DNA of 64,000 nt from Limnoperna fortunei. Its lineage: Eukaryota; Mollusca; Bivalvia; Mytilida; Modiolidae. The stretch is taken from assembly GCA_944474755.1 (NCBI GenBank), contig OX104117.1, positions 38,457,222 through 38,521,221 of the forward strand. Reading direction: 5' to 3'. This document shows, piece after piece, positions 1 to 64,000 of the stretch. The notes under the pieces are model-generated. The model saw only the letters and a program-made list of their open reading frames with translations, was not told the origin of the DNA and made no database searches. The stretch's first letter is position 1. Each line of letters starts with the position of its first letter. The position numbers and the translations under genes were made by a program.

Positions 1-2260
1 ACAATTCATATTGCTGATCTCAGGAATATTTATGACATGTTATCTTTTAATGAATAGTTTTGTCTGTGTTTATTGTGGTATACTAGTGTACAATTGTCTT
101 TATTGTTAGTATTTATCACTCAATTTGGTATTACACTGTATCATGATCTTTTATTCCTGTGATTTCTATTAAGTTTTCACATGTGAAGATTGTATATTAT
201 GTAAATAATTTTATGAGCGAGTTAAGAATGTCAGTATTATTCCAATGTTATGTTTATTGTTGAAAATCTTTTTTTTATACCTTTTCAAACATATACACTT
301 TTTAAAAAAAATAAAATTAGAAATTTGCGCCATTTTCCTTTTTTCACTTTTCTGCCTATGATTAAAAAAATTGCGCCATTTTTCAATCATATTAATAACT
401 CATAAAATTTGCGCCACTTTATTTTTTCACTTTTCTGACATCAGTGACAGAAATTAACGGTCGCCCACTCGCCCACGGCGACTAAATTGTCAGCTGGGCG
501 ATTAAAATCTTGTTTCAAAGGAGCCCAGCTGGCGACTAAATTCTCAATGAGGACCTGGGCGAGAGAAACTTGTTGATAAGGGGGCCAAACCTCTCTGACG
601 AAGCTTTTTTTAAATAATAAAGCATTTTATTAACGTACATGTTTACCGGAAACAAAAGTTACTTAAACTGATCCCGAATTTCGAAACCCAGTCGCGAAAC
701 GCGGAATATTTCGTGTTTTTTCCGTAACAGATCGTAACTACAATCATTTTCTGTTTTCCGATATGCAATCGTCGATGTGGAAATTTGTGAAAGGGGGCAT
801 GCCTTTTACACGAATTGTTCATTCTCAATGGTGACACCTGGGCTACTACATTTTGATCTGGGCTCCTAAATTTTAAAATGTAGGGGCCCAGGTGGCTACT
901 GGCTAAAAAAGTTAAGTTCTGTCCCTGGACATATCAGTTTCAACTAATATAAGCATTTCAGCTGTGTTTATTTATCAAGATATATGTCTAACAATAACTA
1001 TACATTGTAAATCATTGTTGTGTGATACAGGTGTTAATCATTTTAATCTCAAGGATTATTGACCACTTGTTAAATGGATGATGTTCTATACCATAGATCA
1101 TTTGTTTGGTTTTGTTTTTCATTTCATAGTGCTGATACAATTCATATTGATGATCTCAAGAATATAAATGTCATAGGTTAATAACCCATAAAATTTGCGA
1201 CACTTTCTTTTTTCACTTTTCTGACATATCAGTTTCAAATAATATAAGCATTTCAGCTGTGTTTATTTATCAAGATATATGTCTAACAATAACTATACAT
1301 TGTAAATCATTGATGTGTGATACAGGTGTTAATCATTTAAATCTCAAGGATTATTGACCACTTGTTAAATGGATGATGTACTATAGCATGGATCATTTGT
1401 TTGGTTTTGTTTTTCATTTCATAGTGCTGATACAATTCATATTGATGATCTCAAGAATATAAATGACATAGGTTTTCTTTTAATGAATAGTTTTGACAAT
1501 GTTTATTGTGGTATAATAGTGTGTGATGGCCTTTATTGTTAGTATTTATCACTCAATTTGGTATTACACTGTATTATGATCTTTTATTCACATCCTGTGA
1601 TTTCTATTAAGTTTTCACATGTGAAGATTGTATATTATGTAAATAATTTTATGAGCGAGTTAAAAATTCCAGTATTATTCCAATGTTATGTTTATTGTTG
1701 AAAATCTTTTTTTTTTATTAACTTTCATCATTTTATTGACAAAATAGTTATTTCTTGTTATATTTTAAAATGAAGTTATTATACCAATAGTTGTAATGAT
1801 TAAATGTAAAGGACTTTTACAATTGACAATTTATCACTATAATGTGTTTTTTTTAAATTTTTTTTTTATACCTTTTCAAACATATAAATTAACTTAAAAT
1901 TTCGACCACTTTTTTCACCTTTTTGACATATGAATAAATTTAGAAATTTGCGCCATTTTCCTTTTTTCACTTTTATACCTATGATTAAAAAAAATTGCAC
2001 CATTTTTCAATCGTATTAATAACCCATAAAATTTGCGCCACTTTCTTTTTTCACTTTTCTGACATATCAGTTTCAACTAATATAAGCATTTCAGTTGTGT
2101 TTATTTATTAAGATATACATCTAACAATAACTATACATTGTAAATCATTGTTGTGTGATACAGGTGATAATCATTTAAATCTCAAGGATTATTGACCACT
2201 TGTTAAATGGTTGATGTTCTATACCATGGATCATTTGTTTGGTTTTAGAATAGTATTTTT
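1..2260. repeat. Three-unit complex direct repeat (A-B-C blocks)
   Basis: Three blocks recur in the same order. Block A (about 1-290, a short piece at 1131-1172, and 1425-1710) holds the phrase AATAGTTTTG and a GTGAAGATTGTATATTATG core. Block B (about 290-441, a short piece at 1173-1225, and 1870-2062) is built on TTTGCGCCACTTT motifs. Block C (about 931-1130, 1226-1424, 2063-2250) contains TCAAGGATTATTGACCACTT. The copies are very similar but differ by indels, so unit length varies from about 290 to 840 bp. No coding potential is seen. The family is not recognised. Confidence 0.8.
442..927. mobile_element. MITE with CAGKGACAGAAMTTAAC ends and 5-bp TSD (GACAT)
   Basis: The left end CAGTGACAGAAATTAAC matches the reverse complement of the right end, CAGGGACAGAACTTAAC. 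GACAT occurs directly on both sides (437-441 and 928-932). Uninterrupted paralogues of the target lie in the same repeat near 1220 and 2057, where CTGACATATCAG is continuous, so the insertion and its 5-bp duplication are directly visible. It encodes no transposase and is 486 bp long. CAG-type termini with a 5-bp duplication suggest a hAT-related or similar cut-and-paste superfamily, which cannot be settled from a non-autonomous copy. Confidence 0.8.
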
Positions 2261-2410
2261 TTATTAAAAAGATTGTTACTGAATAAATGTAGACTTTAGA
2301 TTTATCTTTTTTGTTGTTTACCTTTTGTGATATTGGGTTTGTTTATCATAAATTGTTCAGAACAAGACCAAAAAATATTCCCTGATTGCTTCTGTTCTAT
2401 CATGAATTTG

Positions 2411-2430
2411 GTATATATATATATATATAT
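2411..2430. repeat. (TA)n microsatellite
   Basis: A run of about ten TA dinucleotides lies downstream of the PC4-like gene. Confidence 0.95.
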
Positions 2431-2492
2431 TGGTTGGATAATTTTATCTAAATTAAAAATGCAAAACAAATAAGAATGAAGTTTACAAATAT

Positions 2493-2975
2493 TTATTTAT
2501 ACAACTCTGCAAACTGAATGGATTGTTTAATATGTTGCTCTAAGGATAACAAGTACTGCCATTGACGTGTTGTTAGTGAGATTCCTTTTATTGTAGGTTT
2601 ATCATTTATGAAATGTTGAATGTCGATAGTTACTTCCATTGGAGTTTTGCAAACTGTGAAATAACATTTATCTGGTAGCTCAAATGACTTGATATACAAA
2701 CATCGAGACGAATTCCATTCCACTCTTGAATAGTTTGTATGTATTTGTATGCAATCCCTTTTTCCAATGCCTGTCCTTTCATAACGGTAAATGTTGCTTG
2801 TAACTCCAAGGGTGGACACTGTTAACCCCAGTAAAATAATACAACCTGTCCATTTAATAATGTTAATAATGTTAACATGACCCCTATACTCCCAGTACAC
2901 TGATTCCATACTAGTAGCTAGATTGTTATGTACGTTCATACTCTCTTGAGAATTAAGACGAGGTAGTGAGGCCAT
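2493..2975 (-). CDS. Membrane-anchored protein with PC4/p15-like C-terminal domain
   Basis: This is an intronless 160-residue ORF with a real ATG in a good context (GTAAATGG). Residues about 38-60 form one hydrophobic segment (IIKWTGCIILLGLTVSTLGV). Residues about 100-155 resemble the ssDNA-binding fold of the transcription coactivator PC4/p15: a beta-rich stretch, then IDIQHFINDKPTIKGISLT, then an amphipathic helix beginning RQWQYLLSLEQHI. In the known family the KPTKKGISL-type strand and the following QW helix are the signature. The middle has two NxS sites and several Cys. Upstream on the same strand is a TATA-like box at 3061-3071, and AATAAA overlaps the stop codon. PC4-like ORFs of this sort also occur in animal mobile elements (general knowledge), so this may be element-derived rather than a host gene. 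Joining a membrane helix to a DNA-binding fold is odd; the hydrophobic stretch could instead be a buried strand. Confidence 0.5.
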   Translation of the reverse strand: MASLPRLNSQESMNVHNNLATSMESVYWEYRGHVNIINIIKWTGCIILLGLTVSTLGVTSNIYRYERTGIGKRDCIQIHTNYSRVEWNSSRCLYIKSFELPDKCYFTVCKTPMEVTIDIQHFINDKPTIKGISLTTRQWQYLLSLEQHIKQSIQFAELYK

Positions 2976-3060
2976 TTACGTCTTGGTTTGTATTTTTAGC
3001 AGTAACTCCTGTTTGATGAAAAGCTCAACACATTACTGGGATAAAACAAAATAGCAGATG

Positions 3061-3071
3061 CTTTAAATATA
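3061..3071 (-). promoter_or_regulatory. TATA-like box for the PC4-like gene
   Basis: On the minus strand TATATTTAAAG lies about 85-95 bases before the ATG at 2975, which leaves room for a 5' UTR of roughly 60 bases. This is by motif only. Confidence 0.3.
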
Positions 3072-3285
3072 CTTTATTATAGGAATTAAAACGCTATACT
3101 ATATCAAATTTGCTAGTGTATCGAATTACCCTACCGGGTTTTTAAATCCTTGAGGAGGATCTCGGGTTACCTTTAATGGGTTTAAAGCCGATCTCAGATT
3201 ACCCAATAAGGGTTTCAATTACCCTCACACTCACTCAAATTACCTCCTCCTCTGCCAGAACGTGTAGTTCTATACTACTTAAATG

Positions 3286-3406
3286 TTAAAAGGAAGCACA
3301 TGGATCAAAAGAGAAAGTAAAACATGACATAGACAATGACATACCTATAATATTACATAAAAAGCACTACATATTAAAAGGAAGCACATGGATCAAAAGA
3401 GAAAGT
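3286..3406. repeat. 33-bp direct repeat, period 88 bp
   Basis: The phrase GGAAGCACATGGATCAAAAG with its flanks occurs at 3286-3318 and again at 3374-3406. It lies just beyond the 3' side of the retrotransposon. It could be a tandem 3'-UTR repeat or the scar of another insertion. Confidence 0.7.
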
Positions 3407-3440
3407 GAAATTACGAAGATATTTATTTGGCATAAATAGT

Positions 3441-3717
3441 CAGTGGCGGATCCAGAGGGGGGTCCAGGGGGTCCGGACCCCCCCCCTTTCGTTTTGACAA
3501 GCATGGGGTCTGGACCCCTACTTTTGTGTAGCATAACAAAATGACATTTTAACGGACATGTTTTAGGTGTCAGGAAATCGTCAGAATGCAGGATTTTACA
3601 CCATTTCGTCCAGACCCCCTGCCGTAATACGACCTCTGCGAGGTCGGCATGGTGGCCTTCGGCCACCATGACAAATTTGGACCCCCCCCCTTTCATTTGA
3701 GGATGCATCCGCCCCTG
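3441..3717. mobile_element. MITE with CAGKGGCGGAT ends and 5-bp TSD (ATAGT)
   Basis: The left end CAGTGGCGGATCCA pairs with the right end read on the other strand, CAGGGGCGGATGCA. ATAGT is duplicated at 3436-3440 and 3718-3722. The interior is rich in C- and G-runs and has a small hairpin around GGTGGCCTTCGGCCACC. No transposase is present. It is 277 bp long and sits next to the 3' end of the minus-strand retrotransposon. Confidence 0.75.
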
Positions 3718-3848
3718 ATAGTTAAAACAAACACATGGCACTCACACTCTGTCAAGAACTAGCATATAACACAATGATACATAAAAGCAAAGCAAGATAA
3801 AAATAAGCAAATAAAAACAAGCCAGGCACTTATCTAGTACAGCACATG

Positions 3849-6800
3849 CTAAATACAGGCATTACAGTGGCATGTGCTACCATTCCAACTATTCAATAAT
3901 TTTGAAAATTGATTTTTATTATTTTCTGATCTTATGTGGTTTGGTAGCGCATTCCACAGTTTAGCCGATGGAACTTCAGCTGTATTTGCATATCTAAAAG
4001 AGTAATGGTGTTTTTTTTTTAAATTTACTAGGTCATGTAAATACACAGGACTATCTTTGTGAATAATTTTTAAAGTTTCCATGGCAATGGTTCTCATTCT
4101 TCTTATTTTAAGTGATGGTAACTTGGATTTTTCTAATAGCTGTTCATAACTTATAAGATAATCATTGTATATAAATCTTAATGCCCTCTCTTGTATTTTC
4201 TCCATTTTGTGTGTATTTCTTTCACTACAAAAGTGCCATGTCACAGGACAGTAGTTAAAATTTGAAAGTATAAAAGAGTAGTAAATTGTTAGTCTTCCAA
4301 GTTTATTTAAAAAATCTTCCAATTCTTTTTAAAACATTTAGTTGTCTAGCTGCCTTTTTAAAGATCTCAGATATATGTTTATCGAAATTTAACTGATAAT
4401 CTATTGTTATTCCTAATAATTTGACATGTTCCTCACACTTTATCTGATTGCCCTTTAGATTAAAACATATATTTCCTTTCAAAGTTTTCTTACCTATTGC
4501 CAAAGCTTGAAACTTGTCTGGATTCGCCTGCATTAAATTATTTTAAACCAATCAAGCATTTTAAGACTATCAGTTCTAATTTTGAAATAACATTATTTAA
4601 ATCAATGTCAGCATAAGATAATGTGTTATCATCAGCATAATTATAAATTGTACTAAAGTTTACAGAATAAAACATATCATTGATAAAAATATTGAACAAA
4701 ATTGGACCCAGAATTGATCCTTGCGGAACACCTTTATATGATGTTTCAAATGAACTACAAATATTTTTATCTTTAACACATTGTTTCCTGCCAGATAAAC
4801 AACTGTTAAGTAACTTGATAGATTGGTCTGATAGTCCATAGGCTTCTAGTTTCAAAAGAATTAAATTATGAGGGAGACAGTCAAACGCCTTGGACAAGTC
4901 CATTAAAATAGCAGCTATATACTTATTTTCATCTAAAGCTTTTTTCCAATCTTCAATAATCTTTAGAAGGGCAGTTTGACATCCGAAACCTTTCCTAAAA
5001 GCTGAATCTTTAGAAGGGCAGTTTGACATCCGAAACCTTTCCTAAAAGCTAATAATAATGGATGAAAATGAAAGTTAAAAAAATCAGTTAACTGATCAAA
5101 AATGGTTGTTTCAAACAATTTAGAAATGGTTGGCAGCACACTTACAGGACTATAGTTACCTTTTTCTAAAATGTTATCCTTCTTAAAAAGAGGTCTGACA
5201 TGGGTTGTCTTCAACTTGTCTGGAAAAATTGATGCATTTATACATTTATTAATAAAAAAAGCAATTGGTTTTTCAATACAAGGCTGTGATAACTTAAGAA
5301 TTTTGGAAGAAATCCCATCGTATCCTGTGGCTTTCTTTATATTAAGCTTGTTTATATGTTTACACACATAATCCATACTTACAGGTTGAAAATTCAGAGT
5401 TTCAGTCAAACATGTGGATCTATTTTCTTTGATTGTACATATACTGGGGTGATTTTCGTTTATTACAACATCTTCATTTCCAATATTTTTGGCAACATTT
5501 ATAAAAAAAATTATTAAAAACTTCTGCTACTTCTGTGAAGGATTATTAATAATATTTTCATTTTCTCTGTGTGTAATATAATTGTTACTACAACTGTTTT
5601 TCTTAGATAGAAAAGGTTTTATTGTTGGCCAAAAGTCTGTTGACTTTGGCCCCCAAACACATCTTTCAAAAATATAATTCTGAACAGATTTCTTTTTTAC
5701 CTTGTTTACATAGTTTCTTTGTTTTCTATAATTTTCCCAGTTAATTTTAGACCTATTTTTCAAAAATTTATTGTAAAGCATTCTTTTCTTAAATATTTCT
5801 TGTCTTAAAGTTTTGTTCATAAATGGGGCTGGGGGTTGTATTGGTTTTCTCTTTTTCAGTGGTATGTGTTTATTTATAACATAAAGATAAGATTTTTCAA
5901 AACGTTCATACTCATTATTTATATCCACTTAGCTTTTATTTACATTAACATACTCTATTTGTTCAAGATCTTCAGTGAATTTATAATGGTCAAAATTTCT
6001 AAAGCTTCTATCATGTCTATACGTTATATTAAAGTCTCTGTTTATTTTTGAAACCTTTCCTTTGATTTGGGTTGCCACCATATTGTGAACATCGCTGAGT
6101 CCACAATTAAAGTTTGATATATTTTGACATTGGTTTGGTTTGTTCGTTAGGATCACATCTATTAAAGTAGGTTTAAAATTTTTTGTGAAACATGTTTCTT
6201 TTTTTACCAAATTGTTAAGATCAAATATATCACAAACCGATTGTAGTGGTGCTGATTTTTCTTCATCAAGCATATTGTAATTTAAATCACCAAGTACCAG
6301 GATATTTTCGTACTTTAGTGATACTTTATCAAAAGTGTCTGTAAAGTCATCTAAGAATTGATTGTCTTTCATAGATGGCCGATATAGTCCACAAACAAGC
6401 CACTTTTTGTCGTTGAAATTTACCTCTGTAAAGATTGATTCAATTTTTTGACATTCTAGATTTGTTTTTCTACTACAAGCAATGTCAGATCTAATGTAAA
6501 CTAGCATACCTCCTCCGTTGCATGTTCTATCTGCCCTCCACATGTGGTAATTATCGATTTCAAATTGTCCATTTGTAAATTGAGGCGTCAAGTTTTGTCT
6601 CTGCTACGATCAGCATATCAACTATACATGATGTGAGTAGGTCTTTTATTGAACAGAATTTATACCTGAAGCTGTTGATATTTAGGTACGAGCACATAAA
6701 AGTATCTGGATGTGATTTTCTAAGTTTATTTAGTTCGTCAAATATTTCAGTGTTTACACCGGATGTAGTTTCTGGTGATAAGGGGAGGTCATCTACTAAG

Positions 6801-6952
6801 GTTGCGTTCGAGATATTACCTTCTAAAATAACTGATTCCATATCTTCGTTAATGAAACTGAAGAATGAGTCTGTAAACTGTGGTAACGTGGATATTTGGC
6901 AGTGCCAGTCTTCTTCAGAATTAGATAAATAATTATATTCACTTGTTGTCAT
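3849..6952 (-). pseudogene. Non-LTR endonuclease-reverse transcriptase, frameshifted
   Basis: Endonuclease pieces (about 6952-5929) show LNINS, ETKLD, the YRP turn and GDLNYNML. The SDH-type catalytic triplet appears as SDVHNMV, with an extra residue. A stop separates this from a basic linker (5928-5527). RT pieces follow: a start resembling NIKKATGYDGIS (about 5340), AFRKGFGCQTALLK (duplicated), LMDLSKAFDCLPH, GVPQGSILGPILFNIF and the catalytic YADD (about 4628-4639). The thumb and C-terminal part (4533-3849) ends WNGSTCHCNACI, a common end in CR1-like proteins. At least four reading-frame breaks are needed to cover it, so no functional product is expected. Confidence 0.9.
4958..5050. repeat. 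47-bp tandem duplication inside the RT
   Basis: The two copies (4958-5004, 5005-5050) are identical over almost their whole length. Since 47 is not a multiple of three, the duplication breaks the reverse transcriptase at the conserved AFRKGFGCQTALLK block, which is therefore encoded twice in different frames. Confidence 0.95.
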
Positions 6953-7278
6953 GTCAATACATTTTATGTGGTGCCATAGCGTACAGTAATCACATAGAAT
7001 GACCTTTTGATTCGATTTTACAGGTTTTTGACATTTACCGCAAGGATACTTAATGGGCCTGGGTTCACGTGCACATCTCCGCAGAGCAAAATTAATAAAA
7101 TGAGTCTATATATGTTTGGATATTTCATACGTCTTTGTATAAGTACTGAATTTGAGCTTGTTTTTTTTTGTTTTTTGTCTATGTCCCCTCGGGGTCTGGC
7201 GATCAAATTTAAAACATACTCATTTTCCGTAATGTTGTTTGGTATCTTTATGTCATAATTTTCACTTATTATTGTTTT

Positions 7279-7328
7279 TGTCTCGCCTGCGACGAAAGTC
7301 GCTGGAGGCGAGACATATGTATGGGAAT

Positions 7329-7373
<45 letters not shown>

Positions 7374-8712
7374 TAAACACTTGACATCTTGCTTCATATC
7401 TTTGTAAGCCCAAGCCCTAGGTCCATCAAATTTGGTCCAGAGGTAGCTTATGATGAGTACTTGCCAGTCAGTCACCTGTCACCTGACCTTGACCTCAATT
7501 TCACGGTCCAGTGACTACGTTAAAGTTTTTGGGTTACAACAGTTCCTCTGTAACTACGCATGGTAGGATGACAATATTTGGTGTATAGGTTGCTGATGAC
7601 TAGTACATGACTGTCTGGTAGGTGTCACCTGACCTTGACCTCAATTTCACGGTCCAGCGACTACGTTAAAGTTTTTGGGTTACGACAGTTCCTCTGTAAC
7701 TACGCATGGTAGGATGACAATATTTGGTGTATAGGTTGCTGATGACTAGTACATGACTGTCTGGTAGGTGTCACCTGACCTTGACCTCAATTTCACGGTC
7801 CAGCGACTACGTTAAAGTTTTTGGGTTACGACAGTTCCTCTGTAACTACGCATGGTAGGATGACAATATTTGGTGTATAGGTTGCTGATGACTAGTACAT
7901 GACTGTCTGGTAGGTGTCACCTGACCTTGACCTCAATTTCACGGTCCAGCGACTACGTTAAAGTTTTTGGGTTACGACAGTTCCTCGGTAACTACGCATG
8001 GTAGGATGACAATATTTGGTGTATAGGTTGCTGATGACTAGTTCATGACTGTCTGGTAGGTGTCACCTGACCTTGACCTCAATTTCACGGTCCAGCGACT
8101 ACGTTAAAGTTTTTGGGTTACGACAGTTCCTCTGTAACTACCCATGGTAGGATGACAATATTTGGTGTATAGGTTGCTGATGACTAGTACATGACTGTCT
8201 GGTAGGTGTCACCTGACCTTGACCTCAATTTCACGGTCCAGCGACTTCGTTAAAGTTTTTGGGTTACGACAGTTCCTCTGTAACTACGCATGGTAGGATG
8301 ACAATATTAGGTGTATAGGTTGCTGATGACTAGTACATGACTGTCTGGTAGGTGTCACCTGACTTTGACCTCAATTTCACAGTCCAGCGACTACGTTAAA
8401 GTTTTGGGGTTACGACAGTTCCTCTGTAACTACGCATGGTAGGATGACAATATTTGGTGTATAGGTTGCTGATTAATAGTACATAACTGTCTGGTAGGTT
8501 CCACCTGACCTTGACCTCAATTTCACGGTCCAGTGACTACGTTAAAGTTTTTGGGTTACGGCTGTTCCCCTGTAACTATGCAGGGTATGGTGACAATATT
8601 TTGTATACAGGCTGCTGCTGATATTTAATGCTATTTACGTAATGCTTATGACGAAATTTATTTTCGTTACTGATGCGGAATGCAGGCGAGACGTTTTTCT
8701 GTGTCCACACTT
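7279..8712 (+). mobile_element. Helitron-like non-autonomous element, family B, copy 1
   Basis: The 5' end is a hairpin, GTCTCGCCTGCGAC-gaaa-GTCGC-tgg-AGGCGAGAC, followed by ATATG. The 3' end carries the same tag (GCAGGCGAGAC near 8682-8692), then a weak GTGTCCACAC hairpin and CTT beside GTT. Between them are about eight copies of a ~145-bp unit with GACCTTGACCTCAATTTCAC and TAGGATGACAATATTTGG. No protein is encoded. Subterminal inverted repeats, core tandem repeats, a 3' hairpin and insertion at T-rich DNA match Helentron/HINE elements and the bivalve 'pearl' type. It interrupts the retrotransposon ORF. Confidence 0.8.
7329..7375. repeat. (CGG)n microsatellite
   Basis: Some fifteen GGC triplets lie just behind the 5' hairpin of family B copy 1. 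Copies 2 and 3 have only a few (GCCGCCGC), so the tract expanded in this copy. Confidence 0.95.
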
Positions 8713-8960
8713 GTTGAGCTTGCTGGTGATGATTTCCGGTGTTGAAAGTAACATAATCTTGCAATAATCGAGAATATTATGAGCGTTGTTAAAGCTCCCT
8801 TCAGACCGGTCGCCATCTTGAGCTAGCGTACGATTCTGGATATATATGATGTCGGTCAAGTTGCACTTAAGGTAAAAGAGCTGCGCTAATTAAAAAAAAA
8901 ACAAATTTTATATTTAGTAGAAAATCTTAAAGAATTGAAATAGTTTTTTTTGCCCTTTTT

Positions 8961-8976
8961 ATCGGCACGTGCCGAT
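8961..8976. promoter_or_regulatory. Perfect 16-bp palindrome with CACGTG core
   Basis: ATCGGCACGTGCCGAT is self-complementary and centred on an E-box. It lies in AT-rich DNA upstream of the retrotransposon 5' end. A regulatory role is only a possibility. Confidence 0.35.
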
Positions 8977-9019
8977 TTTTATATTGTTAATTACCGGTTC
9001 ACCTGTGTAATATATTTAC

Positions 9020-9419
9020 TCAACCGAGGATCGATAAAACGGTTAACGGAAAGAAAGTGACAGGAAAAAAAGTCACAACTGCACTAACTACATGATAGAA
9101 AGTTCTGAATAATACATGTGTTTTATCATATGTCGATCTCTTCTTATTATCTCTTAATGATATATAATTGTTTTCGGGTACGATTGAGTAGTTAGGTGAA
9201 AACCCATACTCTACAATATAGTTCACGTTGTAAGTAATAAAAAGGCTAATTTAATATTAAAGAAAATATTTCATTTACAGTTTTTCGTATTTGTATAATC
9301 TTTCAAGCTTTAAAATACATTTTGTTGTCCTGATCTAATAAGAAGAAGTAAAGATGTACACAGTTGCATATTAATGCGCGCTATACCAGTGTCTATTTCG
9401 GTAGTATGAATAGATCGGT
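9020..9419. other. AT-rich non-coding stretch
   Basis: No coding region, splice pair or repeat is recognised here. Confidence 0.5.
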
Positions 9420-9850
9420 TCAATTTTTATTTTTGGATTATTTTACTATCTATAGGGTAAGCCTAGTATTTTTATTAATGCATTCTATTCTTGACATAAT
9501 AAAATGAATATACTTGCGTTTCTTTTATTAATTAGTTATTTAATTTGATACAAAAAAGGCATTTTAAAATTGTGTTATGTTATATTACGTAATGTATTTC
9601 ATTGCTTCAATTGTATTTCTTGGATTATTTCATGATTTATATGGTAAGCTTCGTAATTTGTTTATGCATTCTTATTTTAACATGATAAAATGTATTTTTT
9701 CTGTTTCTTTTATTAGTTACTTAGATAATTTGATACTAAAAGTGCACTTTTAGATTTTGTTTAACGCGCTTGTGACCACTCATCCAGAAAGCCTTGATCT
9801 TATTTCTGGATTATTTTACAATTTATTAGTCAATCTTGAACATTAAATTT
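9420..9850. repeat. Divergent tandem repeat of about 205 bp
   Basis: The order TTGGATTATTT...ATGGTAAGC...TTTATGCATTC...ATAAAATG...TTTCTTTTATTA occurs at about 9430-9540 and 9635-9730. A third start (CTGGATTATTTTACAATTTA) is at about 9805. The copies are old and diverged. Confidence 0.6.
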
Positions 9851-10265
9851 AATTTCCCTGGCTTTTGTTTATTGACGGTTTCGAAATCCCAAACTCTCGT
9901 GAACGATTCCTGTGTGGCAGTGATGGTTTTAAGGGGGGGGGGCAGAGATATTTCTGTGATGTAATTGTATATTAGATGATGTGCCTTGTTTATTTATTAC
10001 CTGACACTGAACTTTGATGAAAGGTAATAATGAAAGACCAATTAGACTCGCATAATAAGCCGCTACAATGCAAATTTAGATTATGATTTATATATAAAAA
10101 TTAGATTTTCAAATAGGCATGTTATTTAAAATAAAAAATTTATATCTAAATCAGTGAAAATGTCGTAGAAATTAGTAGGGAAAAGAAATTTCTCAATAAT
10201 AAAAAAAGCACAAAAGATATAGATTTTTATTTAATTCAAGATTTAAAAATTTTGATGTAAAGCTT
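9850..10265 (-). repeat. Dispersed repeat, inverted relative to 28890-29340
   Basis: Shared blocks include CGAAATC(C/T)CAAACTCTCG, GTGATGTAATTGTATATTA, GATGAAAGGTAA and AATGAAAGACCAAT. By eye the two copies look roughly three-quarters identical. This copy ends within about 20 bases of the left giant inverted arm. Confidence 0.65.
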
Positions 10266-10280
10266 TTTTAACGAAGCAAG

Positions 10281-12214
10281 TTATATATAAGGCTGTCTAT
10301 TTTAAAAAGGGAAAATGCATTTTATTCCCTTTTCCCTTGTAAACCTCAACTGTAAGCATTTATTTTATAATACTGCAAAAACTGTAGCCATTATTAACTT
10401 TTATTCAACAAACAAATATATATACAACAAAATTTCACATCATAAACACTAAATACAAGCTCACTTTATAAAATGTGTACATTTGCACAATTTCGGGAAA
10501 GTTCCCGAAACAAATAAAAATCTAACAGTTTGCTTACTCTTGAGAATCATACAATTTAAAATGTTTCGGGGAAATATCCCGAAAAATCTTATCGCATATA
10601 TCACTACATTTCTTTAAAATTTTAAAGAGAAAAAAATGTTTCGGGAAAGTTCCCGAAACATGTAAAAATCAAACAGTTTGCCTACTCTTGACAATTATAC
10701 TATTTAAAATGTTTCGGGAAAAATCCCGAACAATCTTTTCAAATATATCGCTACATTTCTACAAAATTTTAAGAATAAAACATTTCGGGAAAAATCCCGA
10801 AACATGTAAAAATCAAACAGTTTGCTTACTCTTGACAATCATACCATTTCAAATGTTTCGGGAAAATTCCCGAAAAAATCCTAACAAATATATCACTACA
10901 TGTACATTTCTACAAAATGTTAAAGAGAAAAAAATGTTTTCAGAAAGTTCCCGAAACAAGTCAAAATCTAACACTTTTCTAACTCTTGACAATCATACCA
11001 TTTAAAATGTTTTGGGAAATATCCCGAAAAATCTTATCAAATATATCACTATTTTTCTACAACATTTTTAAGGAAAAAATCGTTTTTAAGAAAGTTACAG
11101 AAGCAAGTCAAAATCCAAGGCTTTGCTGACTCTTGACAATCATAACATTTAAAACACTTTCGGAAAGTACATGAAATTAATCTTGTCAAATGTATCACTA
11201 CATTTCTACAAATTTTGAGTAAAGATAATAGTTTCAGGCAAGTCAAAATCAAACATTTAACCTACCCTTGACACACGTACCATTTAACACTTCTGGAAAT
11301 TTTCCAAATAAATCTTATCTAATATATCATATTTCTTGAAAATTAGAAAAAAAGTGGTTTCAGAATGGTTCCGACTCATATGTTTCTTGCATAACCTTAA
11401 AAACTTAGCATATAGAATTTCAGAAAAATTAGAAAAAAGTAAAAGGCTACTTTATTTCATTATGTTTCTTACAGACTTACAATAGGTAGGGAAATGCAAA
11501 ATAATAACTTTCATACATTTTCTTTTGAAGATGCAATTTTTGTCATACAATACATATGATTGTTGAAAATAACACAACTGTCACAATGTTAGGTAAAAAT
11601 TGTCTGAAACATTGAAACAAATTCACAAATCACTCAACAAGTATTTTACTCAGTTTTAAAATAGTTTAGTATGGAAGCCCAAAGGAGCATTTCTTTTATA
11701 TTATAAAAATCTATGTACAGAATTTGTGATGAAGAATAAAATAAAATACCTAAAACTTAAACCCTTGATTAAAAATACATTAAAAAATGTGACAGTGGTG
11801 ATGACTACATTGTAATTAAAAGAAAATATACACAACATATAGACACAATACAACTTTTTTGACCGGAACTAAGACTTAGAAGACCTTATAAGTTTTAGTG
11901 TGGAATCAGACTTTTTTAACCTCCATAGTAATTAAAAATCTGATCAAAATAAACAGGTGTGGACACAGAAAATTTCTGGCCTGCATTCTGCATCAGTAAT
12001 GAAAAAAAAATTCATGCCAATATGTATAAACCTCTAAATGGTCATCATTTAAAATATGAAATGCAAGGTTACAGAGAAACTGACCTAAATCAAAAACTTA
12101 AATGTAGTCATTGTAAAATTGAGGTCAAGGTCAGGTGACAACTGCAACCTATATACCAAATATTGTCATCCTACCATTCAAAGTTACATAGAAACTGCAC
12201 TAAGCCAAAAAACT
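10281..12214 (+). repeat. Left arm of the giant inverted repeat
   Basis: The sequence from TTATATATAAGGCTGTC inward is the reverse complement of 33871-35955. Outside the satellite part the arms are nearly identical over hundreds of bases (compare 11400-12150 with 33950-34700). Similarity fades only in the last ~60 bases, inside a family B element. The outer edge is sharp: nothing beyond TTATATATAAGG is shared. The arm holds a palindromic satellite, about 600 bp of plain AT-rich sequence and the 3' part of a degenerate family B element. Confidence 0.9.
10490..11270. repeat. Palindromic satellite, left arm
   Basis: Each ~145-bp unit holds two inverted motifs of the form TTTCGGGAA-n-TTCCCGAAA, about 72 bp apart, separated by CAAACAGTTTGCTTACTCTTGACAATCATAC-like text (in part). 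Motifs start near 10490, 10563, 10636, 10709, 10782, 10854, 10935 and 11009. From about 11080 inward they decay and then vanish. No known binding factor is assigned. Confidence 0.85.
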
Positions 12215-12505
12215 TTAACATAGCCACTGGACCCTGAAGAGGTCAAGGTCAGGTAACACCTACCAGATATTCATGTACTAATTCATCAGCAATCTATATA
12301 CATAGGTTCTGGACCGTGAAAAAGAGGTCAAGATCAGGTGACAGGAGACTGATTGGTAAGAACGCATCTTTGGACCAAATGTGATGGACCTAGGGCTTTA
12401 GCTTACAAAGATATCAAGCAAAATGTCAAGTTTTAATACCACCCCCCACTTGATTCCCATATATATATGTTTCGTCTCCAGTAACTATCATCACAGGTGA
12501 GACAA
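11954..12505 (-). mobile_element. Old, diverged family B copy
   Basis: It starts (3' end) with AGGTGTGGACACAGAAAATT and the altered tag TGGCCTGCATTCTGCATC. Two to three decayed ~145-bp units follow. It ends (5' end) with the broken hairpin CGTCTCCAGTAACTATCATCACAGGTGAGAC (in part), where the Helitron-like tag is GTGAGAC instead of GCGAGAC. The inner edge of the giant inverted repeat runs through this copy. Confidence 0.7.
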
Positions 12506-14150
12506 ATACTGTTCACCACAGATCTCTAAAACAAAATAACTAATCAACAATTTTTTTGTTTGAGGAAATTTACCCTTAAATGTAGTATTTAATAAAGTCT
12601 TAATTCACAAAATTAAATGCAAAAAACTTCTTGTCTTAAGATGTTCAGAAAAAAGCTATATCAAAGTGAATACAACCTTGTCTGCCTTACTGCTATATTT
12701 CAAACCACAAAATTTAATGCTACATGACTGAAAGTTACTGCAAGTAATATTTTTCGATGCTTCAGCTATGTACAGCAAATGGAAAGTGATTAATATATTC
12801 CATAAATATGTAAGATATATATCTAAATTAAGATTTCAATAATGGTCTGCACACCAAAAATTACAAACAAATAGTTTAACAAATATTTCACTAATGTCTT
12901 TGAAAAATGTTTAGAAAAATCAAATGGTACCGCCACAAAAGTTTGAAAAATAGTCCTCTCATTCATAACAAGAATATAACTTTACTTTTTCTTTTTGTTG
13001 TTGGTATACTTCCTTGTTTTCTTTGTTTTTGTTCCTTTCTTATCTGTAACAAAGTGCATAAAGCATAAGTACAATACTCGATAAAATAGCTATAAAACTG
13101 TTGTAAAGAGTTATAATTTAATCTATTATTACAAAAAACAAAAACAAAACAAAACAACAACAAACAAAAAAAACAACAAGAAAATGTGCCTTGGCCACAC
13201 CCAATCTCTCTTCAGTCAAGTATGAAATATTTGGCATAGCCTTAACGAAATTTGCCAGTGAAGAAGTCTCATCATGTTGTAACTGTGTATATATATCAAG
13301 TTTCATGATTATGGGCAGTTAAAGGTTCCAGCAATGGAAAACCTAATGTGGGATGCACAGTTGAATTGACGGACAAACGAACAGAAAATATGTCTACTGA
13401 AATTTTGTAGTCAGGACATACAAAAACAAAAAAAAATTCCAACAATCGAACATATTTTTTTCAGCAGGAATATTTAAACACCCATTTTTTTCTAGGGCCC
13501 TATGCTTAAAATGTGAGCTAGCTTTGCTTGAAAATAAAGCAAAGGATTATCCATTCCAAAACTAGTAACCTGTGAGCTACTGCTCTCTCAGTATACCCCA
13601 GCTATACACATCATTTAATTGACTGAGTCGGTAAACAGGAAGTAAATATGCAACGGACCTGAAATCGGTAATCTCAATATAGAACCACATGGTAATGTCA
13701 CATATTTTCAAAATTTTCAGTGGTTGTGGTAAGAAGAAAAATGTAACGAAAGTTATGTTATGGACCAAGTATACCCCTTCTTCTTCGAATAATTAGTGTA
13801 ATTAAAATTCTCTCTGTTAACTGAGATAGGACTAAAATGTACAAAGCGTACGGTAGATGTTAAGAAAGGATTCTTAAAAATATAAATCACTAAAGTGGAT
13901 AATTTATCCCAGTGATCGAAAAATAAAACATATTATTAAAAATACCTTTTGCCACACTTTTTCTCTTCCTCACTGTTACAATCACCTGTAAAAATATATT
14001 TTGTTTTTATTTATTGAAAATATGCCAAAATACCTGATATTTAAACATATCACATGCATATGTAGCTATAAATTTCTTATATAAATTTAATTCTATTTCT
14101 AAGACCATTTGTGTACATGTAAAAAATAAAAATATTACGTTGCACACAAA
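12506..14150. other. AT-rich non-coding stretch with a low-complexity patch
   Basis: No gene is seen. 13128-13185 is a CAAAA/CAACAA-rich patch. 13190-13400 resembles a common short repeat (ATATCAAGTTTCATGATTATG and GACGGACAAACGAAC) also echoed at 58680-58835. Confidence 0.5.
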
Positions 14151-14151
14151 A

Positions 14152-14204
14152 AATAATTATTTCATGCAAACAACTTAAAAAGTTGTTTGCATGAAATAAT
14201 TATT
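14152..14204. repeat. Perfect 25-bp-stem hairpin
   Basis: The arms 14152-14176 and 14180-14204 are exact inverted copies separated by AAA. The core is TTTCATGCAAACAACTT. Confidence 0.95.
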
Positions 14205-14676
14205 GTGCTCACAAAATATTATCTGGTGGGGACAAAATGTTAAACTGTGGGCATAGCCTCTTATACAGGAAAGGTTTCAGTTGGTCTACTATATTTATTC
14301 TATAAACATATACCAGTGCATGTACCTTGTTTCAACGATCTGTTTTGAATAATACAATCAAAAACATGTACCAATGTTCCTTTGCCTGTGTCAAATCAAG
14401 TCTTTATATATTTTTTCCCACAAGTAGCTGCCTTTGGCATACATCTTTCCATTATTATTTCTTTGCCTTTTTACATTCAATCTGACAAAAAAATAACAAC
14501 ATTTTCAAGTTAATACAAAATGGTTACAGGTATTGAGATTTTTTAACCATTAATAACCTACCTGAATCAAACACAGACTGTACATTGTATTATATCTATG
14601 GTTGTACTTTGAAGAATAGAAATAGGAACAAATTTATGTATGCTTATAAAATCAACAAAATCACTTAAAAATTAAC

Positions 14677-15791
14677 AAGTGTGGACACAGAAAAACGTCT
14701 CGCCTGCATTCCGCATCAGTAACGAAAATAAATTTCGTCATAAGCATTACGTAAATAGCATTAAATATCAGCAGCGGCCTGTATACAAAATATTGTCACC
14801 ATACCCTGCATAGTTACAGGGGAACAGCCGTAACCCAAAAACTTTAACATAGTCGCTGGACCGTGAAATTGAGGTCAAGGTCAGGTGACACCTATCAGAC
14901 AGTCATGTACTAGTCATCAGCAACCTACACACCAAATATTGTCATCCTACCATGCGTAGTTACAGAGGAACTATCGTAACCCAAAAACTTTAACGTAGTC
15001 GCTGGACCGTGAAATTGAGGTCAAGGTCAGGTGACACCTACCAGACAGTCATGTACTAGTCATCAGCAACCTATACACCAAATATTGTCATCCTACCATG
15101 CGTAGTTACAGAGGAACTGTCGTAACCCAAAAACTTTAACGTAGTCGCTGGACCGTGAAATTGAGGTCAAGGTCAGGTGACACCTACCAGACAGTCATGT
15201 ACTAGTCATCAGCAACCTATACACCAAATATTGTCATCCTACCATGCGTAGTTACAGAGGAACTGTCGTAACCCAAAAACTTTAACGTAGTCGCTGGATC
15301 GTGAAATTGAGGTCAAGGTAAGGTGACACCTACCAGACAGTCATGTACTAGTCATCAGCAACCTATATACCAAATATTGTCATCCTATCATGCGTAGTTA
15401 CAGAGGAACTGTCGTAACCCAAAAACTTTAACGTAGTCGCTGGACCGTGAAATTGAGGTCAAGGTCAGGTGACACCTACCAGACAGTCATGTACTAGTCA
15501 TCAGCAACCTATACACCAAATATTGTCATCCTACCATGCGTAGTTACAGAGGAACTGTCGTAACCCAAAAACTTTAACGTAGTCGCTGGACCGTGAAATT
15601 GAGGTCAAGGTCAGGTGACAGGTGACTGACTGGCAAGTACTCATCATAAGCTACCTCTGGACCAAATTTGATGCACCTAGGGCTTGGGCTTACAAAGATA
15701 TGAAGCAAGATGTCAAGTGTTTACGCCGCCGCTGCCGGATTCCCATACATATGTCTCGCCTCCAGCGACTTTCGTCGCAGGCGAGACAAAA
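14677..15791 (-). mobile_element. Helitron-like family B, copy 2
   Basis: Inverted relative to copy 1. The 3' end AAGTGTGGACACAGAAAAAC with tag GTCTCGCCTGC is at the left. About six ~145-bp units (period marked by GGTCAAGGTCAGGTGACACC) follow. The 5' hairpin GTCTCGCCTCCAGCGAC-ttt-CGTCGCAGGCGAGAC is at 15752-15786. Units are nearly identical to each other, indicating recent homogenisation or recent insertion. Confidence 0.85.
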
Positions 15792-16527
15792 ACTGTTGCC
15801 ATGGTTTCTGTACCATTTATTATAATATATATTTTGAAACTGAGTTGAAAGTTTTCACAGATTCTCATTAAATTTGAGAAGTTTTAAATTTATATAAACA
15901 TGTAAACCTAGAAGTCAAACAAGAAAACTATTCCTATTTCCTATTATCTCCTCAATGAAGAAGGAACAGCCATTAATTTGAACAAATTTGAATTCTTTTT
16001 ACCATGGCTTTTGTTGAAATTCTCAGAAATTGAAATTAGCACAAAAGTACCTAAAAATATGGAGTTTATTTTTATTTTAACATATAGTATTTAACAATTT
16101 CTTAATAATTTTCCATTTGTAAAGTGTATGGTCCTCCATTTGAAGAAACTTTATTCCCTTTCGATCCAGGAAACTACATATTAAGTTTGATGGAAATGAG
16201 CCCATAGGTTCTAGAAAAGAAGATAAAAATGTTAAAAGTTATAACAACAACATGCACATATAACTATCAAATTGTGATTAGAGAAGCTCACTTTAGGACT
16301 TTACTAAATTTCACAGGTACTAAGTAAGCTTTAAAAAATGTGCTTACATCTAGGATCTGTCCTAATTTAATTTTAAATCTGCAGTGCTTTTCACAAAAAG
16401 TCGGAAGTGTAAAAATTTATCGTAAGTGTTGCAAGATCAAAAGGAAATCCATTGCGATGTCAGCACTTACGATAGATTTTACACAAACAACCTTTTGTGA
16501 AATCGACTTCTGTACTTTAATTAAACT
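15792..16527. other. AT-rich non-coding stretch
   Basis: No gene or repeat structure is recognised, apart from short ORFs of chance length. Confidence 0.4.
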
Positions 16528-17156
16528 AGAGGCTCCCAAGAGCCTGTAATCGCTCACCTGGAACTCAAATGACTTAAACTATATTTAAATTTTTGAAATT
16601 TACAGTTTCAGTCTAGTTGTTAAAGCTTTTAAGGTACTGTGCAAAAACTAAACATTTCTTCAAAAATTTTAGTTAAGTACAAAACTCCTATAAGGTGACA
16701 TCAGACAATTTCTGAAAATTAAATGGTTTTTAGGCCTTGTCCTTAATTGTCATTTAGAAATTAAAAGTTTCACTCTAGGTGTGTTACAGACTAATTTATA
16801 ATACAAAAACTGATCATTTGTCTAAATTCATAATTAAAGGGCAATAACTCCTATAAAGAGTCATCTTGCAATTTTGGACTAAGCAATCATTTGTAGGCCT
16901 TGCTTTGCTGATCATTTGTGCAATTTACAGTTTCAATCTAGCTGCTCTAGTTTTCAAGTTACAGGACCAAAATGAAAAATTTCATTAAAAAATTGTCATT
17001 TAAGGGCAATAACTCCTATAAGGAGTCATCTGACAATTTCAGACCCATTAAGTGAATTGTAGGGTTTTTATTGCTGATCATTTTTGCTATGTAAAGTTTA
17101 ACTCTACCTGTTATAGTTTTTAAGTTGCAGGACAAAAACGGAAAAATTTCATAAAC
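16528..17156 (+). mobile_element. Helitron-like family D (GGGCAATAACTCC repeats), 3'-truncated
   Basis: It starts with the hairpin AGGCTC-CCAA-GAGCCT followed by GTAATCGCTCACCTGG. Three diverged ~195-bp units follow, each with GGGCAATAACTCCTATAAGGA, TTTCA(A/G)TCTAG and TTTTCAAGTTACAGGAC-like text. No 3' tag is found: family B copy 3 begins exactly where this element stops, so the 3' part was lost or is displaced. Confidence 0.6.
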
Positions 17157-18695
17157 AAGTGTGGACACAGAAAAACGTCTCGCCTGAATTCCGCATCAGT
17201 TAACGAAAATAAATTTCATCATAAGCATTACGTAAGTAGCATTAATTATGAGCAGCGGCCTGTATACCAAATATTGTCACCATACTATGCATAGTTACAG
17301 AGGACCTGTCCTAATACAAAAACTTTAACGTAGTCGCTGAACCGTGAAATTGAGGTCAAGGTCAGGTGACACCTACCAGACAATCATGCACTATTCATCA
17401 GCAACCTATATACCAAATATTGTCATCCTACCATGCTTGGTAACAGGGGAACAGCAGTAACCTAAAAACTTTAACGTAGTCACTGGACCGTGAAATTGAG
17501 GTCAAGGTCACGTGGCACCTACCAGACAGTCATGTACTATTCATCAGCAACCTATATACCAAATATTGTCATCCTACCATGCATAGTTACAGAGAAACTG
17601 CAGTAACACAAAAACTTTAACATAGTCGCTGCACCGTGAAATTGAGGTCAAGGTCAGGTGACACCTACCAGACAGTCATGTACTAGTCATCAGCAACCTA
17701 TATACCAAATATTGTCATCCTACCATGCGTGGTAACAGAGGAACTGTCGCAACCCAAAAACTTTAACGTAGTCACTGGACCGTGAAATTGAGGTCAAGGT
17801 CACGTGGCACCTACCAGACAGTCATGTACTATTCATCAGCAACCTATATACCAAATATTGTCATCCTACCATGCATAGTAGTAACACAAAAACTTTAACA
17901 TAGTCGCTGGACCGTGAAATTGAGGTCAAGGTCAGGTGACATCTACCAGACAGTCATGTACTAGTCATCAGCAACCTATATACCAAATATTGTCATCCTA
18001 CCATGCGTGGTAACAGAGGAACTGTCGCAACCCAAAAACTTTAACGTAGTCACTGGACCGTGAAATTGAGGTCAAGGTAAGGTGACACCTACCAGACAGT
18101 CATGTACTAGTCATCAGCAACCTATATACCAAATATTGTCATCCTACCATGCGTGGTTACAGAGGAACTGTCGTAACCCAAAAACTTTAACGTAGTCGCT
18201 GGACCGTGAAATTGAGGTCAAGGTCAGGTGACACCTACCAGACAGTCATGTACTAGTCATCAGCAACCTATACACCAAATATTGTCATCCTACCATGCGT
18301 AGTTACAGAGGAACTGCCGCAACCCAAAAACTTTAACGTAGTCGCTGGACCGTGAAATTGAGGTCAAGGTCAGGTGACACCTACCAGACAGTCATGTACT
18401 AGTCATCAGCAACCTATATACCAAATATTGTCATCCTACCATGCGTGGTTACAGAGGAACTGTCGTAACCCAAAAACTTTAACGTAGTCGCTGGACCGTG
18501 AAATTGAGGTCAAGGTCAGGTGACAGGTGACTGACTGGCAAGTACTCATCATAAGCTACCTCTGGACCAAATTTGATGGACCTAGGGCTTGGGCTTACAA
18601 ATATATGAAGCAAGATGTCAAGTGTTTACGCCGCCGCCGGATTCCCATACATATGTCTCGCCTCCAGCGACGAAACGTCGCAGGCGAGACAAAAA
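17157..18695 (-). mobile_element. Helitron-like family B, copy 3
   Basis: Same plan and orientation as copy 2, with about nine ~145-bp units. Here the units fall into sub-types (GGTCACGTGGCACC alternates with GGTCAGGTGACACC), so the array grew in blocks of two. The 5' hairpin is GTCTCGCCTCCAGCGACG-aa-ACGTCGCAGGCGAGAC (in part), at 18655-18690. Confidence 0.85.
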
Positions 18696-20362
18696 TTGGG
18701 GCTTAAAATAGAATCTTTTCACTGGTTTTATACTGTCATAAAATCACGTAAATTCAGTAAAATGAAAAAATTACACAAAATCTTGACTTTTTAACTTGTA
18801 GTTGTTTTTTTTTAAAACTAGTAAAATAAAGTTAAGTGGACTAGTGATACCTAGCAGGTCTAAGTCTGAAGAAGTAGTCAAAAATGTTTATGGCACAGAC
18901 TGCCTCTTGCAATGAATTTTAAGGGATTAAAAAAATGTAAATACATGAATACAGATCATAATTGTATGAACTGATTTAGCCTTATATTCATTAACAGTTC
19001 ATGAATGGTTCATATATTCATGGCAGGGATGTTTTAACATTTCACACTTTGGATATCAGAAAAGACAAACAGTAAAACAAAACAAAAAATGTCTACAACT
19101 TCAAGATAAGAAAGCAAATTTCAAAACTCCTTCAGAAATGCATGTATTTAAATCAGTCTGTGAAAAAATAGGTACTGTGCATAAGCAAGCATACGAGTTG
19201 TGTGTCTGGCAGACAGAAAAACAGCATACATGTAGATGGGAGACATACTAGTATAATAAATAACAGTTATTACCTTAGTCATGACTATGCTTCCATGGCA
19301 TGGATGTGCCTATACTTGCATACTCCTTTACCATGTTTACCATACATGTTGGGTTGATACTAGTATCTGAAAAAAAAATCATTAGAAGTAATATTTTATA
19401 CAATATAACTTCAACTCAAAAATGTGCATAAATCCCACACAAAAAATAAATTTGCATGTTTCCTTATTAAAATTATTATTATTAAAATTATTTATACATG
19501 TGTATGTAACAGTGTCGTCTTTCCACCAGTGTATTACTTCCTTACACTAGTGTATTATTTCCTGTGGTTAAATTACACTAGTAGTGTAAAATTTCCAATG
19601 GACAGATCAATTATTATTAACTCACCTTCTATTAAAATCTTGTTACATGGAATCTTAAATCTTAATTCCTTCACTTGTAATCAAGTGGTATGTTGGATTA
19701 CTGAATATAATGTTCACATTTCTGAAAGTTGTAACTTTTCAACAATTTGATTGACAGCAACAGATCTGTTATCTTATTTCAAGTTCCCATTAAAGTTCAA
19801 GTAAAGTTCATGCAGTTTATTACTCATGTTATACAGATTATAGAAGATGCATGTACACTAAGCACTAGAGTTGGGTAAATATATTTACTTGTTGCAAAAT
19901 GGTACAAATATTGTTGTCTGCACTTTTAAGTATCTTAATCTTAAAAATTAATTAATGCATTTCTTGGTCACTAGAACTAAGAGTATATGGGGTCTTGTAA
20001 TATTTTCATGTTTGAAAACCCCTCAATAGAATTCAATAAAATTTTAGAATTTGCTTTGAATAAGCTATGACAAAAAATTTTGTTTAATTTGTTAAACAGA
20101 AACATCTTTAATCTTTAAGTGTTCTGATGACTTCCAGTGTTAAATTAATCAGGATCAGGATAAGTCCTTCCTTAATGAAGATCAAAACCTATTCATGATC
20201 TGTTATTCATGATAAAAACAGATTATCATTGTCTTACAGCAACATTACTGTCAAGTGGATGCAATCATTAAGTTTTTAGCACTGATTAAATTATTACTCG
20301 ATTATTTAATCTAGCTATGTGTAAATTGATTATGTTTGCAAATTAACCTAATCAAAATGACT
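18696..20362. other. AT-rich non-coding stretch
   Basis: No gene is recognised. The open frame at 19424-19750 has low-complexity, AT-driven composition and no splice or promoter context. Confidence 0.5.
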
Positions 20363-20476
20363 TGTTTGTGTGAATGGTGTTTAACACCACTTTCAGCAGT
20401 TTTTCTGCTGCTATATCGCCACATCCAATTTATATTGGGCGAGGGAGTCTGAGTACATGGAGGAAACCCAGACCTC
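20363..20476 (-). mobile_element. SINE 3' fragment
   Basis: On the minus strand this reads CTGAAAGTGGTGTTAAACACC then CATTCACACAAAC, the 3' part of the same SINE family as at 53531-53799. It is old: the tail is degenerate and the tRNA-like head is absent. Confidence 0.75.
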
Positions 20477-21395
20477 TAAATATGCTAAACTATACATGTA
20501 GGTAATAGTCTAAGTCTATTAATAAACTTTTAAAATCTATTCTGCAACTTATCAGAAAATTATGCTGGATATGGAAATTCTGTCATAATGTCAAGGAGTA
20601 GTTTTGTTTGAATGCTTTGTCTGTATCTGTATGTGGTATAGTATTGGATCATTTCATGGTGATGGGTGTAGCCACCTTATTAGCTTTCTGGGAGCCTTCA
20701 AGGCTTCTTCAGTAGATCACTGGTGACTGTTTTAATAAATTAAATTTTATTATTTGGTTACAGCTATTTGCAATTTAAAGCATTTTTATGATAACATGAA
20801 ACATTTACTACTTTTGTGTTTATTTTTGTATTTTTAAGTTTAAAACAATTATATAGTACTATCTGTACCAAACCCATGGGGAGGGAGAATTCATAAATTC
20901 TCATCAAAAGCAGAGTGACTAGTGACAAATTAAGTGCTCCAATAAAATCACTTGCTGAAACCAAATCCCTATAGTATGTATGGCTACATGGATGAAACAT
21001 GCATTATGCAGTGATAATAAATGAATGTTAATTAGTTGAAAGGAATGCACAAAAATGTTTGAAATTTTTCAGTTGTGAGAAATTCTAATACGACGTCCTG
21101 CATTCGCTATGTAAACAAAGCCGTGTTAAAATTCCAATAAATTTAGTTCGCACATGCGCAAGTTATTGGTTGAAGTCGTTTAAATTTAATTGAAAACAAC
21201 TCAATTTTTTAAACCATAATCATCGTTACTGTTAATAGAGTTGTTATTTTAAGTCTGAATTCTGCGATTTGCATGATTCATTATTCAGCCATTAAATTAT
21301 GTTTCCACCTTTCTACATTATGGCAGCCATTCACTAGCGCACATTTATATGCCGCTTCACTGTACAGATGATCGTATTTGTCATAATCAGAATCG
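20477..21395. other. AT-rich non-coding stretch
   Basis: No gene, splice pair or repeat is recognised here. Confidence 0.4.
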
Positions 21396-21554
21396 AAATA
21401 ATTCATGGATACCATACTTTATTGTCGTTTTAACATGGGTGAGCATTATATTCATGATATTTTACCCCTCGCTATCGCTCGGAGAAAAATATTCAAGAAT
21501 ATAATGCCCACCCATGTTAAAACGACAATAAAGTATCGTATCCATGAATTATTT
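21396..21554. mobile_element. Foldback hairpin element 1
   Basis: The arms of about 68 bp are almost exact inverted copies (outer ends AAATAATTCATGGATAC and its complement). The loop is ACCCCTCGCTATCGCTCGG. It encodes nothing. Confidence 0.85.
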
Positions 21555-22689
21555 CTTAAATTAACAATGGGAGAAGAAATTCTAAAAGACAAGAAAACAA
21601 ATACATTTTATGTCTTAAGACATGTGTCAACATGTTGATTAAAGATGTGGATTTATTTTTAGACTGTTGTGTCAATGTGAATGTACAATAAACTAGAGGA
21701 ATGTATTCACACGAATACGACTCACCCGCCTGCCAAATTTGTTTTCTAGCACAAATGTTGAACAATATATTACCAAATGCAAAGTCAAGATCATGGGTGT
21801 ACACGCAGGATTCAAGGGCTTTTTATTTTTTTTCAATCTGTCAATATTTTGCCACTTGCAGCAAAAAACTTCAACATCTTGTAATATTATTTCTGACAGA
21901 AAATTTTCTTCATTCAGCCATTTGTTCCCAATGACAATAATATGCTGAAAAGTACACCCGACATTGTTTTAATCCTGATTCGACACGGAAACTATCAACA
22001 ATAAGAAAAATTATTTAATTAAAAAATAAACAAACGTGAAGGATAGATAAAATCTGAGATTTTTTTTATTAAATTATTCCCCCCTCCTCAATATATAATA
22101 AATTGGCATTCAAAACCATGTGGGTATATTTAAATCCACTGTGTTATCTATCTAAACTGCATCTGTAGCTGTGTAAGCTATTTATAGAACAGTGTGCACA
22201 TCAATGAACAAAGAAACATTAATTAGGGAATATCTCTGTAATAATTTAATTAATAAAAAAGTTAATATATTTTATAAAAGTGTAATACAATAGATAATTT
22301 ATAATCTACACCTTTTCACTATCTTTTAAAATAATGTCACGTGACATTTTTACAAGCACAAATGCACAACCACGTGATATATTTAAATACCTGTTACCGA
22401 TCGACAACGTTGGTTATTTATAGAACAGTGCACACAGCATTGAACAAAGAAAAGAAACCTTAATTAGTGAATATCTCATTAATAATTAAATTAATCAAAA
22501 AAAAAGAACGCTGTTCGTTTATTGTACTAACTTGGACCAATAATCCCTGCAAGTTTGAGCTCTTAATATTGTGGTTTTCGGATAAAAACGGTTTCACACA
22601 AAATCTGTGACGGACAAAATTTTGCCAAAGTGAATACATTACTTAATGACCCGCCTCCTACTGGAGGGTGGGTAAGTAATTAAATTTAT

Positions 22690-22825
22690 GAATAGGTCTG
22701 GTTAAGAAATTAAAATATATGATAAGGTCCCGTTTTATAACTCCTGAAAGTATATACATAGGGTGCATTTACCCACAAATCTGTACCTAAAATTGTACCA
22801 TTAGTTACCCACCCCTCTCCCATGC
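22690..22825 (+). repeat. Spacer repeat shared with 29435-29585
   Basis: Shared text includes AATAGGTCTG, GGTCCCGTTTTA/GGTCCCATTTAA, CATAGGGTGCA and CTGTACCTAAAA-TTGTA. The copy at 29435-29585 lies in the same orientation 6.7 kb downstream. Confidence 0.65.
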
Positions 22826-23578
22826 GAGATTAGTACATTTTCTGGGGCTTTGAAGTTTGTAATTACTTACCCGCCCTCCTGTAGGAGGCGGGTAAGTAAT
22901 GTATTCACTTTGGCAAAATTTTGTCCGTCACAGATTTTGTGTGAAACCGTTTTTATCCGAAAACTACACAATATTAAGAGCTCAAACTTGCAGGGATTAT
23001 CGGATTCATTTAGTACAATAGACGAACGGCGCTCTTTTTTTGATTAATTAAATTATTAATGACATATTCACTAATTAAGGTTTCTTTGTTCAATGCTATG
23101 TGCACTGTTCTATAAATAACCAACGTTGTCGATCGATAACACAGGTATTTAAATATATCACGTGGTTGTGCATTTTTTTTGTGAAAAAAGTCACATGACA
23201 TAATTTAGAAACATAGTCACGTGGAATAATTTTAAAAGATAGTTAAAAGGTGTAGATTATAAATTATCGATTGTATTACTTTTTTAAAATTAATATAAAT
23301 CTTCACTTTTTTATTAATTAAATTATTAGTGAGATATTCCCTAATTAATGTTCTTTATTCACTGCTGTGCACACTGTTCTATAAATAGCCTACACACAGC
23401 TAAAGCTGCAGTGTATAAGATAACACAGTGGATTTAAATATACCCACGTGGTTTTGAATTTTTTATATTGAGGAAAGGGGGGGGGGGGGGGTTATTTAAT
23501 AAAAAAAAATCTCAGATTTTATCTATCTATTTCACGTTTGTTTATTTTTTTTAAATCTAATTATTTTTCTCATTGTTG

Positions 23579-24025
23579 CACGGTGTAGAATGGTAACGGA
23601 CTTATCGAGTTTTTTTTCTGTTAAACGAACTAATCGGGTTAGCAAATGATTATTGTTCAATTTTAATTGCTAGAGCTTTGTTGAATGTATTTTTAACTCA
23701 AAACAGGACATCTCTAAACATTAAAAATATCAATTTGACGATGAATGATAGAAATTCATGTTTGCTTTTCTCGATTTTTCTATCTGTTTTTTTACTTTGT
23801 GAAATAACCACGAGGTACATCGACGTAACACTTTCTAGGAGTTATCATAGATCAATTAAGTATTTCGTGAGTATGGTTTTTAATAAAACTTACCTCTTCT
23901 GGTTATCATTTGAGCTCATTTTTCTGAGTTACTTCATGTTTATTGGCACGAACAGTCATTTGCTTAACCCGATTAGTCCGTTAAACAGAAAAAACGCGAT
24001 AAGTCCGTTACCATTCTACACCGTG
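23579..24025. mobile_element. MITE with CACGGTG termini and 5-bp TSD (TGTTG)
   Basis: The TIRs are about 65-70 bp. They begin CACGGTGTAGAATGGTAACG and are mirrored at the right end. TGTTG is duplicated at 23574-23578 and 24026-24030. The opposite palindrome arm keeps the empty site: CATTGTTGATAGTTTCCG is continuous there in inverted form (about 21990). A CACNRTG-like start with a 5-bp duplication is the pattern known for Transib/RAG-related transposons. No transposase is encoded, so the superfamily call is tentative. Confidence 0.75.
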
Positions 24026-24620
24026 TGTTGATAGTTTCCGTGCTGAATCGGGTTGTAACAACGTCGGGTTACTTTTCAACATATTAATTTAGTGTCATTG
24101 GGAACAAATGGCAAACTGAATGGTGAAAATTTTCAGTCAGAAATAATAACAAGATGTTGAAGTCTTTTGCTGCAAGTGGCAAAATATTGACAGATTGAAA
24201 AAAATAAAAAGCGCTTGAATCGTGCGTGTATACCCATGATCTTGACTGTGCATTGGGTACTATATTGTTCAACATTTGTGCTCGAAAACAACTTGGGCAG
24301 GCGGGTAAGTCGTATTCGTGTGAATACATTCCTCTAGTTTTGTCATGGTTTTGATTCAATAGAAATTATATTTTTAATATTTTAATTTCGTTTAAATACT
24401 CTATACATGAGCAAAGTTGGTTATTTCGTATAACCTAACTTGGTTTTTCAGCACGTGACTGATTGTGATGTCATAATAAGATGTATTGATGATGTTGACT
24501 ATACATGAATTCTTTCGCAAACAACAAGTGACGACACTAAAATTGTGAATTGCAAATATTATTTGATTACTTGTAAAATATTGTTCATGTTACTTCATTT
24601 TTACTATAGAATTTAAAATA

Positions 24621-24776
24621 TAAGGTTTGTTTTCAATTGTTGGTTAGATTTTTGGATATAAAAGACTTTGGATCGATTTACGCTGCAACATAAACCGCTT
24701 CGCGGTTTATTCAGTGTAAATCGACCCAAAGTCGTTTATATCCAATAATCTAACCAGCAATTGAAAACAATCCTTA
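24621..24776. mobile_element. Foldback hairpin element 2
   Basis: The arms of about 72 bp pair almost perfectly (outer TAAGGTTTGTTTTCAATTG). The tip is the tetraloop-like AACCGC-TTCG-CGGTT. Confidence 0.85.
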
Positions 24777-25065
24777 AATACTTAAATTAGAACTAAGAAA
24801 TTCCATAATATAAGAATGGACTATAAATTAATATATAAATCAATATATCTAATGATCTGCTAATTGGTTGAAAGCATTCTATTTCATATATCTATAATTC
24901 TAATATGATTTGCATATTTAGAAATACATTTATTTCATTGGTTGAGATTACTTCCGGTAGAGGTTTTCAACAAAATTTATTTTTTGATAAATGAAGTTGA
25001 CTTAATTTATATTTGGATAAATGACGTTGACCGAACTATTTTTACCGTAACCAATGTAAACAAAG

Positions 25066-25131
25066 ATGGCGGCTTTCAATATCGAAAGTAGCGATCAGCT
25101 TATAAATTATTTGTTTGATGAATTATCATAA
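25066..25131 (+). other. Short ORF with strong start context (possible first exon)
   Basis: AAAGATGGCGGC is a strong metazoan start context and is preceded by ACCAATG (CCAAT-like). The ORF is 21 codons (starts MAAFNIESSD), then a stop. It may be a decayed first exon, an upstream ORF or chance. No continuation was found. Confidence 0.2.
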
Positions 25132-25369
25132 ATGATTTGCTAAATTTAAAACTTTCCTTGTGTTCGATACAGAAAATAAGGTTATAGATTGATATAAAAC
25201 TTAATTGTGTTTATTAAAATCAGAAAATGGTTTATGGAATAATCGCACGTAAAAATAAACAAAATATTCATACGTTCAGTCAATCCCGCTACCAAATACA
25301 CAAGAAATATGAAGTTGAGAAACACGTTAGATAAATTAATTCCTTAATGCAATTTTAAAGACTTTTAGA

Positions 25370-25521
25370 GATTAAACACCGTTTTCAATGGATTTATCTG
25401 TATATCAAAAAGACCAACTCACTCACAAACATATCATAAAAGTCCTTCGGACTTTTATTTGTTTGTGAGTGAGTTGGTCTTGTTGATATACCGATAAATC
25501 CATTGAAAACGGTGTTTAATC
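25370..25521. mobile_element. Foldback hairpin element 3
   Basis: The arms (outer GATTAAACACCGTTTTCAAT) pair nearly perfectly. The tip is AAAAGTCC-TTCG-GGACTTTT. Confidence 0.85.
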
Positions 25522-25724
25522 CTATAATAAATACTGCTAGACTCCCCTTTTGTGTATAACTAGGTGTGTGGCAGTGCAAAAAAAAAAAAGATAAAAGTTA
25601 AAGATGACAGGAAGACATCTATAGGAACTATTGTTATTGAATAAAAATTGGGAAATTTAATTAAAATTAAAGATGGAATTGATAAGGAGTTAAAAACAGT
25701 CATGAGTGTTTTGCTATATATCTA

Positions 25725-25910
25725 GGCTATGTTTAGATTGTTCAAAGCCTGTCTGAAATGATCAGGATCAGGCTGCAGAACAACAGTGGTTGGTAGTTTA
25801 TTTCATAATACAACAGTCTGCTGAAAAAATTAGTATTTGTAAGTGTTTGACTTAGTGTGAATCTGTCCTTATGTTTTAGGGACGCATGGTTCTTCTCAAT
25901 TGCTGTACAT
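25725..25910 (-). pseudogene. Remnant of a non-LTR retrotransposon C-terminus
   Basis: On the minus strand the frame KLPTTVVLQPDPDHFRQALNN ends at a stop, preceded (with W changed to a stop) by the pattern that precedes WN-LP in RT C-termini. Upstream frames give HKDRFTLSQTLTN. This resembles the last ~60 residues of a non-LTR polyprotein. It is a short, frameshifted relic. Confidence 0.35.
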
Positions 25911-25939
25911 GGTCATGGGGGGGGGGGGGGAGCTAGAGG

Positions 25940-27290
25940 TGGGTCCATTCACAGGTTAACATTTTTTTATTTTTCCCAAAGCAGATAACAGTAGAAACAG
26001 CAAATAAATAAAATGAATTTTCAGTGTTCTGACTATTCGAAAAGGTCAATGGCCCTACTTTTCAGCAGCTACAGCTGTCGTACTGTCAGCTAGGGCTACG
26101 ATGTGATTACTCATTTTGAGATTCTGTAGCTACAAAAGAAATTATCCTGTCACTGTCAAATAACGAGAATATGGGAAAATAACACAAATATTGATAAAAA
26201 TTCTACTCACGATTTTCTTTACACTTGGTCAAAATCACTTTCGTCTGCTTTTCGCCAAGTCTCATGCTGTAAATCGCCGCATTTTTTTTTTCTTTGGTTT
26301 ACATTCAAAACTTCATGTTACTGAAGATTACTTGAACGGGTGTAACTGGTACCTGTCCATATGCAGAATTATAATATGTAAATTTTGGAACCCAGTATGG
26401 CAACTGGATACACCGGTAAGGCGAAGATACTTGCTTAGCCCAGGCCACAGGCGGTAGTGTAACAGTATTTCAAATAATTCTGTGTGCGACAAGTGCCAGT
26501 GATTTATTGTTTGGTCTATTTTAGTTCAGAAATTAATAGAAGTAAGTCAAATACAAATCAAGATTGAATCAACTGTACATTAAAATCTAAATTACGACGA
26601 ATATGTGTGACCTCATGTGTCATAAATATGCCAATAAGCCTTTTATAAGGCCATTAAGGGGACACAACAGTTTGAAGACTTTTTAAGATTGAAGTAAATG
26701 AATTCGAAGTAATAGTTACTTTTTGCGTTTTATTGCATTTCCTTATGTCAATGCATGTAGACAGTGCTTAAGTTAAACAAATATACAATATTGTTATTAT
26801 GTTTACCTTTTTTAATTTTTTGGTTATCATTAATATTTATTACATGAATATAATTTTGCGTGTTTTTGATTGGTTTAAAAACAACTTTTGGGTCACGATA
26901 AATCGCAACAGTACTAAAATTACATTAAATGTTTGTACGCTGCACGATTCCGCTGCATTGTAGTCAAGCGGAATACGATATCGACCTTGTTTTTATGTTT
27001 TAGCCAATCAGAATAGCCGTCTTAACAAATTCATTTGTCCAATCAAATCGATTGTATTAATTGTACATCGTGTGTGACAACAACAAACGGGAGAAACGTC
27101 GTCTCTGCGATATATTGATTCATTTATACTCTTCTAAATATTTGCAACTGTAATTTCAGGATTACCAGCAAATTGATATCAGAATGCAGTATTAAATAAA
27201 AGTATTAAGGGTAACAACAATTACAAAATGTAAACAGGGGCTCCAGTAGAAAAAACATCCTCTGTTTTTCGGATCAAGTGAGATGGTGGT
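25940..27290. other. AT-rich non-coding stretch
   Basis: No gene or repeat is recognised. A GC-richer part at 26230-26460 is open on the plus strand but shows no known motif. Confidence 0.4.
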
Positions 27291-27295
27291 TTTAT

Positions 27296-27440
27296 TCCTG
27301 TAATAAAACAATTAATCACTTTGATATACGGTCGCTATCAGGATTGATCAGCCCTCAAAAATGTATATATTACATTTTCTCTGGCTGATAAATCCTGATA
27401 GCGACCTATATCAAAGTCATTAATTGTATAATATCACAGG
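27296..27440. mobile_element. Foldback hairpin element 4
   Basis: The arms of about 50-60 bp pair well (ACTTTGATATA-n-GGTCGCTATCAGGAT and its complement). The right arm's outer end was the target of the TIR element that starts at 27439. Confidence 0.8.
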
Positions 27441-28221
27441 TTTATAGTCGTTTCGTACCTGCCATTTCGTACCATGTCCATTTCGTACCACATCTTAATT
27501 GTTAATGGTTGATGTTATGTACTATTTTTAGGTTTGGATCCAATATTTATTTTTAATAGAATGATAGACATAAAGGTTATTTTTATTTTTTATTTGTTAT
27601 CATAGCTACAATTAAAATGATGCACAACAACAATATATAGTACATATTATATGCAATAACAAGATAGATAATGAATGATACATAAAATTAAATATATGAA
27701 TTTTAAACTTGAATTGTCACAAAGTGTTATCTTATAATATAACAAGTATGATTGTTCGGCTCATAAACATTGCGGGCGCTGAGTCGGAGCAAACGGCCGA
27801 TGGAGATTTAATTCTGTATATACTGGGCCCAAATGTCAAAGAGGATTTTCTATGTTGGCTTGGACATATCCCATCTATACAAGGACAATTGAAAATCATT
27901 GTTTTAACTACCAAACCGCATTTTCCTTTTATCATTCACATTCCAATGAACATCAAAGATATTATAGCAAGCTAGTTCTGTATTTTGTTAAATTATTATT
28001 TTTAATAAAACTCATAAATTAACATGCTTATAAATACTGGTATTTGAAATATTAAAATAAACAAGTAACACAATTAAATCATATATATGGTACGAAACGG
28101 TCAATCGACAATGTCGAAATCGCATATGGTACGAACTAGCAAAATCTTGGTACGAAATGGTAAATTTGGGTACAAAATGGTCATGGTACGAAATGAACAT
28201 GGTACGAAACGACTAGACACC
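27439..28221 (+). mobile_element. TIR element with GTACGAAA arrays and 8-bp TSD (ATATCACA)
   Basis: Left end GGTTTATAGTCGTTTCGTAC mirrors right end GGTGTCTAGTCGTTTCGTAC. Inside each end the phrase ATTTCGTACC recurs every 13-27 bases (left: 27466, 27480; right: six or more GGTACGAAA/GGTACAAAA between 28088 and 28207). ATATCACA is duplicated at 27431-27438 and 28222-28229. The 783-bp element carries one small ORF. Terminal sub-repeats with an 8-bp duplication fit several superfamilies (MULE, hAT, P, Merlin). None is assigned. Confidence 0.7.
27748..27975 (+). CDS. 75-residue ORF inside the GTACGAAA element
   Basis: It starts at ATG 27748 (MIVRLINIAGAESE) and ends at 27975. The base composition is clearly less AT-rich than the flanks and codon use is varied, unlike the surrounding chance frames. 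There is no signal peptide or recognised domain. The central part (LILYILGPNV-EDFLCWLGHI, split here) is hydrophobic with two short helices likely. It could be a captured exon, an element-encoded peptide or chance. Confidence 0.3.
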   Translation: MIVRLINIAGAESEQTADGDLILYILGPNVKEDFLCWLGHIPSIQGQLKIIVLTTKPHFPFIIHIPMNIKDIIAS

Positions 28222-28230
28222 ATATCACAA

Positions 28231-28246
28231 GGGGGGGGGGGGGGGG
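28231..28246. repeat. G16 homopolymer
   Basis: Sixteen G directly follow the target duplication of the GTACGAAA element. Confidence 0.9.
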
Positions 28247-28407
28247 TCGAATGGGTCATTTTTTTACCTTTTGAAAATATATGAAAGGGTAGCCTTTTTC
28301 ATTGAAAAATATATCAATGGGTATAGTTGTAAATTATCTAGTAAATATATCCATGCCTCAATTCTTATATTGAGCATGTTAATTATAAGCCTATTGACCT
28401 TTTCGAA

Positions 28408-28530
28408 ATCTCATAGTCACATGGTTCTGTGGGGTGTAAGATCGACAGTTATCATGTTTTTCTGTGGAGCTTCGTCAGAATATCCAAGAAAGAATACTCA
28501 CAAATTACAATTTCCATTGAAATATTTTTA
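28408..28530 (+). repeat. Repeat related to the right flank of the giant inverted repeat
   Basis: ATAGTCAC(A/G)TGGTTCTGTGGG and GTAAGATCG(A/G)CAGTTATC are shared with the reverse complement of about 36000-36125, directly outside the right arm. Confidence 0.5.
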
Positions 28531-28889
28531 CCATAGTGAAAATTGTTTCAAAAGAATTCCAATTACCCGTATTCCAAAAGAAAAAAACAGAAAAATAACA
28601 TTCATGTGCATAAATATTGTTAAGAACCTATCTAATGTTTTCCGAATTTTTTAAAATAAAACAAAAAAATAAATTTTTCATAGAGGAAGACCCGTATATT
28701 TGCAAAACAATTTATGAAATATAAAAATTTTGTGTTTCTTTAAATTATATAAACTGCTGCTTAATTAAAATTGAATTATTTTTCATTGTATTTAATTATT
28801 ACATTTTTCAAAATTTCGTTTACTTATTAGCTTTTTTAATTTATGTTAGTTTAAAGGACTTCATATACGATCTACGTATGTTTTATTTC

Positions 28890-29340
28890 ATTCTATAAGT
28901 ATCCAAATATAAATTGCATTTTAAAAATTGTTTAAAATAAAATGTTTAACTCTTAAAATAAATAAAAATCAATATCTGTGACTTTCTCTTATAATAAAGA
29001 TATTTATTTTCCTTCTGTTTGCTCTTGCATTTTTACCACAGATTTTTACTGATTTAGACGTCTTATTTTGATTAAAAAAACCTGTTTTTAAAATCTAATT
29101 TTCATATAAAAATCATTATTTAAATTTACTTTTTCGTGGCTTATTATGTCGGTCTTTTATTGGTCTTTCATTTTTACCTTTCATCAATGTAAAGTGTCGG
29201 GTAATAATAAGCAATTAACGAATAAACATTAGGCAATTTTAATATACAATTACATCACAGCAATATCTCTTACCCTCCCCACGCCCTGTTCTCGTCGAAT
29301 TTGCGAGAGTTTGAGATTTCGAAATTGTCAATGTAGACCA
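28890..29340 (+). repeat. Repeat related to the left flank of the giant inverted repeat
   Basis: This is the inverted copy of 9850-10265 (see that entry). Confidence 0.65.
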
Positions 29341-29434
29341 CAATTATTTTACAAAACAAAGTGTTCCATTAACAACACTTGATCATTTTGGTAGTTAGTG
29401 TACTATTTTGTCAATGGGGATGTGCAGTAATAAA

Positions 29435-29585
29435 ATATATATGAATAGGTCTGATTTAATAATTCCGTATTTGATTGGGTCCCATTTAAAACATCCGAAA
29501 ATATATGAATAGGGTGCACGTGGGTTTTCAAATCTCCGTCCAGAGACCTGTACCTAAAAGTATCCTTAGTTACCTCCCCATGTTG
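29435..29585 (+). repeat. Second copy of the palindrome-spacer repeat
   Basis: A direct, diverged copy of 22690-22825. Confidence 0.6.
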
Positions 29586-29669
29586 TATATTTATTTCTTT
29601 ATTACCACAAAAGTAGTTTTACATATATATTTTTTAAGGTTAGTTAAACAGAAAACTGAAAACACAACC

Positions 29670-29945
29670 TAGCAAAACTCAAGGAAGATTTTGTGACATG
29701 TAAACAATAAAGGCACTGTACAGAATATGGACATGTTCATGTTGGAACATTTTTTCTATTGGATTTTCGAATACAAAGGTAATATAGGAATAATAAAAAA
29801 AGGCCAGCAAAAACATCAGCAGAGGCGTATGATTTTTGAAATGGCTGGAACAGCCATATTTTATTGAATATTTCAATAGACGTTTGTTTCTTAAGTGTTT
29901 GAAGTACGTCATATTAGACTTTCCTTTTCTTGTATGCATTACCAT
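29670..29945 (-). repeat. Dispersed repeat, inverted copy at 61430-61690
   Basis: The two copies share about 250 bp, for example AAATATTCAATAAAATATGG and CCAATAGAAAAAATGTT. Both hold an open frame along most of the repeat (see findings). Confidence 0.7.
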
Positions 29946-29991
29946 TTTCCCCAGAAGAAAGAAGTATTACGATTTAATATACACAAATTAT

Positions 29992-30753
29992 TATACCCCC
30001 GCTTGAAAAGCGGGGGGTATATAGTGATCATGGTGTCCGTCCGTCCGTCCATCCATCGGTCCGTCCGTTTCACTTTCTCTTATTTGCAACTCCTCCTACA
30101 CCACTGAATGGAATTTAATGAAACTTACACAGAATCCTTGTCACGTAGTGCCATTGTGCAGGAGATATTAAACATTTTGATTGGAATGATATTTGGGGTT
30201 TCCCATAGAAAAACATGGACTTTGTCATTGACCTAAGGGGGTCCTCATCTCTTATGTGCAACTCCTCCTACACCACTGAATGGAATTTGTTGAAACTTAC
30301 ACAGAATCCTTGTCACATAGTGCCATTGTGCAGGAGATATTTAACATTTGATTGGAATGATATTTGGGGTTTCCCATAGAAAAACATGGACTTTGTCATG
30401 GACATACATGACATAATGGGATACCCATCTTTTATTTGCAACTCCTCCTACACCACTGAATGGAATTTATTGAAACTTACACAGAATCTTGGTCACATAT
30501 TGCCATGTGCACCGGATATTAAACATTTTGATCAGAATATTATTGGAGGTTTCCCATAGAAAAACATGGACTTTGTCATTGACATTAGGGGATACCATTC
30601 TTTGGGGGATGGGGGAGGGTTACATGTTTTATATGCAACTCCGCCTTCACGTTTAACTAGATAAAGTTTCAAGTTCATAATGAAGAACACCTGAATTTTC
30701 AAAGTAATTGTGAGCGGGGGGGGGGGGTATCAATGGTAAGCATTGCTCACAGG
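29992..30753 (+). mobile_element. Helitron-like family V
   Basis: The 5' hairpin is TATACCCCCGCTT-gaa-AAGCGGGGGGTATA followed by a CCGT-rich stretch. About three to four ~180-bp units (CAACTCCTCCTACACCACTG, GGGGTTTCCCATAGAAAAAC) follow. The 3' end repeats the tag (GAGCGGGG...GGTAT), then has a CAATG-gtaag-CATTG hairpin and ends CACAGG next to TTTTTT. No protein is encoded. The plan is the same as families B, G, A and T. Confidence 0.75.
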
Positions 30754-31499
30754 TTTTTTTACTCTAGTTTCTTCAATGTTGTAACCATTGTTCCTGTCTG
30801 TTGCTATAAAGATCAGTCTCCTGGGACACTAAAGTGTCAATGATTTATGTTAACTAGTTTAGTTATAACTAGTTCTTTCTAATATAAGGTCAAATCTTGA
30901 ACAACACATGTTTATGTTTAACATTTTGTACATTAATTTAACTTCTGTAATAAATTAGGAAAAAGAAAATCTGTTTATTCTTATCCAAACTGATTTTGTA
31001 TGGAAAGATACAGTTTAACATATTATTCAATTATTGTCTTTTTAGAGGTTGTTATAAGTTTTAATAGACTCAAATATTAATATTGTCCAACACCTAAGGC
31101 AGAGATGAATATTAATTTTTCAGCCAATTAAAACTTATATCAACTGATACAAAAGACTGTAATTGTTTTATTACATAAAAATAAGACAAAAGGGTTATTG
31201 GTTGTCTCATTTACATTATGTAATGTTCTTAATTTTATATTAATTAAGATGCGAGAGGTATAATTCCAATTTTTATTATTCCAAATGTTATAGCAAAGTA
31301 CATGTACAATGATGTGTTAAAATCACTCTCTCTCTGTAACAGTTTCTTTTCTCTTTTTCTAATCGTAGACTCCTCCCACAATATTGATACCATATTTTCA
31401 AAGATTCCAAATGTGTCAACATAAGTTTTTGGTCAATACATCAGAAAAAATAATTGCTACAGAGAAAACCATTGGCATTAACCATGTTAACATAAATTG
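30754..31499. other. AT-rich non-coding stretch
   Basis: No gene or repeat is recognised. Confidence 0.4.
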
Positions 31500-31820
31500 A
31501 TCAGTGCATTAAGCTCTAACAAATTTCCTATTTGTCCGAAGTTATTTAATGACTTCTTGTAGGAGTTATTGCCCTTAAATTATTATTGTTGACAAAATTT
31601 TAAGTTTTTACAATATAACTTGAAAACTATAAGATTGACATAGTAAATTGCTTAAATGGTTGCTTACAAAACAAATAGTCGTCAGACCACTCCTTATAAG
31701 AGGCATTGCCCTTAAATGATAATTTTTGGGGAAATTTTCCGTTATTGTTGTCTAACCTAAAAACTATAACTATAGAGTGAAACTGTTAATTGCAAAACTG
31801 ATAGCAGAACATATATGTAT
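31500..31820 (-). mobile_element. Family D repeat fragment
   Basis: Two diverged units with GGAGTTATTGCCCTTAAAT and AAAACTATAA are inverted relative to 16528-17156. Neither terminal hairpin is visible. Confidence 0.5.
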
Positions 31821-32124
31821 AATTTTCTTTTTTTTTATTCATATAGTGAAAGATAATTGTTATTTTTTTCTAGCCTATATGTTACGCTAGTACGAAACAC
31901 TAGTAACAACAACAGCTAATAAATAAGCTAATAAACAGGAAATGAATTTGCCATGATAACATTTATGTATTTTGATTTTACAGTTGGGTTCACAAATGGT
32001 CTGTGTGTAAATAAATGTTCATGGTTAGTTATTGGTAATTGTAACCAGTTGTTGTATGTTTTAAATTAAGAGATGAGGGAACAAAGCAAAAAAATTAATA
32101 CATTGTTGTTATTGTTGTTTACAG

Positions 32125-32435
32125 GACAATTATGGAATTACAAGAGACTTCTAATAACATGTTGAACACAGCTGATAAACCAACACAGAGTTTCTCAGGT
32201 AGGTTTTTGTGGTTTAATAAATGTATTTCTTTCATTACTTCAACATGTCATGCAATAATTAATTTATAATACCTATCTTTAAACAACATACTGTACATGT
32301 AGAACACACTGTCTGTTCACATATTTTATTTGGATTCCAACAGGAAAATGTGGCTTTTTTTACAGTGCAAATGATACATTGTTTTGTTCTGCATCATTTG
32401 ATTTAATTGCCATGGCAAAGTACCTGTGCAAGTGA
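32125..32435 (+). CDS. Candidate two-exon short ORF (possible decayed A20-type finger)
   Basis: Exon 1 (32125-32198) has a good acceptor (TTGTTATTGTTGTTTACAG), an ATG at 32132 and a donor CAG|GTAGGT, ending in phase 1. An acceptor at 32341-32343 (GGATTCCAACAG) opens exon 2 in the matching phase, with a stop at 32433-32435, giving 52 residues. The junction reads GKCGFFYSANDTLFCSAS, which recalls A20-type fingers of ZFAND proteins, but two of the four expected Cys are missing. It may be a decayed gene fragment, or exon 1 may splice elsewhere. The splice sites are more convincing than the protein. Confidence 0.25.
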
Positions 32436-32587
32436 AAGAAGACACTCAATACTTGCTCAATTATATCAGACTTCAGATGTCTTATTAGTTTATTTTAAAC
32501 AGTGTTTAGTGCTCAATGTAAAACTAGTATTATTTATGCAAAATTAAGTCATTTTAAGCTTGAATCAGAATAATTTGATAAAACAGT

Positions 32588-32690
32588 TTTTGACTTGCCT
32601 GCAACAAATGTCACTAAATGCCAAGACATGTATATGGTTTCAAGAAACGGCAGCATTAACACTTGACATTCTGATATCTCTTTGTACCTC
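32588..32690 (+). mobile_element. Degenerate solo 5' end of family B
   Basis: GACTTGCCTGCAACAAATGTC, then ATGTATATGG and AACACTTGACATTCTGATAT align with the 5' hairpin and following bases of family B (GTCTCGCCTGCGACGAAAGTC ... AACACTTGACATCTTG, shortened here). No core repeats follow. Confidence 0.45.
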
Positions 32691-33870
32691 CGTCTATTAG
32701 AAAAAAAGGAGCTACATTATTTTATCCGTCCATATAAAAAGAAACAAAAAGGAGCTACATTATTGTAGCTAGTGTCAGTTAAAAGTATAAGTGGTTAGAT
32801 TCTAGTTAGTTTACAAAGCCAATGAAGGAAGTTACATTTTGTGTACATTTGAATTGTCTAATGGTACAACATTAACATACACTGCTATGGTAATATGCAA
32901 ACCCCAATTTCTGCAAAACTCTTGGCTGAGTTGAGATTAAATCTTTGTTTTAGTCAATAAAAACTTGAGAATTTTAAAGTTGCCATGTGGTAATTGAGAA
33001 AAAACTCGAACTCAAGTCCGAGACTTGAATTCCAGGCCTTAGGAATTCGGAAGCAGTTATATATTATAATATTTATGATTTCAGATATAAAATATAAACT
33101 GTACTATGAGAGGTAGAAAGAAGTATGTTAAATGACTGAAGCATGCTGTAGTGTAGACCAACAGAATGAAAACCATTTACATGGAAACACAAATACTCTA
33201 TTGTATAGCCAGGAAGTTTTGTGTCTAGTTTGTAGATTTTTTATTTATGTTATTACTGACTACTGTATATATATATCAAATACCTCATGTATGTACACAT
33301 TACACATGTTGATGTGCATTCACTACATTACTGCAATGTTAACTAGCTTGATCATGCAGGTGACAAAAAACTTACTGCATATTACATTTTTTTATCAGAC
33401 AACATGTATTGAAAAGGTGCATTTATTGATTTTTTGCATTTTCCTGACCATGATTCCTATCAATTACCTTTTTTTCTGCAAATTCATTAGAACATTTGAA
33501 AACCCTTTCACTTTATAAAGTCTGTATTTGATATTTTTGGGGTTTTTTTGCCAGTGGGTGGTTTTTAGTACCGACAATTTGATCCGTCTGCTGCTGCCTG
33601 TTGTCAGTTGTAAATTTTATCTCAGTTTATTTTTAAACCAGGTGACCAGGTGTATCCCATGGCAAACTAACATTGTATATCTAAAATATACCACAGCACA
33701 TTAAATTGAAAGTAATAACATTTCCAGAAATATACATGTATCAACTATCATACATGTGGGATAGATTTAAGTTGCATACCATTATTTTTCTTTTAATGTT
33801 TTGGGGTACTTCTATGCAGTTATTTCCAAAATATTTGTTTCAAAAAACATGTAGAATGTAAATGCATAAT
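32691..33870. other. AT-rich non-coding stretch
   Basis: No gene is recognised. A short phrase AAAAGGAGCTACATTATT is repeated at 32706 and 32750. Confidence 0.4.
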
Positions 33871-35955
33871 TGGCCTAGTGCAGTTCCTATTGTAACTAAA
33901 TGTATGAATGGTAGGATGACAATATTTGGTATATAGGTTGCAATTTGCAGTTGTCACCTGACCTTGACCTCAATTTTACAATGACTACATTTAAGTTTTT
34001 GATTTAGGTCAGTTTCTCTGTAACCTTGCATTTCATATTTTAAATGATGACCATTTAGAGGTTTATACATATTGGCATGAATTTTTTTTTCATTACTGAT
34101 GCAGAATGCAGGCCAGAAATTTTCTGTGTCCACACCTGTTTATTTTGATCAGATTTTTAATTACTATGGAGGTTAAAAAAGTCCGATTCCACACTAAAAC
34201 TTATAAGGTCTTCTAAGTCTTAGTTCCGGTCAAAAAAGTTGTATTGTGTCTATATGTTGTGTATATTTTCTTTTAATTACAATGTAGTCACCACCACTGT
34301 CACATTTTTTAATGTATTTTTAATCAAGGGTTTAAGTTTTAGGTATTTTATTTTATTCTTCTTCACAAATTCTGTACATAGATTTTTATAATATAAAAGA
34401 AATGCTCCTTTGGGCTTTCATACTAAACTATTTTAAAACTGAGTAAAATACTTGTTGAGTGATTTGTGAATTTGTTTCAATGTTTCAGACAATTTTTACC
34501 TAACATTGTGACAGTTGTGTTATTTTCAACAATCATATGTATTGTATGACAAAAATTGCATCTTCAAAAGAAAATGTATGAAAGTTATTATTTTGCATTT
34601 CCCTACCTATTGTAAGTCTGTAAGAAACATAATGAAATAAAGTAGCCTTTTACTTTTTTCTAATTTTTCTGAAATTCTATATGCTAAGTTTTTAAGGTTA
34701 TGCAAGAAACATATGAGTCGGAACCATTCTGAAACCACTTTTTTTCTAATTTTCAAGAAATATGATATATTAGATAAGATTTATTTGGAAAATTTCCAGA
34801 AGTGTTAAATGGTACGTGTGTCAAGGGTAGGTTAAATGTTTGATTTTGACTTGCCTGAAACTATTATCTTTACTCAAAATTTGTAGAAATGTAGTGATAC
34901 ATTTGACAAGATTAATTTCATGTACTTTCCGAAAGTGTTTTAAATGTTATGATTGTCAAGAGTCAGCAAAGCCTTGGATTTTGACTTGCTTCTGGAACTT
35001 TCTTAAAAACGATTTTTTCCTTAAAAATGTTGTAGAAAAATAGTGATATATTTGATAAGATTTTTCGGGATATTTCCCGAAACATTTTAAATGGTTTGAT
35101 TGTCAAGAGTTAGAAAAGTGTTAGATTTTGACTTGTTTCGGGAACTTTCTGAAGACATTTTTTTCTCTTTAACATTTTGTAGAAATGTTATATGTAGTGA
35201 TATATTTGTTAGGATTTTTTCGGGAATTTTCCCGAAACATTTGAAATGGTATGATTGTCAAGAGTAAGCAAACTGTTTGATTTTTACATGTTTCTGGATT
35301 TTTCCCGAAATGTTTTATTCTTAAAATTTTGTAGAAATGTAGCGATATATTTGAAAAGATTGTTCGGGATTTTTCCCGAAACATTTTAAATAGTATAATT
35401 GTCAAGAGTAAGCAAACTGTAGGATTTTGACTTGTTTCGGGATTTTTCCCGAAATATTTTATTCTTAAAATTTTGTAGAAATGTAGCGATATATTTGAAA
35501 AGATTGTTCGGGATTTTTCCCGAAACATTTTAAATGGTATGATTGTCAAGAGTAGGCAAACTGTTTGATTTTTACATGTTTCGGGAACTTTCCCGAAACA
35601 TTTTTTTCTCTTTAAAATTTTAAAGAAATGTAGTGATATATGCGATAAGATTTTTCGGGATATTTCCCGAAACATTTTAAATTGTATGATTCTCAAGAGT
35701 AAGCAAACTGTTAGATTTTTATTTGTTTCGGGAACTTTCCCGAAATTGTGCAAATGTACACATTTTATAAAGTGAGCTTGTATTTAGTGTTTATGATGTG
35801 AAATTTTGTTGTATATATATTTGTTTGTTGAATAAAAGTTAATAATGGCTACAGTTTTTGCAGTATTATAAAATAAATGCTTACAGTTGAGGTTTACAAG
35901 GGAAAAGGGAATAAAATGCATTTTCCCTTTTTAAAATAGACAGCCTTATATATAA
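33871..35955 (-). repeat. Right arm of the giant inverted repeat
   Basis: Inverted copy of 10281-12214, about 150 bp longer because it has one extra satellite unit (near 35400-35530) and a 7-bp duplication in the family B part (near 33940). It ends CCTTATATATAA at 35955. Family B sequence in this arm covers only the 3' part (33871-34140) and is cut at the inner edge. Confidence 0.9.
35040..35745. repeat. Palindromic satellite, right arm
   Basis: Same ~145-bp units with TTTCGGGAA-n-TTCCCGAAA motifs as the left arm, in mirror order. The long open frame on the minus strand here (35169-35753) exists only because the unit lacks stops in that frame. Confidence 0.85.
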
Positions 35956-36680
35956 TAATACAAAAGAAACAAAATTCAGTTACGTTCAAATAAAGGTCGT
36001 CAACATCATAGAAGTTAATAATTTCATAAATTGATTTTCGGTATGTTTTCTTTGATTTTCCGATGAGTCGATAACTGCCGATCTTACATTCACATTTTTC
36101 CCCCACAGAACCACGTGACTATGATCAATGTATTTTTATTGGTAAACATTTGTCTTTCCAAAACTTTGCTTTTTTATTAAAGTACTCTTCTCAAAGTTGA
36201 GATATTATAATCAAGATGATTATTTCTTGCCTTTCACAATCGTCTATATTTGCATCCCTTTACAGCATATGATGTAATTTTTAAATAAAACAAATTGAAA
36301 AAAAAACTATTAAACCAAATCGGATACACCTATAACATATAAATCGAACATCTCTGGATATGGGTTTAACCCATAACTTTTCTTGTTAAAACAATATTAT
36401 GGTCATTATAATATATCTTAGATGAGCAATTAACACATGAACTAAAACTTATAAACAACATTGATGTTTGATCCTAACTAATTTTAGATAATTAATAAAC
36501 AATATAGACACTTTAAGCGTGGTGACAACAATTTTCAAAAGAATAAAAATTATTTTGTTTTTACTAATTTAGTGAAATGTCCGTGTTGAAGTAGTTAAAT
36601 TAACTTAAAACCCTTTAACTTCAAAGCACCGAAAACATTGAGTTATTATGAGAAAATCACGAGAAAATCTATGTGACTTG
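35956..36680. other. Unassigned stretch between the right arm and the OTU-MULE relic
   Basis: 36000-36125 is related to 28408-28530. Otherwise no gene is recognised. Confidence 0.4.
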
Positions 36681-36683
36681 AAA

Positions 36684-36700
36684 TATATATAAATATAAAT
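36684..36700 (+). promoter_or_regulatory. TATA-like region before the OTU-MULE gene
   Basis: ATATATATAAATATAAATAA lies about 65-80 bases before the ATG at 36763. Transcription would start near 36715. Confidence 0.3.
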
Positions 36701-36762
36701 AAAAGTCGTATCTATTGTCATTCTTGAACAAGCGGTAGTTCATATAAGTAAATAAATAGAAA

Positions 36763-39700
36763 ATGTGGCGTCCGTGGAGTTCAGGTTACCACTACAATAG
36801 ATGTCTAGAAAGACTTCACGAGGTAATATATTTATATCTCATTTCTGCTTTAAATCTGTTTTGAAGTAGCAGTAAAATTACATCTTGTATCAGCATATCA
36901 AATAAGTCGATTTATTAGTGTGTCCTAAAAATAACGTTGCTGTATAAATCTGTTACTTTCTGTTATTATTATTATTATTGTTTAATAATTGATCTATTTG
37001 TTATTTTACTTTTTTCACGAAAGTTTTATTGCAATCACACAGAATCATATATTCACTATTATAGATTTCATACACTAGACTAAGTGCATTAAATATGTTC
37101 GTTTTTCGTCTGCAGTACTCAGTATAGTGTTGATTTAATTTAATGCTAAACATTCTAAATAAAAATTATAATTTTCACAAAATATTTCTTAATCATCAAT
37201 ATTCACATATTTTTATGTGAGGATTGCTCTACAAGTGGACTGTAAATAATTCATCTTGTAAAACATATTATCCCTTTTTTTCAGGCCAGTAAGCATGGTT
37301 TTCTTCAACTAGAAGACGTCGCTACTAGAGAAAACAATACGTACTCTCCCTTCAATTGTCGTACCGAAAATAAATAGCAAAAACCACAACATCATTGACA
37401 AAATATCTCAAAATTATTTACACCAGTGCAATGTTCATGACATCGGTGTTCCTTTTTTCTGTTTCTGAAAACGGTTCATGTTTATTTAACGCTGTGTCTT
37501 TGTCTATTTTGGGTTCAGAAGAGATTTCGACCGAACTACGAGTACGTACTTGTATAGAAATGGTTTTGAGAAAAGATAGGTAACAACTCTTAAAATAGCA
37601 AAACAACTTATATGGGTATCACCAAATTATGTCTCGTCTACTCTAGACTGCTGCAAAGTGTGGGTGGTCATCTATTTGGACAATATTTGCACTATCCTAG
37701 GTCATTAGTATTCCTTTTGAATCTGTGTACTTACCACTGAATGGCGTTCAAAATGTCTTTTAAGATTTAAAATTTATTAGCCGTTCCTCGTACTTGTAAG
37801 GACGAAAGTGTGAAAGTCAAAATCTATGGACCCGCTCTTCATATCACAACACAAAACAAATATGGGTTCCTAAGCACTTTGTGACTATCATTAAAACCAC
37901 ATCAAACCAGCTACTAGCACCTCACCCAGACAGCTATTCGACTTTCCACCATTGTCTCCAAACCCTATTCAATCAACAACTCACAGTTGTTCCAGTGGTA
38001 CACCAGACTTACCAGTAAAAACAAAATATCTCCACCAAATGAATGTTTAGATGAGTATCCACCACTTTCACAATTGTATTCAGAACCAGAAAACTACAAA
38101 CCACCGTCTCCGTCAACTACTGTGGATAATACGAATTCTGTGTCCACTGCAGATCTTGAATTAGATTGGTCACACAAAAATTATTTGGAAAATGCAGGTA
38201 ACCTAACAGCTACCGAAGTCTTCAGGGCTATAGTAGATACAGAAAACGATTGCTATGATCAAATACCAAATGGTCCGAAAGAAAATGTTAATTTTCTTAT
38301 CGACAATTCAAATAACATTTTGCGTAAAAAAGATTCGAAAGCCAGCCAGTATGCTGATGATTGTGGTGCATGGGATTCATATGGTGGTCGTACTGTGAAA
38401 ACAGATTTTATTGTTCAAAATGATAACTCTTTAAGTTATACTTGTTTTAGTGTTAAAAATAGATAAAAAGAAAACTGACATTTGTCCCTCTTAATCCACA
38501 ACCAAACCCCGACTCTGTTGTCACGCTTACAAGATATTACACACCATTAAAACGGGACAAAACTTTCAAAAAGCGTGTTAGTACATTCAGTCGATTGCCT
38601 GCTGAACACAGTAAGCGGGAACACATAGCACTAATTGAATATACTGGTAAATTTCCAACGGCAAATAGTTCTCATGGTAATGCTAAAAGTGTAACACAGG
38701 AATTTGTTCGCACGAATCCCCATGATTTTGACCGCATCCAAGAAGGTATCAAAAATAAAAGGTTCAACTTAGACATTTATAAAGAAATGGTTTTCGAAAA
38801 CCACGAAAATGCTCCTAGAGACCTTTAGCAAATCCGATCAAAGAAGTACCAGAACAAAAAACAAAAAAATTCAAGTACTGGTAACATATCTGATCAGGTT
38901 TTAGAAGCACTTTCTATGGTAAACAAAAGCGACTTTGTACAAGAAGCAGTGTACACAAATGGTAATTGCAAACCTCCATCTTTAATATGCTATACCAAGC
39001 AACCAATTGAAGATATGAAACTTCATTTAGAAAATAACAAAGACTGTGTTCTTGGAGTTGACAGAACGTTTAATCTCGGACTAGCATATGTAACAAACTT
39101 TGTGTATAAAAACAAAAAAGTTGTGAAAAAGTCATCGCGTGAACCGCCGATTTTCATTGGTCCTACATTATTTCATTGGGATGGCTCCTCACACATATTC
39201 ATTTTTCTCTCATGTCAAAGCCCGCTTACAGACAGATGTTAAATGTGTTGATATTCGTATTGGTAGTGACGACGAGGGCGGTTTAACTAAAGCTATTGAC
39301 AATGTTTTTCCAAACGCAACAAGACTATTATGCACCAAACATATAAAAGACAATGTGACGGATTATGTAAAAACAAAGTTGCAGATGACTAAAGAACAAC
39401 GCACTGCAGTAATGTCAAGACTTTTTGGTGACGATGGCATTTCCATGGCAAGCGATTCGACAAATTTTAACGCTAAGTCCCTTCTTTTGTGCAATGAATT
39501 TCCGATTTTTGCTGACTAATTTAATAAAAGACTGAAGACCCGACTTTTAAATTACGTCAATATACCATCCAAGCTTTCATCAATACAGACTTTGGACGAA
39601 TAATAATTGCGAAAGCATGAACCATCGATTCAAACTTGCGAAAGATTGGAAACCACAAGCACTTCCGGACCTTATTAACAGTATTTATGACGTCGTTCGC

Positions 39701-39991
39701 CTTCATTTTGTTAACATGAGACGGGCATTAAATGGACAAGGGAATTACGAACTTAAAGAAAATGTTTAAAGACATTACGTGACGTACAACACATGGACCG
39801 GAAAGCCCGACGACGAAAAAGACAAACTTTTCCTCAGATTTCTTAAAGACTTCAATTTTGACATCAAGTTAATAGAATCGTCGGATGGCCGATTAATAAT
39901 ACCCCATGCAAGACGTTTGGCACGTAAGCCGGGACAAAAACAACGACCAAAGACAAAAGACGCGAGGACGTACACATTGCTACTTGTGTAA
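36763..39991 (+). pseudogene. MULE-type DDE transposase with N-terminal vertnin/OTU-like domain, broken
   Basis: Exon 1 (36763-36822) encodes MWRPWSSGYHYNRCLERLHE and has a GTAATA donor. The acceptor TTTTTTTCAG at 37275-37284 continues in phase. After a frame change, 37395-37900 carries an OTU-like domain resembling the one in vertebrate vertnin: SVSENGSCLFNAVSLSI (Cys region), LRVRTCIEMVLRK, SIWTIFALS, and WVPKHFVTII (His region). 37987-38466 is a polar linker. 38480-39991 resembles a Mutator-like transposase: first Asp in LGVDRTFNLG (codon 39060), second in GSDDEGG (about 39268), TRLLCTKHIKDN, and Glu in NNCESMNHR (codon 39611), with a basic C-terminus. At least six frameshifts or stops. 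No TIRs were found. Confidence 0.65.
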
Positions 39992-40385
39992 ATATTTTCC
40001 CTAAATGTAGTTGCTAACATTATATTATTTAATTAATGTTTCCATCTGGTTTGTTATTATTAATAAAATGATATAAATAATAAATTAGTATATATTCTGT
40101 TTGAACTACGTTCACATAAGGTTTCCACAAGCACATAATAATCTCGATACAATTATGCAATTATCGTCGGTTGAGCGAACACATTACACAGGTGACCCAG
40201 TAATTAACAATACAACAACCGATAAAAATGCGAATATCTCTAAAAGTACAAAATTAAAAAAACCAAACTGGTATAAACTATTATGCATTACTTTTTGATA
40301 TTATGTGTTGTTTGTTGTAATTACTGTTATCCTTCATGTTGTTAGTGCAATTTTCTCCTTGTTAGTGCACTAACTAGTAGTTTAC
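39992..40385. other. Short unassigned stretch
   Basis: An open frame at 40101-40298 (+) shows no known motif. It may be further transposon debris. Confidence 0.3.
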
Positions 40386-41198
40386 TATTTACATGTCATT
40401 TATTCGACCAATTTTAGAATATGCTGATGTTGAATGGGATAAGTGTACAACTTATGAAGCTAATCTATTGGAGAGTGTGCATATTGAGACAGGGAGAATT
40501 ATCACCGGTTTAGGAATAAACTCGTCTAAAACTAAACTTTATGAAGAAATTGGATGGGAGCCTCTTTATAAGAGAAGAGAAAAAACATAAACTTATGTTA
40601 TTATAAAAGATTATGCACGGCTTAACGCCACAATATTTACTTGATATTGTACAACCATTTACAGTCAATATTCATAACTATAATCTGAGAAATGCTATCT
40701 CAGATAGTAATTTTATAATTCCTTTTTGTAATTCTGTATCTTATGATAAGAGTTTTATTCCCAACACTTTTAAACTTTAGAATAATCTTCCAGAGTTAAT
40801 TAAAACAAGTCCCTCCATTGAAATATTTAAGAAAAGGTTAAAATCTGATGTACTGGCTTGTCCTGAATATTTCAATGAAGGAAATAGAAAATATAATACT
40901 CTGTCAGATGCGAAATGATGCCAGTAATCCGAATAAACACTTACTATGTCATCATTTATCTGATAGTTCTGCCTGTCCTCGTTGTAACCATCCAAATGAA
41001 GATCCCAGCCATTTTTTCATGTATTGCCCCTCTTATAGTATTCAGAGACAAAATCTTCTGAATACAATGGCAACTTTAAATATTGACTTTAACATTCAAA
41101 ATATTTTATATGGCAGTCCAATTTGTAATAATGAACAAAATAAAACTTTGGTCCTGTCGGTGCATGATTTCATAAAGGGTAGTAAAAGATTTAATTAA
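40386..41198 (+). pseudogene. 5'-truncated non-LTR retrotransposon, C-terminal part
   Basis: Frames at 40393-40590, about 40590-40850 and 40848-41198 read in order: RPILEYADVEWD, GWEPLYKRRE, then YNLRNA, and a C-terminal Cys/His cluster (CPRCNHPNEDPSHFFMYC). This is the region after the RT in many invertebrate non-LTR elements, and its zinc-knuckle-like end differs from that of the element at 3.8-8.9 kb. At least two frame breaks. The RT itself is absent. Confidence 0.7.
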
Positions 41199-41937
41199 TT
41201 AGTTAATAATTAAGCTTAATTAATTAATAGTGATACAGGTATATAAATGAATATTAATTAATATTATTAATATAACTGGAAACATTTCAAGTTTTAAAAA
41301 TAGCATATTATTTATATCGAATCTTAATGTATAGAATGTATATGGAAATTTAAGTTTTTCGAAATTTAGGGTGATCTTATGTTTTTATCACGTAACTTTG
41401 TAAAAATTGACAAAATGGGTTATTTTTACAAAAAATTAAAAAATTTCTATTTGATGGATTTTAAATTATAAATACATTTCATGACCTGTCTATATAGTCA
41501 ATGTAAAAAGGAGCAAATTTGAAAATTGTTTACGGGATTGCTAACAAAATTCACTTAATTACATATTCTTTTTATTTTATTTTTCAAACCAATGCGTTTT
41601 AATGCATATGTAGACCAAATTCTAGACAATTCTATCGGATGGAAATAATACACATTAAATTAGTTTTTAAACAAACAATTTTATTTTATTATTTCCGACT
41701 ATTCACTTCAAGTAAATTTGGATATTTTTTACTTCTACGCTCAAGAAAATAATTACACATTATGCGTGATCCTGTTAACGAAGTGTAGTATGAATTTTTT
41801 ATGTACTTTTTTTTTGGGGGGGGGGGGGGCGGGGTTGTTATTGTATCGGAGGTATCTACAGCGCCATATTCGACTTATTCTTGATTTGCCGCTTTCAATA
41901 TTATGTGCAAATAGTAAAGTGCTTAACATTTGTACAG
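41199..41937. other. AT-rich non-coding stretch with a G14 run
   Basis: ATTAATTAAT-rich near 41200-41270. A homopolymer of 14 G lies at 41816-41829. No gene is seen. Confidence 0.5.
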
Positions 41938-42948
41938 GGGCCGAGTTTTCGAAACTATCCTAGACTAGGTCTTATGACATGTCTTAGGACATAATTTAGG
42001 ACTGACTTAGGACAGTCTTAGGACGTGTCTAAGACCTCACACCGAAGGTATCCTAAGACCATCGTAGCATAGACGTCCTAAATCTGTCTTAAGTATTTTA
42101 TTTATGCATTTGTGATTAATTAAGAATTTTATATACTCACTGAAATTTCTATGTGGACTGCACTTACAAAAGTAAATCAACGTTTTATAAACATGCATCA
42201 ATAAATATATAATTATATGTATTAAAAATAAATTGTTATAAATTAAAACGTCAAATGTCTGTGTTTTGTGCATTTCAATGTGATATAATTTAACACTAGT
42301 TTATAATTGAACTAAACCAGTTTGACTGCAAGGGCTCTTCTTTGTTTGGTTCAAAGGTTGATTTCGTGCTGTAACCTCCATATTTGTATATAAATAAGGC
42401 CAACATTTAACTTGTTACACAATTTATTATAATAGTAAGAAAAGTAGTCCAAATTGTACAAAAACGGAGCTTCTAATTTTATTAGAAAATGATTAACAAG
42501 CATAAGTGGGTGTTATTTAGAAAACTTTCCTAATTATATATTAAAAATTAAAACTTAAAAATGTAAAAAATAAAAACTAAAGTTAGGACCATCCTAAGAC
42601 CATCTTAGGACACCTTTTTCTGTCAACACTGAGATTGCGGGTTCAGTTCTCACTGCAGGCAGGGTGTACTCAACTCCAATCTTAATTGACAAGGATTGCC
42701 AGTTTTCTCTCCGGGTACTCCGGCTTCCTCCCCCAATAAAAACTGGACGCCATGATATCGCTGAAAAATTGCTGAAAGTGGCGTTAAAACACCATTCAAA
42801 CAAACAAACAAACCTTTTTAGTTGTCTTAAAGTTAGGATACAAATTGTAACTTGCGACATCTTCGGTGACACGACTTAGGACAAAGATTTGTCCTAAGAT
42901 GGTCTTAGGACATGTCTTAGTCCTAAGACATCTTCGAAAACATGGCCC
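41938..42948. mobile_element. MITE rich in GTCTTAGGAC motifs
   Basis: Left end GGGCC-n-GAGTTTTCGAA mirrors right end GGGCC-n-TGTTTTCGAA. Near each end the decamer GTCTTAGGAC/GTCCTAAGAC and close variants recur (left 41970-42090, right 42580-42605 and 42880-42935). No transposase, and no clear target duplication. A GGGC start is seen in PIF/Harbinger MITEs, but the assignment is weak. A SINE is inserted near its right end. Confidence 0.6.
42620..42811 (+). mobile_element. 5'-truncated SINE nested in the MITE, 8-bp TSD
   Basis: Starts at CTGTCAACACTGAGATTGCG, lacking the tRNA A-box part. It has the B-box-like GGGTTCAGTTCTC, the body GGATTGCCAGTTTTC and the tail CATTCAAACAAACAAACAAA. ACCTTTTT flanks it at 42612-42619 and 42812-42819. 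Confidence 0.85.
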
Positions 42949-43103
42949 GAGGTTTTTTGCCTTAGGCATCTTTAAATGCAACCCATAGAAAGAAACCCTT
43001 GCGCATATAAATGGCTTGATATGATTCAGAATTGGCGTTTCTTATTATGTCGCCCCAGACTTTGTCGGGGCGACATATTGTTATTCTACTGTTTCTTTTT
43101 CAC

Positions 43104-43142
<39 letters not shown>

Positions 43143-43277
43143 GTCGCCCCAGACTTTGTCGGGGCGACATATTGTTATTCTACTGTTTCTTTTTCACTAT
43201 TATTATTATTATTATGTCGCCCCAGACTTTGTCGGGGCGACATATTGTTATTCTACTGTTTCTTTTTCACTATTATT

Positions 43278-44783
43278 AAGTCGCCGACCACGAAGTGTCG
43301 GGCGACTTATTGTTTTTACTCCGTTTCTTATTATTATTAAGTCGCCGACCACGAAGTGTCGGGCGACTTATTGTTTTTACTCCGTTTCTTATTATTATTA
43401 TTATTATTATTATTTTCATATTTCTTATGTTTTCCCCTCGCAATGTTGTCCGCTCGTTTTCTCGCTCATCTTTTAACCGATCGAAATGAAACTTTGGGAA
43501 CATGTTAAGGGTGACCTGAAGTTGTGCAATCCACTTTTGAAATTTTCAAAATGGCCGCCATTTTCAAAATGGCCGCCGTTGAAAAAAATGACGGCCGTTG
43601 TCAGATCTCAGTAATTGCCAAAGCAATTTCAATGAAAATTGGTATACTGGTACAGCTAACTATCCCGAGCATTTTTGCAAAAAAAAATTTGACGCGGCCG
43701 ACATTTCAAAATGGCCGCCATCCGAACACCACCCCCCTAAAAATGTAAAAATTTAAACGTCATCCGATTTAGACGAAATTTGGTATACAGGTAGCTTATG
43801 ATACCCTAAGTGTGCCACTATTTAAAAATGTTTTGTCCGACTTCCGGTTTCAAAATGGCTGCCATTTTACTGCAGGAAAAAGTCAACTTTGTCCGATTTC
43901 AACAAAATTTGATTTCTAGGCATATTTTAATGTACTGATTTGAATGAAATACTATCCATGGGATCAACGGGAGGCGACTTCAACGTTTCGGGAAACGTAA
44001 ATTTTAATTATTATTATGTTTTCCTTTTTCCCCTCGCAATGTTGTCCGCTCGTTTTCTCGCTCATCTTTTAACCGATCGAAATGAAACTTTAGGAACATG
44101 TTAAGGGTGACCTGAAGTTGTGCAATCCACTTTTGAAATTTTCAAAATGGCCGCCATTTTCAAAATGGCCGCCGTTGAAAAAAATGACGGCCGTTGTCAG
44201 ATCTCAGTAATTGCCAAAGCAATTTCAATGAAAATTGGTATACTGGTACAGCTAACTATCCCGAGCATTTTTGCAAAAAAAAAATTTGACGCGGCCGACA
44301 TTTCAAAATGGCCGCCATCCGAACACCACCCCCCTAAAAATGTAAAAATTTAAACGTCATCCGATTTAGACGAAATTTGGTATACAGGTAGCTTATGATA
44401 CCCTAAGTGTGCCACTATTTAAAAATGTTTTGTCCGACTTCCGGTTTCAAAATGGCGGCCGTTTTAAAGTTTTACAAAATGGCGGCCGTTGGCAGATCTC
44501 AGTTATGGCCAGAGCAATTTCAATGAAAATTGGTATACTGATACAGCTAACTATCCTGAGCATTTTTGCAAAAAAAATTTTTTGTCCGACTTCCGGTTTC
44601 AAAATGGCGGCCGTTTTAAAGTTTGCTCGTTTTCTCGCTCATCTTTTAACCGATCGAAATGAAACTTGGCCAACTGAAAGCTCATGTTATGAAGTTGTGC
44701 TCTTGACTTTTAGTTCCCTCTACTCGGTCAAAAGTGCGGAACGGGAGGCGACTTCAACGTTTCGGGAAACGTAAATTTTAATT
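43278..44783 (+). mobile_element. Helitron-like family A, copy 1
   Basis: The 5' hairpin AAGTCGCCGACC-acgaag-TGTCGGGCGACTT is followed by ATTGTTTTTACTCC and (TTA)n, which is split by copy 2. The body resumes at about 44010 (TTTTCCCCTCGCAATGTTGT) and ends GGAGGCGACTTCA, hairpin ACGTTTC-gg-GAAACGT, AAATTTTAA. The body carries repeated TTCAAAATGGCCGCCATTTT motifs. Confidence 0.8.
43339..44009 (+). mobile_element. Helitron-like family A, copy 2 (intact, innermost)
   Basis: The only family A copy without an insertion: 5' hairpin, uninterrupted (TTA)n tract, body and 3' end in 671 bp. It lies within the (TTA)n tract of copy 1 and serves as the reference for the family. Confidence 0.85.
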
Positions 44784-46316
44784 AAGTCGCCGACCACGAA
44801 GTGTCGGGCGACTTATTGTTTTTACTCCGTTTCTTCTTATTATTATTATGTCTCCCAAACGAAGTTTTGGGAGACATATTGTTTTTGTCCGGTTTCTTAT
44901 TATTATTCTTCTTCTTTCTTTTTTCTTTCCGTTCAATCTTGTCCGCACATTTTCTCAGAGACGCAATGTCCAATCAAGATGAAACTTTGGGAACATGTTA
45001 AGGGTGACCTGAAGTTGTGCAATCCACTTTTGAAATTTGCAAAATGGCCGCCATTTTCAAAATGGCCGCCGTTGAAAAAAAATGACGGCCGTTGTCAGAT
45101 CTCAGTAATTGCCAAAGCAATTTCAATGAAAATTGGTATACTGATACAGCTAACTATCCTGAGCATTTTTGCAAAAAAAAATTTGACGCGACCGACATTT
45201 CAAAATGGCCGCCATCCGAACACCACCCCCCTAAAAATGCAAAAATTTAAACGTCATCCGATTTAGACAAAATTTGGTATACAGGTAGCTTATGATACCC
45301 TGAGTGTGCCACTATTTAAAAATTTTTTGTCCGACTTCCGGTTTCAAAATGGCGGCCATTTTACTGCAGGAAAAAGTCAACTTGGTCCGATTTCAACAAA
45401 ATTTGATTTCTAGGCATATTTTAATGTACTGATTTGAATGAAATACTATCCATAAGGATTATAGTGGCAATGGGGGTTCGTTTGGGAGACATTCTGTGTT
45501 GGCATCCCAACACAATCAGCACTAGTTATTATTATTTTCATATTTCTTATGTTTTCCTTTTTCCCCTCGCAATGTTGTCCGCTCGTTTTCTCGCTCATCT
45601 TTTAACCGATCGAAATGAAACTTTGGGAACATAATAAGGGTGACCTGAAGTTGTGCAATCCACTTTTGAAATTTTCAAAATGGCCGCCATTTTCAAAATG
45701 GCCGCCGTTGAAAAAAAATGACGGCCGTTGTCAGATCTCAGTAATTGCCAAAGCAATTTCAATGAAAATTGGTATACTGATACAGCTCCCTATCCCGAGC
45801 ATTTTTGCAAAAAAAAATTTGACGCGGCCGACATTTCAAAATGGCCGCCATCCGAACACCACCCCCCTAAAACTGTAAAAATTTAAACGTCATCCGATTT
45901 AAACGAAATTTGGTATACAGGTAGCTTATGATACCCTGAGTGTGCCACTATTTTCAAAATTTTTGTCCGACTTCCGGTTTCAAAATGGCGGCCGTTTTAA
46001 AGTTTTACAAAATGGCGGCCGTTGTCAGATCTCAGTTATGGCCAGAGCAATTTCAATGAAAATTGGTATACTGATACAGCTAACTATCCTGAGCATTTTT
46101 GCAAAAAAAAATTTTTGTCCGACTTCCGGTTTCAAAATGGCGGCCGTTTTAAAGTTTGCTCGTTTTCTCGCTCATCTTTTAACCGATCGAAATGAAACTT
46201 GGCCAACTGAAAGCTCATGTTATGAAGTTGTGCTCTTGACTTTTAGTTCCCTCTACTCGGTCAAAAGTGCGGAACGGGAGGCGACTTCAACGTTTCGGGA
46301 AACGTAAATTTTAATT
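44784..46316 (+). mobile_element. Helitron-like family A, copy 3
   Basis: Begins directly after copy 1 with no spacer (head to tail). Its (TTA)n tract is split by the family T element. The body resumes at 45528 and the 3' end lies at 46316. Confidence 0.8.
44848..45525 (+). mobile_element. Helitron-like family T
   Basis: The 5' hairpin ATGTCTCCCAAAC-gaag-TTTTGGGAGACAT is followed by ATTGTTTTTGTCCGG and (ATT)n. The middle shares the GGGAACATGTTAAGGGTGAC region with family A. The 3' end has the tag GTTTGGGAGACAT, hairpin GTGTTGG-cat-CCCAACAC and CACTAG. It lies in the (TTA)n tract of family A copy 3. Confidence 0.8.
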
Positions 46317-49300
46317 ATTATTATTATTATTATTATTCTTCCTCACTTTTTGTCCGGCTGATAACTCAGAGATGGCTGATTGGATTAGAACATCACATGG
46401 CATAAAGTAGAACCACTATCTGAAGTTGTGCCATCAACTTTAAAAATGGTGATATGTGGAACCATCTCCATGGAAACCAGAAAGTTATGCATGAGTGATT
46501 TTGGGCATTTTCATTAATTTTTCGGAAACCTAGAAGCACAGAGGGACCAAACTTGGTATGATGGAAGACCATAATGAGATACAGGTTTGAGATGATTTTG
46601 GGGCGGAATGGAAAAACAAGATGGCCGCCATGGCTAAAAATAGATTTAACATGGGGCCTATGGGAAAATGATTTTTCTACAATAGCTTCACCATGGTTTG
46701 AGATATTCCAAAGTTTTTTTATAGGAAGTTGGACCTCATCAACCTCAAGAAGACAGGAAAGTTTGAAAAAAAAATTTCACACCGTGTGGCCGCAGCCACA
46801 ACCGTAACGTTTGCATAGAAGCCTATGGGGAAATGGAGGTTTTTTGTCACCTCCATTTCTCTGCTATGCATTGATGGATTCCAATCAAACTTTACACAAA
46901 GCACCGTCATCATTACATCTTGGAATTCACATATCAAAAATTTCTAAAATGGCCACCTTTTACAAGATGGCCGCCATGTTACATTTGCATAGAAGCCTAT
47001 GGGGAAATGGAGGTTTTTTGTCGCCTCCATTTCTCTGCTATGCATTGATGGATTCCAATCAAACTTTACACAAAGCACCGTCACCATTACATCTTGGAAT
47101 TCATATTACGAAAAATTTCAAATGGCGGCCATTTTTAAGATGGCTGCCGAGTTACGTTAAAAATTACAACATTGTCGGAATTCCATGAAAATCAACTTCT
47201 AGAGATATTTTGATGTGGGGAGCAACATGGAATCATCGATTTTGGAATTCACATGACGGAAAAAAAAAATTTCGGGGCGACATCTGCTATTGCTCGCAAT
47301 GGCAATTCTAGTTATTATTATTATTCTTCCTCACTTTTTGTCCGGCTGATAACTCAGAGATGGCTGATTGGATTAGAACATCACATGGCATAAAGTAGAA
47401 CCACTATCTGAAGTTGTGCAATCAACTTTAAAAATGGTGATATGTGGAACCATCTCCATGGAAACCAGAAAGTTATGCATGAGTGATTTTGGGCATTTTC
47501 CTTAATTTTTCGGAAACCTAGAAGCACAGAGGGACCAAACTTGGTATGATGGAAGACCATAATGAGATACAGGTTTGAGATGATTTTAGGGCGGAACGGA
47601 AAAACAAGATGGCCGCCATGACTAAAAATAGATTTAACATGGGGCCTATGGGAAAATGATTTTTCTACAATAGCTTCACCATGGTTTGAGATATTCCAAA
47701 GTTTTTTTATAGGAAGTTGGACCTCATCAACCTCAAGAAGACAGGAAAGTTTGAAAAAAAAATTTCACACCGTGTGGCCGCAGCCACAACCGTTACGTTT
47801 GCATAGAAGCCTATGGGGAAATGGAGGTTTTTTGTCACCTCCATTTCTCTGCTATGCATTGATGGATTCCAATCAAACTTTACACAAAGCACCGTCACCA
47901 TTACATCTTGGAATTCACATATCAAAAAATTCCAAAATGGCCACCTTTTCCAAGATGGCCGCCACGTTACATATGCATAGAAGCCTATGGGGAAATGGAG
48001 GTTTTTTGTCGCCTCCATTTCTCTGCTATGCATTGATGGATTCCAATCAAACTTTACACAAAGCACCGTCACCATTACATCTTGGAATTCATATTACGAA
48101 AAATTTCAAAATGGTGGCCATTTTTAAGATGGCTGCCGAGTTACGTTAAAAAATACAACATTGTCGGAATTCAATGAAAATCAACTTCTAGAGATAATTT
48201 GATGTGGGGAACAACATGGAATCATCGATTTTGGAATTCACATGACGGAAAAAAAAAAATTTCGGGGCGACATCTGCTATTGCTCGCAATGGCAATTCTA
48301 GTTATTATTATTATTCTTCCTCACTTTTTGTCCGGCTGATAACTCAGAGATGGCTGATTGGATTAGAACATCACATGGCATAAAGTAGAACCACTATCTG
48401 AAGTTGTGCAATCAACTTTAAAAATGGTGATATGTGGAACCATCTCCATGGAAACCAGAAAGTTATGCATGAGTGATTTTGGGCATTTTCCTTAATTTTT
48501 CGGAAACCTAGAAGCACAGAGGGACCAAACTTGGTATGATGGAAGACCATAATGAGATACAGGTTTGAGATGATTTTGGGGCGGAACGGAAAAACAAGAT
48601 GGCCGCCATGGCTAAAAATAGATTTAACATGGGGCCTATGGGAAAATGATTTTTCTACAATAGCTTCACCATGGTTTGAGATATTCCAAAGTTTTTTTTA
48701 TAGGAAGTTGGACCTCATCAACCTTAAGAAGACAGGAAAGTTTGAAAAAAAAATTTCACACCGTGTGGCCGCAGCCACAACCGTTACGTTTGCATAGAAG
48801 CCTATGGGGAAATGGAGGTTTTTTGTCACCTCCATTTCTCTGCTATGCATTGATGGATTCCAATCAAACTTTACACAAAGCACCATCATCATTACATCTT
48901 GGAATTCACATATCAAAAAATTCCAAAATGGCCACCTTTTCCAAGATGGCCGCCACGTTACATTTGCATAGAAGCCTATGGGGAAATGGAGGTTTTTTGT
49001 CGCCTCCATTTCTCTGCTATGCATTGATGGATTCCAATCAAACTTTACACAAAGCACCGTCACCATTACATCTTGGAATTCATATTACGAAAAATTTCAA
49101 AATGGTGGCCATTTTTAAGATGGCTACCGAGTTACGTTAAAAAATACAACATTGTCGGAATTCAATGAAAATCAACTTCTAGAGATAATTTGATGTGGGG
49201 AACAACATGGAATCATCGATTTTGGAATTCACATGACGAAAAATTGCATCAAAAGTCCAACATTGTCTGATTTTAAAGAAAACTATTTTCCTGTGGTATT

Positions 49301-49364
49301 TTGACATGAAATCATAAAAAAATGTCAGGGCGACATCTGCTATTGCTCGCAATGGCAATTCTAG

Positions 49365-50274
49365 TTGTATTTCATATTGGTCTATTTCCCTTAAAATATC
49401 TTAAGTTTTAAACAGGATTTTCTAGTAGTGCAGAGAGCACTAAATGATTTGCCAGGCTTCATTAATTTATATTTCAAAAATGAGATTTTTTTAATTGACG
49501 AATTTTTAACTGAAAGTCTCAGTTTGGGTTGATAATGCAGAAATTTTTATTGACAATTAAGAAACAAATATTATCAATCACATTAGTTTAAAAAATAATT
49601 AGAATAAAAGGAATTAGTTGACCTTCAATTTCTCTGAAATGGAGTCAAAATTTGGTACAAACATTTTCGAAACCGCTACGCGAGTAATATATGAAGAAGT
49701 GAGTGATGATATGGGATATGTCCAAAAACCAAAAAACCAAACACACAACTTTTAAAAAAATACACAAAAAAAAACAAAAAAAAAAACAACAACAACAAAA
49801 CAAAAACAAAAGAAAGGAAACAATTAATCCCGATCACATAGGAAAAAGTCAACAAAAGACCACCCATGTTCTTCAATAAACGGCGAGGAGAGCTCGCACC
49901 CGTATGCCAGCTGCAGCTTGCACAAAAATGCTTACCGGCGCTAAAACAAACTCCAAGACACAAAGAGAACAATATATAAATAATTCATGAGATGATTTTG
50001 AACCGAGCTAACTTTTTTTATTGGGATTTAGTATCTAAATGAATATTTTTACAAACATGTTTAAAACTAATGCTACTTTTGTCAAGAAGCACAACTACAG
50101 AATATTATTTTAATTAAAAAAATTAAATATAGAACGTCAATACAGTATTCTATAATATAAAAAAAATTAGTAATTGAAATGTTATTATCTTAACCTATTA
50201 GATTTTTCACAACTTCATTCTAATAAAATTATTTTCTCATGACGATTCCGGATTACTCTTAGTGTGATTCGGAA
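49365..50274. other. AT-rich non-coding stretch
   Basis: A CAAAA/CAACAA-rich patch lies at 49720-49815. No gene is recognised. Confidence 0.4.
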
Positions 50275-50312
50275 TATCTCGAATTCTTCTAGATGAATGT
50301 GGAATTCGAGAT
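50270..50312. repeat. Hairpin ATCTCGAATTC / GAATTCGAGAT
   Basis: An 11-bp perfect stem with a ~15-base loop, flanked by GGATTAC and GATTACCCGGA phrases. A loosely similar run of 'GATCTCGGGTTACC' phrases is seen at 3150-3215. Confidence 0.6.
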
Positions 50313-50523
50313 TACCCGGAATAAAATCCCTATTAAATGTATGTGACGTCTAATAATTTTTTATTGGGTACTAAATTATGTTTAAATTGAAATCAATTGT
50401 CCAACTAGTTTTTGTAAAGAATCTTTATATTATAAATTAAACGATACATACATGTACATCCAAGGACGTGTGGCCAAATTCAAGGAACAAAAAAAAGAAC
50501 TATCATAGAAAATGTGATAATCT

Positions 50524-50772
50524 TTGCTCAGAAAATGTTTTGCAAAGAAAAGGTTCAAACGACTTGTGTGCCTTACAAAAGATCATTGTGGCCAGGGGGA
50601 AATTTCAGCCTCTATAAACAGACAAATTCATGATATCCAGAAGCTGACTCGCACAGCATCTAAAACGATGCCAAATAATAGTCGAAATCTTGAGGCCTGG
50701 TTCATAGACAGGGTGATAAAAGGATGCAAACCGAAAGAAAATATAAAATATAAAAGAAAGATAAAGATTTAG
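50524..50772 (+). other. Open stretch of unknown origin
   Basis: An open frame without an ATG at its start. The peptide includes RNLEAWFIDRVIKGCKP and is basic at the end. Composition is less AT-rich than the flanks, so it may be an exon fragment of a decayed gene. No splice signals were fixed. Confidence 0.2.
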
Positions 50773-51345
50773 CATAGACAAAACGATATACCAAATCAAA
50801 TTATGGTGAGCAAACCAATTTTCTTTTTGCAAATACACGTATAGTACTACTTAAAATAAGCAAGAATTTTTCATTTAAACGTTTCTACAATATCGATTAT
50901 TAGTTCTTGAAAAAAAATCTATAGAAAGAAAATTGTCATTTCAGATGCAGGTACGATTATGTCATACATATTTTATTTATTTTCTCTGCTTTTATTTAGG
51001 TGTAGTTGAATAACAATCAAATCTTTTATGTTTGGTCTGAAACGTGGTCCTATTTCTCGACATTATTTTTCTGAACTACTTAGAGGCTTTGCTCTTCATG
51101 ATTGTGTTCCAGTATTTCTTCACAGATGACCTCAGTACCCAAGGTCATATTAAAAAGTATAGAGTAAAAAGATTTGATTTCCTTTACGTACCCTGGTTCC
51201 TGTGTGTCTTAGTATTTCTGTGGTCGTTATTTTGTGTGTCTGTTAAAGTTTTGTTAAAGGGTTTGAAGTGCAGCATACACAGCAATACCATGAAAATAAT
51301 TTATGTTAACTATAAATACTTCTCTGAAACATATTTAAATGAATA

Positions 51346-51500
51346 TCGGCCGAAATCGGCCCTTTGGCAGCGTAAGGTAACGTCAATCGGCCAAATCGGC
51401 CCTCTGGCAGTGAAAGGTAACGTCAATCGGCCAAATCGGCCCACTGGCAGTGAAAGGTGACGTAAATCGGCCCAAATCGGCCAATTGGCAGTATAAGGGT
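51346..51500. repeat. Tandem repeat of about 52 bp, CGGCC-rich
   Basis: Four units of the form AATCGGCC-n-AAATCGGCCC, then TGGCAGTGAAAGGTAACGTC. The unit contains paired GGCC sites and a CGTCA motif. It is a GC-rich island in very AT-rich DNA. Confidence 0.85.
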
Positions 51501-53340
51501 TAATGGCTATATGTGTATAATTTTTATAGTAGGTGTACGTTGTATACTATATATAAACAAAATCCTAAGTGCAATTAACTCCTCCCCTTTTTCCTTAAAA
51601 CATGTGGTGTTTTGTTCGTTTTTTTAAATCTTCCACACTTATTTGGTGTGTAGTTTTTTGATAGCGATTATGAATTCGTCATATTCTTACCAGAACCTGT
51701 AATGTATCGATGTTGTTTGTAAACAAACAGTGACGACATAGTTTGCATTCATCAAACATCGTAAAAGTTCACAAATTATAAAGATAATTAAGATTTAAAA
51801 TAAATTATAAAATATCGATAATTTGTGTTTATTTAAACAAACAATCTAGAATATTTCTGTAAAAAATAAAAATTAAAATTATTAGACTGTTAGAATTCTC
51901 ATGCGATTTCCAGAAATTTACTTTAAAGGGTTACCCACGTTTATATCAAAATATAATAAATATCCTTACCTTGTTTAGAAAAATAAATATGTACATGAAT
52001 TTCCGAAATATAGTCCTACATTTTAATCCATGTTTTGGCTACATTACTTTCCGTACCAAATGTATATTTAACTTTTACATCAAAATTAGACAAAAACCAC
52101 TGGCTAGTGATTACTGGGCCATTTAAACCAAAGGGAGATTATTCGATTCCTAATGTTGATCAAATGTCCTATTTTTATGACCATTGACATTGAAGGAAAC
52201 TAGAAGAAAAGACGGATAGGAGATTGACAGTTTTTCGGGCCATTTCTGTTTACACCCGTAACAGTAAAGAACACTTTTGTTACTTGATGTTATAATCTAA
52301 GACAAATATATAGGTAACTATACAACTTTTATATTATCAATGCATGTTTTCACAATTAAAAAAGTCAAGTACAACGATATTATAAGACAAAAATGACCGG
52401 CACAATTCCGTGACGATGAGATAATGGAACGTTTACAGGTTTCAATTTATGATTAAAGAGATTCGTTTTTGGGGTTTTTTCTGAAAACGTGCTACAAATC
52501 TTACTTAAATTTTAACAGTATGATGATTATCTATAATATTATTCGTATGCGTTACTAGGCCAATATAATATTTCTTTAAAAAATGATATAATGATTTAAT
52601 GATGTATTTCGCTCGGCTTTCAACAAACTAAATATGAAAGCCTTTAGAAAAGGAAAATTACAAAAAACCATTGTGTGGCGGTTGTGCCCAGTTTAAATAT
52701 ATATTTTTGGATTTCTGTGTCGAAATGGTATCGTTCAGCGTGAAAACTTTCTTCAGGCATTCAATTAAATACAGATAACTTATTTTCACTTTTACCTTGC
52801 AATAAGCGAGTATCGCAGTTTCTTAATGCGCATGTGTATATTTTTAAAAAGGGGAATATTCCGCTAAGGTTAAAAGGTCAAGGCAGTTAAACAATAACGT
52901 TCGGGACGCAGATCGAGTGTTGTAAAAGAGACAAAGTCGGTACAAACGCTTTACTTGTGGTGTTTCTATTCATCTCTTGGCTATTCCTGGTGCTTATATA
53001 AACCACCACGATCCGTTTTAAATTGAATTTCGTCAAAATTGTTTTATAATTGTTTTCTCCTATATGATGCGCGGATTGTTTATCTTCCTTACAATCCCAC
53101 AATGCCTTACTAATTTTCTTCTATAAACCGGAAGTGGTCCGAACTACGAACTCGCATATTGGTTCTAGTAGGGTTATATTTTGTATTTTCACGTGTTAAA
53201 GAGTTCCGAAATAATAAACTACCTAGTTTTGGGATTTTACATCCGAACACATTATACTATCTTACTTGTGTATTTTATTTAAATCGAGGCATAACATCTT
53301 TCTTATAATTAATACTATTGGATGTTTTTATTAGCCTTGA
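51501..53340. other. AT-rich non-coding stretch
   Basis: No gene or repeat is recognised. Confidence 0.4.
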
Positions 53341-53355
53341 TACGGGTGGGGGTAC

Positions 53356-53430
53356 TATATAAGCTCGCGAAATTCTCAGTCGAATTCTTTTTTTCTTTAG
53401 AAAGAGCTACTGTCTGCATCAGACTCTAAG
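53356..53430 (+). promoter_or_regulatory. TATA promoter and probable first non-coding exon
   Basis: TATATAAG (53356-53363) is followed by the initiator-like TCAGTC (53376-53381) and, after about 50 bases, a strong donor CTAAG|GTAGGT (53430/53431). GC content rises here. The TATA-to-initiator spacing (about 22) is shorter than usual, so the true start may be slightly downstream. The exon would belong to a plus-strand gene to the right, possibly the secreted-protein gene at 58.9 kb (inference). Confidence 0.4.
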
Positions 53431-53530
53431 GTAGGTTTCTTATTTAAATAAGACTTAAGTACCTATTCCTAGACTGCGTGGCAGCTCTAGCTCCCGGCTA
53501 GAATGTTCAGTCGAGTTTCACTGTAGGCTC

Positions 53531-53799
53531 GGGGCCTCGGTGGCCGAGTGGTCAAGGTATTTCGTCTACTATTGATCACGTGGTCTGTCAACACTGAGAT
53601 TGCGGGTTCGATTCTCACTGCAGGCAGGGGGGTACTCGACTCCAAGCTTAATTGACAAGGATTGCCAGTTTTCCTACCGCAGGTCGGGGGTTTACTCCGG
53701 GTACTCCGGCTTCCTCCCCCACTAAAACTGGACGCCATGATATAGCTGAAAAATTGCTGAAAGTGGCGTTAAACACCATCAAACAAACAAACAAACAAA
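53531..53799 (+). mobile_element. Full-length tRNA-derived SINE with 12-bp TSD
   Basis: The head GGGGCCTCGGTGGCCGAGTG contains an A box (TGGCCGAGTGG) and, 60 bases on, a B box (GGTTCGATTCT), like a Ser/Leu-type tRNA. The body includes GGATTGCCAGTTTTC and CTGAAAGTGGCGTTAAACAC. The tail is (CAAA)n. CACTGTAGGCTC is repeated exactly at 53519-53530 and 53800-53811, so the insertion is young. SINEs rely on a partner LINE for movement. Confidence 0.9.
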
Positions 53800-54334
53800 C
53801 ACTGTAGGCTCCACATCTGGTTTCTTTGTTTCTTTAGGGTAAATTTTCTTTTGATTATAAAATTTGGGATTAAGTTTATAATTTTTCCGGCATAATTTTT
53901 CCTCAGAATGTAGGTTTTGAATTTAAGCTAGTTATATTAGGATACCGTCACATTTCCAACCAAGCTTATTTTTGAACATTGATATTTACCATTGTTTTAA
54001 TATTTGCAATATTGTTGACTTGTTATGTAAAGAAATAAAATATGTAAACTAACCTGTCTTTAGTTAAATCCATGAGAAGCCAGTAATACAGGTCCTTGTG
54101 GACGAACCGGTAAAATTTCCGAGTGTACTGAGTTTAAAGACAAATTAAAAAAATTAAGGCGTTGAAAACAAAACGAAAACCTTTAAAACGAAACATTACT
54201 GAACTAACACACTCTAAAACAAACCTAGCTCCGGTTACATGTTGATCATTTTTACCATAATTATTACGATTCCATTGAATTATTATCATCTGCAAAAATG
54301 TCACAATGTAGTAGATTTATATGCATGTAATTAT

Positions 54335-54545
54335 CGAATTGGGAACGGTATGGCGTAGCCGTGATCACTTACACGCTGGATTCCAAGCTGGAGGAACGAG
54401 TTCGATGTCAAATTGTCAAAATTATGCAGAAGGACTGGACTGTTACTGTTATAGTCTTTAATCCGAGATCGATGGTCTTGTACGGTTAGACATACCCGGC
54501 AAACGATATTTCAAGCCACTGCTTATACGTACGGTTAAGGATCTA
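54335..54545 (+). mobile_element. Possible old tRNA-derived SINE
   Basis: GGTATGGCGTAGCCGTGATC resembles an A box and GAGTTCGATGTC a B box about 45 bases on. No tail or target duplication is visible. Confidence 0.3.
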
Positions 54546-55025
54546 CAGATTTTAGTTTGTCATATTTCCCAACGAATATAAGAATGTTTTTATTCTAAAA
54601 TTCGATAAGACTTTCGCGGCATTCTTTCTTGCTCATAAATGAACATTATTATACACCTTGCGCAAAATAATTTGCATGATATGAAGAATGGTGGGGATTC
54701 ATTCTGGAGTTTGCACTTGATAAATAATATCGATTTTTTTAGAACATTTTTGAATGAGCCATTTTCAAGTCCTATTTGAAGACCATTTTTGCGGTTGCAA
54801 CGTATTCTAAACATATCTCATACAAGATTTATTTATGTGTCATCATGGTCTTTTGATACTCAAATTGTATTTCCCTCGCAATTTATTTTCCCTGTTATCA
54901 TTCTTACATGTACAATCGTTCTTAGTAATAATTACTTAATACTTACTTAATATGTTTAGACGGAAACAATTCTAGTTATGATATGATGTTCAAATGACTA
55001 TTTGAATAGAGAGTTATATATATAA
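54546..55025. other. AT-rich non-coding stretch
   Basis: No gene or repeat is recognised. Confidence 0.4.
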
Positions 55026-55026
55026 G

Positions 55027-55215
55027 GTAAGGGCTTAGTGGTCGAATATAAGGTCATTAGGCTAATTCTGTTTATTACGTGTGTGGCAATACAAATATTG
55101 CAAGTTCGAGTTAGGGCAGGGTGTGCTGGACTGGAACAATACAGTAACAGAGAAGGATTGTCTTTACTGCTGTAGTTCGGACAGTTACTGAAAGTGGCGT
55201 AAAGTCTATTTAGTT
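55027..55215 (+). mobile_element. Degenerate SINE of the same family
   Basis: A-box-like GGGCTTAGTGGTCGAA, B-box-like GCAAGTTCGAGTT, then GAAGGATTGTC and the 3' phrase CTGAAAGTGGCGTAAAG match the family consensus with many changes. The tail is lost. Confidence 0.55.
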
Positions 55216-55254
55216 TTTATCCATGATGTAGTAGCTGTGACACGGCATCCACAT

Positions 55255-56124
55255 ATTCTATTAGGTCGATGGTGTGGTTGGCGAGTCTGTCCTTCAATGT
55301 GCTGATGTAGTTGTCGATGGTTCGGTACTTCTTGGGTCTGGTTCTTTGGGTTCCGCCGGCCTGAAGTTGAATACGGGTTTCCCGTTGACTGCGTTGATGT
55401 CTTTGAAAATCTGGATGATAGTGTAGATATTCCAGTGACTGTGCTTGACTTTCCTTTTCAGTTTACCATGCCAGGCTTCCAGGTGGTTGGTAGTACGGGG
55501 TCCCTCTGTGTTTAAATGATTCCATAGAGTGCGATCGCCATCTATCCATTGGGTAACAACATAGTCTGTGAAAGTCTCACTAATTGTCGTATGTCGTTAT
55601 TGTCCTTGTAGTGGATCTGTAAACCTGTTGACTGTGCCTTGCACCAAATACACTGGGTGTAGTGGAAGAAACAACTTCTTACATTTATACCATGGAAGAC
55701 ATTACGAATACCAGTGTGTGCTGTTGTCTCGAAGTCCATGTACTCTGTAGTAGGGGAGAACTGTAATTGTTGTCAGTCATTGATGTTTGCAGTAGGCAGA
55801 AAAATCTTCTGTACGTCTGTTCGCTCTTTCCTGGTAGTAGGTCATATACCACTGGATACATAGTTCCTTCAAGTTGGATGTGGATGCTGTAAATCTGGAT
55901 AAAACGAGATGGGCATGTGTAGGGTGAATGTGTTGGTGCTGTCCTAGACCCGCAATAGTGTCATTCTTAGTGTTGATAGTCGCTGGGCATGCTGGTATAG
56001 TACACTTCCAGTACGTTCTTTCACCACGGGCAGTCTTTACCCGGAAAAGATAACCATTGAACGTTAAATTGTTGCCTCCTAGTTTGTTGGGTTTGTACTT
56101 TAAGTTCAACTGTGGTATAGCCAT
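55255..56124 (-). pseudogene. FLYWCH-MULE transposase relic with internal deletion
   Basis: 56124-55777 (ATG start, 115 residues) has a FLYWCH-type zinc finger: NGYLFRVKTARGERTYWKC, then C-x(n)-H-x-H around GLGQHQHIHPTH. 55739-55542 has DFETTAHTGI (second Asp of the DDE core) and FFHYTQCIW, and a further frame to about 55380 has GPRTTNHLEAWHGKLKRKV, the Glu-containing block of MULE transposases. The segment with the first Asp is missing between the finger and DFE, so the copy is deleted as well as frameshifted. FLYWCH fingers are a known partner of animal MULE transposases. No TIR was found. Confidence 0.75.
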
Positions 56125-56129
56125 GATAC

Positions 56130-56762
56130 TATTCAGTGGGGGTATTTATACCAATAACCCAAAGCTCGTTAAGTTATGGTTTGGAGAAATCATCTTTTGA
56201 AATGACAGTTCGTAAAAGGGTAAGCAGTAGTCACTGTTTATTATTCATGAATTTAGCAGCTTGGTATACTTACTTACTTACTATACTTATAATTATAGTA
56301 ATTAATATATTACATTATAATCAATTTGTTAATTTTCACTTTTTAAACCAAATTTAAATATTTTCATTTTTACCTTAATAAAATAATAATTAGTTCTAAA
56401 TACATGTAATTTTACAATTTTAAAATTCACCATTTTCTGTAAAAAAGGGTTATTTTACCTATCATTATACTTACACCCCTTGTTGTACCCCTTTGTAACC
56501 ACTAAACAACAAAAACTTGATTATGTTAAAAATGTTGGCATTCCGGGGAATACCCCATTGAAAAATGTTAAAATGACAAGATCATAAAGCAAAAAATCTG
56601 AATGACCGCATGCAGGTTCCTAACGACATAATATAGGTGATAATTGCTAGTATAGGGTTATTTTCGCAATGAAACATACAAACAAATGTACAAATAAACC
56701 AATAACAACGCTAGGAATGACAGCTTTATGTATATTTAGATAGTAAAGTTTTCTGCTTTTTT
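56130..56762. other. AT-rich non-coding stretch
   Basis: No gene or repeat is recognised. Confidence 0.4.
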
Positions 56763-58670
56763 TCTATAGGATGTCTGCAGTACGGTTTTATACTTGTGTT
56801 CTTTGTTCAAAAAGACCAAAACCAAAAGACAGATGAAAACTTGAAGGACCAAACAACAGAAAACTGCGGAATTATTTGGAACGAAAATTTTTGTAGATAG
56901 ATCGGTCATTGAAGGCGGCGTTATTTGTAACAAATGTCGAATAAGTTGTCACAAAGAGATACATGTGAAACCCGTAGATCCGGCAATCCAGAAACCAACC
57001 AGCAATACAGATGTTGAATATGTTCCGCCATCTAAGTTTGATCGCATTTCAAACACAAAAGCTTGTAAATCGCGCCATGCATAACTCTTCCTATCCCTTC
57101 TGCAGGAGGTAGTCATTCACAATGTGTAGTTTGCGAACTTTATGGTCCTAAATTACTAGTTGTTCCAACGAATGCCAGATTCAACTTATTTTTGGAGAAA
57201 ACAATACTATTACCGATTGGGTCAAGATGCTGCTCAAGTCATTTGCTAAACGACACATTCCTACCTGCTGCTGTTGATCAAATATCACAGACCAGAAATT
57301 ATACAGATTTTAATCATTCACAGACCAGAAATTATACAGATTTTAATCATTCATTAGGAGGGCGGCGATATATTTGTATTCACTTTCGTTGCTAACGATG
57401 GATAAAGGAGAAAATATTTCTAAGTACACTTAGTTGCTATAAATGAACAGAAATTTGCTACAAGAATGTCTATCATTTAACTTGAGTGAAAAAACAAGAT
57501 GATAGCTAAGTTTCGACTGCAAAAATGCTTGGGTAATATCAAAGTTTCATGTAATAATAAATTTTGTTGGTATTCTATATACGGAAGTTAATAATAGAGG
57601 GAGACCATTTTTATCCTGGTACTGTATAATTCGGTGATAGTTCTCTCGAAGAGAGTAGGTTTGAAAAATCGGAAACCAGAATAAAAGGCAATTTTGTTTA
57701 TACAATTCCGGAGTATGCCGCATTTGTAAGATTCAATATATAAATGTTATGTCAATAATTTAATTGAACAACTTAAATATTAGTTTTAATTCAAGTATAT
57801 TTGTGATTTAATATATGACAAAAGATTACATGTGCGCAAATTTAGAAATCGACAATTCAAATTAGCCACAACAGCAGGCCTTAGCTTTACATAGAACCTT
57901 ATGGGGGAAAAAGTTCAAATGCCTTCTGTTTAGAAATTGCATTTCTTTCTAAGCAAATGTTCATTAGTTAGTCCTTAGAAATTGTGTGTTTTTAGTTCCA
58001 TTGAAAATCTGAGATGTCTGCTTAACACATATTCAAGGTTCGAAACGTTTGATTATACATAATACAGCCTCTAAGCAAAACACACTATTTGGTCTAAAGT
58101 ATATGCTGTTGATGTATAATTTGAACACAATATTAACTCAAAGCTTTGAAGCATTACAACATAATTGCAAAGAACATAAAAATAACCTCTGTTACGTAGG
58201 TATAAACATTCTTTAAAATGCATCCCGTAATTTTTTTTCTAATCATTTTGACAAACGCGTGCAGAATGCAAAACAAATCGGAGGCGAACTGATGCTTTGC
58301 ATCAAAAGTTTTCTTGTCTTTAATGCAACTAATCATTCAAATATGAGACATGACAGTTCGTAATAGCAGAATAGACTTTGACAAAGACAACGGTCTGTCT
58401 GATTCCGACATATTCAATCTGACCGGGCTGTCAAATGCAAATTTCGAAGATCTGTGTTAGATTGTTCCGCAAGGTAATCTTCGTGATTCCCGTATAAGTA
58501 TATGTTTAACAAAATTAAAATCTGGAATGTCAAACACATTGATGGCAACTATTTTTAACGTCAGTAAAAATTCGATTCGAAGATCTATTTCGTCTGCTAG
58601 AAAATTCTGGACTGAACATTTTGTCCCGTCTAACTTAGGTTTTCAACACATCAGCCGTGACGCAGTTATT
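56763..58670 (+). pseudogene. DDE_Tnp_4/Harbinger-like transposase relic, catalytic domain missing
   Basis: Part 1 (56763-57370, three frames) has two Cys pairs (YTCVLCSKRP, GVICNKCRISC) and then CVVCELYGPK, PTNARFNLFLEK and GSRCCSSHLLNDTF, an N-terminal zinc-binding region typical of a large animal transposase family. Part 2 (58352-58670) has SDSDIFNLTGLSNANFEDLC, LTKLKSGMSNTLMATIF and FVPSNLGFQHISRDAV, like the helix-turn-helix (HTH_Tnp_4) that precedes the DDE domain. The DDE domain itself is replaced by an unrelated repeat at 58680. The 57400-58350 stretch between the parts shows no coding. Confidence 0.6.
57286..57351. repeat. 33-bp tandem duplication in the transposase relic
   Basis: CAGACCAGAAATTATACAGA with its flanks occurs at 57286-57318 and 57319-57351 without change. 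It keeps the frame (11 codons). Confidence 0.95.
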
Positions 58671-58671
58671 T

Positions 58672-58835
58672 TTTGTCTACTGTGACATTGACCTTTGACA
58701 GACTTCCTCCAGAATCAATAGGCTTCATACCCACCTGATATGTATCAATATCGCAATGTTTCATTGAAATCGGATGCAAGCATTTTGAAATATCATCCCA
58801 AAACCAAATTAGGACGGAAGACGGACGGACATGAG
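58672..58835 (-). repeat. Short dispersed repeat fragment
   Basis: CTGTGACATTGACCTTTGAC ... TTTCATTGAAATCGGATGC ... GGACGGAAGACGGACGGAC is a phrase order also hinted at around 13190-13400. It truncates the transposase relic. Confidence 0.4.
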
Positions 58836-58951
58836 GACAATATATACCATCATTAAATAACGGATTTGGCACTTAGAAATTTTTTTTCCCCAAGAGTCAA
58901 TTATAATAAACATATAGTCAGAAGAGGTCAGATGATTTACAATGGTTAGAC

Positions 58952-61094
58952 ATGGAAGGGCTGATTATGTTTATTATCATTGGAATAACCCAAGTGCATG
59001 GAAATCAAAATAAAGGTGAGGCCTAAAAAATTACTTTATGTTTTGTTAATCTATATGTAATAGTTCGAATAAATAAAATTAGACTTGTAACGGCCAATAG
59101 TGCGTTCCTAGTTTGCGGACAAGGGGCCTATTGTTCGAAGTGGGGGATTTATACGTTATAATGCGGAAAGCATAACCGCAGACTGTGGTAGGATACGTTT
59201 GGAGAGTGCCACGCTCCTTGCAAGATAAAGATCCCTTTTGTTAATTTCCAAAATAGTATCCTCATCGTATCCGCTACAAAGGGTTCAGGTCTCTGTCCCT
59301 ACACAAAACTACATACTTATCAAGTAACAGTCCAAATTTTGTTCCGGTTAAGTTATTGTTAACTTGTCGTCCTGAATATACTTCAAATATTGTGTTTAGC
59401 AAAAATTCAAAATTAAAATCATTTATGGTTGCCTAATTAAATCCCATTAAAACATTTGGTTTCTGGTAATATTAATACTAATACTAATACTTTATTTTCA
59501 TAAACAAAATTAACAAATTATTCTGATAAATTCTATTACGAGTAGATCAACTATCATATTCAATTAGAAAGCAAAAAAATAATAATTTATAAATAATCTT
59601 TACTGAGAAATTCGAGTTTCAAAACAAAGCATTTTAAAAAATATAGCATGACTCTTAATCATGTCCGTCATTTTCACTTTTTCAAGTGTAAACATCCTCT
59701 TGTTAGGATTCACCACAAGTACAAAACACTTTGTTTTAATTTATGCTCAATATCGACATCATATTTTATTTTTTGTTCATGAGAAATTGTTGCAACAAAT
59801 CTAAGTTTTTATACCCGACATTTTGGCAGAGCGTTTACGCGAGGGACAATGAGTATTGTCGCATGATGCATACTTGTAGTTACATATAATATCAACCACG
59901 AAGCATTTTTCGATCACTTTGGCTTGTGGTTTAATATCAATATGAATATTGTTAAAATGTAAAAGCTTCGTTTATATATATTTCTACAAGTTTGTTTTCT
60001 CCCAAAACGGTTCCCTGTCCGATCCTGATAATATAATCGTAAATATATTTGGAGAATGTTATTTGCATTATGCAGCGATGAAATGCTACGATATAGTTTA
60101 ATGTAGCTTGTCTATTTATACAACTGGTCACATTCATTAGACAACGACTTGAAAATAGGGAAAATTTTAACAATAAAATTAAAGAATATTCTCAATTATT
60201 TGAAATGTACCGATAACTAAAATGTTTAACAAACCTGTGTATCATTACCTTTATGTCCTGTTGAGTATCTAGCTTACTAAAAAAACTTATATTAAGCTAA
60301 ATATTCAATGGCTCTGGAAAAATTTTCCAAATTTTATTGCTTCCTACTAAAGCTTGTTGTCACTATAGCATCCAGTATCATATTCAAATGATATGGTTTA
60401 ATCCACATAGGCAATATACTATTTTACGATTCATTGATTTCCAAATAACGATAGAGGGAGAGACAGAGTAAACAATAGTGACTTTATGTCTTTTAAAGTT
60501 TGATGTTTCTTCAAACGTTTCCCGTATGTTTGATGTTGTAGATATTCCAGAAATTGCAAATTTTATATTGAATATTGTGATCATAATAGATTACATGTGT
60601 ATGTCTTTCGCCTGCGATGCAGCGTGTACCAACAATCAAAGTAGGGGATATTTTGCAATCGGAAAAAAATATTTATGATCTATTTTTCAGTCGATGTTGC
60701 CTGAATAATCTCACATTGAAATATCAAATTGAAAGCGCATGGACATAATTTCTGCTTAAATGGGAGTTATGAATACCCATGATGAAAACTTTTGAGTATC
60801 TAACATAAATATTATTTGTATCGTGTTGTTATTATTCCAGAGTTTTTTGAAGACGATGTATTTGTTACAAAGAAAACATCATACTATGATATACCTCAAA
60901 GCTGTCGCCTTTTTGGTGTTTATTTGAAGGAGGAAGTCTTAATCAAAAACATTAAGTTAAATGTATCATATGATGGACAATTGTGGATTAGAGCCAAGGC
61001 AGTTTTTGAGCGAAAGATAAACCCGATAGGTCAGGGTTTTACTATTTTTACTAATTCACTACATGCAATTTTTAGAGTCAGAAAAATTAATTAA
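58952..61094 (+). CDS. Two-exon gene for a small secreted protein of unknown family
   Basis: Exon with start: ATG 58952 to 59015, encoding MEGLIMFIIIGITQVHGNQN, a good signal peptide with likely cleavage after VHG. The donor is AAAG|GTGAGG (phase 1). A pyrimidine-rich acceptor TTTTTTTTCCCCAAG at 58880-58894 suggests an upstream non-coding exon. The second coding exon is 60841-61094, with acceptor GTTGTTATTATTCCAG, matching phase and a TAA stop. The predicted protein is 105 residues, and the mature part (starting EFFEDDVFVTKK) is beta-rich by eye with one Cys. Phase-1 introns right after signal peptides are common in metazoan secreted proteins. An out-of-frame ATG at 58942 overlaps. No poly(A) signal was found within 200 bp. 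Extra exons between 59016 and 60840 are possible. Confidence 0.5.
59018..60838 (+). other. Putative intron of the secreted-protein gene
   Basis: Mostly AT-rich. 59090-59320 is a GC-richer patch (GCGGACAAGG, GCATAACCGC) of unknown nature. A possible phase 1-1 extra exon lies at about 60553-60640 (acceptor GTAGATATTCCAG, weak donor AAA|GTAGGG) but would add a very hydrophobic segment. Confidence 0.3.
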
Positions 61095-61429
61095 GTTTGA
61101 AGTCAGTATTTTCTATCTGACTCATTTTGGTTACGTATTTCAACGATCCCCCACAACAACAAACGCACATGTAGCCATGTAGTAAGTATTATAATTATTT
61201 ACATACCTATGCGTTATGTAGTGGATGCCCGGGGAGACAATTAGCGGGTACCTGAAATGCCACAGGAAAATGATAAAGAATATGAAGAAACCAAGTGCGT
61301 TAACGTTCGCACCACTAAAACCAAGAACTAAAACGTAAATGTCTGCTCAGATGTAAATGCTCGACAGTATAAAGGTTGTTTACTCGTCGATATATATTTA
61401 AACTCAACTGACAGTTTTAATCGTAATTC
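61095..61429. other. Downstream stretch without features
   Basis: No poly(A) signal or gene is recognised. Confidence 0.4.
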
Positions 61430-61690
61430 GAATATGACATCCTTTAAATGCTTTGGAAACAAACCTCTATTTAAATATTCAATAAAATATGGCCGTTCCA
61501 GCCATTTCAAAATCATCATAACCCCCCCCCCCCCTCGAATGCTGATGTTTTTGCCTGCCTTTTTCATTATTCCACATTGTACCTTTGTATTACGAAAATC
61601 CAATAGAAAAAATGTTTCCACAATAACACGTCCATATTCTATTCTATGCCTTTATTGTTTACATGTCACAAATCTTCCTTGACTTTTGCT
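61430..61690 (+). repeat. Dispersed repeat, inverted copy of 29670-29945
   Basis: See 29670-29945. This copy has a C13 run at 61522-61534 in place of the CTCTGC of the other copy. Confidence 0.7.
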
Positions 61691-62789
61691 ACGCTGTGTT
61701 TTCAAGGGACTTGCGTTGTTTACAGTGACGTTCAATACAAACCGCGAGACTTTCCCGCCTTCATCGCAGACGAATTTACTGTATCAAAATGAAAACACAA
61801 CCGAATTTCAAAATGTTGAATTAACTGTGGAAAATAATTGTTAATTTAAATGTGCACTATTTTGGATCTACAACAGGAGCATAAGCTCGACCAAATGCAT
61901 TAAGCAGGTTTCATTTGTCACGCAAACACAGCAACATAGTCACAGAAACGGTGACTGATGTACAATGAAGCATTCAATTTTGTCGTTCTTTGTTGTTAAT
62001 GTTAATAAAAATGTTAGTTTGTTTTTAAACTATATTTCTTCCCTTTTTCTATCACGTGTTACACGAGAAAGTAATTAATAATTTTGTAACAAGGGAGGAT
62101 CTCGGAAATTGGAACAGCCAAAATGCAACATGTAGTTGTACCTGCACTTAAATGTATGTAATAAGTTTATCTAAAATTAAGAAGTCTAAAATGCAGAACA
62201 AACTTAATTTTTAAATTTTTAGAACTTTAATATTCAACGAGGCATTTTTTGCATAAAATATAGTCCATAAGTACACGCATTATGACGTCACATTTCATTC
62301 ATAGAATGAGAGTTACAACTGCTGTCATATAGAATCATTAGTTTTAACATTCATTATGACGGCAAATAGGTCCGACAAAAGTACATTCTGTATCACATAT
62401 ATAGATGATACAAAGTTTTGTATCACACAGGTTGTATCAATCGCTACATTTTCAGATTTTAACCCCCAAAAATACTTAATTTAAATAAAATTATGTAATA
62501 GTGCCTTTTTATGTGTGCCTTAAGTTCATTTGTGATGGATGTAAATTGAAAGGCTTGCCATTTACATCTGAAACTAAGAATTTGAAAAATTAAGGAATAG
62601 GAATAATACATTTCTTGATCACCAAGCTAGTTTTTCATGACCATGCGTATGTGAGGTCTTTGTTTGTTTTCATGCATTTCTTAAAAACCGTTTAATGGTA
62701 TTCAACACAATCTTAGAATTGGTTTCGAATAACATAAATCTAAGACTAGGAATATTTTATCTAATTTGTTGTACAAAAACATCTCTTTT
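61691..62789. other. AT-rich non-coding stretch
   Basis: No gene or repeat is recognised. Confidence 0.4.
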
Positions 62790-63234
62790 GGTGTAGGACC
62801 ACCAAATACCGGTGAAAGTAGTACTATTCACCTGACCGGTTCACAGTTGCCTAATGTAGACTTTGAACTTCACATGATACCATCATAAATTCGGTATTTT
62901 TGGAAAGCTGAATATTATAGTAAACTTGAGGATAAAGTTTTATTGGTTTTAAATGAACATAAAAATGTTGAGCGTCAATAAGGGACATGCACTATTTTTG
63001 GACTGAAATAGAAAGTGACAGTAGATTTTTAGGCCATATGACTTTCCGGTTGAGCGTTCGTTCTTATATGCAATGAAACATATTGTGAAATTTTGTCAGA
63101 ATATTGACCCGCTGCATTTTTATATGGGGTAGAAGTGTCACTTTATTTGAAATAAAGGTAAATTTTCTAGGATAAATCAGAATCATCAAATTTAATATAG
63201 CCAAAGAGTCCAAAAACAATGGTGGTCCTACACC
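62790..63234. mobile_element. MITE with GGTGTAGGACCACC termini
   Basis: The exact 14-bp terminal inverted repeat GGTGTAGGACCACC/GGTGGTCCTACACC bounds 445 bp. The flanks share TTT (62787-62789 and 63235-63237), a possible 3-bp duplication in T-rich DNA. No transposase. Superfamily unknown. Confidence 0.65.
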
Positions 63235-63971
63235 TTTACATGTAATCCGAGTAAGTGGTGCTTTTGGACAATAATTAAACGCAAACAAGTGTCGATACGC
63301 ACATTTGATTAAATGTTTAATACAAATTTACATTGGGAAAGATTTTGCGAATTTTAGTAATTTTTTCGTACGTTTTAGGGTTTTAAATGGATTACGGGCG
63401 ATTTGTTTACTTCCGAGATATATCTAACTACCGACAGTGAAACAATAAGAAAAAAGTATAGTACAACGATCCTAAATTAAAAAGTGTAACCATTTGACAA
63501 ATTGATAAATTTATCGCATCTAAGTTATTTTTAAAATTAAAAGTTCTTTCAAAACTTATGATCTATTATGATCACTGTCTTTGAGAAATATATAAGCTGC
63601 AATTGAAAGAAATACTGACAGGTACAATTATATTTCACAGTACAATAGATGCTTCTGAGCAGATTTAGCACGCAAAATGACAAAAGCCCTTTAAACCTGG
63701 AAAAATCCCTGTGCTTGACATTTTTGTGACATTACCAACACATTATAGAAAGACGTCACGTGAACACTGAAATGCAGAGGCACTGTTGGGGTGCTCTGAA
63801 GTAACTTCATGAAAAATAAAATGTGCGATGCTCGCATTTAGGCTGCGCCTATGTTCATATTCCCAATTCAAGACTATGATTGTGTCCTTCAATGTCGGTT
63901 ATACCAGCTGATTTTGCACATACGGACTACCAAACAACAACAAGAGTTTTTTCAATAACACATGGCACATA
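63235..63971. other. AT-rich non-coding stretch
   Basis: No gene or repeat is recognised. Confidence 0.4.
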
Positions 63972-64000
63972 TGTTTGTTTGAATGATGTTTAACGCCACT
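63972..64000 (-). mobile_element. SINE 3' end, cut by the window edge
   Basis: Reads AGTGGCGTTAAACATCATTC then AAACAAACA on the minus strand, the 3' end of the SINE family. The body lies beyond the window. Confidence 0.8.

Follow-up and report, generated by a model that had tools for sequence, protein, structure and literature searches.

The anatomy of HINE/DINE-1 elements has been described for Drosophila and a mite (PMC4067079) and for Cg_HINE of the Pacific oyster (PMC7492417). In the accessible parts of these reports, the elements have a 5' hairpin-forming repeat, a 5' microsatellite, a 3' subterminal repeat and a 3' palindrome; they insert at a TT-type target without duplicating it and encode no proteins. 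The elements described here share these features. In contrast to the elements in those texts, they have an (ATT)n microsatellite that also serves as the insertion target, and they are regularly nested in one another at multiple levels.

Self-insertion and multi-headed Helitrons are already known from Fusarium (PMC5148889) and maize (PMC3288121). The accessible text on the composite FoHeli Helitrons of Fusarium describes self-insertion, several 5' ends and one nested example (PMC5148889). FoHeli elements resemble ours in that they have hairpin ends with asymmetric inverted repeats, insert into themselves and carry multiple 5' ends, whereas an array here contains seven elements, our sample contains 65 nested placements, and these are directed to an internal ATT tract. 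For maize Helitrons with multiple termini, nested Helitrons, as seen here, were proposed as the source of the extra termini (PMC3288121). However, internal 3' ends in maize were mostly pseudo-termini (99 of 100 sampled), and microsatellite targeting is not mentioned in the accessible text (PMC3288121). Mixed families also form microsatellite-targeted arrays in guayule and rice, where the Mu-like SaTar elements are, in the accessible text, stated never to be nested (PMC5907723). In the present elements the tract lies inside the element, and the arrays are therefore nested, unlike those of SaTar.

No description of self-nesting through an internal microsatellite was recognised in the titles and abstract openings of the papers listed by our searches of the open-access literature. 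What is new is that the elements nest in one another regularly, on the same strand and in a locked phase, with as many as eight heads in a stack.

Results

We analyzed a 64-kb stretch of the Limnoperna fortunei genome (the window), in which the original prediction had placed seven elements with 5' hairpins (heads) and 3' ends (tails) of three families, G, A and T, that pair like balanced brackets. Scans of both strands reproduced all 14 end coordinates to within one base and returned exactly the predicted string, G( G( G( A( A( )A )A A( T( )T )A )G )G )G. The heads and tail ends detected are the starts of the left pieces, the ends of the right pieces and both ends of the unbroken elements in Table 1, with the last TT counted in A tails. 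The tail types of this array can be ordered in 140 ways, only one of which is fully matched. With up to 30% mismatch allowed, the only additional hits for G, A or T ends in the window were palindromic or cross-family readings of sites already known, and a scan for eight head types returned nothing beyond the seven heads. The seven elements and their matched ends stand, with two refinements. First, A1 and A3 lie side by side as siblings (44783|44784) rather than nested in each other, and the greatest depth is therefore 5. The TT at 43276-43277, ahead of the A1 head, may be part of A1. Second, the outermost element, G1, sits in short TTATTATT only and in no long tract.

Table 1. Elements of the nested array and the positions of their pieces in the window
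Feature	Position	Strand	Remarks
Whole nested array	43048..49364	+	Seven elements; greatest depth 5
G1, left piece	43048..43141	+	Outermost element; 5' hairpin and (ATT)n tract
G2, left piece	43142..43214	+	Within ATT tract of G1
G3, left piece	43215..43277	+	Within ATT tract of G2
A1, left piece	43278..43338	+	Within ATT tract of G3
A2	43339..44009	+	Unbroken; 671-bp body variant; within ATT tract of A1
A1, right piece	44010..44783	+	
A3, left piece	44784..44848	+	Directly abuts end of A1
T1	44849..45525	+	Unbroken; within ATT tract of A3
A3, right piece	45526..46316	+	ATT tract at start
G3, right piece	46317..47311	+	(ATT)7 at start
G2, right piece	47312..48301	+	ATT tract at start
G1, right piece	48302..49364	+	Resumed ATT tract, body, longer tail variant, CTAG end

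When the inner copies were excised and the parents rejoined, G1 (1157 bp), G2 (1063 bp) and G3 (1058 bp) were each continuous with one ATT tract and were 98.2-99.1% identical over aligned columns, gaps being set aside. Rejoined A1 (835 bp) and A3 (856 bp) were 98.1% identical. About a dozen bases behind the tract are missing from A1, and some un-nested A copies lack them as well. The tail of G1 is a longer variant and the body of A2 a shorter one, and T1 has most of its body in common with A2 and different ends. As predicted, the host resumed with an ATT tract beyond the insert, as seen in the right pieces of G1, G2, G3 and A3. In the sample studied (see below), excision left complete parents with a single ATT tract.

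The heads of G, A and T fold as hairpins (z = -6.8, -3.5 and -6.5, respectively). A subterminal copy of the inverted repeat lies at the 3' side (15 bp in T, 8-9 bp in G, 8 bp in A), and the predicted tail hairpin was clearly better than shuffles in T (z = -2.5) and weak in G (-0.6) and A (-1.0). T1 and the un-nested copies of G and A carry (ATT)n approximately 55 bp from the 5' end. The array contains four open frames of at least 150 aa, none of which matched Pfam. Elements start with TG or TTAA and end with CTAG (G and T), CTTG (B) or TTAA (A). Canonical Helitron1 elements have 5' TC and 3' CTRR according to the accessible text of PMC5148889; the TG and TTAA starts and the CTTG and TTAA ends do not fit this class. 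SaTar (Mu-like) elements are characterised by terminal inverted repeats and arrays without nesting, which the nesting of the present arrays and the subterminal position of the 3' repeat do not fit. In structure, the array elements are HINEs, that is, non-autonomous elements of the Helentron/Helitron2 type, with 5' and 3' repeats, a 3' palindrome, a microsatellite, a TT-type target without duplication and no coding capacity.

The same genome carries another HINE-like element, whose tract is (GTCC)n (locus L039, 973-2072). Further, it contains at least 147 matches to Helitron_like_N (150 of 180 candidates scored), many in open frames longer than 2500 aa, and one such frame also contains OTU and PIF1 domains. 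OTU has been reported for Helentrons in the accessible text of PMC4067079. No autonomous element with G, A or T ends was found among the Helitron_like_N loci and L039, whose sequences stop short of the ends of autonomous copies.

The genome that contains the window measures 1.335 Gb. A search for head clusters returned at least 65 places (40 of 535 candidates scored). A degenerate G head pattern occurred 645 times (312 forward, 333 reverse), and the reversed-pattern control did not occur. Neither exact nor degenerate head patterns matched viral_contigs or genome_contigs. Our sample comprised 20 stretches of 10 kb around head-cluster places on the + strand, plus the window; because it was picked for head clusters, it informs how arrays are built and not how frequent they are in the genome. 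Eight head types were scored. U heads were paired with T tails, as no U-specific tail was found, and D and E heads had no matching tail in the tail list.

In the 20 loci and the window we found 223 head and 149 tail matches. None of 220 heads was truly inverted, and the three minus-strand matches were near-palindromic readings of + strand E heads. Matching of this kind was not confined to the window. For 114 of the 149 tails, the innermost head still open was of the tail's own family and was closed directly. When tail types were shuffled within loci, direct closures averaged 66 (sd 5.3, maximum 85 in 2000 shuffles). Of the remaining tails, 7 closed after a head was skipped, 13 had no open head of their type and 15 were cut off by the start of the locus. 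Among the 220 + strand heads, 121 were matched and 10 were unmatched inside matched pairs; 89 were still open at the right end of the locus and may hide more unmatched heads. Because of the unmatched heads, the headless tails and the skipped closures, simple nesting is not the sole process. Two minus-strand loci, added later and counted apart, contained 13 tails that closed the innermost head of their own family, 4 that were cut off and no mismatch. One A in these loci was a short, 668-bp form; one B measured 2058 bp, twice the usual length, and probably holds something unrecognised.

Rejoined nested parents mostly had the length of un-nested copies, which counts for nesting. For G, 22 of 23 rejoined parents measured 1054-1157 bp, and 19 of 22 single copies measured 1049-1145 bp; for A, 15 of 19 rejoined and 21 of 28 single copies fell within 833-860 bp. 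The longest run comprised eight G heads (locus L029). G tails followed downstream of this stack, as a nest requires, at positions 25231, 26237, 27225, 28320 and 29299 of a 30-kb stretch (L029-L032). Counting G brackets alone, the partner of the third head (1651) is the tail at 29299, a distance of 27.6 kb, and the stretch ends before the two outer heads are closed. The stretch, which is resolved in part, also contains three B tails without a listed head and several open A heads.

The position of inner copies was in line with the prediction that most inserts lie in the ATT tract of the parent. The inner copy started 52-124 bp behind the 5' end of its parent in 62 of 65 placements, and the three exceptions (133, 190 and 190 bp) all lay in one locus (L022), where an intermediate skip-matched pair was left out. 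Spacing between neighbouring heads was in the commonest ATT phase of the family pair in 133 of 137 cases. The rejoined site read A^TT in 108 of 114 cases, 51 of them exactly ATTA^TTATT, where A^TT and T^T readings are indistinguishable because a T stands at both ends; A^TT makes up 3.9% of window positions outside the array. Rejoined tracts matched un-nested tracts in length in A (median 20 vs 19.5 nt) and were shorter in G (31 vs 37 nt), and there was therefore no target duplication; the shortfall in G nevertheless counts against the nesting model. Of 40 new siblings, 27 lay at the first possible site beside a tail, compared with approximately 14 expected under uniform insertion.

Nearly all heads in the 20 loci and the window, which were chosen for head clusters, stood next to ATT, as had been anticipated for copies in the genome. 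Of 220 heads, 146 followed at least two repeats, 38 followed the end of another element, 33 followed one TTA/ATT unit and 3 had another context. Orientation was equally regular among the first 100 of the 645 G heads listed. Those less than 5 kb apart were on the same strand in 42 of 42 cases, neighbours shared one strand in 57 of 57 cases within 20 kb and, at up to 50 kb, in 61 of 63. A second G head lay within 200 bp of 40 of the 100.

The predicted order of insertion, G1, G2, then G3, agrees with the topology of the array. Outer copies had more private changes than inner copies in 14 pairs, and inner copies more in 9, with 5 ties (G, 10 vs 7, 3 ties; A, 4 vs 2, 2 ties), a difference that was not significant; in the window, G1 had 0, G2 1 and G3 1 private changes. 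The order is therefore read from the topology, to which this mutation test adds no significant support.

Discussion

Nesting, target, phase, orientation and the absence of tract doubling were all observed in the sample. We consider it very probable that small HINE-like non-coding elements insert at A^TT in one orientation and that their own ATT tracts serve as targets, so that families stack. Each element consists of a 5' hairpin, an (ATT)n tract, a body, a 3' copy of the inverted repeat and a 3' hairpin. In the sample, the elements enter between A and TT, keep one orientation towards the ATT strand and leave the target undoubled. Every copy holds a tract of this kind close behind its 5' end and thereby provides a further target, so that copies of several families stack up inside each other. 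Self-nesting through a carried target, the central claim of the original prediction, is thus supported by excision, by bracket matching and by the single, undoubled tracts in the sample. The G, A and T elements would move by rolling-circle transposition, presumably with a Helentron Rep/helicase acting in trans.

The role of the internal tract can be read in two ways. The elements may have a mere preference for AT-rich A^TT sites, the tract then acting as a passive sink without having been selected as a self-target. The outermost G1, in short TTATTATT rather than a long tract, is consistent with this, and so are the oyster HINEs, which carry microsatellites and for which the word "nested" is absent from the accessible text of PMC7492417. 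On the other side, kin are the hosts of six of the seven copies in the window and of the 65 placements in the sample, and almost every one is in phase within the tract and shares the strand of its host; a passive sink is still compatible with this pattern. We give this reading close to an even chance. More tentatively, and at somewhat less than even chances, the element may be self-homing, i.e., a strand-specific, nearly site-specific element that carries its own landing pad, so that the array grows inwards, forming satellite-like blocks and sparing other DNA. If so, G would enter G at a fixed distance of 14 nt from the body, and one insertion would seed a layered record of its history.

That distance also bears on a different explanation, in which whole nested composites, or multi-headed pieces that begin at an outer head and stop at the first tail, were mobilized intact, and many arrays are copies of a few old nests instead of products of repeated self-insertion. 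This is the model for Fusarium (PMC5148889). A G tail was separated from the following G body by exactly 14 nt, (TTA)4TT, in 25 of 27 cases (8 and 26 nt in the others), while un-nested G tracts ranged from 14 to 86 nt. The 14-nt G junction is not accounted for by free insertion anywhere in the tract. A tails preceded A bodies by 14 nt in 12 of 21 cases (exact tail motif), and B, C and T tails lay 11 to 44 nt ahead of G bodies. Besides this constant junction, the 10 unmatched heads inside pairs, runs of A heads at 55-58 bp ahead of one tail and combinations of A heads with T tails would fit moved composites. Further, G bodies behind a G tail were 1.95% apart, closer than they were to bodies behind their own head (3.13%); the latter group differed by 4.42% within itself, diverged outliers included. 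However, G bodies with the 14-nt junction were scattered across the G-body tree and no alignment column set them apart, so that the tree gives no support to the idea that the junction stems from one composite that was copied. The length of the upstream tract in G parents also varied, from 1 to 37 nt, and inner copies of several families occupied the same position within parents. We regard wholesale movement of composites as unlikely. As another source of neighbouring G tails and heads, rolling-circle concatemers are also unlikely because 18 of 23 such tails are separated by a TTA from the TG-type head that follows.

Tandem duplication between ATT tracts through slippage or unequal exchange, with a 61-94-bp head repeat and an approximately 990-bp body repeat, would fit the identical heads within the stacks of the window (which TRF labels tandem repeats), a similar run of ends that occurs twice in one locus (L009) and the slightly closer relation of linked G copies (1.49% vs 1.79% unlinked, 43 elements), but it is very improbable and is rejected as the main process, since head and tail families matched far more often than in shuffles, linked copies were nearly as different as unlinked ones (in A, 2.07% vs 2.04%, 38 elements), just 2 of 20 G pairs and 1 of 8 A pairs had the outer copy as the nearest relative of the inner one, and foreign families inside a parent cannot arise by duplicating that parent.

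To our knowledge, target choice by Helitron-type elements is poorly understood. Each array preserves a large number of insertions for which the parent, position, phase and strand are all known, and target rules can thus be read from one genome, with the order of insertion following from the topology. The nested arrays contrast with the plant SaTar arrays, which the accessible text of PMC5907723 states are never nested. They suggest a route by which microsatellite-bearing elements may seed large repeat blocks.

Elements with other end combinations and Helentron-type frames

A run of T-family tail, A-family elements and multiple A heads (5' hairpin ends) was present twice, in similar form, in L009, a locus with clustered heads. 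This repetition suggests local duplication, or a composite that moved. Two elements in L022 and L023 combined an A head with a T tail, and these mismatched ends perhaps arose from recombination between ATT tracts.

Coordinates of features at further L. fortunei loci
Feature	Locus	Position	Description
Run, first occurrence	L009	3248-5381	T tail, A elements, multiple A heads
Run, second occurrence	L009	7689-9767	similar to first
A-head/T-tail element	L022	8988-9681	~690 bp
A-head/T-tail element	L023	5276-5965	~690 bp
HINE-like element	L039 (G000:C10)	973-2072	5' hairpin, (GTCC)n tract, 3' palindrome, CTAG|TTTT end
Helentron-type open frame	L039	3198-9998	domains OTU, Helitron_like_N, PIF1

The window itself also contained a broken non-LTR retrotransposon (3849-7105, minus strand; reverse transcriptase, endonuclease and PHD-finger pieces) and a tandem repeat (51345-51492; 40-bp unit, 3.7 copies).

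The HINE-like element of L039, with its (GTCC)n tract, is of the tetranucleotide-tract kind described among oyster HINEs (PMC7492417). The visible part of the Helentron-type frame in L039 stops 5 kb from the end of the deep-array stretch read on C10. Further, a genome search revealed many similar open frames at other places in the L. fortunei genome.
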